A stretch of DNA of 64,000 bases, taken from the NCBI GenBank assembly GCA_963920705.1, contig OY987232.1:6265200-6329199 (forward strand). The letters are read 5' to 3'. The position numbers and the translations under genes were made by a program. Shown here one piece after another: positions 1-64,000 of the stretch (positions are counted from its first letter, which is position 1; the number at the start of each line of letters is the position of its first letter). Under the pieces are notes generated by a model. It saw only the letters and a program-made list of their open reading frames with translations, was not told the origin of the DNA and searched no databases. Source of the DNA: Odiellus spinosus (lineage: Eukaryota > Arthropoda > Arachnida > Opiliones > Phalangiidae).

Positions 1-375
1 GGGGCTACGCCATTTAGGGAACAAATATAATGATGAATTATCAAAATAGATGGCACGCCTGCCACTCACTCTATCTCTCGATCTATCAACGTACCTATCC
101 ACGCATAACACACTTTGCTATGGGAAGCGCGTCGAGTGGAGGGATTATCGATCGCCTAGTTTGTCTCTCTCGTCATAGCGTAGCCAATCAGAATAGGATC
201 AGAATGGGAATTACGCTACAGATATCTTTGAAGATATGGCGCGTGGCCCCTGCAAGTTCCTCGTCAATTTCGAATTTGTCTATTAAGAATATAAAGTAGT
301 TTGGAAGAGACGCGGATTCGAGAAACTTATCTATTAATTGGGAGCTTTTGGCAGGGGCGAGATCAAGGTATGCGC

Positions 376-592
376 CTATCAGCGCAGTTTCCCATTTGCG
401 CCATTCCCATTAGCGCAGTTTCGCATTAGCGCAATTTCCCATTAGCGCGGTTCCCATTTGCGCAGTTTCCCATAGCGCAATTTCCCATTAGAGCAATTCC
501 CATTAGCGTAATTCTCATAAGCGCCCTTTCCCATTCGCGCCGTATCCCATTCGCGTAGTTTCATCTGCGCCGTTTCCCATTAGCGCCATTTA
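376..592. repeat. Short-period GCGC array, outer left arm
   Basis: This is a run of imperfect units of roughly 15-20 bp with the theme gcgcagtttcccatta. Unit ends vary between gcgca, gcgcc, gcgcg and gcgta. It is an array inside the left arm of the foldback element and contains no reading frame of interest. The same theme recurs at 1191-1357, 2876-3030, 3636-3820, about 4180-4310 and 57750-57870. Confidence 0.85.
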
Positions 593-628
593 CAGTATGG
601 AGATAAACGTTTTTTTAACAGAGTTGCC

Positions 629-701
629 GTGGTCCGGTAGCGGAATGGTTAGCACAGACGGCTTCTGACCAGAAGATAGTGAGTTCGAGCCTACATCCGG
701 A
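629..701 (+). other. tRNA-like segment with A- and B-box-like motifs, left arm
   Basis: The segment carries a pol III A-box-like run, tagcggaatggttagc (638-653), and a B-box-like run, gttcgagcc (683-691), at tRNA-like spacing. The anticodon arm region cttctgaccagaag can only close with a four-base loop and the acceptor and T stems pair poorly, so it is not a functional tRNA. It could be a tRNA pseudogene or an internal pol III promoter of the repeat. The mirror copy lies at 3525-3602 with only two base changes. Confidence 0.4.
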
Positions 702-1190
702 AAATGATATGTTATAGTTTTCGATTTATTTGGTTCATGTAAATTTTAAAAATAATTGTTGTTTTTTTAGTTTTAATTGTTGTTAGCAGTTTCAGATAAT
801 GTAGGAAAAATTGCAAAAAACGAAATAGGTTGTGGGGTAATTTTTGCGTACGTGTTTCTGTTCAGTTTTTCATGATTTTGCTGTTTTCTGTGTTGTAGGT
901 CAGTTTTGTATATTTATGTCGGGTTCAATTACAGACTTAATTTTAATAGGGGTCAAGTTATTTTTTATGCTAAAATAAAGGACAAAACGGTACTACTAAA
1001 TTACAAATTTTCCATTTAGGTTATGCTCATTTGTTAATTCTCTTTTAGAAAACAACGTTTTTGATCGTGATTCAGTGGTTTAGGTTAGTTCTTCTGAGAC
1101 AATAAATGCTGAAACAGGAAACCTTGTGAAGGTAGGGTTCAAATATTTTTAAGAAAGAGTGGATTGCGCGTCTTGGACAAATCGGTTATT

Positions 1191-1357
1191 GAGAAACGGC
1201 GCTAATGGGAAAGGCGCTTTTAGGAACTGCGCTAATGGGAAATTGCGCAAATGGGAACGGCGTAAATAGGAATGGCGCTATAGGGGAAACGGCGCAAGTG
1301 GGAACTGGGGACGCCGCTAATTGGAACCGCGCTAATGGGAAACTGCGCTAATGGGCA
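1191..1357. repeat. Short-period GCGC array, inner left arm
   Basis: This is the second array of the left arm, here written as aatgggaaactgcgct units with variable spacing. It is preceded by a conserved stretch reading ggattgcgcgtcttggac, which is also found next to the arrays at 3030-3060 and 57870-57890. That shared flank shows these arrays belong to one repeat family rather than arising independently. Confidence 0.8.
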
Positions 1358-1786
1358 TAATTCGAGATCAAAGGGGGTGCTGGGGGAGCTTCTACTACCA
1401 ACATTTTCCTAGAGTTGGCAAACTGCGCAATTTGGTTTTGAACTGGCATTTTTGCGAACTGAAAATGACATAAATTACTGAGATTTCTGTTTAAAAGGTA
1501 AAAGATTTCGTGAAAAAATTAAAAAAAAAATCACTCCTTCACGTGACAAAAATCGGTAGCTTATATACGTAAAGTGTTCACGATCGCAGCAAGCGGGGAG
1601 AAAATGAAGTTTTCTCTTATGTTAATGAAGCGGGCGGTCGGGCGAGTTGAGCCTTCTGTACTGGCCTCTAAACAAAAGAAGAAAAAACAAGACGGTTCGC
1701 AGAGGCCCGTAATACAAATTCCACACGCCTAATGTCTTCCGCAATTTCGCAGCCTAACCTAACTTAACCTTATAACTTTACAACTA

Positions 1787-2408
1787 CGCGGGCGATCTGG
1801 AAACTAGAACTTAGCCTCTTGCTTCGGTAAAAATTTGTTGCCGATATAGCGGGCGGTTTAGGAACAATAACGCGGGAGATATTAACCTTACCCCGGGCTC
1901 TCAGGGGCGCCAAAGATCCTCTTTGAGAGGAGTGCTAAGGAAATTCGATTTTATACGAGAGGATTTGTAATGAAATATTCCAGGTTTTATAAGGAGTAAT
2001 TATAAACTTCAGTTGATTGTTTAGTTTTAAATATAGGTAATGGTTTAGATTTAGGTAATGCTTTAGATTTGGGTAATGGTTTAGATTTAGGACATGGTTA
2101 AGATTTAGATGATGGTTTAGATTTAGATAATGGTTTGGATATAGGCTATGTTAAGATAAAGGTTTCGATACAGGTACAGGTTTAGATACAGGTAACGGTG
2201 TATTTTTAACTGACGTTTTCTTTTAGGTGATTGTTTAAGTATAGATACTGGTTTAGATGTAGGTTATGGTTGATTTTTGGCGTATGTTTTCTTTTAGGTT
2301 ATTGTTAATGGTTTATATTTGGCTCATGTTTGGGGTATTTTTTTTTTTGGTTATAGGTAGTACGTGATTTATTTTTTAGGCGATTGCTTAATTTTAGTTA
2401 ATTGTTTA
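1787..2408. repeat. Loop of the foldback with TTTAGATTTAGGTAATGG minisatellite
   Basis: The unpaired centre of the palindrome has a left half (about 1788-2010) with conserved blocks such as aacaataacgcgggagat and gaggagtgctaaggaaat. These recur at 20980-21120, so the loop is a copy of the repeat family that forms the second palindrome. Its right half (about 2036-2180 and beyond) is a degenerate 12-24 bp minisatellite built on tttagatttaggtaatg. No gene is seen. Confidence 0.7.
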
Positions 2409-2875
2409 GTTGTAAAGTTATAAGGTTAGGCTAGGCTGCGAAATTTCGGAAGACATTAGGCGTGTGGAATTAGTATTACGGGCCCCTGCGAACCGTCTTG
2501 TTTCTTCTTCCTCTTTTGTTTAGAGGCCAGTACAGCAGGCTCAACTCGCCCGCCCGCCCACTTCATTAACATAAGAGAAAACTTCATTTTCTCTCCGCTT
2601 GCTGTGATCGTGAACACTTTACGTATATTAATCGGCGTCTAGAGCATAGATTTTTTGCTCCGAGACCTTTAGCTACCGATTTTGGTCACGTGAAGGAGTG
2701 ATTTTTTTTTTTAGTTTTTTCACGAAATTTTTTACCTTTTAAACAGAAATCTCAATAATTTATGTCATTTTCAGTTCGCAAAAATGCCAGTTCAAAACCA
2801 AATTGCGCAGTTTGCCAACTCTAGGAAAATGTTGGTAGTAGAAGCTCCCCCAGCACCCCCTTTGATTTCGAATTA

Positions 2876-3030
2876 TGCCCATTAGCGCAGTTCCCTATAA
2901 GCGCCGTTTCCCATTAGCGCGGTTCCAATTAGCGGCGTCCCCAGTTCCCACTTGCGCAGTTTCCCCTATAGCGCCATTCCTATTTACGCCGTTCCCATTA
3001 GCGCAGTTTCCCATTAGCGCCGTTTCCCAA
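2876..3030. repeat. Short-period GCGC array, inner right arm
   Basis: This is the mirror image of the array at 1191-1357 with a few substitutions. It is flanked on its outer side by aaccgatttgtccaagacgc, the same boundary that accompanies the homologous array at 57750-57870. Confidence 0.8.
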
Positions 3031-3524
3031 TAACCGATTTGTCCAAGACGCGCAATCCACTGTTTCTTAAAAATATTTTAACCCTACCTTCACAAGGTTT
3101 CCTGTTTCAGCATTTATTGTCTCAGAAGAACTAACCTAACCTAAACCACTGAATCACGATCAAAAACGATGTTTTCTAAAAGAGAAATAACAAATGAGCA
3201 TAACCTAAATGGAAAATTTGTAATTTAGTAGTACCGTTTTGTCCTTTATTTTAGCATAAAGAATAACTTGACCCCTATTAAAATTAAATCTGTAATTGAA
3301 CCCGACATAAATATACAAAACTGACCTACAACACAGAAAACAGCAAAATCATGCAAAACTGAACAGAAACACGTACGCAAAAATGACCCCACAACCTATT
3401 TCGTTTTTTTGCAATTTTTCCTACATTATCTGAAACTGCTAACAACAACTAAAACTAAAATGAACAACAATTTTTTTTAAATTTACATGAACCAAATAAA
3501 TCGAAAACTATAACATGTCATTTT

Positions 3525-3602
3525 CCGGATGTAGGCTCGAGCTCACTATCTTCTGGTCAGAAGCCGTCTGTGCTAACCATTCCGCTACCGAACCACGGCA
3601 AC
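3525..3602 (-). other. tRNA-like segment, right arm
   Basis: This is the reverse-complement copy of the segment at 629-701. Two substitutions are visible, one of them in the B-box-like run (gagctcgagcc instead of gagttcgagcc). The near identity of the two copies is what is expected for palindrome arms and does not by itself show selection. Confidence 0.4.
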
Positions 3603-3635
3603 TCTGTTAAAAAAACGTTTATCTCCATACTGTAA

Positions 3636-3820
3636 ATGGCGCTAATGGGAATCCATGCAGACGAAACTACGCGAATGGGATACGACGCGAATGGGATACG
3701 ACGCGAATGGGATACGACGCGAATGGGATATGGCGCGAATGGGAAACGGCGCTTATGAGAATTACGCTAATGGGAAATGCTCTAATGGGAAACTGCGCAA
3801 ATGGGAACCGCGCTGATAGG
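3636..3820. repeat. Short-period GCGC array, outer right arm
   Basis: This is the mirror of the array at 376-592 but not identical. It includes tandem 16-bp copies of tacgacgcgaatggga (about 3677-3727) where the left arm has only one such unit. Unit number has therefore changed in one arm since the arms formed. Confidence 0.8.
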
Positions 3821-4101
3821 CACATACCTTGATCTCGCCCCTGCCAAAAGCTCCCAAATAATAGATAAGTTTCTCGAATCCGCGTCTCTTCCAAACTACT
3901 TTACACTCTTAATAGACGAATTCGAAATTGACGAGGAACTTGCAGGGGCAACGCGCCATATCTTCAAAGACGTCAGTAGCGTAATTCCCATTCTGATACT
4001 ATTCTGATTGGCTACGCTATGATGAGAGAGACAAACTAGGCGATCGATAATCCCTCCACTCGACGCGTTTCCCATAGCAACGTGTGTTATGCGTGGATAG
4101 G

Positions 4102-4585
4102 TTCTGAAAGCTCTTATTTGTATATATTTAATTTATTTGTTTGTAGTATTTTTATTTGGGAAATGCGCAAATATTAATGTTAATATTCGAAATAGAACCA
4201 GCAATTGTGAGAACTGCGTAAACGGAAACAGCGCAACTGGGAAAACTGCGCAATTAAGAACATCGCAACTGGGAAGCGCGCAACTCTGAGCCTGCGCTAA
4301 TAGGAACCACGCATAAGCCCTGAAATACAGCCCAATACGTGATTGAACTCGAAAGAGGCACAAATAATGGAAATCAAAATGATTATATTTCGTCGGATTA
4401 TATTATTATAACACATATTTATCCAAAGAATAATAAGTTTAAAAACCTAAGTTTCAATTCAAAAAGAATGCTTAATGCTCACAAGAGCCTAATCGATTTT
4501 ACTAGTAGTTTTAGCAGGATTTTTTCCGGGTCTAGAAAAAACGTCAAAAATTCAAAATGGCGCTTCATCCAAATGGCTTTAACTT
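4102..4585. repeat. Degenerate GCGC array and non-coding spacer
   Basis: About 4180-4310 contains decayed units of the same theme (gaactgcgtaaacgg, gcgcaactgggaa). The remainder to 4585 is AT-rich sequence in which I see no gene, no terminal inverted repeat and no splice-like structure. Confidence 0.5.
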
Positions 4586-4872
4586 TAGAAGGGTAAATCA
4601 TAGAAAGTTGATGGATGAACCGTTAGAATGAATGTCAAAGCCTCGTTTTTTTCTACATTGACAGTTTACTTCTGCGGGTTACGGTTTAAGAGTAAAATGT
4701 AAAAATCGCAAATTTTCAAAATGGCGGCCATTTTTGGGGGTCTTCCACCTCCCGGAAGTGAATGAACCTTTTCCCCTTAATAAGCATTATAAGTACATTA
4801 CATAGCCGTTGGAATTAGCTTGTTACTAATTTGTTCTAAGTCAAACCCTTATTTCCCTCGACTATAATCTAC
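4586..4872 (+). repeat. Dispersed repeat R-A, copy 1
   Basis: This stretch of about 285 bp is repeated with modest divergence at 6221-6485. Shared landmarks include atcatagaaagttgat, caaattttcaaaatggcgg, tcttccacctcccgga and ttggaattagcttgttacta. A 60-bp piece of its right end recurs at 13862-13922 and, inverted, at about 13172-13224. No coding content is seen; it is probably an old MITE or retroelement fragment. Confidence 0.75.
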
Positions 4873-5164
4873 TTACAAATTTACGTGACTAGTTCTAGAG
4901 ACACGCTACGTATCATGATCCTCATCGGATGATTCAACTTCCGACGAACTACAATCCTTTTGCGTCTCTTTCGAGTTCAAGCAGGTATAGGGCTGTATTT
5001 CAGCCGATATTGTCTTCAACGCCTTAAATGCTAGATATTATTATAGACTAAGATCTAGATTAATTATTAAAAATACCGCGAAACGCTTTCGTTTAATCGT
5101 TTCCCGTGAAACTCGAATCAAAACGGACTTTTTAGCGTTATTTTCTATTGAATCGAATTTGCTT
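4873..5164. other. Spacer without recognised features
   Basis: This is mixed-composition sequence between two repeats. I see no gene, array or terminal repeat in it. Confidence 0.4.
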
Positions 5165-5663
5165 GGAGCAACGCGAGTTGTCCCAATTAATTGGGGGTAA
5201 AAATTTGGTGTAAGTGAAAGGCCCTTCGGAAGAAGAGAAAACATTACCGTTAAACCATTAGTTAAGATTTTCTTCGTACTTAGCTTTATCCGTATTTAAT
5301 ATATAATCACGAATTCATAAATAAATATAGAAAGAATATTGAATTCCATTGTATTCCGAATCATAGCCCAAGGAATGGTTCAACGTCAAACCAAACTTAA
5401 TTTATATCTTATTGGCTCTCTCGAACTGTCATTGCTGACGTAAGTGGTTGCCCAGGTTGCGCTCCGGTTTCACATCAAGAATACAAGACCACTCTTTCCT
5501 ACCCCCCTGATACAAGGGGATTGAGGACTAAGAAGCGCACTCGCTAAAGACTGGGGAGAAATATTCCTTCTTTATTTTTTATGAATTCCGGATATAACGC
5601 ATTTATTTCACGAAATATTTGCTGGACTATTCACATTCTAGTTGTCGTAACTTTGAGGTCAGC
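5165..5663. repeat. About 520-bp repeat R-B, left copy of an inverted pair
   Basis: The reverse complement of this block is found at 18886-19420. Shared stretches include gtatttaatatataatca, aattcataaataaatatag and atatttgctggactattcac. Homology ends sharply on the inner side at gtcgtaactttgagg. The two copies are clearly diverged, so this is an old inverted pair. Whether it once formed the ends of a 14-kb element or is simply two insertions in opposite orientation cannot be decided. Confidence 0.7.
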
Positions 5664-6220
5664 GTTTAGTGGAGCGATGAAGATCAGCGTAAACACGACG
5701 ATTATGAGAAACATTTTTCGAAGAGGAATAGTTCAGTATAAAAGCTCCTAATTAATATAAGTTTATGGAATCCGTGTCTGTTCTCAACTCTTATTATACT
5801 CGGAATAAACCTAATAGAAGCGAAAGATGCTTATTAAATACGAATTTGCGCAGTAATCAGTTATTTCGTACTAAAATCAATTTCACCTTCATTTAGCAGC
5901 ACACGCGAAGCTAGGCTACCCGTTCTATCTAGGCATAAATAGAATTGGTAAATGGGCCTAGATGCCAGTGCTAACTTGACATGAAGTAATCATTCTTTTT
6001 TTGAAAGCGTTTAATTATAACAACGAACAATATATTTTACCTAAAATTTATTTCCCCGTGGTGAATTAAGTTTTTCAGGTTTAAACCGTAAAATATCTGT
6101 CTCATTAATTATTTTTTTCATCTGGAACTCCTATAGTGTAAACGCAAAACCAGAGAATTGAACTTAATACTTATAATAGTTTATTGGGATGACGCGCGCG
6201 ATTTAAAACATGACCAACTT
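5664..6220. other. Spacer without recognised features
   Basis: This is AT-rich sequence between repeat R-B and repeat R-A copy 2. I see nothing in it that supports a gene or a mobile-element end. Confidence 0.4.
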
Positions 6221-6485
6221 TAGAATGGTAAATCATAGAAAGTTGATTGAATGTCAAAGCCTCGTTATTTTCTACAGTGACAGTTTACTTCTGCGGGTTA
6301 CGGTTTAACAGTAAAATATAAAAAACGCAAATTTTCAAAATGGCGGCTATTTTTATGGATCTTCCACCTCCCGGAATGAATGAACTTTTTCCCCTTCATA
6401 AGCATTATAAGTACATTATATAGCCGTTGGAATTAGCTTGTTACTAATTTGTTCTAGGTCAAACCCTTATATCCCTGGACTACAA
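6221..6485 (+). repeat. Dispersed repeat R-A, copy 2
   Basis: This is the second copy of the repeat at 4586-4872, in the same orientation, with a short internal deletion after gaaagttgat. It ends at tccctggactac, matching the right end of the shorter fragment at 13862-13922. Confidence 0.75.
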
Positions 6486-6779
6486 GTTTCCGCGTGAAAT
6501 TAAAAAGGAGGTAGAAATTCTCTGTTTCGCTCCATTCCAGCTAACTTTGACACATGCGCCCGGAGACAAACGCTCAATAGCCGATTGAACGTTCTTGGGA
6601 AAGAAAAAAATATCCAGTTTGTTCATTCAGTGTATTATCGCACCAATATCCAACGCGTTAACGAGTGACATGATTTGGGTATACATGGCACCCATAACCT
6701 CACGTTCCACTCACGCATTACAATTACCTGTGGCCGGGCAAATGTTCCGTTCTTTGTTTACAAAACCAATTATCCCGGT

Positions 6780-7190
6780 ATATCGTTACCCCTTCTTACC
6801 CGATTATTCCAGTATTATGTCCGCCCCTCCTATAATTTGGGAGTCAGATTTAGAATCCTCACCCGAGTCAGGACTTTGGACAAAGTTCAGTGCTGGGTTT
6901 CGCGGATTCCTCACCGCCTCCGGCACTTACCCCGTCACGATCGCTGTGTGTACCTCGACCTGGTTAACCTCTTTAGAACCCTTCATCTCCCTGAACAGAA
7001 TTACTATATCTTCGCCCCTTCTGCCCACTCCACCCGTGGCCATTCCCGAAAACTGTTCGTACTCCCCTCTTCAAAAGACCCCCCAAAGCACTCGTTTTTC
7101 AGCAGAACGGTTCCCATTTGGAACTCCCTCCCCCGCACCATTGTGGAGCTACGTTCACTTAGCCTTTTTATCCCCTGCGTGCACTGTTGA
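6780..7190 (+). pseudogene. C-terminal remnant of a LINE reverse transcriptase
   Basis: Two overlapping frames together encode the region downstream of the reverse transcriptase palm in jockey/CR1/Rex-type LINEs. Visible motifs are VRTLDKVQCWVSRIPHRLRH, TRGHSRKLFVLP and HSFFSRTVPIWNSLP; the last is the typical 'SFF.R.i..WN.LP' tail. The reading frame shifts between the two halves and the catalytic YxDD part is missing, so this is a 5'-truncated dead copy. The T-rich sequence to about 7250 is probably its 3' untranslated region. It is unrelated at the sequence level to the LINEs at 48.7 and 60.9 kb. Confidence 0.7.
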
Positions 7191-7212
7191 GTTTTGCCTA
7201 TTCATGCGGTAG

Positions 7213-8454
7213 TTCTATCATTGTTAAGTGTTGGAATTTTTTTTTTGTTTAACCCGACTTGCATATTTTAGAACTATTTATTATTTCAGGCCTTTTTATT
7301 AGGCTCTTACTTTGCTCGTCAGCCTGTTACTGTTACTCCATTGTATTATTATTTTTGTTCTCTTTAGTATTTTTTAACGTTACCTATTTCAGTCACGCGT
7401 AACTTTCCCGTTATTGAGTCCCTGTATTCAAATAGTTTTAGTATTAAAAATGAATACCGGTGGCAGATTAAATATTGGTCGCGGTAGTTATCGGCATAAA
7501 GTTGAATACTTTAATTGCCGCGCAATGTTTTTCAATGATAACAAATCTGGTACTGAAACCAATTGTCACAATGGGGGAAAGATCAATATGAAGACTGTAG
7601 GAGCGCTGGATAATCCATTGGAAGCTGCCAAAAGGCAAAAAACATCGAAAAAAGAAACAGTATTAAGGAAAAACCCCACAGACGACTGGAAAATAAAATG
7701 AAGACCAAGTAGCAGCCTCATTAAGGCAAATGGCAGCAGTAAATATAGAGAAAGTATTTACCGAGGACAAGGAACCAAACAAAAATGAAGTTAGGGAAGA
7801 AACGAACCACGAAGTAACCAAAGTTCTACGTAAATTCACACCAACCGAGACTCGAGAAGAAACAACGTCAACGCGAAACCCATCAAACGACAATGTAACA
7901 TTGACGAAGGCTACAATAGAAACGCAATTCAATACAAATACAACGACAATATTGTAGAATTGAACAACGATAATTTTTATTATAAACAAGCGTCATAGTA
8001 TTTGTCTACGAATATTCAGCCCAGTCAGGAAATCGTAAAAAGTCCCTGACTACGTAACACAGGATCTAAGTACGCAAAAAAGCGAAGAAGCCACAGTCAA
8101 TATGGAGGCGGAATCTTTTTGTTTTCGAAATGCGCCGGAAAACTGGCATATATTTTGGAACAATTTACGTTTGAGAAAAGACTCCCAAAAGAAATTGAAC
8201 AGAAACCATTGTGAAAAAAATATTAGCTATTCAGATGGTATAGTACAGTACATCTTTGAAAGAAAATTACCTGGACTTACTTTCTTGTTGCGAAACTCTA
8301 ATATCTGAAGAGGGCTACCCGAGTAGAAGAACCCAGTGAATGTAATTTTCAGTTATCGATAAAAAATACCATTAAAAATAGCTTATCTACTGTTTAATAA
8401 ATTAATTTTTTGTTCATCGCCAAGAATAAATTCTATAAAATTTTAAATTCAGGA
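7213..8454. other. Spacer with three short open frames of unknown meaning
   Basis: Three short plus-strand open frames (7414-7701, 7730-7957, 8102-8308) lie here. They are rich in Lys, Asn, Thr and Glu and I recognise no domain in any of them. They precede the hAT transposase relic and could include decayed N-terminal sequence of that gene, but nothing I can see proves it. Confidence 0.25.
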
Positions 8455-10595
8455 TTCTGAAAGCGCATTAAAGGAAGACCTTGTATCGCACGATCCGGGA
8501 AAAAGACCGAATATTACTGCAGACAATCAAAGACGGTACTTAATTTCTCTTGGTCTTGCTCTCGTCTTATCCGAGCGACAGCTAAAACCATTTTAATCTC
8601 AATTGGTACACAGAATTCGAGTTACTGGAATGCGGTACCACTAAGGATTCCGCTTATTGCTTTACTCGCTGTCTTTTTCCTGTCAGGTATGGTAGAAATA
8701 GAAGCGAACGACCTTGGATCAACGATGGTATGAGAGCTTGGGGAAAATAAAAAGCGCTGGAAAACTTAAGCCAGGGGAATTACAAATGCATTTTTATTCC
8801 GCTCCGTGTAAATCAGCAATTTCTGACTACTGCCAGTTTATGTTAAACGAAGGAAAACTAGAATCAACTTTTGACTAGACCAAAATAAATAATATGATTG
8901 AAGAGCGAAGAATGCTGACATTCAACACTGAGGAGATTAAGATGTTGTTTGATGTTGCTAGAACTCATGGATGACAGGGACTAAAGATGGCTATTGGGTT
9001 TATAAATGAGGCCTTACCACCACGTCACCTACCTTAGTTCAGAATCGCAGAATGAATTCATTAAACTTATAGGTGAAGCTGTCCGTAAAGCGGTTGTTAA
9101 CGAAGTAAAGGAGAGTCTCTTTTACACGGTCATGGCCCATTTTACTGCTGATAAATCTCATAAAGACATTCTATCCATTATAGTAAGAAGTGCGAGTGAA
9201 AAAGGTGTTCCAAGAGAGCGTTTGTTGGAAGCCAAATAGCCAAGAAAAAAAAAAAAAAAAAAAAAAAAACGATATTTCACGGCCGAAGATATTTTGGAGA
9301 GTCTGGTGACTCGAGGATTGAGTGTAGCTTGCCTCGCATTTCAATCGTATGATTTTGTTAGAGCAATGTCAGGAGAAATCAATGGTATCCAAGAAAATAT
9401 TTCGCAACTAGTTGGACACATAGTTCTTTACATTCCCTGGCTGCCAATCACACGATGGAAGAATTATACGTTTTCTTCGCATAAAGCGTTAAGCGCTTTC
9501 AACCACTTAAGGCCGATGCACACAGATCTATTTTCACACATTTCGAGCTTACTCGTCTATGTTAAATCAATGGGCGCACGAGCGCGAAATACATGAAAAT
9601 AGGTCTGTGTGAATCCGGCTTTAAACTAAAATAAGACGAAGTTGAAAACTCCTCACAATTAAAGAATTTATCAAAACTCGATGGACTGCGCGCGGCGAAA
9701 TCTTGGAAGCGTTTTCAACTTCATTTGAACCAATAACTAACGTTTTGAAGGAAATCTCGACATCGCCCAATTTCGATGCGTAAACAAAAACTAAAGCTTT
9801 GGGACTTTACGAGAGAATGATGAGCTTCGATAACGTTCTTTCATTAAGGTTCGTGAAAATGAAGCTATTAAATGAAGCGCTCGAATTAACCGATTTAAAT
9901 ATTGTCTACGTGATTTTACTCGTACTAAGCAGTCTCAAATCTTCAAACGAGATATCGTCAGATACCGAAGGCCAAAACAATCTCATTCAAAGCGCTATAC
10001 TATTTGCCGGAAAACTAGATATTAATGTGAAGAGCGATTTCATCAAACATCATCGGCGTCGAGTGGCTCCATTAAAGTTGAACCGCAACGGATCAAATGC
10101 CGCGACCTTAACTTTACACGAATTTTTCCGGATAGAATTTAAATTGGTCCTCAACAAGCCGAATTCTTTTTTGAGCTCTAATTCAAAAAATTGCGTTGAG
10201 GTACTAAGTCCCTTTTTGGCGTATTTGAGGTTCCAGTTTCGAGAAAAACGTTGACCATAGAAAATCTATCCGCTGTTCTAGACACGTTTCCACCTCTGGA
10301 CGACAAACGTCACAAACCTGACGCGTAAGCGCTTCAAACGGAAATGGAAGTTCTATTCGAAAACTGCGGTGAAGCCAAATGTACGAGAGACATTTTTGAA
10401 AAAGCTATAGAGCTTAAACATATTCTCAAATTAGCCTTTACTCTGGTACGACTCGTAAGTACCACGGGTTACTCATTAGCTACCAAAGAAAGAAAATTTA
10501 GCGAGTTAACATTTGTCAAAAATACGATGAGAACAACTATGACGGATGATCGTTTGAATCATTTATCGCTAAGACAATATTTAAGACAATTTTAG
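8455..10595 (+). pseudogene. hAT transposase pseudogene (ZMYM1/DUF4371-like)
   Basis: Scattered frames spell an ordered hAT-type transposase. First comes an N-terminal block with HDPGKRPNITADNQRRYLI. The DUF4371-like region follows (RSASEKGVPRERLLEAK, then LAFQSYDFVRAMSGEINGIQ, equivalent to the family 'GQ.YD.A..MSG..ngvQ'). The C-terminal dimerisation region is near 10440-10570 (ATKERKFSELTFVKNTMR, equivalent to 'ERSFSKLK.IKT.LRSTM'). Many stops, frameshifts, an A-run at 9245-9268 and a small MITE at 9507-9624 interrupt it, so it is inactive. hAT transposases cut and paste DNA in the nucleus. Terminal inverted repeats were not found around it. Confidence 0.75.
9507..9624. mobile_element. MITE inserted in the hAT pseudogene
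   Basis: Imperfect terminal inverted repeats of about 28 bp, ggccgatgcacacagatcta on the left against taggtctgtgtgaatccggc on the right, enclose about 110 bp. TTAA is present at both ends, which is the target site of piggyBac-type elements. The family assignment is therefore only suggestive. It lies between conserved blocks of the hAT pseudogene and must be younger than that gene. Confidence 0.6.
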
Positions 10596-12069
10596 ATTTT
10601 CTGAAATTATAGATTCATGGGCAAAGTTAAAAGATCGACACGTAAACGTTATTCAAAATAGCAACGAAACCTAAAAACAATCTAAACTACCACACGTACC
10701 ATTTTTTTTTTTTGGGAAAAATAAAAAAAATCTTGAGTTGACAAAGATTAAACCGATCCCTTCCCAATTATAAGCCCTTCGCTATGCCCCTGGCTTTTGG
10801 TTTGAAATAGTCCTCTTCGCCAAAGGTTTGGCATTATCGTCGCTTTTTTCGCCGCGATCTTTATCGCTCCATTACAGGCTTACCTTGGCGAGATACTCCA
10901 CTATCCAGACAAAACTGATACAGTACTGATACTGATTGGAAATGGTAATAAAATAATTCCGAATCAAATAACCCGAATTCAACAAAAGTGGACCAAAATT
11001 TAAAATGCCACGGTTTCGCTCTTGTTGAAATTGTCCAATTTATAGGAAAATATAGGAGAATTAGCGAAATTATAGGCAAATATACAGGAATTAGCGAAAT
11101 TATAGGAAAATACAGGAGAAATTTTGAGATCGGAACTAAGTAGGCAGTGCTAATATTTAGTGAGCTTTCTAGACTTTTAACGGGGGTGAAAATGTATCGA
11201 CGGAAAATAATTCTGCACCTTTCTCTCGTAAAACGAAGGAGCGCGTCTCTCCCGGCCGTCACGATTTCGAGTCTAATCTACTCTAGGAAGAATATACTGG
11301 GTCTGGCCGCCTTTTCGTACAATTTTCGGAATACTTAGGGCGAGACCGAGGACTGAGAAAATCGGACTCGCTTCATCTTCAACCGCAGTACGTCGTCTTA
11401 TAAACTTGAAAGATGATTTTCTTAATTATTAAGAATATCAATTTAATGTTTGTAGTTTGTAAGCGGCACGTATAAATTTAAAATACGCGGTGAAAACCCG
11501 CAAATACGAAAGTAAATCTTGAAATGTAGGAAAAAGGTCGAATTTATAGGAACATATTGAAAATATAGGAATAATGATAAAATAGAAGAAATATGGTCAC
11601 TCTGATGGTTACCAAGCTGGTTCCTTTCCCCATTTAGACGTTTGGCCCCCGAAAAGGTTTCCATAGACTTTTGTTTGAAAACAATAAAGGTTTAATTACC
11701 CCTTTTAGCGGTAATTAATCAAACACTGTTTGAAAATATAATTTTTTAGAATGCTTCGGAAACCAAACTTGCGTGCCACACCTGCGCCATTTGATGCCGC
11801 CCAATTCCCCAATGAAAGTAAGTGTCACTTAAAGCAACAATTAACACCGACGAAACAGATTCTGGATTTTACGTTTTTCTCAATCTAAAGCGTTATCAGA
11901 AACTAGAGAAAAACAACTACTTTAAATACAAAGATTCGATATTTTAGTAAATAGCAAATAGGCTGCTGAAGGTGAAGGGCAAGTTTATTATCTTCGTCGC
12001 CTATTATATAATTCCAAACTGTGGCAGCCCATCCGACAAAATCGAACGTTTTTAGCCAAATGTTTCAAG
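10596..12069. other. Spacer with a small minisatellite at 11035-11130
   Basis: The main structure is a 3-unit minisatellite of about 30 bp (aattataggaaaatacagga, tagcgaaattatagg) at 11035-11130. A 24-bp stretch at 11750 (atgcttcggaaaccaaac) recurs at 30428, so part of this spacer is dispersed repeat. I see no gene. Confidence 0.4.
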
Positions 12070-12236
12070 AAGGGTTGCCACAGATTTTTCATTACAAAAT
12101 TTCCTGACTTTACCATGATTTTACTAAATCTAAATCATTTTTCCTTAACCAGTTTTTGAAATTCCCTGAATTTTTAGACCTATTTTGAAATTCCTCGTCT
12201 TTATCAGCTTTTCCAGTCCTGTGGCTGCAACCCTGC
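12070..12236. mobile_element. Small MITE, hAT-like ends
   Basis: The ends read gggttgccacag on the left and ctgtggctgcaaccc on the right, forming a terminal inverted repeat with a 3-base insertion. The interior is an AT-rich run of ttccctgaatt-type motifs, which resembles insect non-autonomous hAT elements that begin CAGGGTTGCCAC. I could not find a convincing 8-bp target duplication. Confidence 0.45.
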
Positions 12237-12629
12237 ATTTGCATAAAAATATACCTTATTTTCTTGGGTTTTCGATAAGGTAGATTGGGAAAAATGCCAT
12301 ATCAAGACACTATTTCGTCTTTTTTCATTGTATCCTTAAAGGGAAAATGCAACCTAAAACGAATGATTTTTTTATCGATTCCTTATCGTTTAAATGGGTC
12401 TAATCCACAAATAAAAAAATCACAAATATTAAACTGTAAATAAATTAAAACCGGGGGTCCGACACTCTTGAATTCGCTGTACACCCGAGCTCATTGAGTT
12501 CAGCTTTGGCAGTGCATTGAGTACGAACTCTTAGGAACTCCGAGTTCAGTTTTGATAGTGCAAAGAGCTCAAAAATGTCTTACATCTGAGTTCGCGAGTG
12601 TCTACCCCTCGATGAAAACTTACTGGGAT
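12237..12629. other. Spacer with a degenerate direct repeat
   Basis: A short imperfect direct repeat (gagttcagctttggcagtgc against gagttcagttttgatagtgc) occupies 12490-12575. I see nothing else in the stretch. Confidence 0.35.
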
Positions 12630-12743
12630 AATAGGCTTGGCTGGATTCGTGGAGATCCTGCATTCCTCATATAAGGACCAGCGATCAATGTTATCGGTCA
12701 CTACACCTTATGCTGGATCTCCATGAATCCAGCTAAGCCTATA
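12630..12743. mobile_element. MITE with 27-bp terminal inverted repeats
   Basis: The ends taggcttggctggattcgtg and catgaatccagctaagccta are inverted copies (27 bp with three mismatches) around a 55-bp core. The element is bounded by TA on both sides, compatible with Tc1/mariner-type target choice. A diverged half copy of the right end is seen at 40418-40440. Confidence 0.6.
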
Positions 12744-12949
12744 TTGATGGTAAGTATTAAGCTATTTCTAGTTTAATATTGTTTGTAATTTTTTTATTAC
12801 TGGTGGATTATAGGCATATTTAAAGGATAAGCAATCGATAAAATTGGTTAAGAGCCAATGAAATTCGTGTCTTTCCTTGAAATGTACTGTTAAAGAAAAG
12901 CCTGGTACTAATTTGGCTTGGCATTTTGGCTACTCCTAGAAATATCCAC

Positions 12950-13110
12950 GTTGCGAGGCTAAGGGATTGAATGGTGGATTTGGTAGAACTCGCTGTTGTA
13001 CAAATTCAACGTCCGTAATGCATGGCGCGCTAGCTCAGGGCGATATCAAGGGAACTTGCCAGTGCATAAGTAGACAGGCTGAATTGGAATATCCCAAAGG
13101 TAAGTAACAA
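12950..13110. repeat. Dispersed repeat R-C, copy 1
   Basis: This block recurs with divergence at 30885-31030. Shared landmarks include tggtagaactcgctgttgta against cggtagaacctactgttgta, then agggcgatatcaagggaact against agagcgataccaggggaacc. No coding potential is seen. Confidence 0.6.
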
Positions 13111-14934
13111 AAAATAATAACCACCTTCAAATGGCGTAAATGAAATTATAACCCGGGGAAATTAGGCGAAAAATTGCTTAAACCTAGAACAAATTAGTGA
13201 CAAGCTAATTCCAACGGCTATACAGGGTGGTAAAGATCTGACCAACACCTATCTTTGTGGACGTCCCCCAAAAATGTCGTCGAAAGACATCATTATACTA
13301 CAGTGTAGACCTCGTATACATGATGTAAGTAAATACGTGTCATTGTAATCAAATAAGATTTTTCTATGGGTTTAATAGGGTAAATGCCTGATGGCTAAAA
13401 CTATTGCAGTGGCTAAAACTATTGCAGTGGCTAAGATCTAAGCCTCGCAATTCTCTAAATGACTTAACTCCGAGACAATTTAAATAATTCGGTTCCCAAG
13501 AATGCCAACCCAGACATTTACCTTGCAACGAAATGTGTTTTATTATTAGTCACACATTATTGCTACAGTATGTTTTATACAACATTTGTTCTTTAGCTGG
13601 CGTATTGTTACAAACATAACTGCAGAAAAAGCAAAGTCCCATATTGAGTGGCCAATCACGTTTGGTGAAGATTAGGAATCCATACGAGAATGTGTGCTCG
13701 CTAAGGTACCAACTAAGTTCGTCTTTACCTAGTTAGACCCGTGTTGTAGTCGAAAGCCAGCCTATTCCAACAAGGAAAAAATTGGACATGATGTTTATTT
13801 TGGGTGAATGTCAAGGCAACGTACGTCGAGAATCAGTGCTTTATAGAGAACGCTTCCACGACGTTGGAATTAGCTTGTTACTAATTTGTTCTAGGTCAAA
13901 TCCTTATTTACCTGGACTATAAAGAGGATTACTCGAGAAAAAATGCATTAATAAAATGATTAAATATATAATCGCGATATTCGAAACTAAATTCAACTCT
14001 GGTAGTGAGACCCCGATCGTTGAAAGTATTTGTGAAAGGACGTCGTTATGGACAAAATTATTCACGCTGATTGTCTAGTTTATTATTAGAAGCAATGCAC
14101 CTCTCGCGTTTATTAGGACAACTCCAAATGGGGTAGGCAACCGCAGAACCAGAGAGGTTATTTCAGACTTCAAAAAAATACTATAGGGTAATTATGGGTA
14201 CTAATTGGTACCATATATGGTATTTATCCAGACTTTGGGGGTGTGAAGAAATACCTTTTCGGGCGTTAGAGGTACTAATTGGCACCATATAAGGTATTTT
14301 TCGGGAAAATAAAAGATACTTCTTTCATTATTTAAATAGTAGCAAACTTGGAAGATTTATTTGTACAAAATAATGGCTTATCATACATCACAATGATTTA
14401 AAAAACAAAATAAATCCAGATTTGTATTATGGTTTCATGCATTTGAAAAAGAGGTTTTAACACTAGTTTATGCACTTTGAGAAATTTGTTTTTCACGAGG
14501 TTACAAGTTTGTTAACTTTAATTTTAGTACAAAGTTATGGGTTTGAAAAGAGGTTTATAACAAGTTTATGATTTTGGTTTTTAAAAGAGGTTTATAACAA
14601 GTTTATGATTTTGGTTTTTAAAAGAAGTTTATTAGTTTGGAAAAGAAAGCTTTTTATAAGACGTTTATGCATTTTGAGAAAGATGGTTTTATGGATTTTG
14701 AAAATTGGAATTTTATCACAAATATATGAATACGTTAGTTTTTATCACAAATTGATGGGTTTAGTTTTTATCACATTTTTATGAATTTGTTAGTTTTATC
14801 ACAAATTTATGGGCTTAGTATTTACCACAAAGATGGGTTCCAAAAAGGCCTTTTACAACAAGTTTATTATTTTTAAATACTAATAATGAGTCATTAAATA
14901 CTAATTATGAATTCAATATTTCTAATTATTAATT
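13111..14934. other. Spacer with repeat fragments and a tttatgattttgg minisatellite
   Basis: Fragments of repeat R-A lie at 13172-13224 (inverted) and 13862-13922. About 14170-14310 is a block with taccatatatggtattt and taccttttcgggcg motifs whose relatives occur at 18030-18230. From 14440 to 14870 there is a loose 30-38 bp minisatellite based on gaggtttataacaagtttat. I see no gene. Confidence 0.5.
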
Positions 14935-15250
14935 ATTTAATATGAATTATTAATTATTTAATATGAATTATTAATTATTTAATATGAATTATTAATTATT
15001 TAATATGAATTATTAATTATTTAATATGAATTATTAATTATTTAATATGAATTATTAATTATTTAATATGAATTATTAATTATTTAATATGAATTATTAA
15101 TTATTTAATATGAATTATTAATTATTTAATATGAATTATTAATTATTTAATATGAATTATTAATTATTTAATATGAATTATTAATTATTTAATATGAATT
15201 ATTAATTATTTAATATGAATTATTAATTATTTAATATGAATTATTAATTA
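14935..15250. repeat. 21-bp tandem minisatellite, about 15 units
   Basis: The unit aattattaattatttaatat plus one base is repeated almost without change about fifteen times. The uniformity implies recent expansion or homogenisation. The sequence is entirely AT and has no coding meaning. Confidence 0.95.
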
Positions 15251-15694
15251 GAGAAATTAATCCAGTAATCATTAAATTCTGATCTAGTATTAATAATCAA
15301 TGAAAAATCCATTTTAATTATAATTGATCTAATCATAGTTAATTTGATTCTATCATCAAAAATTTCAATCAGTCATAAAGCGTTAACTTTTATTGGTAAA
15401 ATTGTGATAGTTTTAATTAAGATTGGGATTAGCTTCATCGATTAGATTTATTCGTGATTATAATTAAATTATAATTATTAAAATAGAATTAAGCGTTTAA
15501 ACTGTGTTAATCGATTTTATCATAATTAAGTTAAACTTCATCATTGTTCGATTGTCACGTGATCCACAATATTCTGTCTGAAATTCTGTTCGCCAAAGAA
15601 TTTTCTACCGCTGGCACGTGTCAGTTAAAATTTCAAACCAGTGGTGTTATTTTTTCGTGGTGATTTTCAGTCAACACTTTCTACCCCATCCTCC
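15251..15694. other. AT-rich spacer
   Basis: This is AT-rich sequence between the minisatellite and the hAT-type element. I see nothing else in it. Confidence 0.4.
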
Positions 15695-15702
15695 CTTTGC
15701 GG

Positions 15703-16856
15703 TAGAGACGAGTCGGGCCCTCCATTTTAAAGACCCGACCCGGCCCGACCCGAAAAAAAATTGTTTTAAAAAAAAAACCCGGCCCGACCCGAAAAAATGT
15801 TTAAAAAAAACCTGACCCGGCCCGACCCGAAATTTTTTTTAAAAAAAATCCCGACCCGGCCCGACCCGAAAAAATTAAAAAAAACCCGACCCGGCCCGAC
15901 CCGAAAAACGGCGCTGACTAGTCCGTGAAACGTCTGAAGATGACGTAGTTTCCTCTCTCGCTTCTGTAACCAAAGATGCTAAGTTGCTAACCTTTTTTTT
16001 TGGTGCGCACTCACGTGACATACTTACATCATCTAGCCTTAGGCTCTTAGCTTAAATGTTTTAGTCTGCTCTCTCCTTCTCTAGCAAGGAGTCACGTAGC
16101 ATGCGCGAAAAAGGACGCGCATTAGAAAATATATTAACAGCCAAGCGCGTATAAAAGGTGGAATTGGACGCAGAAGCTGAGTTTGAACGACACGCGTTAT
16201 AACATGTGGCCGCCATTCCATCCCCCTTAATATTCCCTGGCGACGCCAAGGAGGAAAATGAGAACTGCACTCACAGGTCACGGCAGATATCACACTGTGG
16301 GAGCGTGGGGTAAGGGATGGGATGGTTTACAAGCCGTAATTCCCACGAAGTAAGACTTTTTCCCGCGAGGTGCGCCCAAGAGCTAGGGCTAGAGGTATAT
16401 GTAGAATTGTAGTTACAAGACTACTAGTTAAATGGTATTTAGAGATTAGACTAGAGTCGAGCTATTTCATAAATATGTCTCGCGAGTCGCGACTGTCGCC
16501 TAAAGAAATCGCTTCAATTTTTCCTCTCACGAAAATCAAGCTGAAGTATGAGAGCCCGCCCGTGAAAAATATAGCTGACTCGACCCAACCCGAATATTTT
16601 AAGGCAAAGAAAAAACCCGACCCGAATATTTATGCCGAAGAAAAAACCCGACCCGAATATTTTAAGGGTGAAGAAAAAACCCGACCCGGCCCGGGCCCGA
16701 TTGAAATTGAGCCCGACGCGACCCGACCCGATATGAATTTCACGAAATAAAAGCCCGACCCAACCCGACCCGGAATAATTTTTTTAATTTTCTGCCCGAC
16801 CCGACCCGAAACGGCTCGAAAAAACCCGATTTAATCGTGGGCCCGACTCGTCTCTA
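15703..16856. mobile_element. Non-autonomous hAT element with CCCGACCCG repeats
   Basis: The ends tagagacgagtcgggccc and gggcccgactcgtctcta form a perfect 18-bp terminal inverted repeat beginning TAGAG, as hAT ends do. Perfect 8-bp duplications ctttgcgg lie immediately outside (15695-15702 and 16857-16864), the hallmark of hAT insertion. Inside, both ends are filled with tandem cccgacccg motifs separated by short A-rich runs, in the same orientation at the two ends. The open frames that cross the repeats are by-products of the repeat. No transposase is encoded, so it depends on one supplied in trans. Confidence 0.9.
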
Positions 16857-16864
16857 CTTTGCGG

Positions 16865-18885
16865 TAAGCCTGATAAAGAAAATTCTTCACTCCACTGCTC
16901 TGTGTAATACAACAACGGTTGTTAAAAGCCTTCTCCATTCTATCCTTGCTTTTACGTGTTGGAACCAAAGGTCGGTTCTTGCCCTGTAGTTGGATTAGAC
17001 CAACACTTCTGTTCTGCCGTTAATAGTCTCATGTGTAGGCCTTGGTAGCTCAGTTGGCTAGAGTGTGGGACAGTTACTGAACCACCCTGAGGTGTGTCTT
17101 ATGTTGTCATCTCAGGATACCTGTTTATCCACTTAAATCATGTTTAAACCGTACCTAATGGTTGTTAAAAACCTTCTCTATACCATGTTATTCTATCTTT
17201 TAGGACAGTGATCGGCAGAATAAACTTTCCCTTTTCTGTTATTTCAGAATCACATTCGGTTTGTTCCTGAAAAAATAAGAGTCCTTCACTCCTTCTTCAA
17301 GTTGAAATAACTAGCAAAGGTTTAAGCTTGATAGGATTATGCAAAGCAACTAACATACTCTTGAAGGAATTATTGCATATGTTAGAAACTTGAAATTTGG
17401 AAAATCATGAAGATTTATATCATATATGAATTAATAGGTATGCCTACCTTTCAATCTGCGTTTCAGCAACCTTCGATTTCAAAGAGTTAAATACAAGTTA
17501 AGTTTGTGCCTAAATTGATGGCTCGCTCGCGTCTCTACTACGAACAGAACAGAGAGAATACTTAAACGAAGGAGGTGAAAGAGACTGCCTTTTTTCCCGT
17601 TCAAACGCGCTTACCGCTTATTGTGCGCTAGGTACAAGCTTCCACTCGTTTGTTACTCACTCAGAGATAGATATCACCTCCGCCAAAGAGTGACGCGGCA
17701 CCAAGCGTTTTTCTCTCGTCAAGGTTGCTAGAGATAATTCTCTGGGTTCTAGTCTCCCGAGCGTTAAAATTTGAATCCCCAAAAGTACAATTTAAACCTT
17801 GCGGCGCTTGTTTTAGTTTACCTTCTATTAATGACATTAGATATTTTACTTTTCTCCAATTAAGATCCCAATAAAACATTAATATCAGCAATATGTAGAA
17901 TAAGACTTTCAATGATTTGGGAATAAAATTTACAGCGTAGTTTTCATTTCGCGGGGTTTTCCGATTGTTAAGCCTAAATTGACAAACTGTTCAAAAGTAG
18001 GCTTAGGAAAATAATTTCACGAGCTTGGTTCGATAATACCTTTTGGGGTTTTAAAAAAGACCTTCTTTACTCATAAAATACCCTAATGGTATTGGAAAGA
18101 ACCCTTAAAAATTCTTAGGGTTTGTTTAAGCGCCATCGGTAGTACTAATAAATACCTTAAGGTGTTTTTCCATTAAAAGTACCTTTTAAGGCGTTTAAAA
18201 CGACCCAAAAAAAACCTTCATTTTTTACAGTGTAAGCGCACAACTTCTAAGAGCAAAACTTCTATATGTTTTAGAGGTTTAGCTTTTAGAGGTTCTGCAT
18301 ACCAGCCGTCACTGCGCACGAGTTTATCATCCCCCTTTACAGGTTTGATTCAGTGGGTTGCCTAGCCCTTTGGAGGGGGTCGAAATAAATGAAAGAGGTC
18401 TATTGAAACCCGTAACACCCAGGCTGGCCGCCAGACATAAGAAAGCGTATTGTTCTGCTCGGTGCCACGCAGAAACTTGTTTCCTGTGAAATTTTAAAAA
18501 TGGACCCAAAAACAAAGGTCATGGCTGGGACCGCGTACACGGTCAGAGCCTTTCTTCGATTTATTTCTTATTCTAAGTTTCTAACTCAGCAACGTCGTGT
18601 ATAAAAGACAAGTTAACCTCTATCTAGGGGCAAGGCGGATAGAGTTCTTCTATAATTCGCCACAGAGAATTTATAAGAGGAATGGTATTGAAATGTTTTT
18701 AGTTAATTGTTTGCGAGAGAGAATTTAAAGTTGGAGCGGTAATTATTTATAAGACCATTAATCCCCAGGAAGGTAAAGTTAAGATTATTCCAGCGCCACC
18801 ATCGGAAACAAAGAGGGGAATCTAGCTCCTTTATCTCTTTGTTCAGGTGTTTAATAGTCGAAAATGATATTAACTCGTGTCATTT
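16865..18885. other. Spacer with a tRNA-like head and repeat fragments
   Basis: Apart from the tRNA-like head at 17039-17086, the only structure is the taccttttaagg-rich block at 18030-18230, related to 14170-14310. A short minus-strand frame at 18327-18515 has no recognisable domain. I see no gene in this stretch. Confidence 0.4.
17039..17086 (+). other. tRNA-like head, possible SINE fragment
   Basis: The run ggccttggtagctcagttgg resembles the 5' half of a tRNA including a strong A box (tagctcagttggctagag). The expected B box and closing acceptor strand are not present downstream. It is therefore either the head of a tRNA-derived SINE or a truncated tRNA pseudogene. Confidence 0.45.
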
Positions 18886-19420
18886 CCTCAAAGTTACGAC
18901 AACGAAAAGGCCAACGACTACAACAACAACTAAAAGTACAAAACCTAGAAGGTGAATAGTCCAGCAAATATTACGTGAAATAAATGTGTTATATCCGGAA
19001 TTCATAAAAAATAAAAGAATATTTCTCCTAAGACTTTAAAGAGTACGCGTCTTAGTCCTCGATCCCCTTTTAACGGAGGAGGTGGGTCTTGTATTCTTGA
19101 TGCGGAACCGGGACGCAACCAGGGAAACCACTCACGTCAGCATCGTCAGTTCTAGAGATCCAATAAGATATAAATTAAGTTTTGTAAGACGCTTAGCCAT
19201 TCCTTGGGCTATGACTCAGAATACAGTCGAATTCAATATTCTTTCTATATTTATTTATGAATTCCTGATTATATATTAAATACGGATAAGCGTGAAGAAA
19301 ATATTAACCAATAGTTTGACGGTAATGTTCTTTTCTTCAGAAGGGCCTTTCACTTAACTGACTTAAACCAAATGTTTACTTCCAATTACTCGGGACAACT
19401 CCTTTTGTCCCAACTAGTTG
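18886..19420. repeat. About 520-bp repeat R-B, right copy of an inverted pair
   Basis: This is the reverse-complement partner of 5165-5663. It carries an additional stretch on the inner side (18905-18950, caacgactacaacaacaac) that the left copy lacks. Confidence 0.7.
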
Positions 19421-19639
19421 TTCCGTGTGATCAAACATTGGTCAAGTTGGGAAATTTAAAAGAGCCCCATACCCAATTTCTAGGCTACTTATCGTGACAA
19501 TTTCAAAAATTTCTTTTAAAGGGAGGGTGAAGAGGAAAATCGAGCCAACTTTTATCGATTTTTCTACTACCTATCCGCGTAGTAAATCATCCGGGAAATA
19601 TATATCTCAATGATTTTAAGAAGGTGGTCCGCAGTATCC

Positions 19640-21515
19640 CGTAATACTAATTTCTCGCGCCTAATGTCTTAAGCAATTTCGCAACCCAACCTAACCTTAT
19701 AAAATTAAGCAATCACCTAAAAAAGTAAACCACGTACTACCTATAACCACAAAAAAACTAAAATTATACATGAGCCAAATATAAACCATTAACTATATCT
19801 AAACAATAACCTAAAAGAAAACATGACCCAAAAAATAAACCATAACCTACTTCTTAACCATTATCTATACTTAAACAATCACCTAAAAGAAAACGTAAGC
19901 TAAAAATAACCATTACCTGTATCTAAACTTTAACCTATATCTAAACCGTTATCTATATCTAAACCGTTACCTATATCTAAACCATTACATGTATTTAAAA
20001 CTAAACAAGCGACTGAAAGTGTATAATTACTCCTCCGCTTATAAATTTTCTCTCGCGAATAAATAACCGAGAACATTTCATAACAAATCCTCATTTCATT
20101 AGCACTGCTCTCAGTCAGGCTCTTTGGCGCCCGGGAGAGCTAGGCGTAAGGTTTATTTATTAAAAAAATTATAAAAACGACCCAAAAATCTAGGTCAAAA
20201 GGCGTTTCAGGGCCGAACTCTGTCTCTGCCTTTGCCTCTCGCTTCGGCGAAGAGCGGCAACGCGGACGGTCGTACGCGCGGGCGATCTGGGAACTACAAC
20301 TTTGCCTCGTGCTTCGGCTGAAAGCGACAACGCGTCGACGAAAAAATGCATTGCCGATACATCAGATTTGTTTGATGATGGGGTGCACCGTGCTGGGTAG
20401 CACACAACACCCCCGCCATTGCGTGCGGCTTCATCATTTGTCCACTAATGCCGCACGTGAAACCACGCCCGGAACGGAAGCAAGGCTATGTAGAGCCAGT
20501 GCATCCGCACACACGTGCAGAGAGGCTAAGGCAGCAGAAGGAAAGGTATATGGCATGGCGACCAGAACCCACACAGCAGTGCCATACGGCCCCCGTAATG
20601 TAACCGTGAACCACAAGGACCGACTCAATGGCGTAGGATGACGCCGAGGCTGGTACCCCCGCTTAGCACGAGAGTACCCCCCCAATAACGTGCTGGTGCA
20701 GCCCCGGCTTAGCCCCTAATTGGAAACCGGTACCCAGGGCCGTCGGACCGACCCCGAGTAGGGCGCAGTCCGTTCGGGACAAACCCACCGGTTAACCAAG
20801 TACACGCCTAGGACCTCACGAGTCGGCCGGGTTGGGATGAGACGGCGTGTTCCAATTCGCGGAACTAGGACGGATCCTAGACTCGGGCCCCCTCACCACG
20901 ACAAGGATGGAACACTACCCCCACCCTGCGCACGCCACAGGTGGGGGGGGGGCATTGCCGATACAGCTGGCGATTTGGGAACAATAACGCGGGAGATATA
21001 AACCTTACCCCGAGCGCTCCCGGGCGCCAAAGAGCCTGTTTGAGAGGAGTGCTAAGGAAATGCGATTTTATACGAGAGGATTTGTAATGAAATATTCCAG
21101 GTTATTATAAGTGGAGGAGTAATTTTACACTTCAGTCGATTGTTTAGTAAGTAATGGTTTAGATTTAGGTAATGCTTCCGATTTAGGTAATGATTTAGAT
21201 AATGCTTTAGATTTAGGTAGTGCTTTAGATTTAGATATTTTTAACGGTTTAGATACAGATATTTTTACATGACGTTTTCTTTAAGGTGGTTAATAGTTGA
21301 TGGTTTGTTTTCTTTAAGGTGGTTAATAGTTGATGGTTTATATTTGGCTCATGTTTAGTTTTATTTTTTTTTTTGGGGTTTTTGGTAGTACGTGGTTTAT
21401 TTTTTTAGGTGATTGCTTAATTTTAGTGAATTGTTTAGTTGTAAAGTTATAAGGTTAGGTTGCGAAATTGCGTAAGACATAAGGCGCGTGGAATTAGTAT
21501 TACGGGCCCCTGTGG
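19640..21515. mobile_element. Second palindromic element, related to the loop of the first
   Basis: Sequence from 19640 to about 20165 is repeated in reverse complement at about 20985-21515, for example taaccttataaaattaagca against attttagtg..aaggttagg and the aaaccattacctatatcta minisatellite on both sides. Blocks aacaataacgcgggagat and gaggagtgctaaggaaat match the loop at 1787-2408, so both are one family. The centre is split by a later insertion at 20362-20951. No gene of its own is recognised. Confidence 0.75.
20362..20951. mobile_element. GC-rich retroelement-like insertion with 14-bp target duplication
   Basis: The 590-bp block is flanked by identical copies of gcattgccgataca at 20348-20361 and 20952-20965. 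The related sequence at 1845-1865 shows the uninterrupted arrangement. Target duplications of this length point to target-primed reverse transcription (LINE or SINE). The block is far more GC-rich than its surroundings and ends in a run of G on the plus strand (C at the 5' side on the minus strand). No reverse transcriptase fragment is visible, so it may be a 5'-UTR-derived or SINE-like non-autonomous element. Orientation is undecided. Confidence 0.7.
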
Positions 21516-21734
21516 ACCGTCTTGTTAAAAGCATTGCGATATATTTCCCGGCACTACGGGGATATGTCTTGTAATTAGCGGAAGAATCGATAAAATCAAC
21601 TTTATTTTCAAGTTCAAAATAACTAACCATATCTCGAGTTGGTTAGTACCCGTAAGACGCACTCACCCGTAAAAAAGATTTTTAAGAATTTCATCTACTA
21701 CACTTTTAAGGAAATTTTCTCGGCTCAATTATAT

Positions 21735-22044
21735 AAAAAATGTCTTTGCGAACAAAGACCCAGAAGGACACGTTATGATTTCGGATGGCTGAAGAGACAG
21801 ATATTATATCAAAAATGTCTTTGTGAACAAAGATCCAGAAAGACCTGTTATGATTTCGGATGGCTGAAGTGGCAGATATGTTAAATTTTCTTTTAAACCG
21901 TAAAATTGAATTATAATCGCAATCTGACAGGATTTAGTCTAATTTCAAAACAACTGATTTTATTCACTCGCAAATATTTAAAAAAAAACATAACATACGA
22001 TTTTCTCCCATTGACCCTTAACATTAAATTTGGCTGAATTGTTT
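21735..22044. repeat. Long inverted repeat R-D, left arm with a 77-bp direct duplication
   Basis: This arm begins with two direct copies of a unit of about 77 bp (aaaatgtctttgcgaacaaa, ttatgatttcggatggctga). It continues with cgattttctcccattgaccc. Its reverse complement lies at 24978-25308, so the pair encloses about 2.9 kb. It may be the terminal repeat of a decayed DNA transposon. Confidence 0.75.
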
Positions 22045-22072
22045 TTCTTTAGTGTAATGCGAGTTCACTTTG

Positions 22073-22108
22073 TACCTCTCCGAGTGAACCTTAGTTCACG
22101 GAGAGGTT
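22073..22108. other. Perfect-stem hairpin
   Basis: The sequence cctctccgagtgaaccttag followed by ttcacggagagg folds into a stem of about 12 bp with a small loop and one bulged A. It is not followed by a T-run and I assign no role. Confidence 0.5.
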
Positions 22109-24977
22109 CTGTCCTGATCGTGTGTGTCCGTCGTTCGCGGTGTTCGCAATTACGTCATCGCAAAAAAATTCGAATATTTTAGTTCACTACTTTTCTCATA
22201 GGTGGCGGTAAATTTCCTATTTAAATAAAACGTCTCATAGGAGGTCTGCCTCGCAGTTACTGTCCGCGCTCGACACTGCAACCTTTTGGGATAGCCATAC
22301 AAACGCGCTAACGAATATGCTATAAGTACATAAAGGAATCTGAGATAAAAACTTTTTAAATCTGTGATGGGTGCTCTACGGAAGCTAGGCTGGGTCATAG
22401 TAGCACCGCGTGTAATGCTTTATTTGTCCCCATTTAAAGGGAAAATATTTTTAAAAGATTATTACTCTTAATTTAAAATATATAGTAAAATATTGCTAGT
22501 CCTCCGCAATCATAACATAATATTTAAATTTAATTATATTTTTTAAATGAATTTGATATTAACTTTTTGTCACTAGGTCACGCTAGATTAGTAGGAAGTA
22601 GAACTATAGCTACATTACGAAATAAAGGCGTGCGATTTTTTTTAAAAACTTTAATTATGCTTAATTTAAATTCTATAATAAATAGTTCTAGTGCTCTCTT
22701 AAAAATCATATTTCAATTTTATTTTATTTTGTAAATTAACTTTTTATCTGTAGGCATGGATTAATTAGTAGCTTATGCTGTAGGTGACACTAGTTTCCAT
22801 CGAACTGTGCTTAAAGCCAAGGAAGGTCAAACTCATTTTCTAAAATTTGTCTAATCACATACTTAAATTTAACTCAGTCCTAGGTTTAAATTAATAATAA
22901 GTAGTCTAGAAATTAAGTTGTGTTTCAACTAGTATTTGTTAAATCACAGTTAATTTGATTCTATCATCATTACGTTTAATTTAGTCCTTTAGCTTGAAAA
23001 TAATTCAATTACAGTTTTATTGTTATAAGTTTGATTAGAATAATTTTAATTTAACTTTAATATAATTTCAACTATTATGTAACTGTTAAATAACAAACAT
23101 TAGAGGCTCGAACGTAGTGGCATGGTGTGCATGGTGCATGGGGTCTCTTCGTAGAATATTCGAGAGAGTGTGTAGAGAGTAGAGACTGAAAATAAAGCTT
23201 AAGGCATGTAGCTACGTACGTCGCTCGGAGAACGCTCCTATTTTTAATTGTCGTTAGAATTTGACTAGTTATTTTAATACGATTTTTCTTATCAATTATG
23301 CTTAATAAAATATTATTTGTCTTCTATCATAATATCATATTTAAATTTAGTTTTATTTTGTAAATAAATATGCTGTAAACGTTCTACCAGCAGGTGATAC
23401 TAGTTTCATTGTATAAATAGTGTAACGGCCAAAGTAACCTTATAGCAATAAGCGTTCCACTCCTCTTTCTTATTTTAACCAAAAATATATAAAAATAATT
23501 TTTAAAATCGTCTACTTGGTTTCATCAGTTTTCTTGTTTAGCATTGTTATTTTAATATGATTTTTTCGAATCAATTATGCTAAATAAAACAGTATACGTC
23601 TTCTATAATAATATCATATTTAAATTGAATTTTACTTTGTAAATAAATATGCTGTAAACGTTCTACAAGCAGGTGACACTAGTTTCATCGTATAAATAGT
23701 GTAGCAGCAAAAGTAACCTTATAGCAAGAAGTGTGCCACTTCTCTTTCTTATTTTAACCAAAAAATTATAAAATAAATTTTTAACATCGGCTACTTGGTT
23801 TTAATAGTTTTCTTGTTTAGCATTAAACTTGGGACGAGGAGAGGTAAAATTTTGGTTTCCCAACTTGTTGTTTTCTTAAACCCCGAATTGTCACGACTCG
23901 TACTTCAACACATCGTTTAAAATACTCGCCGGTTTATAAGAATGGGGATCTTATAGGGACTATTTGCGTTATTTTAAAGCCCCTTTATACTCATCTTGTT
24001 TTCTAGCTTAGCAGACGACGTTGACCGGAACAAATTGAGCAGTCAAATGAGGATTTTAAAGAGGGGTACAGTTTATTGTATCGAAATCCGAAGGTTTACA
24101 GCGAGTCAATCATTGTACCGAATAATATTAACCTTGGAAGAAAGGCCCTCAATGTTTAAATATAGGGACGATGTCGAGTAGCAATGTTGATTTCGTCTTC
24201 AATGAAATGTTTTGGTTAGTGGACTTTGTTCTCCCCCATGAAACTATCCAAAATCGAATAGAAACTGTACCCCCTCTTTCAGAAAAGATAGGCCTTTTAA
24301 ATTATTCGTAGTTATTTTTCTTCGAGGAAAACCTTATAATATTATTTTATGATTCACTTAAAAGAGACCACCTGTTTGGGCTAAAACTTAAAATACATAA
24401 GGATAGGTTTTCGAAATTCGCCACCTAAATTGGAACTAAAATATGTCGAATTTTTATTCCGTATAAAACTCCTTATTTCAGCACGCATAATGCAATATGA
24501 ACCAATTGCCTCGCCTAAAGTCGAGGAGTCATAACAAAACATTATTTATTAAATAAGTTTTAACGGATTTTAAAGGTCGGTATTCGAGTATTCGTCAATT
24601 ATAAATTTGAGAATATTAATTATTCAAATACACATAGTTAAAGAAAGTATCCATGACTAGCGTATAGCTTCTTTAAAGCCACATATCTCACAACCTTGGT
24701 TTGTTTATATATCGAGGACATAAATAAAGAGCTTTTTAATAGTACTCATTGTAGAGCAGGTATGGCCTTTGAAACAACGACGTTGAGTAGTCCCTGGTCT
24801 CGGGATAGCGTGTGGTGTTTTACGAAAAGTAATTCAAAGTACGAATAAAAAAATTGTCTGAAATATACTTAAATCTCGGCCAATGAATTTACGACTAAGT
24901 CGAAAGTTAGAATTCCCAACCTTTTCTATCAAACGAAAAGATTCATTTTGGTTGACAAGTAATCATTAAAAAATAAT
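22109..24977. repeat. Interior of R-D with a duplicated block of about 190 bp
   Basis: Two direct copies of a 190-bp block, taaataaatatgctgtaaac to tttcttgtttagcatt, lie at about 23358-23545 and 23638-23826. Weaker relatives occur at 22560-22800. The rest is AT-rich. A short plus-strand frame at 23996-24181 shows no domain. I see no transposase in the interior. Confidence 0.55.
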
Positions 24978-25308
24978 TAAGCCAAATTTAATGTTAAGGG
25001 TCAAAGGGAGAAAATCGTATGTTTGTTTTTTCTTAAATATTAGCGAGTGAATAAAATCAGTTGTCTTGAAAATATACTCTAAATCCTGTCAGATGGCGAT
25101 TATAATTAAATTTTACGTTTTAAAAGAAAATTTAACATATCTGTCACTTCCGCCTTCGAAATCATAACAGGTCTTTCGTTGTCTTTGTTCACAAAGACAT
25201 TTTTGATATAATATCTGTCGCTTCAGCCATCCGAAATAATAACGTGTCCCTCTGGGTCTTTGTTCGCAAAGACATTTTTGATATGATATCTGTTCCTTCA
25301 GTTTTACA
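24978..25308. repeat. Long inverted repeat R-D, right arm
   Basis: This is the reverse complement of 21735-22044, including both copies of the 77-bp unit (ttcacaaagacatttttgat and ttcgcaaagacatttttgat). The arms differ at many positions, so the pair is old. Confidence 0.75.
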
Positions 25309-25924
25309 TTTTAAGGTAAACTTCAATATCAGCAGAATTGCCCCTTAATAGTATTCAGTTATATATTAATAATATAAACATCGCAATCTTCCAAATCGTG
25401 AGACGTTTTCTTTAAAATTCGTAACATATTTAGTTGTATATTATACAAAAACGTAGGTTTGCTTCTCACTTCTAAAGACTACATTTATATCCAACGATGG
25501 TCGACCAAAGCCGTAAAGGTACATATATTAAAAATTCAAAACCGTGAAGGGTTATAAATTAAAAATTAACGGTTAAAGAAATAATAAAGCCACAGTTTAA
25601 GAAATTAGAAACTTATATTTATAGATATTAATATGAATAAAAATTAAAAAAGACGTATAAATTCGGCCTATGGAAAGTTTAAATTATGTAGTCATTCTAT
25701 AGGGAGACAGAAAAGAGCCAAGGGGGAAAGAAAGCCTGACGTCATGGACTTCCCTTACTGGGGACGTTTTTGTAATGGCTACTTCTGCAACTCTCTAAGG
25801 GGGATGACACAGAGGTGAGAGATAGAAGCCTCTGACGTATCAATGTCTCCCTTGCTGACTATAGTAGAATCCACCCTTGGGCTGGTTATATTTTACGCCA
25901 CCCCTAAATATGTAAAAATTTCCT
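25309..25924. other. Spacer without recognised features
   Basis: This is AT-rich sequence in which I see no gene, array or transposon end. Confidence 0.35.
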
Positions 25925-26570
25925 TATACATCTTTTTGCCCTTTAAACCCAATTAAATTAATTTATTCTTCATTTTTTATGTTAATACCTCCGCCAGCCG
26001 CAGCCAAATCTCTACATTTTTACCATTGCCCTTTAGTCCAGATTAAAATATTTTTTTCATAATTTTTGATGCTAATAGCTTTGGCAGCCGCATTTAACTC
26101 AATAAAATCTTTACATTTTTACTATTGCCCTTTCAACTCAATTAAGATTAATTTTTTTCATCATTTTTGATGTTAAAAGCTACAGCAACCGCACTTGATT
26201 CAGTCAAATCACTGTATTATTCCCACTGCATTTTAAACCCAATTTAAATTTTTGATGTTAATACCTCCGGCAGACGCAAATCGAGACACTGAAATCTCTA
26301 CATTTTTCCCATTGCCCTTTAAACCAATTTTAAATTAATGTTTTCATAATTCTTCATGTTAATACCTCCGACAGTCGCAGCGAAACCTTTATTTTCCCCA
26401 TTGCCCTTTAAACCAAATTTAAATTCATTTTTTTCATCAATTTTGATGATAATACCTCCGACAGCCGCAGCGAAATTTTTATATTTTTGCCCCATTGCCC
26501 TTTAAACGAAATTTAAACCAATTTTTCATCTTTTTTGATGTTAATACCTTCCCCATTGCCGTTCGGAATG
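25925..26570. repeat. About 120-bp tandem repeat, 5-6 diverged units
   Basis: Each unit contains cattgccctttaaaccc, then an AT-rich tract with tttttttcatcatttttg, then gatgttaatacctccg and cagccgcag. Units differ by 10-20 percent and small indels, so the array is old. No gene is present. Confidence 0.85.
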
Positions 26571-26574
26571 GCTA

Positions 26575-26800
26575 GTCGTTTGGAATTTCACTTATGTTTA
26601 AAAACGAGAGTATTTTTAAGGTGAAGAAATTTAAACTTAATGTTATTCTATGGGATTTAGATTTTTTGAAAGAGACTTGCCCTTCAGATTTATTTTCTAA
26701 TGCTTCCTGATATTTTTCAGGCTTTATTTTGACTAATTTCATAATTTTACACCGATAAGATTGGCCACAATCTATTTATAAAAACGGCAAAAATACGAAA
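26575..26800 (+). repeat. Dispersed repeat R-E, copy 1
   Basis: This block shares tttgaaagagacttgccctt, atttattttctaatgcttcc and tttcataattttacaccgat with 58660-58835 and, inverted and more diverged, with 28560-28720. It follows the 120-bp array. No coding potential is seen. Confidence 0.6.
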
Positions 26801-27060
26801 TAGGAGAAATTAAGTCATTAGCGTTCAATACCCATAGCCTTCAAAGCAAGCGCGTGATTTTAAAAACGCTATAGAAGACTCGGCAATCGGCCGAAAATCG
26901 CGAATAAATGAATTGTCGAGATTTGCAAAACTCCCCCAGACTGATGCACGTCTCAAAGATGGGAAACTGACACAAAACGAAGAATTTGGCCCATTTCAGG
27001 GCTGTAACGATTTTTAAAAGCCACAATTAAAATATATGATTTGCAAATTAGTGTATTTAA

Positions 27061-27490
27061 TCTCTCTAACTAATTTTCGTAATTTTAGGCTGATAAGTTT
27101 TAAGTTAAAAATTAAAATTAACGTAAGTTGGTAGCGTGTGCAAAGCTTTACCACGTTACAATTTGGATCTTCAACCATTAACTAGTGTAAGTTGTGAAAT
27201 TTTGGGAGAAAAGTTTTCCTGACGTTTTCAAAATGCCATACATAGGTACATAACTTTAATGAGAGTAGATAAGCACCTAATCTACTCTCATTATAGTTAA
27301 ATAACTATGTATGGCATTTTGAAAACGGCAGGAACACGTCTCTCCCAAAATCTCACAACTTTACGTGATTTAATAGTTAAAGCACCAAATTGTACCTGAT
27401 AAAGCTTTGCGCATACTACCAACTTACATTGAAAACAATTTTTAACTTAAAAGCTATCACCTTAAAATTACGAAACCTGGTTAGGGAGAT
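27061..27490. mobile_element. 430-bp foldback MITE
   Basis: Arms of about 210 bp are inverted copies: tctctctaactaattttcgt on the left pairs with the end ggttagggaga on the right. The centre is gagagtagat, a 9-base loop, then atctactctc (27261-27289). Conserved blocks such as catacataggtacataactt and aattttgggagaaaag occur on both sides. A structure of this kind is typical of foldback-type MITEs; the superfamily is unknown. Confidence 0.8.
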
Positions 27491-30400
27491 TTTCAAGTTA
27501 AATTTAGATTAAATAACTAGATTTAGAAAAATGCTGTTTGGGCAACTTAAATTGTTATAAGTATATATTTTTTACAGCATATTTATACTATTATTATATG
27601 TTTAGATAATGGTAAATGTCTTAAATTTAGAGACAATCTCAAATTATTTGAGGATGCTCCACAGTGCTGTTGTTTACGAAAGTATTACGCAATTTGTTAG
27701 CGTACTAGAATGTGATGTTCCTACTACTAGGAAAGAAATATCCATCATAGAGCTTTCAAAATTTTTAGACAACTGAATTTAGTAAATATTCTACTACCAT
27801 CCTACGAAAGGACAAGACCGCCTATTTAGATTTTCCCGCCGAAAGAGGGAAGAGTGTTTTGAACTAGAGATATCCGGAAATACCCAACAATAATGAATAA
27901 GAGGCTTCCAAAATTTGTTATTTCTCTTTCTTAGCAATTCTCATAATTGCAACCTTTTAGCGTTTCACGTACTTAATTTTAACTTTGTCTTTGAGTAAAA
28001 TAGTATATAGTTATAGAAATAAAATAAAATCAGACGGTGAAATTTTAATAGTTTATAAATAGCGTCTACAGTGCCTGTGTACATGTATCAAGGCTTTAGA
28101 TTTAAAAAGAAACCCGCGCAATAGGTGAAAACGGCATGAACCTCCGTCCGGAGAGAAAAATAATAGGTTCGCTAGTTTCAACAATTATTAACGCAAAATC
28201 TGTAATCCTCAAAGGCTCGGAATTCATATATATGTTATCCATACATTCTTAATAAGATGTGGTTAAAAAATCAGGAAGCTGCAGCGTGAACTTAAAACTT
28301 TAGACAATAATCTGTAGCTTCCCTCGACTTTTCCCCCTTACATTTTAGTGCTTTTTAGCGGCGTCTTTTGGGGGAGTTTTAATTTTCCATTTATCTCTCA
28401 AACGCATGTTAATTTTTTCTTTGCCGGGGCATCTATAGCGCGAGCGCAGCTGAAGCGCGTGATCGAGGAGGCTATGAGAAATCCTAAGCCTAATTTGTGA
28501 AATAAGGCTTAGGTTTTTGCCCATCAATTTCTCCGCTTTAATGTTTCGTCCGTTTTAATAAATATATAGTGGGTCAACTAATTGGTGTAAAATTATGAAA
28601 TTAGTCTTAAAATAAAATAGTCGGAAAATCCAAGTTTTAAAAATATCTGGAAGTGTTACAAAATATATCTGAAAGGTTAGCCTCTTTAAAAAAACCAAAT
28701 CCCATAGAATAATATTACGAGCTTGGCCATGAGCGAAACTAGCTAAGTAGTAAAAAAGAGTCAACTTCAGAATTAATTTTAAAATACTTAGAATTAATAT
28801 TTTTAATTGAAACTTGAAAAGTTCTACATTAGAACCTTGGTTTACCATTTAAGTGATTTTAACTGTAACAAATGATTCCTACTCTTAGTTTTGCCCGTCA
28901 CTGGACTTGTCCTCGGAAAAGTCGATTTTAATGTTATTTATATGGGAAAATGGAGCGTTTTGACTGGCTAAAGACTGAATTTTTTTAGGAAATTGAAATT
29001 GCATTACTGATGATGATCAGTTCATAACGTTGAACCCTGCCGGGTTCTCCGAATAAAAGAACAATACTGTAGGTAGGGTCTGGCAACACTTTTTACAGAT
29101 ACGCGAATAACTCCCGTTTATTAGTTAAATATCAATTGACATTGTGGTATGAAAGACCAATTAAAAGAATGGTTTCAATATTTAAAACTATTTCAAGATT
29201 TGGCAATCATTATTCTGCCAAAGGTAAAATTGAAAGGCAACATAAAAGGGAGAATGCAACCGAGATACAATATTTGAATAAGCCTAGTTATAAAAAGATA
29301 TATCCTAAGACGTTCATTGTACTATTCCGAGCTCTATGGATGGCGATAGATTTCAAAGATGACTTTTACTGGCTATTCTCTCCATGGATTATAATTATTA
29401 CGGTTTGTACTAATTAAAGTTTTACTAGGAAAAACTGCATTTCCAGCTGTCAATCAAGCTTTTATCTCTTGGCAAACAATCACGGAGATAATGAGTCGGT
29501 TTTTAATTCGTACTTTATACGAAGATTATTAAGGATTATCCGAGTATAAAGTAGGTTCCCGTGGGAACAGAAGGGAATTCGAGAAAACCTTAGCTATTAG
29601 GAGCTTTTAGTTAGAAAATCCTTCGCCTAATCATCTTTTTTTCGTTGTTCTTTACCGCTTCCCCGCACGATGGTGAAAATCGCAGACCGCCCAATGTTTG
29701 GGTGCCTATAGGAAACGGTAAGTTTATTTCAAAAGCGCGCTTTAAACCAGCCTCCACGCCATAATAAATTTTCATAACGAACTTGGTTGAGCATATTTTT
29801 CCTAATAGTGGTAGAAATAAGTCGATCTAATACCTTCTTCAGATGAGCTGCGTAATTTGCCGTGGTGTAATCAGAATTAATTGAGGTTTACATAGCCGTC
29901 TCAGTTCAACAAACCTCGGTTAATTTTCATTAAACCACGGTTAAAGCTGATTAAACCGGCTAGTTACCGCCTAATCTGAAAAGGGTATTATACCAAGAAG
30001 TCATTCGAGTACACGCGAGAGCCCGCGTCTACGGCATTAAACCTTAGGTGCCATTCTAGTATATTTTTTATCCCCGAAGAACAATCTAGAGTACTTCTGC
30101 CTATAAATCCCGAAGTTTCATTTTTAATCCCAAACTAATTCCAGAAGATAGAAGGGACGGTTGAGAGGTTTTTGAGATTGGGAGGGGGCAAATTTTGGTT
30201 GGGCCTTAAAATGAGGATCATGGCACATCACTTAATACTAGCCAAAAAAGTCATCACCTCTGTCACGCTCGAGTCATTTGGACTCTTCCTCATTTATTCT
30301 CGGGGTCAAGTTGCTCAACTGTGGAGATTTAGTACCTTTCAAAAGTTCATATTGACGTTCAAAGGGATTTGAAAATGGATTCAAAGTGCCTTTTGCTAAC

Positions 30401-31868
30401 TAAGCTGATTTTTTATTTTTTTTAGAATGCTTCGGAAACCAAACCTGCGCAACAGCTAAGGAAATTAGAAAAGTTGGAAGATCAATTAGGAATTCTTATA
30501 AGGTGGTTTTTCGTGTTCCGATAACTGTATCCAAGCAAGGGCGGACGTTTTCTATCGAGTCGGGTCAACCAATCAATGCTTAAGATATCCCAACGCATTA
30601 GCAATAGTGAACACTATTCTAGCTCTCTAATCGCGGAAGGAAAGTTTAGTTAACATCCTTGGCGTTTTGGGTCCATTTCTAAATTTTAATTTAAAATTAA
30701 AACCGAGCTGACCACTGGGCTGCTAGTTTCCACTATTTGGCGGATTAATGACCAATCACGTAGCGTGATTTCTATTAGAGTCAATGAAATTTGTCCGCCT
30801 TTCGCCCGGCTCTTAAAGGTGAACTCCGTATTAATTGGTGGTGGGGTATTTGCTACTTCTAGGTACATCACAGACGATGCGACACTCCGGAATTAAGCGG
30901 ATTCGGTAGAACCTACTGTTGTACGAAGAAAATATCTATAGAGCATTGCATCCTAGCCCAGAGCGATACCAGGGGAACCTGCTACTGCCTCCGTAAAGAT
31001 TCCAAACTGGAATAGCCAAAGAAGGCTCGAAACCAAAAGAGTAACCAATTTCAAATGTCTTAAAAGAAAATAAAAAAAATGTGGGGAGTAAAAATGTAAT
31101 TTTTGAAATAAGTCCTTGAAATAAATAATCTAATTAATAAAAATTCCAACTCTGGTTTGGAAACATCGATCGTTGGAGACTGAAAGGATTTCTTAAACGT
31201 CATGATGAATAAAACAAGCCGATGTCTAGTTTATCATGAGAACAAATAGAAATCTGTAGCATTCAGGAAGGCACTGAAATTGAAGAAGCGTCATTGTTGA
31301 GCTTGGCAATTTTTGTTTTTCCCTTCTAGCTTTTGGGGGAATATTTCTCTGACATCAACGTTTCGTGCACCCTATTATTATTTATTCCACGCGATTTCGA
31401 CCAGTGATGGCACCATGAGTCATCTGATTTTTTTAACCCAGATGAATAATCCCAGTTTATGCACAGCCCCTTTTTTTCAATTTTTTTTGTTTCGAAACGT
31501 AACTAGGAAGTCTTAGGCATTGTGGTTAGGGCAACGCAATTGTCAAAACTAAGATCTAACCGGTAGCGCTGCTGAGTTGTTGAATGTGCCATTTAACTTT
31601 TTGGGGGTGGGGAGTAACATTCGAGAGGCTAGATGCTCCTGTTTCAAGGTGAAAAATATAAATACAACAATACCATTAGATAGCTCTCAAGTAACTCTTT
31701 AAAATAAGCTCGAACAAAAAATTTCGTATTTCCTTGTTTTGTTTTTTTTCTTGGCAGACAAAGATTTCTCTGAACATTTTTCCAATATATTTCGTATAAC
31801 ATATAATTTAAAAATATTAATCTAAACGTGTCCTTACGCACGAAGAATGAAGAAACAAGTATTGGTCA
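27491..31868. other. Long spacer with repeat fragments and one weak open frame
   Basis: About 4.4 kb in which I find no recognisable gene. A plus-strand frame at 29136-29417 (93 residues) has no domain I recognise and lacks supporting context. Repeat R-E lies inverted at 28560-28720, a short repeat at 30425-30450 matches 11745, and repeat R-C copy 2 is at 30885-31030. About 29860-29960 contains several ggttaa-centred short inverted motifs (aacctcggttaatttt, accacggttaaagc) of unclear origin. Confidence 0.4.
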
Positions 31869-31882
31869 AAATGTTTGTTCCC

Positions 31883-32143
31883 TTTTTTTATAATTAACTT
31901 TCTATTCTTATTGCAGGTAAAATTCATTTAATTTACTTATTTTCTACAAGAAAACTCTGCACGTTAAATATTTTAATATATTTATTTAAATACGACGACG
32001 TTTCGAAGTCACAGCTTCATCATCATGTCTACATTTGTATGTAGACCTGATGTAGAAGCTGTGACTTCGAAACGTCGTCGTATTTAAATAAATATATTAC
32101 AATATTTAACGTGCAGAGTTTCCTTGTAGAAAATAAGTAAATT
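31883..32143. mobile_element. Penelope-like relic with two hammerhead-like motifs
   Basis: The 261-bp insertion is flanked by identical 14-bp duplications aaatgtttgttccc (31869-31882 and 32144-32157), as expected for target-primed reverse transcription. It is mostly a palindrome (arms 31926-32033 and 32041-32147). Each arm carries a hammerhead-ribozyme-like core. On the plus strand 32047-32076 reads cctgatgtagaag, a loop, then cttcgaaacgtcg. On the minus strand of the left arm the core is atgatgatgaag...cttcgaaacgtcg. Penelope-like elements are known to carry minimal hammerheads of the CTGATGA...GAAAC type in their terminal repeats. Here each copy has a change in the CTGATGA box, so activity is doubtful. 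No reverse transcriptase is present. Confidence 0.6.
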
Positions 32144-32157
32144 AAATGTTTGTTCCC

Positions 32158-33004
32158 GTATAGCCCAATCCCAAATCGCCAAACCATTTTTATGAATCAG
32201 ATCCCATTTCGCCCAATCTTCATTTAACCAATTCGCATTTCGCATAATTCTCATTTTGCCTAAAATAGGATTGATGTTCCGTAAGTGTGCTGTAAGGTGT
32301 GTCGACCAGCATCTTATGTCAACCTACACAATGGTAGGTTAAGTAAGGTTAGAGATGAGGCAAGCATTACCTGCAGAATCCGCGTAAGGCTTGCAGATCG
32401 CCCCTTCCACCCCCAAATCCGTATATCGACGACACTTTTTCGCCTCCCTTCCCCCCAAATCCGTATATCGCCGGCACTTTTTCGCCCCCACTCCCATGCG
32501 ATTGTCGGATTACCCATGCCCTCTTTCGCTGCTTCCACTGGACATTTTATAGGCTGATGGTTCGAGATATTGATTTGGGAACGTACAGAGAGGTCAAAAG
32601 ATTTGTGAGTTTACACTTTCTCACTACTGGTATACAGGACACCCCATTCCCTTCTCCAACCCTTGAAATGACTTGTTTCCAGCGATACCGAAATATCATA
32701 GAGTTTAATACAGGCTGTAACAATACCTTAGGTTTTTTTTAATCCGGTACCGAAATCTCATGGAGTCGCTTAATCGTAATTTGTCCGTTTTTCTGAATTT
32801 ATTTAGTTTTTTTGAGAAACTTGTGATTTTTAGATCGGAAAGTTCAGGTTGATATACACTTCAAAAAAATTCCTCCATTCGTTACGGGGCAGCGATAGCG
32901 AATTCCCACGATTTGGTGGGCCCTATCATTCATGAGGTTCGAACTCTCCTCTTTTGAAGAGGGTTGAAATAAGTTTATCATTGTGTTCGGCATTGCGGGT
33001 AAAC
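32158..33004. other. Spacer with a 43-bp direct repeat
   Basis: The stretch includes two copies of ccccaaatccgtatatcg followed by gcactttttcgcc at about 32412-32486, and a run of gcccaattcgcattt-like short motifs at 32160-32260. Open frames over this part are artefacts of the repeat. The left boundary of the Polinton must lie here or further left, but I could not find its terminal inverted repeat. Confidence 0.4.
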
Positions 33005-33330
33005 TTATTTATAAATGAGAGCTAGTAGTAGATATAGAACGCAGTGTTTCCCACAAACTGAACTTGTTAGTGCTTGGAATCTACGTTTATTGTACGTCCG
33101 TGGTATAGAGTTTCGAGTGATAAACCTCCCAATTTGGGGTATAAAATTCGGCCCAAACGCTAGTGAATCGAAATAATAAGCGTGGCCTCGCTTGTCAAAA
33201 TAATGGCCACCCAATGTGTACCGGGTTTGGCGCTATTATCGAAATTCAGATATACGAAGCCGGGTAACTATCAATCTGGGCAGGTAGAGTGTCACTTGAA
33301 TAAACCCCCTTAAAATTAAGGACGCTTCTC
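33005..33330 (-). pseudogene. Polinton adenain-like cysteine protease (PRO)
   Basis: The minus strand shows the adenovirus-type protease layout: an N-terminal block with a TLPAQIDSYPASYI-like stretch, the catalytic-histidine motif PGTHWVAI, a GHAYYFDSLAFGP block and the catalytic-cysteine block TSSVCGKHC. In this family the enzyme matures virion proteins. A stop codon upstream of the histidine block and a frameshift just after it break the gene. It lies about 30 bp downstream of the major capsid gene, which is a common Polinton neighbourhood. Confidence 0.75.
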
Positions 33331-33362
33331 AATGTCTTATCTGGGGCCGTTCATAGTTATAC

Positions 33363-34645
33363 TGTGATGGCGACGGATCTGTTCTAATCAATTTGTAGCA
33401 AAGTCTGAAATTATGAAAAGACGACGCAGCTTACGGTGTTTGGTTTCGCTTGATCAAAACCCAACTCCAGTCGGAGTTGTCCATGCTGCGTGGCATTCCA
33501 ATGCGTCGATTCGCTCGCGCTCTGGTCAATTGAAAGGTCAAACGAATAGATACTATAGCCTAACCCGTAATCTTCGAGGGAGATATTCAAACCCCGGTCG
33601 CTATAGTGCGCATCCGCGCACGAGAACAGCGTATAGTATTCGCGGGCGAAAAGATTTTTGGTGAAATTGGGTTTTAAAGGCCTGGCGGGGAATTGATCCG
33701 AGTTTGCAAATAATGAAATATAGTTTAATCCAAAATCCGCAAAAATGAAAGGGTTGGTCTCTAGATCGCCCGTTTGTGATTTATGATTAACCAAAGCGAC
33801 GATCACACGCTCGGGCAGAACACCGAGATAAAGATTTTCAATAGACGTGTTCATGAGATAGGGCGAAATTGTAAATATCTTTGTTTCCGTCTGGGTGCAA
33901 GGGTATCGGGCGGGCTTCGCTGTTAAAGCTCGTTCGTGCGCTAATAACATTTTTGTCAACACCTGGACTTTAGGAACATAAAGAACGGTTTCTAGAATCT
34001 GTGATTTATAACCACCGTTCCCGGCGGGTTTTTTCCCTAACAAACAAAAACTAAGTTTGCTTTTATGTAATTAGAGTTTAAGGGGGACCTCGTTGAGAAG
34101 ATATTTGGAGATAATGAAAAAAAGTCTAAGTAGATTGCCCCTTAAATTACAAATTCTTTAGATTTCGCGCTAGCTTTAAGTCGTTGTGCATAACCTTTTT
34201 TATCGGTCACGGAATCCATATATCCGGCAGAATCTTTAAAATACTTGCGGTTTGCAAGTGCGAAAAACTAGCGTTATCCCGTATGTCGTAAGCGCAGAAA
34301 GTAACGGATTGTACCCGTAGTACCTGGCAGAGGGCGTTACTAGACAAACGCCCACGTAAATATCAATGCGTTTAAATTGCGAATGCAGAAAATTATTAAT
34401 CGGAGCAACGTTATCACTATCAATGAGGTCAGACCCGTCCTTGTTTGGAATTTTATTTCGGGTACATAGCATAATAAGTGACGTATCGATGTACTCGTCA
34501 TTGTTAGCTGAAATTTAAAATTCTGTTGGTTGATCACCTATTAGGGAAGTTAACGGCTGATACGTTACAGTTTAATGCGTTCAATCGAAGTTTGAATTGG
34601 TGTTACCGTGAACAGGTCTAACGCTGAATTGGCGATTTCGCCCAT
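33363..34645 (-). pseudogene. Polinton major capsid protein (double jelly-roll, F54H12.2-like)
   Basis: The reading starts at a Met codon at 34643-34645, followed by a typical N-terminal block containing LDLFTVTPIQTS. Next come a block with APINNFLHSQF and, from 34043, the long C-terminal half with LYLGVLPERVIVALV, NPFIFADFGLNYISLF and DYGLGYSIYSFDLS, all characteristic of the Polinton hexon-like protein first annotated as F54H12.2 in Caenorhabditis. The total span, about 427 codons, is slightly short for the family. Frameshifts lie near 34050-34240 and 34540. Two in-frame stops interrupt the last 20 codons. The product would form the capsid shell. Confidence 0.85.
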
Positions 34646-34774
34646 TTTTATCTTGAAAATATGTCACGAACCGTACGGAATGCGAGTTGGCGCTTAACTG
34701 ATCAAGATCGTTGTTTGCCGGCGCTCTTTAGGTTTTTTTCGCTTTTTTGATACTTTTTTAACAGTTTTTCTTTT

Positions 34775-35014
34775 TTACCGTGGTTTTTCGGACACATACT
34801 GTTTTCGGACTTCGTCTAGTGTTTCGGTACCACGCCACTTAATAGCCTCTTTCAGGTTTTGACTACTCGTGACGTCATTAAAAATGAGTTTACCAGTCCC
34901 TAGTAGTTTTTTACCGACAAATTTTGCGACGTTATAAATGATAGGGGGCGATATAGCAGCCAAAGCGAGCCAAAATATTACCGATTCCGTGCCCACGCTA
35001 GTAAGCTTGCCCAA
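34775..35014 (-). pseudogene. Polinton small virion protein (pVI/PX-like)
   Basis: This 79-residue frame sits between penton and major capsid genes, where Polintons often encode a small pVI-like membrane-active virion protein. It has one hydrophobic stretch (VIFWLALAAISPPIIYNV, about residues 12-29) followed by a basic segment and a block like GTGKLIFNDVTSSQNLKEA, which resembles the 'G..i..Di..g.n.keA' tail of such proteins. The assignment rests on position and this weak similarity. The start is uncertain because the upstream N-terminal part may be missing. Confidence 0.5.
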
Positions 35015-35079
35015 TATACACGGGCCCTACACCATTACCCGCTTGGCCTTGGGCCTGAGCTAAGTAATATTGGCTATTT

Positions 35080-35602
35080 CTAAGTTAGCCGTCCGCCGCA
35101 TTGTCTCAAGTGTACTACACAGGACAGTGTTCCGTACTCAAATGTTGCGAGTTCGCCGAGATGATCTCTTATATGTATAGAAATGTTGTCAAAGTAGTTT
35201 TTCCCTAATGGCAAATAATATGGCGAAACAAAGGTCTTTACTACGGAATTCCCGTAATTGGTGTTTTCAACGGGAACTAAGGAGCCGCCCACTATTACAT
35301 TATCTACAATATCTTTATATATGTATAATTGAAAAGGGATATAGCAGTCAATACGCGATTATTTCTTGGCTCAGCCGTGTACATTTTCGGAATCCTCGTA
35401 ACCCATGATATCGGCGATACCGCGGGGATGGCCAAAATAGGTTCAATCGAACCTGCCGCATTAGTCTTTAGGTTGATATAACCAGTCGTAGCGTCATGAA
35501 GAAAGCTCGCGTTATTCTTAAGATAAATTTCAACGTCATTAATGACGCGTAATAAATGGTCAATCGATTGATAATGGCCGGGGGGCACGTCGATCATACC
35601 AA
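35080..35602 (-). pseudogene. Polinton penton (minor capsid) protein, main part
   Basis: The frame from 35602 downward contains the IDVPPGHYQSIDHLL block typical of the Polinton penton. A second frame (35292-35080) supplies the C-terminal blocks SPYYLPLGKNYFDNISIHIR and GELATFEYGTLSCVVHLR, equivalent to the family's 'Y.PV....FD.I.I.I.D..G..v.FE.G' end. The shift between the two frames near 35300 shows decay. The N-terminal part of the same gene lies 7.7 kb away at 43350-43470 because an EnSpm element landed in between. Confidence 0.75.
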
Positions 35603-36334
35603 CCCAGCAAACACAATGAACCCGATAGATGTACGAAAAAGCCCCAGATCTCCCTCGATAGCCCCATCCAAAATGGATTTTCCACAAATATACCTCGAAT
35701 ATCCATAAAAACAAGGTAATTCTGCTTGACCTTCGGATATTCCCAGAAAACCCATAAAACCTGTTAAATTCTCTGTAACCTAGAGACACCCGTAGAATGT
35801 GTAAAAGAAATATACAGCAACAAAGCTTAATATTTCCCATTAATTGATGCTGCGGCTGTGCAGTATAAAAAATTGGGAGTGGGAAGGAGAATTGATTTTG
35901 ACTAAGAAAACAAAAAATTATATTTTTAAGATTATTTATATATAAATTTATAATGATTTCCTAACTTTTTACTAGTTTTTTTAAAATTAACATTTTAAAA
36001 AATTAAATCATAAATAAAAAAAATTATATACCATCAGAACATTCATGACCATTCGAAATCCAGTTTTCGAACGGAGATAGGATTCCCACATCAATATGAG
36101 AGAATCTGTAGTTAACTGTCGAAAACTATATTTTACTAACTAGAATGGCTACAAAATATAGGGGCTAAAGAATGTTGGCCGCAAATTTTATAATACTGGG
36201 AGGCGCCGCCAGGAAAATATTATTTTCCTATAAAATAAGAAATCAGTTAATAATATTTCGGGCTTAATTAAAAAATATTAAGGTACTTTCCTTTTTAAAA
36301 CTAATATTTATTTTGAAGACATTAACATAAAATA

Positions 36335-37682
<1,348 letters not shown>

Positions 37683-39770
37683 ATGCCAAAAGGAAGGTAC
37701 AAGCCATTGTCTACCCTGTCCTCACGTCATCGAGCTAGGCTAATTAATGCTGCTACAAAAGAAACGCAAGATGAAATTTGTATGCAAAACATTCTACATA
37801 ACGAAGAGAGTAGCAATCATGAATCTACAAATAGCTCTTCAGAAATCGATAGCGATAATGCAGCGGATATCGGAGAAATTATTGAATCTTTAAATGACTC
37901 GGAAGAAGAAATCAATGAATTTCAAGGAGAAAATAATAATATTGAGGATACAGAGCTTACAGCTGATAATGATCAAGATTATTTTGAAAACCTTCAAGGT
38001 AACGATGCTGTTCGTTTAAGAGCATGTCTGGCAAGATGGGTTACTTGCTTTGGAATAAGCAAAAATGCTGTTAGTGGCCTGCTGAAAATCTTAAAAAAAC
38101 ACAAATGTTTTAACGAGCTTCCAAGCGACTCACGTACGCTATTATGCACTCCTAGAACTTCTATAGTAGAAGAAATGTCACCTGGTCATTACTTTCATTT
38201 TGGAATGGAAGCAGGTATACTCTACACAGTCCAACGAGAACACGATTTAGCATCGACGATCCGAGTCTTCAAAATATTGATTAACATCGATGGTTTGCCA
38301 ATAGGAAATAGCACCACCAGCAACTTTTGGCCAATATTAGGTGCAATTTCAACAGTAGCAAAATCGAAGCCCTTTGTTATTGGGCTATTTCACGGCTTAA
38401 GCAAACCGAAATGTTCTGATCAGTTTTTGTCTTCTTTTGTAACTGAGGCATCGCTTTTAATTGAAAATGGCATTATAATTAACGGTGAGCATAAAATTGT
38501 CGAAGTATCAGGGTTTATCTGTGACACTCCAGCTAGAGCATTTATCCGTAAAGTCAAAGGACATAACGGCTACTATGGATGCGATAAATGCACTCAGGCA
38601 GGAATAAGACGCCGGAAAAGGCATTGCTTCCCACTGACAGAACATATTGAGTTAAGAACAGACGCTAACTTTAGAAATAAATCTCAGGCGGGCCACCACC
38701 ATGGAACTAGTATTTTGGAAAACCTTAATAATATTGATATGATAGATGACTTTCCTTTAGATTATATGCATCTTGTTTGTTTGGGGGTTGTTAAAAAGAC
38801 ACTGAAATTATGGATGGGGGCTGAAGGAAAAAATGCCCTTTATAAATTTAGGCCTGACCAGATATTGGTAATCTCTAGTCACTTGGAAAATTTGGCTTCA
38901 GTAACTTGTTCAGAATTTGTAAGAAAGCCACGATCATTAAAAGATGTTGACAGATTTAAAGCCACTGAATTTCGTCAATTTTTGCTCTATTCTGGTCTAC
39001 TAGTTTTACAAAATGTTCTTCCTAAATCTCATTATGAGACTTTTAGAACATTAAATGTAGCAATTCGAATTCTTGCCACGCCAAGGCAAACAGTTGAAAT
39101 GATTGAGTTTGCGGAAAATTTACTGCAGTACTTCGTGCAAATGTATGGTGTACTTTATGGCAAACACCTCATTTCTTATAATGTACATGGTTTACTGCAT
39201 TTAGCTAGGGATTGTTTGAAATACGGGCATTTAGATTCGTTTAGTGCCTATCAGTTTGAGAACTATCTTTTTACCCTAAAAAATAAAATTTCTAATGCGG
39301 GATATCCATTGAAGCAGGCAATAAATCGAATTAGCGAAGAAAGGCGAATAAATGGTACGTTGAAAGCTAGAGATGAAATTACATTTCATATGATTCATGG
39401 AAATGGTCCTCTTTTAGAGGGCTGTACTGACCCTCAATATAAAAAAGTCATTCTGTCGGAATATCAACTCTCAAACTCTAAACGTGATAACTGCTGTATT
39501 TTAAATGACTCATCAGTCATAGTGATAGAAAACATAGCTACCTCTGAAAATGACTGCTCAAAAATGTTCATAGTGGGAAGAAAATTTATGACTGTGCAAG
39601 ACTTTTTTATATCTCCGTGTCCATCTTCCAAAGTTGGTGTGTTCCAAGCATCAAAATTATCTGCGCTATTAAAATGGCCTCTTCACCTAGTCGTAGCAAA
39701 AGCTATGAAATACCCTCTAGAAAGCACAAATTCAAATGTGATAATGCAACTACTTCACAACCCATTATAG
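37683..39770 (+). CDS. EnSpm/CACTA-family transposase
   Basis: This is an uninterrupted frame of 695 residues if translation starts at the ATG at 37683 (MPKGRYKPLS...), which directly follows a splice-acceptor-like sequence. A start 15 codons upstream is also possible. The N-terminus is basic, then strongly acidic (residues about 40-110, many Glu, Asn and Asp). The core carries the conserved blocks GFICDTPARAFIRKVKGHNG, YYGCDKCTQAG (a zinc-binding-like CxxC) and DDFPLDYMHLVCLGVVKKT, equivalent to the 'D.MH..y.G..k' motif of Tnp2/EnSpm transposases, followed by KATEFRQFLLYSGLLVL and a long helical region. The family catalyses cut-and-paste transposition. The absence of stops suggests recent activity. 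Confidence 0.8.
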   Translation: MPKGRYKPLSTLSSRHRARLINAATKETQDEICMQNILHNEESSNHESTNSSSEIDSDNAADIGEIIESLNDSEEEINEFQGENNNIEDTELTADNDQDYFENLQGNDAVRLRACLARWVTCFGISKNAVSGLLKILKKHKCFNELPSDSRTLLCTPRTSIVEEMSPGHYFHFGMEAGILYTVQREHDLASTIRVFKILINIDGLPIGNSTTSNFWPILGAISTVAKSKPFVIGLFHGLSKPKCSDQFLSSFVTEASLLIENGIIINGEHKIVEVSGFICDTPARAFIRKVKGHNGYYGCDKCTQAGIRRRKRHCFPLTEHIELRTDANFRNKSQAGHHHGTSILENLNNIDMIDDFPLDYMHLVCLGVVKKTLKLWMGAEGKNALYKFRPDQILVISSHLENLASVTCSEFVRKPRSLKDVDRFKATEFRQFLLYSGLLVLQNVLPKSHYETFRTLNVAIRILATPRQTVEMIEFAENLLQYFVQMYGVLYGKHLISYNVHGLLHLARDCLKYGHLDSFSAYQFENYLFTLKNKISNAGYPLKQAINRISEERRINGTLKARDEITFHMIHGNGPLLEGCTDPQYKKVILSEYQLSNSKRDNCCILNDSSVIVIENIATSENDCSKMFIVGRKFMTVQDFFISPCPSSKVGVFQASKLSALLKWPLHLVVAKAMKYPLESTNSNVIMQLLHNPL

Positions 39771-39952
39771 TCAATGAAAGGTATGGCGTACTTAGCATTT
39801 TATAATTGTTACGCCTTTTGCCTTTTAAATATAACGCCTAATCTTTTAATTTAAATTAATAAACCACGCATGAAATTATACATTTTAAATTGGCTACTCA
39901 ATGTACGTTTTATTTCCTCACATTAATATTATTTGGATTGCATATAGGTTAA

Positions 39953-42662
39953 ATGGACGGCAGCTTCAAAACCGTAGAATTCACTCAAGGGGGAGTTGCT
40001 GTCATTCCCCACTGTTGGATTTACAAAGATCAGCTGCAAACAAGATGTTATTGGCCAGGGGATAAAAAGGCTTCGGCGTATGCTATAAAACGAACGGCAC
40101 CCAATAGCAAAGAGTGGCAATCATATGAAATTAAAATTATTTTTAGCTGTGGTAAGAAAGTATTATTCTCTTTGTTATTTTTCTCAGATTTAAAGGAAGA
40201 CTGCCACTTAACATTAAATGGCCTCATCAATTATGTAATGCTTAGATATACCTAACTCACAAATACATAAATTATTTGAACATCCCCGGAAGATAAGCTA
40301 TACAGGATTCATGTAGATTCTAAATCGAATGTTATTGAGAGTCTCAATCAGATCTCTCCTTAACGACAGGCTTTTGCTAATTAGTCGCACACACATCAAT
40401 GTGAAGAAATTTAGGATCTCCATGAATCAACTTAAGCTTACATATATTTCTTTGTAGATTTTTTTACTGATGGGCTACGTTTATTTTAAACAATAATGAA
40501 TCATTTGTTGTTAGGTTGCATTCTCCCTTTAGGAAGTAGAGGAGGGCAGTCATTTTTTCTTATGCAGGGAATTAAGATTGACCATATTTCTTAAATGTTT
40601 AAATTTCTAAAACAAATTGTAGGTTTTGCAAGATTTTCCAAAGTTGCCCCTTTTTTAATCCGAATTTTTTAAAACCAATTAATTTGTTTTTAGAAACCTT
40701 TAGTGAAGCTCGGCATAAAATGGTAAAATATGTGAGAGATACTGATATTTCCGCAAGTGAATTTGAAACTGGATATGGAAAGAGAATTAAAAAGAAACAC
40801 AAATCTGCAACACCAATTCATGTATCAGAATCAGAATCTGATGAAAAATCGCAGGACTCTGGGCACGAAATTCCTGAACTACCAGTTCTAAAATCTGTGA
40901 TAACCTCATCAAATAGTAAAGGTATACATTTTATCCGGCAATTTATTCCTTATAAATGTTAAAATATTAGAAATTACAGCTAAAGATTCAAGCATCGACT
41001 CGACGAACGCCCCTCGTAAAAAGTCATATAAGAGACCTTCAAGTGACAACATAGGAACTTTGATCTCCGAAACTTCGGACAATGGTAAAAACCTTTTAAA
41101 GAAATCGCTATTTTTACATATTTTAAAGTTATTTACCATGGTATATTTGGAAAAACTTAATTTACGAGACGTTTTGAGCTGAGTTCTTCTTCACTTTTGA
41201 TCACGTACTTTGGTGTTTTTGAATTTGACATAAGGTCTAATTTAAAGTATAAGAAGCGACATTAAAAGAACCTAGGCTCAAAACGTTTTTTGATAAATAC
41301 CATGTCATTTTCTCTGTAAAAACTAATTTAGCATAATATTTTGTTTCTTTTAAGATCATAGGGGCATCAACCAATCTTTCATAGAATCTCGAAATAATTC
41401 CAAAGAGCAAGCAGTTTTAGAAAATGACGTGATTAACAATAGGAGCGTTATTGATTATTCAAGCTTAGATGAAGGTAATTTGATGATGGAAAAATTTAAG
41501 AGAATGGTAATTTTTTGTTCATAACTAGAATTTTCTTTAGAATCCGATGAAACTGATTTCATACGCGTTGGACCAAGAAAAGTAATAAAAAATATAATGA
41601 ATAATAGTAAAGGGAATACATTGAAGAATGTGAATCAACGAAGAGCGTCAACTCCAAAACCAAACGAGGCTTCCAATTTAAGAGGTATCTCGTATGATTG
41701 ATATTTTTGTATTTATGCTAAAAATTCTCAACATTACTTTTAATTACATGAATTATTCCTTAGGTGAAATTGTCGAATCTTCGTCTAATGGAAAGGTTTT
41801 GATAAGCGAATGTACGTATACTAAATGTTTCATAATTAAATTTTGGTTATAAATAATATTTCAAAATATATAATATAGCATATCTACGTTCTTTGAGTCG
41901 AAATCAAGAGGTAATGAAGTCTAACCTACGTCATCTTACGGAAATGATGGAATGTGTTCTAAAAAATTCCCAGTCCGGCCAAGCAAAGCCCCTCTCTGGA
42001 GAGGAAACAGCGCAGCTTGAAGAAATGTTTGGGTTTCCATTCAGCAATGAATTGGAGCTAAATTTACTAGAAGAATCTTTAAACTCAGTTGAAAATGTCA
42101 CCAAATTAGTGAGTTAAATAATATTTTATTCTTTTTTTTGTGATAAATCCTAATTATAAGGAAATTTAGAGAGCATATTTGAAACAATTTGGTGGAATTA
42201 CCCTATATGATTGTGTGAAACGGATATTGGTTCATGTTTTTTTGGACACACTGGCTAAAGAATACAGCTGGGAAGGAAGGAAAGGGAAGCGTGCTTTAAA
42301 TAATTTACGACTTATGAAAGTGATTATTGGTAAGATAATATTTAATTTTACATGAAAATCTTAGAATCAAAAACATTTAAACAATGCACGCTGTACTCTT
42401 ATAATATATCTATTTTAATTGCTCTACGTCTAAATTAAAATAAGAGTACAGTGTACGCAGTATGCATTATCTTTGTTGGTAGGTAAAATTATTTACTGAT
42501 TTATTATTCTCAACAGAGACCGTCAGAAGCGTGAAAAATTTTAAAGAAACCACCATTGCTGAAATAGAAAAGAATATAAAGTCATGGTTTACCCACGCTC
42601 CAGATCGCGTAGCCTCGAAAACTGCAACTGCAGCCAAAAAAAATCAAAATCTGACCAAATAA
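39953..42662 (+). CDS. Nine-exon EnSpm accessory gene with DUF4806 domain
   Basis: Nine exons can be placed with GT-AG borders and matching phases: 39953-40151, 40694-40921, 40980-41084, 41355-41474, 41541-41684, 41764-41811, 41879-42108, 42170-42329 and 42517-42662. Their lengths sum to 1380 nt, or 459 residues plus stop, without an internal stop. Exon 1 gives the VEFTQGGVAVIPHCW..CYWP module commonly found at the start of DUF4806 proteins. The middle is Ser/Glu/Lys-rich. Exons 7-9 give the DUF4806 domain (FPFSNELELNLLEESL, KQFGGITLYDCVKRIL, SWEGRKGKRALNNLRLMKVI, EIEKNIKSWFTHAPDR). AATAAA overlaps the stop codon. It lies in the same orientation about 180 bp behind the transposase. DUF4806 has no established function; a DNA-binding partner of the transposase is plausible inference. 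Confidence 0.8.
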
Positions 42663-42889
42663 AGTCTTTGAAATTTCATTTTTCTTTGATTATATTGCTT
42701 TATTTATTAGATAAGCAAATACCACAAATAATTATGTAAACATTAGGTCACATTTTGGCAGCGTGCATTTCAGCCCTTCTAGAAAAACTACTCTACCATT
42801 CAAAAGACTATCATTTGATTGACGTTGATTTGTTTGGCAGGATATCTATATTTTATTTCAAACATACTGCGAGATTCTTATTTCATAAA

Positions 42890-43349
42890 ATTTGAAAAAT
42901 TAATAATTTTAGAATATCTGCAGAATCAGTACGCCATCCTATAAAAACTTTTGTGTATTCCTAGAATATTCTTAGAGTATACCTGAGATAAATCATCATG
43001 AGTTGCAATATTCTCAGAACATACATAGGGTTAAATATGTTTTAGAATATTACCTCATATCTCCCCAGCATATACTTGGGGTATATATTATTTTGTTGTG
43101 ATGTTCTTAGAATATTCCTAGAATCCATTAAAGGCATAATGAAAGACCTTCCAACATACATAGAATACCCCTCGAAGGTCCGTTTAGGGTTACAATGGAT
43201 GTACTGTGGGTGTTCAAAATGATGACATTTGGGTATCTGAGGGACATCCAATAAAGCTTATTTAAGAACTTTTGTATATTCGTTGAATATCAGGAATACC
43301 CCAAGCTATGATACATCGGATGCTCTTGGGACCTTTTGTGTTTGCTGGG
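42890..43349. repeat. EnSpm right subterminal repeats and TIR
   Basis: This region holds many variants of ctagaatattcttagag and atacctgag-like motifs in both orientations, ending in the inverted terminus ttgtgtttgctggg. Subterminal motif arrays are transposase-binding regions in CACTA elements. The left counterpart is at 35603-35800. Confidence 0.65.
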
Positions 43350-43470
43350 AAGTTTTGTAACGTTACCTTTGTGGGGTAATTGGATTTGGTAGTTTTGTTA
43401 CGTATGAAGCCATGGTATTGTCGGGGAAAATATCCATTGACGTATCACTTGGGAGCGTTAATTAAAGGTC
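43350..43470 (-). pseudogene. Polinton penton protein, N-terminal part
   Basis: The minus strand reads through a block with MDIFPDNTMASYVTKLPNPI, the typical N-terminal region of the Polinton penton protein. The frame then shifts and meets the EnSpm end. The remainder of the gene continues at 35602 on the other side of that element. An upstream stop close to the first Met means the original start is uncertain. Confidence 0.65.
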
Positions 43471-43576
43471 TGACAATATCACTTCTAACCCAACAATTCT
43501 GTTCGTTAGGTAGGCCTATTAATGAAACAAAATATTCCAATTTCCCCTCGCCGTTTCCTTTACTTGAGAATTTCGT

Positions 43577-44525
43577 CTATACTATACTATATTTGCATTT
43601 AATGAGCAGAAAACCGTAAAAGAGCCCCATTATATCTTGGCCGTTGTAGTCTTGCAGCATATACAAATGTGAAGTCTTGTTGTCTACTACTCCATTTATT
43701 TTAAATACCTCGACTGAGAAATTGGCTTCGAAACCTTTAGCGAAAACCAAGCGAAGATAACTAATTCTGACATGGTCCCTGGTTTTGAATTTAGCGGGCT
43801 TGATTTTAAGTTTTTTAGCAGCCCCGTAGATATTACGATAAACTTGTAAAATATTTCCACTTTGTACTTGATCCATCGCCATTTTAATCGTTGAATGCTT
43901 GGCCCAGTTATATGCGGCGATTAGGGTTTGAAGAATATCAATGTAACGCCGGATATTGTTATGCGTGAAAAAACGAAACATTCTCCCTTTGATAGTGTGA
44001 TTAAGCCGTTCAATGAAGGGGGCGTGATGCGGCTCCGATACCATAGCGGTAAATTTAATATTACTTTTCTTTAGCAAAGGCTTGCACTATAGAATTTAAA
44101 AACTCCGTACCGCGCGGGACGCCATCGGTGAAAATCTCCTTCAGGCCTCGAACGACCTCATCTCCGCTCTTCCTCTTTAAAGGGATTCTGTAATCTTTTC
44201 GCGAGAAGCAATCGATACCCATTAACAAGTATCTATACCCGTCGTTATATTTTGCTAGCGACTGCATATCCGCTGAGTCTATTTCTAACCTGTCGCCAAT
44301 ACTGGTCACGGGGATTTTTCTTCGTTTAAATTTCTTTCTAGCCGTTACATGGAGGGTATAAGCTTCAGAACTCTCCAAAAATTCTTTCACGCTCTCCCGC
44401 GAAATGCCCTTATCTTCAACGGCCTGGTATAATGATTCGATACTCGAAAATGAAGCCGGATTACTTTCATCAAAATAAATTCCTTCTAGGGTGTTGATTT
44501 GATCGTCTTGAACGTTAACTATTGT
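43577..44525 (-). pseudogene. Polinton retroviral-type integrase (INT)
   Basis: The N-terminal part has the YTLHVTARKKFKRRKIPV block. The catalytic core shows the first Asp (IDSADMQSLAKYNDGYRYLL) and GTEFLNSIVQAFAKE. A second frame (44077-43577) continues with FIERLNHTIKGRMFRF, which carries the catalytic Glu, and a chromo-like or SH3-like tail (ARDHVRIS-type KFKTRDHVRI). The segment that should hold the second catalytic Asp before RGTEF is missing (it reads FTDGVPRGTEF). A frameshift and stop lie at 44061-44077. The protein inserts Polinton ends into DNA; this copy cannot be active. Confidence 0.85.
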
Positions 44526-44723
44526 TGGGTCGTTTTCTAATTTGGTTTACATTTTTTCTTGTAACTTTCGCGGGCGGCTTTTACCATTTACGTAATCTTA
44601 ATTTTAAGGGCGTAGAACGGGTAGGTGTTGCGGAGGGAGTTTTCGTTGTTCGCGCTTTGGGGGCCATACCACTAATGATGGGATTACCGAGGCGTGTTTT
44701 ATTGTTTTCGGGGGATGTATACT
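44526..44723 (-). other. ATPase 3' end and spacer left of the gypsy element
   Basis: The first codons left of the gypsy LTR complete the Polinton ATPase gene, whose stop codon is at about 44699-44701. The rest, down to the integrase, has no clear gene. The 4-bp gypsy target duplication tact is at 44720-44723. Confidence 0.6.
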
Positions 44724-45040
44724 TGTAACTGTGCACTTAACTATTTACTAATAATCAGACAGTTAACTAGTTTAAAAAGGCAATTTAATTATCAACAGGA
44801 CTTTTAAGTACAGAACTAAGCATTGGGTAGAACTGGTATCCTGGGCATCGACCGGGAATCTGCCACGAAGCTGGACTGAGGTCTTCCTTTTATCCTAGGT
44901 TATCACATGGTCTCACAGGGTCGAGCAGCCAGGGTAGGTGCAGGCTCTTAGGGTAGAACTCCATGGGTAGATGCAGGAGCCAACGCTGGAAATAAGCCCT
45001 TATTCCCATGCCTAGGGATCCCTTTACCATCCCCGTTACA
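44724..45040 (-). repeat. Gypsy 3' LTR
   Basis: This 317-bp repeat has termini tgtaactg and cgttaca in plus-strand reading. It is the downstream LTR relative to transcription. It differs from the other LTR at two sites (cacgaagctg against cacgaggctg, and tccttttatc against tcctttcatc). Confidence 0.95.
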
Positions 45041-45055
45041 CTCTGCCCCTACATA
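45041..45055 (-). other. Polypurine tract of the gypsy element
   Basis: On the minus strand, gtaggggcagag lies directly before the 3' LTR. A purine-rich run at this place primes plus-strand DNA synthesis in LTR retrotransposons. Confidence 0.7.
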
Positions 45056-45260
45056 ACAAAAGGGAGACCTAGGCAAAAAGAGAGAACCTCATCTACAGAA
45101 AGCGCAAGTTATAAAAAATACCAAGGGAGTTTTCCAAAAATTCACAAAAATACTCCGAAAAAAATTCACTTTTTTAAAATTATATGAAGACGAGCATTCA
45201 AGTGTCTATTTCCTTTTACGTATATTCCCTATCGAAGGCTTCCATGATTAAAAGATTTGC

Positions 45261-45926
45261 TTATCGGGCATGACGAACAAACTCATAAGGAGGTTTTGAA
45301 ATTGGTTTCGGTGATATTGAAAAATTATCCACAGTCAAACCCTTAGAATCGAAAGGATAGGAATGCAAATATGCTTCTATTTGCCTCAAGGATCGTAATT
45401 TTTCTTTCACCTTATCCGGGGTATAATAGTAAACATCTCCCACACGCGATGATGGTTGTTTCCTTAACACCACTTCCCTAGTCCAACCATGGAAAAATGG
45501 CAACTGCAAATCATGCGATATACCAGTGGTGTCCAACTCCTCAACCTCCACACACCTAGGTTCGGGAATTACCAAAACTTCATCCATAAATCTAACTCTA
45601 CGTCGAGGGTTACAATGTCGCATACGTAGGTTGACACCACTCTCATCCACCGCCTGTGGCCCAACTCGTTCCTCCATCGCTTCCTCGCTCGGAAACTCAA
45701 CCACAACACTCGTTCCACCAGCCTGAGTATGGTATGTCTCTCGAACCACACGACTGCGTAGCGTATAACGAGGTGGATCTAAATCTATCTCTTCGTCGTC
45801 AAACCGTAACTCATTTTCCAATGGAATCGGCGGAACTAATTCATTGGTTATAGAATTTCCCTGGGTTGCCACCACCTGTATAGATGGGTCTACCCGCGCA
45901 ACTGGTTGTTCCTGAATTTCCAACAC
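45261..45926 (-). CDS. Gypsy pol C-terminus carrying a methyl-CpG-binding domain (MBD)
   Basis: This 221-codon frame continues the integrase frame after a single TAG that replaces a CAG-like codon of the neighbouring repeat. Residues 1-20 are the last unit of a 17-residue tandem repeat. Residues 40-135 are acidic to basic linker. Residues 142-208 (45303-45503) form an MBD: FFHGWTREVVLRK, a short loop, GDVYYYTP, then EKLRSLRQIEAYL and LTVDNFSISPKP. By alignment with MeCP2, the methyl-CpG-contacting Arg111, Asp121, Tyr123 and Arg133 correspond to R155, D164, Y166 and R178 here, all kept. Chromoviruses carry a chromodomain at this position of integrase. A targeting role toward methylated DNA is inference. 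Confidence 0.8.
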   Translation of the reverse strand: MLEIQEQPVARVDPSIQVVATQGNSITNELVPPIPLENELRFDDEEIDLDPPRYTLRSRVVRETYHTQAGGTSVVVEFPSEEAMEERVGPQAVDESGVNLRMRHCNPRRRVRFMDEVLVIPEPRCVEVEELDTTGISHDLQLPFFHGWTREVVLRKQPSSRVGDVYYYTPDKVKEKLRSLRQIEAYLHSYPFDSKGLTVDNFSISPKPISKPPYEFVRHAR

Positions 45927-46475
45927 CTATATAGGTGGGTCTACCTGCGCTGCTGGTAGTTCCCGAGTTTCCACCACTGGTATAGAAGGATCTACCTGAG
46001 CAACAGTTTGTTCCTGAGTCTCCAAAACCACCGTATTCATACAGAGTTTTAATTTAGAAATATGCCACGTACCAGCCAAGGCTCCTGTCTCTAAGTTCAT
46101 TATCAGATAGGAAACCGGGGACACTTTCTCAACAACTCTAAAAGGACCTTCCCAATTAGGAGCTAGTTTAGCGCTAAATTTCGCAGCCGCATTTGAAAGT
46201 CTATGGCCAGACTTCCAGACCAACTGTCCTACTTCTAGTTCACTTCCAAGGTAGTTCCGATCATAGAAAAATTTCTGTTTTGCACTGGCAACGCTATTTA
46301 TTTCTTGGGCCATATCAATTGCTCGTTGCCATTCTCTTAACGGACCTTGGTCATAATCCAAAATTGCTACAACCTCCTGATCCGGAATCCCCGCAAAAAC
46401 TCTCATCCCAAGGAAGCGTAGGCTCATAACCATGGTGAAGGTAAAACGGAGAATATCCGGTAGAACTGTGTACAA
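45927..46475 (-). CDS. Gypsy integrase C-terminal part with GPY/F module
   Basis: The frame carries the end of the integrase (QEINSVASAKQKFFYDRN) and the GPY/F module (FSAKLAPNWEGPFRVVEKVS followed by YLIMNLETGALAGTWHISKL), which is typical of Ty3/gypsy integrases. It then runs into two units of a 17-residue repeat (ETQEQTVAQVDPSI, ETRELPAAQVDPPI) and a TAG. It is joined to the upstream integrase frame by a one-base shift near 46400. The first residues of the open frame (to about 46400) are out of frame with the protein. Confidence 0.8.
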   Translation of the reverse strand: MYTVLPDILRFTFTMVMSLRFLGMRVFAGIPDQEVVAILDYDQGPLREWQRAIDMAQEINSVASAKQKFFYDRNYLGSELEVGQLVWKSGHRLSNAAAKFSAKLAPNWEGPFRVVEKVSPVSYLIMNLETGALAGTWHISKLKLCMNTVVLETQEQTVAQVDPSIPVVETRELPAAQVDPPI

Positions 46476-47646
46476 CGCTATTGACTGCTAACTGAATTAA
46501 AGGCAAATGGGCATCCCAAGTAGTATGGACATTCCCAGCGTAAATACTCATTATCTCCTCAATTACTCTATTACACCTCTCCGTCATGTTAGCCTGGGGA
46601 TGGTATGGAGACACGAACTTTAGTTTTATTTTCAACATCATACACAACCGTTTCCATAATCCTGAAATAAACTGGGGCCCATTATCCGACAACAAGGCAG
46701 ACATAACACCGTGGCGAGACACATACTGCAATAGAACCTTACATAATATTAGGGCGGTAACACTCCTAACAGGGAAAACCTCTACGTATTTGGTAAAGTA
46801 ATCTACCATTACGACTAAAAAACGGTTCTGCTGCTTCGTCACTGGAAGGGGACCCATTATGTCTATCCCGACCAAATCTCCTGGATGAATTTTATGAGAA
46901 GGAATCATTAACCCTGGCTTCTTCGTATTTCTACTTTTATACCGTTGGCAAGTGTCACAATTCTGTACGTATTTCTGAACCAAGGAATACAACCTAGGAT
47001 GGTAATATTTAGCCTGAACTCTCATGTATGTTGCTGTACGGCCTCTATGACCTGAGAGAGGGTGATTATGAAAAGCCTGCATTAACCGAGGTATTAATTC
47101 TGTAGGCACCACCACTTTAGCTGGCTTAAAACCTTCCGCCTTTCTGTAAAGCAAATCGTCTTTAATACAGTATACCTTAGAATCTCCGCCTCTTTCTAAC
47201 TTGCCCTTTATTTCGCTAAATTGACCCTCTAACAACTGTGCCTCTTTTATCTCTACCAAGGCAACATAATCCAGAGGTTGTCCAAGGTCTACCGGGTTAC
47301 ACACTGACATATTCAAGCGAAAGGCGTCCAAGGATTGATTATCGGGCATTGGAAGTGCTGATAAATCTGAACTTACATAATCGCTATCTATAACCTTAGG
47401 ACATACAACATCTAAGTCTGACACTGGGCATCTAGATAAGGCGTCGGCTACTAAATTATCTTTCCCCGCTCTATGCAAAATCTCGAATGGCATAAACTCC
47501 TGAAGCTCCAAGGCCCATCTCATAAGTCTACTTTTCTTATTTTTAAGCTTCAACATCCAACATAACGCTTGATGATCGCAAACTACGGCAAACTCCCTAC
47601 CTTCCACATAATGTCTGAACTTTCGTACAGCCTCTACTACTGCCAT
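46351..47646 (-). CDS. Gypsy RNase H C-terminus and integrase core
   Basis: The frame starts within RNase H (EGREFAVVCDHQALCWMLKL, HRAGKDNLVADALSR). It continues into integrase: the zinc-binding HHCC region (HNHPLSGHRGRTATY ... CDTCQRYK) and the catalytic core with GIDIMGPLPVT (first Asp), LLSDNGPQF (second Asp) and HPQANMTERCNRVIEEIM (Glu). All three catalytic acidic residues are present. It is separated from the upstream part by one in-frame TAA (47673-47675 region), and the frame is lost near 46400. It acts in the pre-integration complex. Confidence 0.9.
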   Translation of the reverse strand: MAVVEAVRKFRHYVEGREFAVVCDHQALCWMLKLKNKKSRLMRWALELQEFMPFEILHRAGKDNLVADALSRCPVSDLDVVCPKVIDSDYVSSDLSALPMPDNQSLDAFRLNMSVCNPVDLGQPLDYVALVEIKEAQLLEGQFSEIKGKLERGGDSKVYCIKDDLLYRKAEGFKPAKVVVPTELIPRLMQAFHNHPLSGHRGRTATYMRVQAKYYHPRLYSLVQKYVQNCDTCQRYKSRNTKKPGLMIPSHKIHPGDLVGIDIMGPLPVTKQQNRFLVVMVDYFTKYVEVFPVRSVTALILCKVLLQYVSRHGVMSALLSDNGPQFISGLWKRLCMMLKIKLKFVSPYHPQANMTERCNRVIEEIMSIYAGNVHTTWDAHLPLIQLAVNSVVHSSTGYSPFYLHHGYEPTLPWDESFCGDSGSGGCSNFGL

Positions 47647-47673
47647 GGCCTCTTGTTCCGGGGTACTATATCT

Positions 47674-48081
47674 TTATTCTGCCGGCTTAAAGAGTTTACT
47701 TGTATATCCCAAGGAAACCTCGACACCATTCTGAATTTGTGATAACATGCCGCCCATTCCAATTCCACTAGCATCTGTTGTGATTATAAACTTTCCATTT
47801 GGATCGGGAACTTGTAACAAGACTGCCTGGGAAATAGCTGTTTTTAAACTCTGAAACGCGTTTTCTTCTGTGTCTCCCCAACGAAACTTTTGGTTTTTTC
47901 GTTTTAATATATTTAAAGGGGCAGTATAGTCTGCATAATGGGGAATAAATCGTGAATGAAAACCACACATGCCAAGGAAGGACGACACCTGTTTCATGTT
48001 ACGAGGACGTGGAAATTCTTTAATCGCCCGAACTTTCTCCGGATCTACTTCTACCCCTTCAGCACTTACCAAGTAGCCCAA
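47674..48081 (-). CDS. Gypsy RT thumb/connection and RNase H N-terminus
   Basis: The frame begins LGYLVSAEGVEVDPEKVRAI, the conserved end of the gypsy reverse transcriptase. It passes FLGMCGFHSRFIPHYADYTA and enters RNase H with FIITTDASGIGMGGML, where the Asp of TDAS is the first catalytic residue. It is offset by one base from the upstream RT frame at a run of seven T in minus-strand reading (about 48099-48105). It ends at a TAA that interrupts an otherwise continuous RNase H. Confidence 0.85.
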   Translation of the reverse strand: MGYLVSAEGVEVDPEKVRAIKEFPRPRNMKQVSSFLGMCGFHSRFIPHYADYTAPLNILKRKNQKFRWGDTEENAFQSLKTAISQAVLLQVPDPNGKFIITTDASGIGMGGMLSQIQNGVEVSLGYTSKLFKPAE

Positions 48082-48709
48082 AACCGAAACCTTAGGAACC
48101 CCAAAAAAACATTAACAACGTTTAACGTAAGACCTGCGTGTTTAAATTGAGAGAATACATAACGTAAAGCCGCTAAATGGTCAGCCCATGTGGTACTAGC
48201 TATCACTACATCGTCAAGATAAATCCCAATACCATATCTACGAGCAAATCGTAAGACTTTATTCATCAACCTCATGAACGTTGCCGGTGCCCCTTTCAAA
48301 CCGAACGGCAAAACTAACCACTCGAACTTGCCCTCTCTAGTTACAAAGGCAGTTTTCTCTATGTCCTCTGGAGCCATGGCAACCTGCCAATAACCAGACT
48401 TTAGGTCTAATTTAGTAATATACCTAGGCTTTCCCATGTTGTCTATAATGTCATCTATTTTGGGTATGGGATACGGGTCATCTATCGTAACACTATTTAA
48501 CTTAGTTATATCAACGCACATCCGCTTCTCCAAGGTATCTTTCTTAGGAACTATTATAGTAGGAGATGCCCATGGACTATTAGATGGCCTAATCAACCCC
48601 TTTCGAAGTAGATCCTGAACTTGCCTATCAATTTCTTCGCTAGCGGCTCGACTATGCGAATAAGGTTGTCTCCATACTGGAACAGTCCCTGGTTTTAATC
48701 TGAATGTAC
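48066..48709 (-). CDS. Gypsy reverse transcriptase, fingers and palm
   Basis: From just inside the LINE insertion the frame reads FRLKPGTVPVWRQPY, then LIRPSNSPWASPTIIVPKKD, RMCVDITKLN, ITKLDLKSGYWQVAM (palm Asp), FEWLVLPFGLKGAPATFMRL and IYLDDVVIAS, the YxDD catalytic box. All are canonical for Ty3/gypsy RT. The part N-terminal of FRLKPG lies on the other side of the LINE at 53111. A one-base shift ends the frame shortly after the palm. The enzyme copies element RNA into DNA. Confidence 0.9.
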
Positions 48710-48710
48710 A

Positions 48711-49294
48711 ACCGCGGATTGAGGCAGTTAAAGTCTGACCGTCAACTAATGTGGCTTTCTTTTTCTACTTTGTACTAGATTAATCACAAAGATAGGAGCT
48801 TCAAACGCCGGATGTTCGAGGAAAAATAACTATCTACCAGCAAAAATACAAGATACTACAACTAATATTCGTTTTTTCCCCGAACATTGCGCTTCTCGGA
48901 AGAATAACAGAAAATAGAATAAAAAAATAAAATAAAAAACAAGGACAATATGCTACCGATCTACGAACTTTGACCTCATTAATCACAAAGATAGGAGCTT
49001 CAAACGCCGGATGTTCGAGGAAAAATAACTATCTACCAGCAAAAATACAAGATACTACAACTAATATTCGTTTTTTCCCCGAACATTGCGCTTCTCGGAA
49101 GAATAACAGAAAATAGAATAAAAAATAAAATAAAAAACAAGGACAATATGCTACCGATCTACGAACTTTGACCTCGTACGTGGTGTAATCATCGCTATCA
49201 AACAACAAAGATCCACAACTCTTGCGACCGCGGATTGAGGCAGTTAAAGTCTGACCGTCAACTAATGTGGCTTTCTTTTTCTACTTTGTACTAG
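48711..49294 (+). promoter_or_regulatory. LINE 5' UTR with A-B-B-A repeat architecture
   Basis: A 68-bp unit A (accgcggattgaggcagtta to actttgtactag) occurs identically at 48711-48778 and 49227-49294. Between them are two tandem copies of a 199/198-bp unit B (48779-48977 and 48978-49175) that differ by one A in an A-run, and 51 bp of unique sequence. Repeated 5' monomers act as promoters in some LINEs such as mouse L1. The near perfect identity of the copies argues for a recent origin, for example by template jumping. The promoter role here is inference. Confidence 0.75.
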
Positions 49295-49371
49295 GTAATA
49301 TAAGAATTTCTTTGTTTTGTGTATATTGACTCGTGGTCGCAAGAGCTTAAACTAGAAGAGCTAAAACTATA

Positions 49372-50152
49372 ATGGCTAATTTAACTAGAACGTTATCGAT
49401 TGGTGATGTGTTAACGCAGCTAGCGGAAATGGAAGCGCGGCAAAGCGATAAAAGCAAAAAAATGTTTGATGCTCTTGCAGGTATTAATTCAGCGATAGAT
49501 TTAACCAATAAGACCTTAGAAAAAGCAAACTTAAAAATTAATAACATTGAGAAAAAACATGGGGAATTTGACGCTAAGCTAATGACTATCCAAGGGAAAC
49601 TGGAAGAATTCGACAGCCTTAATCATAGGCTCTCTGACATTGAAGAAGTTGTCCCACGTATTGAGACTGCTCTACGAAATGAACTAAGAGCAACCACTGA
49701 CAGATTAATATCCATAGAGAGCTCACTTAGACGCAATAACTTGGTCCTATACGGACTACCAGACTTAGAAATCGAATCTAGGGAAAACCTATCAAAGAAA
49801 ATTAACAATATCCTTAGTAAACTACTTAATTCAGAGATAGTTGTCCAGCCCGATCACATCCAGCGACGTGTTGTTTTTAGGGAAAAAAAACCAGACCAGT
49901 CCTTATAAAATTAAAAAATTACGAAGATAAGCTAGCTCTACTCAAGATAAAATATAAATTAGAGGGTCAAAATCTATATTTAGATCCTGATTACACACCA
50001 TACGAAATGGATATTAGATATCATATCAGACAATTTATTAAACAAACGAAACCACAAAGTGTAAAATGGCTATCAGGACACAGAATTGAGATTAACGAAG
50101 ACATATGGTACTATGACGTAGGTCTTAAAGAAGTTAGAAAACAAACAAAGTG
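49372..50152 (+). CDS. LINE ORF1 protein (coiled coil, L1-like RNA-binding type)
   Basis: The frame starts MANLTRTLSIGDVLTQLAEM. A long heptad-like coiled coil (about residues 25-115, rich in Leu, Ile, Lys and Glu) precedes SLRRNNLVLYGLPDLEIESR, a block typical of ORF1p with an RRM-like fold (Transposase_22-like) in L1 and CR1 elements. The first frame closes at 49908. A one-base shift in the run of eight A near 49883 restores a second frame to about 50152 with KLALLKIKYKLEGQNLYLDP. ORF1p binds LINE RNA as a trimer-type chaperone in the family. Confidence 0.8.
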
Positions 50153-50239
50153 ATATGATTGACCTACTGCATTTGTTTTTGTTTTTTCTATTTATATATA
50201 TATTTTTTTTATTACTAAATTACTCTACTATTACCTAAT

Positions 50240-50854
50240 TTGTCATCCTTTATGAATATTTTAAGTCATAATATACGAAGTGGAGAGTGTAACTTGGGAA
50301 AATTGACTGCTGATTTGGTTGCGGGAGATCTCCCACCGATAGAAATCTTTGCATTAGTTGAAACGTGGTTTAAATTTGATTATAGTATGCATATGCCAGG
50401 GTTTGTTTTCAGTGGCACAAATAGACTTAATAAGGGTGGTGGTGGTGGTGTGGGCTTTTATGTTGGATGCTCAATTGTTTATGATGTTGTTGCGGGGGGC
50501 TGTATTAGCAACCCCAATATCGAGGCGCACACCATTAAAATATAGCCCCCCCCCCAGGGCTGCTGGTCGGATTTCCTTGAGGGATTGGACAGAATCATAA
50601 TGGGCAGTGGGGGAATAGTGGGACAAAGGCTATTATTGGGAGATATTAATCTTGATCTTCTTGTAACAACACCAAAAATGCTGGCCTTTAAAGATACAAT
50701 GTTGAGTTTTGGATTAGATCAATGGATAAATGAACCAACAAGAGTGACAAAAACCTCAGCTACGCTACTTGATATTTGTTGTTCGAACTTTAGCCTGAGA
50801 CATAGGGTTCTTCATGACATGGATACCACAGATCATCGACCTATTTTCATTTGA
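50240..50854 (+). pseudogene. LINE ORF2 endonuclease (APE type), internally deleted
   Basis: The APE-type endonuclease appears in two pieces: FMNILSHNIRSGECNLGKL with IFALVETWF, and RLLLGDINLDLLV, TLLDICCSNF and DTTDHRPIFI, which correspond to the GD.N, LD.i..S and SDH motifs. The junction around 50545-50580 contains a run of C and a stop, and the usual YRPP-containing central part is absent. The endonuclease that nicks target DNA is therefore broken. A single-base change of frame and a stop at 50852-50854 separate it from the RT frame. Confidence 0.8.
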
Positions 50855-52953
50855 ATAAAACAGACGACAAAATTAGAAATCTAAGCTACAAAAATTTAAC
50901 TTCATTTAGGGGACATGTTCAACAAATTAATTGGTCGATACTTTATAGAATAAATGACGTCAATGCTGCTTATAAGTATTTTCAAACCACGTTACTAAGT
51001 GTATATGAGTCGAGTTTCCCATTTATAAAACTGAGGAAAAATAATTCGCAGACATGGATTAATAGAGAACTTAAGGATAGGATTCGGGATAAGAATAAAT
51101 TGAAAAGAATCTCAGTACGTTATCCAACACCCAAAAACATAGAAAAATATCATACGGCAAGAAATCAATGTAATAATGCAGTGAAAAATACTAGGAATTC
51201 TTTCTATAAGAAGAAACTATTAGAAGCGAATGCATCACCCAGACTTACTTGGAAAACTATAAATACTTTATTGAATAGGGACACGAATAATAATACTAAG
51301 CCAGAGAATAAAACTCCCGATGATTTTAATCACTTCTTTACCTCAAACATGAATTATCTTGACTCGGGAAATATTCCGACCTATAGCAATTTACCCATAA
51401 ACCCGAAGACAATGGCATTATTTAATATTGATCAATGGGAGGTCTCGACAGTAATATCGGCCCTCAACTCCGGATCTGCGTGCGGGGTGGATGGGATAAG
51501 TGCAAAAGCTCTAAAGTTTGTTAACCAATATATTTCGTTTCCAATCGCTTATATTATCAACCTAGCTATGCAATCCGGAGTGTATCCTGATGATCTTAAA
51601 AGGTCAATTATAATTCCTATCTATAAAAAGGGAGATAAAAATGAGCTAGGGAATTACCGCCCTATTTCCCTCCTCTCGATTGTTGCCAAGATATTTGATA
51701 GGATACTATACAATAGAATACTAAGTTTCGCCAATAAACACAATCTAATATCTGATCGACAATTTGGATTTAGAACAAATTGTAACACTGAACTCGCCCT
51801 GACAGCAGTATATGAACGTATATTGAACTCACTAGATAAAAGTAAATATGTCATTGGCGTTTTTCTCGATCTTAAAAAAGCATTTGATTCAGTAGGACAT
51901 AAGTTACTAATGGCAAAGCTTTATAGACTTGGATTTAGAGGAAAGGCATACGATCTAATAGAATCATATATAACAAATAGAATAAGCCAGGTCCGGGTTG
52001 GAAAAATGCTTTCAAAAGAGTGTGGGATTGAGAGAGGCGTTCCACAAGGTTCGGTGATGTCACCATTGCTATTCAATATTTTTATTAACGATATTACAAA
52101 ATGTGTCCCGGCCAACTTACTTACACTCTATGCGGATGACACTGGTTTATTTGAGGATGATCCAAGCTTAGAAATACTTGTAGAAAGAGTGAATATATAT
52201 CTTGACAAGATTAGAAAATGGTTGACGGATAACGAGTTGGAACTTAATATCGATAAAACTGAATATATCACTTTTCGAAACGTAAACAAGCCAATTCCAA
52301 TAAATCACCCTGGGTTGAAGATTGGCCAACAAGATATCAAAGAAGTTGACCATTATAAGTATCTTGGGGTATGGGTAGATTCACAACTCGCATGGCATAA
52401 ACAAGTTGACCATATTGCCCCAAAACTGGCTAGAACCATATATGTAATTGCAAAAAATAAATGCATTCTTGGACAAAAAGTCTTAAAGCAATTATACTTT
52501 ACCCTCTTCCAGTCCAATTTGATGTATAGCATTTCGGTATGGGGAAATACTGCCAAATATAATATTAGACGACTATTCCTTCTACAAAAACGAATGATTA
52601 GAGTAATTGCTGGTGCAAAGTATCTAGACCATACTAAACCATTATTTAGTAAAATGAATCTAATGGATATCTATAAACTATATTATTATTCAATGATGTG
52701 TTTCATATATAAGAGTATTAATATTTATAGTCCAACGCGTAACCTTTTCAAAATAACGAAAGAAGATACTAAAAAACACGCATTACGTCATAATAAGATA
52801 ATTATAATACCGAGTGCGCGAATTAACAAGAAACAGAAATCTTTATTTGTTGATGGACCAAAACTATTCAATGAATTACCAGATAACATTCAAAAAGCCA
52901 AAAATATTAAGTGCTTTAAATTTATGCTAAGGAACTTTTTATTAACACAATAA
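50851..52953 (+). CDS. LINE ORF2 reverse transcriptase
   Basis: The frame of about 700 codons includes the whole RT domain. It contains IPIYKKGDKNELGNYRPISL, the palm block VFLDLKKAFDSVGHKLLMAK, GVPQGSVMSPLLFNIFIND and LTLYADDTGLFED, with the YADD catalytic box. Downstream come NIDKTEYITFRN, YLGVWVDSQLAWHKQVDHI and the C-terminal LFNELPDNIQKAKNIKCFKF tail. The frame is open to the end, so the RT half could still be functional. RT copies LINE RNA at the nicked target. Confidence 0.9.
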   Translation: MNKTDDKIRNLSYKNLTSFRGHVQQINWSILYRINDVNAAYKYFQTTLLSVYESSFPFIKLRKNNSQTWINRELKDRIRDKNKLKRISVRYPTPKNIEKYHTARNQCNNAVKNTRNSFYKKKLLEANASPRLTWKTINTLLNRDTNNNTKPENKTPDDFNHFFTSNMNYLDSGNIPTYSNLPINPKTMALFNIDQWEVSTVISALNSGSACGVDGISAKALKFVNQYISFPIAYIINLAMQSGVYPDDLKRSIIIPIYKKGDKNELGNYRPISLLSIVAKIFDRILYNRILSFANKHNLISDRQFGFRTNCNTELALTAVYERILNSLDKSKYVIGVFLDLKKAFDSVGHKLLMAKLYRLGFRGKAYDLIESYITNRISQVRVGKMLSKECGIERGVPQGSVMSPLLFNIFINDITKCVPANLLTLYADDTGLFEDDPSLEILVERVNIYLDKIRKWLTDNELELNIDKTEYITFRNVNKPIPINHPGLKIGQQDIKEVDHYKYLGVWVDSQLAWHKQVDHIAPKLARTIYVIAKNKCILGQKVLKQLYFTLFQSNLMYSISVWGNTAKYNIRRLFLLQKRMIRVIAGAKYLDHTKPLFSKMNLMDIYKLYYYSMMCFIYKSINIYSPTRNLFKITKEDTKKHALRHNKIIIIPSARINKKQKSLFVDGPKLFNELPDNIQKAKNIKCFKFMLRNFLLTQ

Positions 52954-53054
52954 CTTGTATATATAAGTTAAAAGGTTGTACATTATAACGTTAACAAGAA
53001 TTAACCACATAAATTAACTATGTAACTTGGAGACTGTACAAAGTGTGTACAAAA

Positions 53055-53083
53055 CGGCCTAGAAGTCATTCATGACTTGGCCG
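53055..53083 (+). other. LINE 3' UTR hairpin
   Basis: The sequence cggcctagaagtcat, a two-base loop and atgacttggccg form a hairpin with a three-base bulge, about 10 bp before the TAAA tail. 3' hairpins of this kind are recognised by the cognate RT in several LINE families. The LINE at 61 kb has its own, different hairpin at the same relative place. Confidence 0.6.
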
Positions 53084-53089
53084 TGAATG

Positions 53090-53752
53090 CTATAAATAAA
53101 TAAAATAAATATGATGTTGAACGATATTGGTACGACCCAATTTCCCCGAAAAAAGCTCCGAAAACTCCTGACTAAGTTCTGATAAATCCCACCGTTCATC
53201 CTCCGTTAACTGGCCTACATTCAGTGTCGAAAAATCTACCTTAGGTTTAGGGGGACCTAAAACTTGGTCACCCCCGGTTAATGTTGCTACCTCATCCCGT
53301 AGGTACACCAAAGGCAAAGTTTTCCCACAGTAACTAAACATGTTACGGTAATTATCTATCACGGCTCTCATATCGTCTAAAAGGCCCATTCCTAATGTAA
53401 GAGGAAATTCCAAATCCGGGACTACCTGAAATCTTACTGGCATTATCCCCATGTCCTCCCCAAAATCCACTTCTAAATCCACGTAACTTAAGGAATTACT
53501 CGTAAAACCTTTTTTCATCCACTGAACAGTCCGAGGCTTAGAAACCAATAAATTCATTAACCCTAAATCAGATAAAAATTCGCGTGTTATAATACATTGG
53601 TCGGCCCCACAATCTAAGAAGGCAATACACTCTTTATTCGATACTAAAATTCTAATCCCTTTCAACCTACTCTCCCCTAAATCCAAAACCGCGGAATTCA
53701 ACCTAACAACTGGGTCAATCTGAGATTCCCAAGCACCTTGCGACCCTACCAA
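53090..53752 (-). CDS. Gypsy aspartic protease and start of RT linker
   Basis: The retropepsin core is visible as CIAFLDCGADQCIITREFL, where the usual DTG/DSG active-site triad is DCG. This is followed by LEFPLTLGMGLLDDM, the second conserved part of gypsy proteases. The C-terminal end LSQEFSELFSGKLGRTNIVQ is the usual linker into RT. The frame is cut by the LINE after about 53111. It follows gag with a short overlap (53715-53764 region). The enzyme processes the polyprotein; whether DCG supports activity is not known to me. Confidence 0.85.
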   Translation of the reverse strand: MVGSQGAWESQIDPVVRLNSAVLDLGESRLKGIRILVSNKECIAFLDCGADQCIITREFLSDLGLMNLLVSKPRTVQWMKKGFTSNSLSYVDLEVDFGEDMGIMPVRFQVVPDLEFPLTLGMGLLDDMRAVIDNYRNMFSYCGKTLPLVYLRDEVATLTGGDQVLGPPKPKVDFSTLNVGQLTEDERWDLSELSQEFSELFSGKLGRTNIVQHHIYFIYL

Positions 53753-53763
53753 GGCACTGAACT

Positions 53764-54813
53764 CTAGTTTCCCGAATTAGATTCGAGAGGGCGAGGGACT
53801 GGGGTGTTATTAGATATCTGATTAACTCCCGACGGTAAGGAAGCCCTACCACCCTGGGACGAGACCGAAGAAAAACGAGGTCTCTGACCAATCCTAGATG
53901 TCCTAGGTGACGCCTGTAGTTGGGGGCACTCTCTACGAAAATGGCTTGAGCTCCCGCACAAAAAACAACCATTATTAGCATCTCCTCGCGTAATTGCGGG
54001 TCTAGAGCTTATTTGATTAACGGAACCAGTACGGGAATTATTCCCCATCGACCAAGGCCCTGAACCACGGTTTGACACGTTTCCACGGGAATTTCTTCCA
54101 AACCCTGAACTGCCAACGCTATTTCCCATATTAGTCAACCCATTATTGATTCCTTCCATATTTACCCCGCGTTCCCAAGCTGTCTGAATTCTTAAAATTT
54201 CCCGATCAAAATCTTCTAACGTTGTGCAACCATCCTCAGAAATCAATAACTGAACCATTGGCGGAACCTTGGAAAGCAAAAGCTTAACTAACTCGACCTC
54301 CACTAAAGAGGAATCTAATAACCGATTAAGGCCTACCATGCGTTTACGAAACATCCATAAATCCTCCCCTACATGTTGAGTGGCACTGTATAACGTGATT
54401 CGTATAGACTGTTCCCGATTCTGTGATAAATATCGAGTTTTAAAAGCCGTCGCTAAAGTGTTCCACGAAATATTTTCCCCATGCCTAAGAAAAAACTCTT
54501 CTATCCAAATCTTAGCACTGTCTGTAAAAATCAGAGGGCATAACACCGGTAAATCGTCCTTACGTATTTTGTGATATAAAACAAAATTCTCCAAGGTTTT
54601 CAAAAACAGCTTAGGGTCTTCCTGGGGGTCACCAGAGAACGTGGGCATTTTCATGTGGGCTATAAGAACAGCTGGAATGTCCCTGGGAACTCGTTCCTCC
54701 CCACTTAACTGATCCATATAATTACGGCTCGAAGACCGAACCCTGGAATCTAATGGCATGCCTAAATTCTCCGGAGGTTGCGAAAATAAAGGACAACTAG
54801 GTAATGGATTATC
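53764..54813 (-). CDS. Gypsy Gag with CCHC zinc knuckle
   Basis: This frame carries the Retrotrans_gag capsid region (MPTFSGDPQEDPKLFLKTLE, ISWNTLATAFKTRYLS, ESIRITLYSATQH-like RITLYSATQHVGEDLWMFRK). An Asn/Gly/Ser-rich linker follows, then one zinc knuckle CFLCGSSSHFRRECP with C-x2-C-x4-H-x4-C spacing and a basic Ser-rich tail. Gag assembles the particle and packages RNA. The apparent first codon (54814-54816) is GTG inside an overlap with the upstream frame, so a frameshift from that frame, or an internal ATG further down, is the likely way this part is translated. Confidence 0.85.
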   Translation of the reverse strand, partial: DNPLPSCPLFSQPPENLGMPLDSRVRSSSRNYMDQLSGEERVPRDIPAVLIAHMKMPTFSGDPQEDPKLFLKTLENFVLYHKIRKDDLPVLCPLIFTDSAKIWIEEFFLRHGENISWNTLATAFKTRYLSQNREQSIRITLYSATQHVGEDLWMFRKRMVGLNRLLDSSLVEVELVKLLLSKVPPMVQLLISEDGCTTLEDFDREILRIQTAWERGVNMEGINNGLTNMGNSVGSSGFGRNSRGNVSNRGSGPWSMGNNSRTGSVNQISSRPAITRGDANNGCFLCGSSSHFRRECPQLQASPRTSRIGQRPRFSSVSSQGGRASLPSGVNQISNNTPVPRPLESNSGN

Positions 54814-55454
54814 CACCCCTGCTCGAACTCATCGCGACCCGGCCGCTCTGTCCTAATCTGTTGTTCAATGTCCCGCTGGCGCTGTCGTGTCCTGTCCAAT
54901 TCGCCCTGATTCTCTAATTCCGCCTCAAAACGATCCCTCTGTGATAGAGAAGCCCCCTGATTCTGCCGCCTACTTAAATTCTCTGCCTCGTCTAGCTGTT
55001 GCTGAATTCGTTGATTAACAATATCCTCTAGACACGGAGTCTCATTTAAAACATTAACCTCCTCGGAAACATCTAAGGGGGGTTCAGGCAAAACTGGGGG
55101 CACCCGCGGAACCGTAGGCGCTGAACTGGGGTTCGGCAAAGTACGTTTACCCCGCATTAATTCTAACCGATCGCCTACACATGATGCCACAAAGCGCTGA
55201 ATCAAATTAAGTTCCTCCTGAGGATTCTTCCGCACATCAAGAACCCTACGATTACGAACTGGGTAATTCCTAGGCAGATTTAAAGTATCTCTACGATTCC
55301 TCCTTTGTACTGGTCTCCCTTGCAATTTAGGACTAAAAGAACCTGCATCACTAAACTGATTAAAAAACAACGGCCCAAATTTTAAAAAACAAAATCCAAA
55401 GAGACCCAGGCAAACCAAAATCGTCGCCACTACTATCCCTAAGATTGCCCACAT
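54762..55454 (-). CDS. Gypsy 5' frame with N-terminal membrane segment, probable Gag N-terminus
   Basis: This 230-codon frame starts MWAILGIVVATILVCLGLFG, a clear hydrophobic helix. It continues with a basic stretch (RPVQRRNRRDTL, NYPVRNRRVLDV), a Pro-rich part and a Gln/Arg/Glu-rich probable coiled coil (residues about 145-205). It overlaps the gag frame by 55 bases. It is either the N-terminal half of Gag, joined by frameshifting, or a separate small protein. A membrane-anchored or matrix-like role is inference. I recognise no family. Confidence 0.55.
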   Translation of the reverse strand: MWAILGIVVATILVCLGLFGFCFLKFGPLFFNQFSDAGSFSPKLQGRPVQRRNRRDTLNLPRNYPVRNRRVLDVRKNPQEELNLIQRFVASCVGDRLELMRGKRTLPNPSSAPTVPRVPPVLPEPPLDVSEEVNVLNETPCLEDIVNQRIQQQLDEAENLSRRQNQGASLSQRDRFEAELENQGELDRTRQRQRDIEQQIRTERPGRDEFEQGWIIHYLVVLYFRNLRRI

Positions 55455-56089
55455 GATTAGCCAAGGCTTCGCGAAAAACGACTTAAAACATTAAAAAAAA
55501 ACCTAATTAAAACTCTAAAAGTAATAGAAACCTAATCTAAAATTGAATATTCAAAAAAAATAAAAAGTAATAAAACACAATAATAATAAGAATAGTTAAT
55601 CGCAATTACCTTGACACTCCAAATAAAGAAAAAAAGAAAAAACTTCGCGGGCTTCTTACAAAACGAGCTACAAGTTCTACAACGATCTCCGGGCGAGAGG
55701 CAAGGAGAAAAAAGAGCGATAAAGAAAAAACGCGACAAAAACCCTTCACCGGGAATCACCGCGTGCTTTATCCCCAAATTACGTCACCACAACCGTCCTA
55801 GGCAGCCACGGAAATAAACCGCACGATCCTATTCAGTGCGTTCGGAACCAAAAACCGAGAGCTGGACTCCAAAGAATCTTCTAAGCTTCAGAGATGAGCA
55901 CACGCACATAAACTAGACGAGAACCAATCTTTCAGTTCACACCAAATAACTATTAAGTCAATTCCTCTTCAGATCAGGCGCGCACATATTTCAATCCAGA
56001 AATCACGAAAACTGGCAACCGAAAAACTTAGTGGTAAAAAAAAAAAAATTATCCCGAAATAACTGTTCGATCTCGGCGGTGGCTCCAAT
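55455..56089 (-). other. Gypsy 5' leader with primer-binding-site candidate
   Basis: The leader of about 635 bp between the 5' LTR and the first frame holds no convincing gene. Two bases inside the LTR, on the minus strand, tggagccaccgccgag begins with TGG as primer-binding sites do. I could not match it to a particular tRNA by eye. Confidence 0.5.
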
Positions 56090-56406
56090 TGTAACTGTGC
56101 ACTTAACTATTTACTAATAATCAGACAGTTAACTAGTTTAAAAAGGCAATTTAATTATCAACAGGACTTTTAAGTACAGAACTAAGCATTGGGTAGAACT
56201 GGTATCCTGGGCATCGACCGGGAATCTGCCACGAGGCTGGACTGAGGTCTTCCTTTCATCCTAGGTTATCACATGGTCTCACAGGGTCGAGCAGCCAGGG
56301 TAGGTGCAGGCTCTTAGGGTAGAACTCCATGGGTAGATGCAGGAGCCAACGCTGGAAATAAGCCCTTATTCCCATGCCTAGGGATCCCTTTACCATCCCC
56401 GTTACA
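56090..56406 (-). repeat. Gypsy 5' LTR
   Basis: This 317-bp repeat is the upstream LTR relative to transcription. It is followed on its outer side by tact (56407-56410), matching 44720-44723. Confidence 0.95.
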
Positions 56407-56978
56407 TACTGTTAGATCTTCGTCGGGGAAAATATTCGTTCTTAATCTCCATTCTTCGGGGATTGTTTGCCAAAGATCGTACAAGATATACGTAAGACGT
56501 TGGGATGTAGCACCTAAATAACTATCCAGAATATATTTTGAGTTACCAGGACATAATTGACGCGCTAGAATATTGATTTGATTTAAGACTCGCGTTTGTT
56601 TATATAAGTCGCATTTAACGAGATTTCGCGGATACTCTTATTAAAAATATTTTGAACAATGAAAAGTACGGACAAAGACTTATGATGCGAATATTTCGTG
56701 AAAATATCCCCAATCAATCCCCCTTTATTCTTACTCATAAGATCGTCGATAACTAACAAGACATTTCGGGATCCGTCGGGTAACCTTTCCATAAATTTTA
56801 CACTTAATTTCTTGATGTAGTCGTAGATTGGCTGCCAGAGTAATACCAATCAACTTGAGCTATTGGGGGGTCAAACATTGAAGCCCGCTCTTTTATTATT
56901 CGACGACATAAACATAATTTTCCCACTACCAGAGCTGCCGACCACAAGGGTACCGGAAGGATGATTGAATCGTAACAT
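56407..56978 (-). pseudogene. Polinton FtsK/HerA-type packaging ATPase (ATP)
   Basis: Reading starts at the ATG at 56976-56978. The Walker A motif is in LVVGSSGSGKI and the Walker B motif in RNVLLVIDDLMS. The family block HHKSLSVLFIVQNIF and the C-terminal NIFPDE region follow. A frameshift and stop after the Walker A block and another stop at about 56583 break the frame. The last codons and the original stop lie beyond the gypsy element at about 44699-44723. In Polintons this enzyme is thought to pump DNA into the capsid. It diverges from the polymerase gene across a 170-bp interval. Confidence 0.85.
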
Positions 56979-57151
56979 GACAACTCCAAAACTCAAACTC
57001 TAAAGAGTCTAATTTCGAAAAGACATTTAATTTTATAGGTATTATATCGCGGTTTTTGGCGTTTCTCGGCCGTTGTTTACGAGGTAATTAAGCCTATACT
57101 AATAAGTATTATTTAAACATTAAATAAAGTTCATTTTCCGGCTGTGAAATC
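56979..57151. promoter_or_regulatory. Divergent intergenic interval of the Polinton
   Basis: This interval separates the ATPase start (minus strand) from the polymerase start (plus strand), so it should hold promoters for both directions. AT-rich runs such as attatttaaacattaaataaa are present, but no defined motif can be called. Confidence 0.4.
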
Positions 57152-57723
57152 ATGAACAACGGTGAAAAAGTCTACGCCAAGTTTAATTCATTCGCTCGCG
57201 AAATCGCCCTCCAATTAACTGCTGATATCGAAACCGGGCTCTGTAGAGTGGTAGAGGCAGTTTTGGCACATTTTGAAGCGATGATCGAGTACAAATTACA
57301 CTCCGTAGTCTCGCCCTCCCCTCCCGCCCAGAATTGGAATTTTCTTTCCGCGCTGCGGATCAACTTGATCCATGTCTAATATTCGCGCTTATCGAAGACA
57401 TACTCTACGACGATTAGGAAGAGAAATTTTTCCTGGGACCCATCAACATTACTTTCATCATTGTGAAACTTCCCCGGGGTCATGGACACTCTAAAGAACG
57501 TGGTATTCAGCCGTTTAATATCTTCTGCAAACCTAGTCGCGGGATTAAACGAATAGTTAATACTGATACGCTATGTCTCTCTCGTGCGCTTTGTGTGGCT
57601 ATTGCGCATAGCAAGTACGCCGCTGACACCACGGGCGACAAAAACCTTAAAAAACACTATGAATCGATTACGTATTCGCGACCCAACAACCCCATGCAGC
57701 GAGCTGAAGCACTAGATCTTTAA
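57152..57723 (+). pseudogene. Polinton family-B DNA polymerase, N-terminal fragment
   Basis: The first frame (MNNGEKVYAKFNSFAREIAL) shifts near 57350 into a second that contains one TAG at 57415. The second frame then reads through KLPRGHGHSKERGIQPFN, IKRIVNTDTLCLSRALCVAI and NNPMQRAEALDL, a pattern typical of the N-terminal region of Polinton protein-primed polymerases ('vkmPRG..g....s....rsvirI.N.DnlCl.Rali'). It ends at 57723, where unrelated repeat sequence begins. The polymerase replicates the element in this family. This is a dead fragment. Confidence 0.75.
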
Positions 57724-57729
57724 AGCAAA

Positions 57730-57890
57730 GCGCGTGTTACAGAATTAAGCCCATAAGCGCAGTTCTTATTTGCTCAGTTTCCTATAAGCGCCATTCCCAT
57801 TAGCGCAGTTTCCCATTAGCGCCGTCCCCATTTGCGCAATTTCCTATAAGCGCCGTTTCCCATTAACCGCTATGTCCTAGACGCGCAGTC
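57730..57890. repeat. GCGC array inserted in the Polinton polymerase
   Basis: Units such as gcgccattcccattagcgca and gcgccgtttcccattaaccg end in tgtcctagacgcgcagtc. This matches the boundary tgtccaagacgcgcaatc of the foldback arm at 3035-3060. It separates two polymerase fragments. It is therefore a copy of the foldback-arm repeat, or captured sequence, within the Polinton. Confidence 0.75.
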
Positions 57891-57894
57891 ACAC

Positions 57895-58252
57895 GTCGAT
57901 ATTCAATGGCTTTAGGGGCTCTAGCATCAAAGGGACATCGTTATACAATCAGCCTAAAACGGCAAAGAGGCGAAAATAAAGAATATCAAAATTGACGGAC
58001 TATACGGCAGAGAAATTTTCGAATTCATGGGGTTTTTTTCCACGGCTGTATCACATGTTTCAAATTTAACAGACACCAATCGTTGCAGGGGGACCCGAAT
58101 CAGACCATGGCCACGAGGTATATTCGCACCGAAAAAATCCTTGAAAAATTAGGCGGTCTTCGTTTCAAAGTGACTGTTATTTGGGAATGTGAATGGACCA
58201 CCCTAAAGAAAAATAACCCCGAGATTGAGGCTTTTTTAACCCGTGAGGATAT
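57895..58252 (+). pseudogene. Polinton family-B DNA polymerase, middle fragment
   Basis: Frames here contain IKNIKIDGLYGREIFEFMGF with FFHGCITC, and then EKLGGLRFKVTVIWECEWTT and NNPEIEAFL. They match the characteristic 'K.DGy....tvyEF.GCf.HGC' and 'vv.mWEC.w..lk..np' stretches of Polinton polymerases. Stops and a shifted frame show decay. The sequence between this and the N-terminal fragment, and everything downstream including the polymerase palm, is absent. Confidence 0.75.
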
Positions 58253-58293
58253 GCAGTCGTTACGCGGATTCTGTGAATCCGCATAACGACTGC
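58253..58293. other. 19-bp hairpin at the polymerase breakpoint
   Basis: gcagtcgttacgcggattc, a three-base loop and gaatccgcataacgactgc form a near perfect hairpin (one mismatch). Recognisable polymerase sequence stops here. It may be a fold-back repair scar left when the rest of the Polinton was lost. Confidence 0.7.
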
Positions 58294-59339
58294 CTCAGCT
58301 CTTATCCCTTTAAGTTTTTAATTACTATATCCCTATAAGATATTTAATTACTAGCTCCCTTATGTTATTTCTTAGTATAGTTATAATTACTAACTTCCTT
58401 TAAGTTAATAACTAGCCCCATAAGTAAATTACTATATTCCTATAAGATAATAACTAGCTCCCCAAAAAATTGTTACTGTATTCCTATAAGTTAATTAAGC
58501 GATCGCTATTATAAAACAGCAGTTTTCAACTTCGCCCTTTTTTTTTTTGAAATAGCAGCCGCTAAGAGAATTGGGTGAAATGTTTTTTAGGCAAAATGAT
58601 TTATTTTGGGCGAAGGGGGAGTAAATCAACACGGGTACTTTTAAAGCGAGTAAATTGAAATGTAATTTTATTCTATAGGATTTGGTTTTTTGAAAGAGAC
58701 TTGCCATTTAGATTTATTTTCTAACGCTTCCAGATATTTTTCAGGCTTGCATTTTCATCGATATATGAAGTAAGTTGCAAGCTTTATTTTAAGACAAATT
58801 TCATTATTTTACACCGATTAGTTGGACCAATCTAATTATAACAAGAATGAAAATAAATTTTCATGTTAAATAGTGTAGCTGCATAAGTAAAATAATTAAC
58901 ATTAGAATGGCACTTGTTTAAAAAAGATTTTAAAATTTTTCAAGATTTTAAGTTGTGTGAATTTCCCTTTAAAATCTTTGTCAGCAACTATTAATACGAT
59001 TATTCTTCTACTAAAACTACTCTCAGACTTAATATAACAACCTCTTACTTTACTCGGAGTTGCTTTAAAACCGACTTTTCCATGGATTTCTGAATTTGGC
59101 TACATCTGTAGCAATTACTCATTATTTAACAAATAGTATTTTTTTTCACCTAATCACCCTCACTTAGTCTTTTTCACTAAAGACAGCAAAAGAGATAAGA
59201 GATCCATCGCTTCGCGGCTCGCACTAAGCACGGACCGTGTATATACCGTACGAGAAAATCAAGCGTTTTTCTGCCTCCATACACCCACTCTCTATAGAGC
59301 CCAGAAAATAAGCGTACAATGTAGTTTATTAAAATCAAA
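58294..59339. other. AT-rich spacer with a minisatellite and repeat R-E
   Basis: From 58320 to 58500 a loose 40-50 bp repeat is built on attactatattcctataag and ataactagctccc. About 58660-58835 is repeat R-E copy 3. About 59160-59339 may be a promoter for the following gene, with a gtatataccgta stretch at 59238. No gene was recognised before 59340. Confidence 0.45.
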
Positions 59340-60874
59340 ATGGCGCGTGTCTTTAAGTCGCTGCGAATCCAAGATAAAAGGCAGAAAAATTCGATCCATA
59401 ATGATCATTTTTACTCAAAAAGGTATATATTTTAACTTTAAAATATCTTATTATAGCGCTAGACATAAAACACACGCGTTAAATTGATTATTAACGTGAC
59501 GAACGTTAAATTTCTTTAAGCCTCGGTTTATGCATTCTTGTTTTCATTCATTATCAAACCATAATAATGAACTTTATAGCCAATTAATATTTTATTAACA
59601 AGAAATTATTATAATTAAATTTTAATCAATAGTTTGTAGGTCCGAAGATAAGCTAGAAGAATTGGAAGTCGATTTAAATATTGATTTCCAAGTAGGCGTT
59701 GAACAACCATTAAAGAATATAGTAGTACTAAGTCTACAACAAAATACTTAAGTAGTGAAAAGTTAAATCAAGCATATGTGCTTGTTGAGGTAAATTTATC
59801 GGTTTTAAAATCCACACGTCAGAAAACGATTAAAACAACCGATGGAGCACCCAAGTCGAGTAAGTTGGTTTTTTGTCAATGCTTATTTATGATATGAATA
59901 AATTTCAACGCATTAATTTATAGTTATTTCAAAAGAAGACTTTTATGATAGAGTGGTTGAAAGTGTCAGAAAACTTTCTAATTTGGGAAAATCTGCCAGA
60001 AATGAAGAGCTGAGTTTAATCATCGAAGAGTTTTTGTCAGTGTGGTGGAAAACAACCAAATATGCCCGTGAGAAAACGGCAACGAAGATTTAAGCGGCTT
60101 TTCTATAAGACCATCTAAAGGGTTTTGGACAGACGCTCAACTTTTACAGTCAAATGAGAAATTACTCGAAGAAACAATCTTGTTTATATCTTCCGTCGCT
60201 CCTCCGGTAAGATTTATACTTAAGACTTAAGTTTTGGTATTTAATATCTAATCAGTTATATTAACATTCCTAGATCTTCATATGCATTAATCAGCTACTT
60301 AAAAAATATTGCACAGCAGAGCTTCTCAGGCTCCTTTTAAATGAATTGGAAATATATGTAGAAAGAGCGGAGTCAAAATCTAAAAGAGAGCTCCCAATTG
60401 AGAAGATAGGTGTGGTTGCAATAAAAAAGACTGACTTAAAAGATATTAGGTAACAACAAATTTTGTACTATGTAGCTGGTTCGACAAATAACTCTGTGTG
60501 TAAAAGCAGGATTGCCTTAGAGGGGTTTATGATTTAAGAAACAGCTTAGCGGTGAAAGGCTCAAGTGATGAAGTTAAAAAATATGTAATGGATGAATTAC
60601 CGAATCTGGAGATAATCAATTGGGTTTCTGTTAATAATCGAGGTAGTGTACTTTATATTAAAAAGGAAACTTTCATTTTTTCCAAATTATTGATGAAATG
60701 GCAGAGCATTAATTGAAAATAATGTTAGAAGAAGTGAGCACGCGAGAGATAGTATTGTTAAAAACGATAAAATGAAACAAATCTGGAATGATTTGATTCA
60801 AGCCTCCAGTGTGGCAAAAGAAAAAGAAGCTGCAATTTTTAATGCCTTGGTAGAAAGTTATTTAAAACTGAGAG
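59340..60874 (+). pseudogene. Unrecognised multi-exon gene, degraded
   Basis: Coding-like blocks separated by GT-AG introns can be placed at 59340-59422, 59640-59868, about 59925-60209, 60273-60449, about 60511-60641 and about 60710-60874. Phases match across the first three introns: ...YSKR to SEDKLEELEVDLNIDF, then to SKEDFYDRVVESVRKL, then SSVAPP to IFICINQLLKK. Blocks are Lys/Glu-rich and helical (ELLRLLLNELEIYVERAESK, ASSVAKEKEAAIFNALVESY). One-base frame shifts within exons at about 59750 and 60090 and near 60520 show decay. I recognise no domain. By analogy with the DUF4806 gene it could be an accessory gene of a DNA transposon, but that is speculation. A LINE fragment inserted just after the last block. 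Confidence 0.5.
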
Positions 60875-60884
60875 GTAATATTTG

Positions 60885-61697
60885 ACCAACATATGCGATG
60901 GAATTTTCACATTGAGACTATGTGTAAAATGTTACGGTACCTACTGTATAAATTTAGCCTTCTAAAGAATTTTTTAAATATAAATACTTTGAGGATGGTG
61001 TACTACGCGTTAGTCCAATCTATATTATCTTACGGTATTACGTGCTGGGGAAATTGTTCTAAAACGTTAATAAACAAAATTGGCCGGACTCAAAATCGAA
61101 TTATTAGAACTTGCTTAAAACGTAGTTACTGTTACCCTACTTATCTTATTTATATAGAATTTAATGTCTTAAATGTTAAAGAAATATTTATATTGAATGT
61201 GGCGTTGGAATATCGTAAAACCCCTTTGATTTATATTACTGAATTATTAGCTAACTCAAGAAATACGAGGTCTGTAGCACGACATGAATTAAAGCTACCA
61301 AGTTGTAGGAAAGAAATTGGTTAAAGGCGCATTGAGTGCATAGGACCAAAACTTGTTAATATCTTGCGGCTTAAATCTATTAATACAATATCGATAACTA
61401 TTAAGAACATAGGAATTAACGAAATAATGCGGCGACTGTTGTAGTTTTTCAAGGAATTGTAAATATTTAAGTATATGCTCACATATTGAACCTCTGTTAC
61501 TTAGTTGATTAGTAATACATAAATGTATTGTTGTACTTTAGTACATTTAATTTTTGACACGTAAGCCTTAACTGTTAATTTATTTATTATTCTATTGCCC
61601 ACCCGAAACAAGCAAAGCTTAATGGGTGGGTCTAGGTATCATGTAACCTTTAAGTATTAAAAAAAAATAAAAATAAAAAAAATAAAAAAAATAAAAA
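60885..61697 (+). mobile_element. 5'-truncated LINE fragment
   Basis: The frame 60893-61324 begins in the RT thumb region (MRWNFHIETMCKMLRYLLYK, LSYGITCWGNCSKTLINKIG, RTQNRIIRTC), typical of the C-terminal part of non-LTR RTs. It ends with a frameshifted 'GPK..N.L' tail (RIECIGPKLVNILRL). The 3' region has a hairpin cccaccc...gggtggg (61598-61630) and an A-rich tail (61659-61697). Possible target duplication aatatttg (60877-60884) against aatattttg (61697-61705) is imperfect. It has lost the catalytic palm and is dead. Confidence 0.75.
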
Positions 61698-62229
61698 ATA
61701 TTTTGCAATTGTATCTACGCGCAAAATATTTCATTAAAAAAAGAGAATCAACGATCTCAGGCAAGTTTGAAAAAAGGGTTAAAGGCAATAAAGGAAAAAA
61801 AGTGATGTTAAAACCAACGGCAAAGACCTTAGTATTATTAAAAAAAATTAATCTACCCCTAAAAGTAAAGGGAATGTGTGATATATATTTAGTTTAAAAA
61901 CTTGTCCAAAATAATATATTTTTTGTTCCTAAACCTCTAACGGGCCAAATATTGGTTAACAGATTATTAAAAAAGTCTTATAATAATGGGTGTGATAAGT
62001 TAAAAAGCTGATCAAATTTAACGTTAAAAGTGATATAATTACTTAAATTTAAATATTCCAAAAGTGATACTTGTGTTCTAATATTTAGTCAAAAGTTATA
62101 ATTTTACTCTTAATATTTTAATGAAAAACTGATCAAATACAAATATTTTGTCTAAGAAAGTTCAGAAAACACAATTTAAAAGTTGCTTTTAATCCTTAAC
62201 TATTGAATTAAATTTCTTCATGTTACATG
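61698..62229. other. Spacer with a basic open frame
   Basis: A plus-strand frame at 61703-61897 is Lys-rich (KFEKRVKGNKGKKVMLKP). It might be a last exon of the gene interrupted by the LINE, since that LINE lies in what looks like an intron. No splice acceptor in the right phase is certain. The rest is AT-rich. Confidence 0.3.
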
Positions 62230-63135
62230 AATGTCTTGTTAATTATCAAACTCGTGTATTTCCATTTTTTGGGGCTCTTATAATACTATCCAGATCTTTA
62301 AAACGATGGACATTTTGGCCAAAATCCAAAACATCAGGATTATTGTTTCCTCCACACGAACCTCTTTTTTTCCAGACTCTTGTTCCAAACAATCCTGATT
62401 TAGGTGATTAGTAAGCACAAATTTGGCTTTTTTTCTTAATAGAAATCTTACTATGGCTAGAACTGATTTTGCTGAAAGTATTTTGGTTGGTTTAGAGACA
62501 ACTTTAATATTTCTGACATTTTATTATAAAATAACCCTCAATATGAGCATCTTTTTCCTTTCAGCTGCATGCTGTTACAGATTTGGGCAAGTCGTCAACT
62601 TCCATTTGCCATTCTTGCAAATACTCCAAGAGAGATCCTTCAAGCCACTGTATAAATGCATTAAATTAATTAGTAAAACCTTATACAAGAAACTTATAGT
62701 AATCAAGAAATCCGTCGGAATGCTGCTTGGCAACTTTGCTTTGCGTAGCATCAAAGAAGAATTTTTTTACCAGTTAGATTGTGGTTACTTACTAGTAATC
62801 TTTCATCATTATGACAAAAAAAGGGAAGTAAATTTGGATTACGCTTGAAAATTCCCTGTTTCAAATTTCTCGTGTTCGTTATATCGAAAAATTTGTTCAT
62901 TATTCTGATTAGTTTCACTGTTTCGCGGCATGTGTCTCCAAACTCTAATTCTAAAGAATTTGCCCCAGCTTCACTAAAAACTTGGGCGGCAAGGTCTACT
63001 ATCATTCTGGAGTGTGAATCGAGATATACATGGTCCCTAGTGAGTTTCGGCACTAGTTTTACAGTTCGTTGATAGTCCAAGTCGTAAATATTTACAATGT
63101 GTGTCCATAAAATATGCTGTCCATTCTTATAGAAC
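62230..63135 (-). pseudogene. P-element/THAP9-like transposase remnant
   Basis: The minus strand carries the block HILWTHIVNIYDLDYQRTVK, then VPKLTRDHVYLDSHSRMIVD, LAAQVFSEAGANSLELEF and IRIMNKFFDITNTRN, which matches P-type transposases ('APKLT..H......KM.VklAaQvlS.svA.AL' and 'f...fnklFD.lNsr'). Further down, out of frame, are EYLQEWQMEVDDLP, FVLTNHLNQDCLE and GGNNNPDVLDFGQN, which correspond to the C-terminal 'N.DplE..Fg..r..gg..dNP' block. Stops and frameshifts are frequent. The N-terminal THAP domain and terminal repeats were not found. Confidence 0.7.
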
Positions 63136-64000
63136 AGGCATTCTAAGGTTTGACCCGGAACAAATTACAACGGTTATGAAAATTTTCATACTTATAGAAT
63201 CGAATGCGCTCTTTAACGTGGTTAGGTCTCCCAATCTTGCAGCTGTTGGGAAAATCCGCCATCTTGGAAAATGGCTGCCAAAATTACTAAAACTATACAT
63301 AACTTTATATATAATTATCAGATTGACTGATGGTTAGGCTTAAAATGTAGCTTAAGACACTCCGCACGATATTTCATCTATGCATGTTTAGCGTTTATTG
63401 AACCAGAAGCTCGCAAACATGCATTGAAACTGGTGAAATTGATAAATTTATTGAAATATGAAGTTTCCGCGGAATACCATATACGATTTTGATATAATTT
63501 CGCTGTTTAAATAACATGACGCGCTCTTTTACGTTTCTTTGTCTATAAAAGGAATAATGAAAAGAAAATATTCCGCCATTTTGGAAAATGGCGACCAAAA
63601 TTATAAAAAGGCTTGACCTTGAAGGAGAAAAGTTGTATTCTGGAGTGGAGAACCCTATATCTTTTAGATGGGGTGGGACTTTCCCATCTATGGAAGCTAG
63701 AATTACCCGAGCTACAAATGGATTTGGTCAGACGCAAGCTTCAACTGCCACCTGGATTTAGACTTAAGAAGCTTTTTTTCCTCTCTCGCCTGTTGATCAC
63801 GTGTTTTGACGTCACTTTACAAGTTCTCTTTGAAAGCCTACTATAGGTATGATCATGATTAATACTAATTGAAATCCCAATAAAAATTAGACTAAATAAT
63901 ATTATGGCAAAAGCCATTGATCTTCAGACCTCAGTAGTAAAGTACATCCTAAGTAATAAGAAATTCGACCCCCTTGCCCGCCCCAAGCCCTCTAGAGCCA
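63136..64000. other. Spacer with a repeated ccgccat-tttggaaaatggc motif
   Basis: A motif ccgccatcttggaaaatggctgccaaaatta (63247-63278) recurs as ccgccattttggaaaatggc (63571-63590), and its centre is a short palindrome. Frames crossing this stretch show no domain. I see no gene up to the end of the window. Confidence 0.4.

Follow-up and report, generated by a model that had tools for sequence, protein, structure and literature searches.

Retrotransposons that carry a methyl-CpG-binding domain (MBD) are apparently already known, for the Copia superfamily. In 2019, de Mendoza, Pflueger and Lister (Genome Res 29:1277) reportedly described an MBD in arthropod Copia elements (CopiaMBD), its binding to methylated CpG and, as a proposal, the biased insertion or targeting that would follow from it. 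The second close analogy is given by the chromoviruses, which are Ty3/gypsy elements with a chromodomain in their integrase that reads methylated lysines of histones and steers insertion; this integrase chromodomain is said to be the subject of Gao et al. 2008. A passage citing the 2019 work on CopiaMBD places copia elements in CpG-dense regions (PMC11721087), and a passage in another source refers to retrotransposons with DNA methyltransferases from de Mendoza et al. 2018, namely, Copia, DIRS and LINE elements (PMC12344493). In the literature searched, which lay mostly outside subscription journals, we found no description of an MBD in Ty3/gypsy elements, and the 2019 work may mention gypsy cases. 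Here, we describe a Ty3/gypsy element from Odiellus spinosus whose pol ends in an MBD. The domain now occurs in this superfamily as well, as a real and conserved module that was apparently acquired by independent capture.

A Ty3/gypsy element with an MBD at the C terminus of pol

The window, by which we mean the whole stretch of 64,000 nucleotides that was analyzed, contains a whole Ty3/gypsy LTR-retrotransposon insertion that runs from 56406 to 44723 on the minus strand. It is bounded by a 5' LTR (56089..56406, minus strand) and a 3' LTR (44723..45040, minus strand) of 318 bp each, 99.4% identical to one another and accompanied by an AGTA target-site duplication. As is usual for Ty3/gypsy elements, the LTRs have TG..CA ends and the target-site duplications are short, both here and in the copy at L031/L051, where the LTRs are 100% identical and the duplication is AAAT. 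Inside the LTRs and on the same strand, gag with a zinc knuckle (53764..54828; Retrotrans_gag, 1.9e-5, above the cut-off; zf-CCHC, 0.0065, below it) is followed by the first part of pol, which includes an aspartyl-protease-like region (53090..53776; Asp_protease, 3.1e-4, under the cut-off), the reverse transcriptase (RT) (48066..48764; RVT_1, 1.6e-27), the N-terminal part of RNase H (47674..48111; RT_RNaseH_2, 2.9e-17), the end of RNase H together with the zinc-binding and core domains of the integrase (46351..47673; RT_RNaseH, 2.7e-19; Integrase_H2C2, 1.9e-19; rve, 6.4e-12) and the SH3- or GPY/F-like C-terminal module of the integrase (45927..46487). The order RT, RNase H, integrase, found in the window and at other loci, is that of Ty3/gypsy elements, as is the C-terminal module, of the kind named GPY/F, which SH3_Tf2-1 matches just over its cut-off (4.2e-7, 30.4 bits against 30); Integrase_p58_C matches the same minus-strand frame at 1.7e-4, under its cut-off.

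This copy is broken. A 4.4-kb stretch (48702..53112, plus strand) splits the element, and stop codons and frame changes break pol. The interrupting stretch consists of a non-LTR retrotransposon (LINE), with an RVT_1 match of 3.8e-38 within 50818-52953 (plus strand), and short duplicated pieces; direct repeats lie inside it at 48711-49294, and it has no counterpart in the uninterrupted copy L031.

Behind the GPY/F-like module, in phase with its frame and directly after it, with one stop codon between them, lies the C-terminal frame of pol (45261..45926, minus strand; 221 amino acids encoded by 45264-45926), which is composed of a linker and the MBD (45300..45506, minus strand; residues 141-209 of the frame). 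A preliminary description, made by reading the sequence, had proposed that this gypsy pol ends in an MBD and had named a profile search as the check; PF01429 matches with an E value of 6e-10 and 39.1 bits, against a curated cut-off of 21. The stretches quoted there as diagnostic, FFHGWTREVVLRK, GDVYYYTP and EKLRSLRQIEAYL, are all found in the domain. The residues equivalent to MeCP2 Arg111, Asp121, Tyr123 and Arg133 were correctly read as well and align as R, D, Y and R, where R111, D121, Y123 and R133 is the numbering that we take for the methyl-CpG contact sites. The position of the domain, after the GPY/F-like module, is likewise that of the chromodomain in chromoviruses, as had been said. 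Given that the same MBD protein sequence stands in uninterrupted pol frames of 1381 amino acids elsewhere in the genome, chance can be excluded. A homologue search with the 221-amino-acid piece returned 0 of 262 candidates at an E value of 0.001, a scan of IMG/VR with the 84-amino-acid MBD piece of L034 gave 15 pattern matches with 0 confirmed, and a single-sequence AlphaFold2 model had a pLDDT of 40, too low to be used.

With an observed-to-expected CpG ratio of 1.10, the window shows no general loss of CpG. Two further features of the window lie outside the element: a 718-amino-acid open frame at 37614-39770 (plus strand), without a Pfam match at E 0.01 and possibly a transposase-like gene, and two overlapping frames beside the 3' LTR at 43577-44546 (minus strand), which by reading resemble an integrase of another mobile element; the piece 44064-44546 (minus strand) had no match in Pfam.

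Distribution, conservation and exchange of the MBD in gypsy elements

A six-frame search of the 443-Mb genome (286 contigs) with a 99-amino-acid query, in which 150 of 293 candidates were scored, yielded at least 150 matches, many of them within long open frames. Twenty loci of 10 kb (L031 to L050) were picked for their long frames and hence are no random sample. All 20 contain a gypsy RT, the integrase, the GPY/F module and the MBD in that order, and in 18 the MBD lies inside a single open frame of 1,349 to 1,582 amino acids (three of them cut by the end of the locus), so the fusion to pol that the preliminary description had named as a check on family members is present at 18 of 20 same-genome loci chosen in this way; pol is split in L043 and L044. 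The C-terminal pieces of six of six other copies, from different families, also matched PF01429 above the cut-off. The LTRs of two other copies were sought with short upstream pieces, the second of which shows an LTR end only, and simple tandem arrays were seen in 2 of the 20 loci, which were set too far downstream for LTR pairs. Copies with an MBD have inserted recently, as two of them have LTRs that are 99.4% and 100% identical and 4-bp target duplications.

A search for gypsy RTs, with 150 of 1,098 candidates scored, allowed 149 of 151 RT places to be matched by position, and an RT was paired with an MBD, by position only, if the latter was located on the same strand 1.5 to 5.5 kb downstream. 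Among the matches listed, RTs at least 64% identical to that of the window have an MBD at no fewer than 31 of 42 places (at least 13 of 14 for frames of at least 1,150 amino acids), and RTs 45 to 55% identical to it have one at no fewer than 41 of 107 (at least 23 of 51 for such frames), where an RT without a listed MBD may still have one. A ten-copy family of 1,207 amino acids and some others look like gypsy elements without an MBD.

Additional open reading frames follow pol in some of these elements. A TatD-type DNase is encoded after pol at L034 (4833-6113, plus strand), L036 (5010-6065, plus strand) and L038 (2870-4198, minus strand), with PF01026 matches of 4.6e-33 to 8.4e-22. This frame is found in several MBD-bearing gypsy families, lies 5' of the 3' LTR in L034, and has an MBD 0 to 2.5 kb upstream at 47 of 86 typed TatD places (121 matches); in the family of the window, the 3' LTR comes shortly after the MBD, with no TatD-type frame there. 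No paper on a TatD frame in such elements was found by title in the literature search. The families of 1,570 amino acids have a frame of 941 to 1,031 amino acids after pol (L045, 1677-4499, minus strand; L047, 1534-4626, minus strand), which in L045 had no Pfam match at E 0.1. At L034 and L035, one MBD-bearing gypsy element stops where a second, distant one goes on, as if inserted, and the two loci resemble inverted copies of a single event.

To describe the conservation of the domain, we compared 25 distinct gypsy MBD sequences, excluding low-scoring pieces and those shorter than about 70 residues. The sites equivalent to R111 and D121 are R and D in 25 of 25; that of Y123 is Y in 23, with F in two; and that of R133 is R in 24, with L in copy L006. 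For eight of nine pairs, the dN/dS of the MBD was 0.109, 0.173, 0.298, 0.309, 0.199, 0.086, 0.087 and 0.292, of which 0.309, 0.199 and 0.292 come with a dS above 1 and are unreliable, 0.298 is derived from few changes, and those from 0.086 to 0.173 are the better values; the ninth pair was saturated. In close pairs, the dN/dS of RT and integrase is mostly below that of the MBD. Distances between MBDs correlate with those between RTs (r = 0.886, 10 elements) and between integrases (r = 0.870, 11 elements), with 0 of 5,000 permutations as high in either case, and the MBD is present in three deep integrase lineages that are 44 to 53% identical to each other. Taken together, the correlated distances, the three lineages and the dN/dS values indicate a single old capture of the MBD in gypsy elements, which would have been passed on mostly with pol and under constraint.

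Fourfold-site divergence along pol was determined for five pairs of elements. In L049/L050, it is 0 to 0.15 up to residue 1500 and then 9 of 15 sites in the final 48 codons; in L031/L034, it is 0 to 0.23 up to residue 1031 and then 10 of 17 in the final 46 codons. The pattern is reversed in L031/L033, with 0 of 77 sites over the final 167 codons and 9 of 20 in the GPY/F stretch. The rise is limited to the final 29 codons in L036/L037 (5 of 15) and is slight in L045/L047 (4 of 25 at the end). Given that relaxed selection on the protein does not raise synonymous change, this mosaic divergence is likely due to recombination between related elements, by which the part of pol that bears the MBD is moved.

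Copia elements with an MBD and the number of captures

When the genome was searched with the Pfam MBD model, of which 150 of 415 candidates were scored, at least 150 matches were obtained, 21 of the 150 in frames of 1,430 to 1,476 amino acids. The top match is a host exon, BAZ2 by sequence (BAZ2B, 8e-29). We also searched with the Copia RT model (RVT_2; 150 of 647 candidates scored). MBD places outside the gypsy type, referred to here as the other class, have a Copia RT just downstream at no fewer than 45 of 125 (e.g., G000:C8:18750234-18751325) and a gypsy RT upstream at 2 of 125 among the matches listed; on the plus strand, the starts of the MBD and the Copia RT are 327 to 429 bp apart. Copia elements of this kind are thus common in the genome. 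Since the integrase precedes the RT in the Copia gene order, an MBD just 5' of a Copia RT points to a second superfamily with an MBD behind the integrase. A separate MBD match within a Copia frame at L037 was rejected, with an E value of 0.038, under the cut-off, and an overlap with RVT_2.

Two other-class MBDs were read, L054, which is Copia by position, and L055, which has no placement. Both are nearest to MBD2/3 (7.4e-10 and 2.3e-12, respectively, versus 3.7e-4 and 1.4e-4 for BAZ2B). By comparison, a profile of ten gypsy MBDs, run against solved domains, scores best with BAZ2B (4.9e-11), with BAZ2A near, followed by MBD3 and MBD2 (about 2e-7). A small MBD tree, built on about 70 columns, unites L054 with L055 (0.84) and both with MBD3 (0.81), and a branch with a support of 0.68 separates all gypsy MBDs from BAZ2 and the MBD3/Copia types. 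BAZ2 was not grouped with the gypsy domains in this tree, so their likeness to BAZ2 is one of profile scores only. The tree mildly favors separate captures in gypsy and Copia elements; it does not favor an origin of the gypsy domain from BAZ2. The simplest reading is probably that of two captures, each behind the integrase, with modest support from the tree.

Proposed role of the MBD and comparison with known systems

Our preferred reading, to which we assign a probability of roughly 0.6, is that a gypsy lineage captured a host-type MBD as a C-terminal module of pol and kept it, and that this module would tether the integration complex to methyl-CpG DNA or chromatin, thereby biasing insertion. 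It starts from a domain that is established at this place, conserved, coinherited with RT and integrase and carried by recently inserted copies. Methyl-CpG binding, tethering and target bias would follow, as the best reading, by analogy with the chromoviruses and with CopiaMBD. Located behind the GPY/F-like module and joined to the integrase, or still linked to it, the MBD would hold the integration complex on DNA or chromatin with methylated CpG, and the choice of insertion site would be biased, an effect that the chromodomain has in chromoviruses and that was proposed for the arthropod Copia MBD. The preliminary description had also suggested that the element may choose its targets by their methylation, with methylated gene bodies in insects as a possible example.

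Against this reading stand the absence of general CpG loss in the window, the nearness of the domain to BAZ2 and a comparison of location between 36 MBD-bearing and 29 MBD-lacking full gypsy frames (27 and 16 families, respectively). By family, their neighborhoods are no different (P = 0.65 and 0.78). Per element, three of four comparisons were not significant (P = 0.18, 0.45 and 0.84), and the fourth, at least one gypsy-type MBD as a neighbor in 20 of 36 versus 7 of 29 (P = 0.02), is partly circular. By contig class, 25 of 36 MBD-bearing and 26 of 29 MBD-lacking frames are on large contigs, a marginal difference (P = 0.07). The CpG content of the 3' flanks of about nine insertions of the window family, taken without a control set, showed no trend.

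The alternative that survives best, which we nevertheless consider unlikely, is that the MBD tethers the integrase to chromatin without reading methylation, either by general binding to DNA, RNA or nucleosomes, like the TAM domain of BAZ2, or through a partner protein. The domain of BAZ2A/B is not known to read methyl-CpG, and it is to BAZ2B and BAZ2A, ahead of MBD3 and MBD2, that the gypsy profile is nearest; the replacement of the contact tyrosine by F in one lineage would also agree with such a tether. The contact residues as a whole argue otherwise: in the ten aligned gypsy MBDs, R, D and R never vary and Y is kept in nine, whereas in the BAZ2 exon of the host two of the four sites are occupied by E and C. 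A role in defense is quite improbable. Here, the MBD would bind the methylated copies of the element itself, or its nascent cDNA, and shield them from the silencing complexes of the host. MBD proteins being readers in silencing, such a decoy is conceivable, and several of these elements bear an extra gene, that of the TatD-type nuclease, but the MBD always lies behind the C terminus of the integrase in the gypsy copies read and just before the RT in Copia elements, and this position fits a role in integration better than shielding.

Two further explanations can be set aside. One is that a single copy picked up a piece of a host gene by chance and without function, for which the stop codon before the MBD and the other breaks in the window copy might speak. 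It is refuted by intact, diverged relatives, in which the domain stands within unbroken frames at many copies, occurs in three deep lineages and is under purifying selection, and with it the concern in the preliminary description that the domain might be an independently captured fragment. There is also next to no chance that a known CopiaMBD family was misread as gypsy: Copia elements with an MBD do occur in this genome, but the window element has a gypsy-type RT in the order RT, RNase H, integrase, instead of an RVT_2 preceded by the integrase and an MBD, a Copia RT follows 0 of 144 gypsy-type MBD places and a gypsy RT precedes 70 of 144 (among the matches listed), and the nearest solved relatives of gypsy and other-class MBDs differ.

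If the gypsy MBD does read methyl-CpG, retrotransposons would have arrived twice, by way of different parts, at one solution, and a mark that is usually thought to silence elements would also steer their insertion. Somewhat beyond our preferred reading goes a tentative and possible account in which Copia and Ty3/gypsy elements independently fused a methyl-DNA reader behind their integrase, each taking it from another class of host MBD (MBD2/3-like and BAZ2-like, respectively). In this account, the reader was kept by gypsy elements in three or more deep lineages, and related elements swap the 3' end of pol that bears it, so that insertion preference can evolve with the exchange of readers. Reading of methylation would then be a repeated and general answer to the problem of target choice. 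With Copia elements bearing an MBD, gypsy elements bearing an MBD and gypsy elements apparently lacking it, this one genome provides a natural comparison with a built-in control, in which two kinds of putative reader share one host and one methylome and it could be tested directly whether methylation attracts or repels insertions.

Compared with known systems, the window element resembles the methyltransferase retroelements in that both took up proteins of DNA methylation; those Copia, DIRS and LINE elements carry writer enzymes, whereas this Ty3/gypsy element carries a putative reader domain. The TAM/MBD domains of BAZ2A and BAZ2B (TIP5) are the closest solved sequences and have an N-terminal LPF..GW and a C-terminal NFS..P stretch in common with the gypsy MBDs. 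The preliminary description had set the latter apart from TAM/BAZ2-type MBDs, which is right for the methyl-CpG contacts, several of which BAZ2 lacks and the gypsy MBDs keep, and needs to be qualified for overall sequence, where BAZ2 domains are the nearest solved relatives. With the chromoviruses, the element shares a Ty3/gypsy pol and, going by sequence, a domain of the chromatin-reader kind behind the GPY/F-like module of the integrase; the domain is a chromodomain there and an MBD here, and the five pol pieces of the window had no Chromo match at E up to 1. CopiaMBD is, like the window element, an animal LTR retrotransposon with an MBD. It belongs to the Copia superfamily, whereas the window element is a Ty3/gypsy element with the MBD at the C terminus of pol, and the two Copia or other-class MBDs read here are MBD2/3-like, whereas the gypsy MBD profile scores best against BAZ2.
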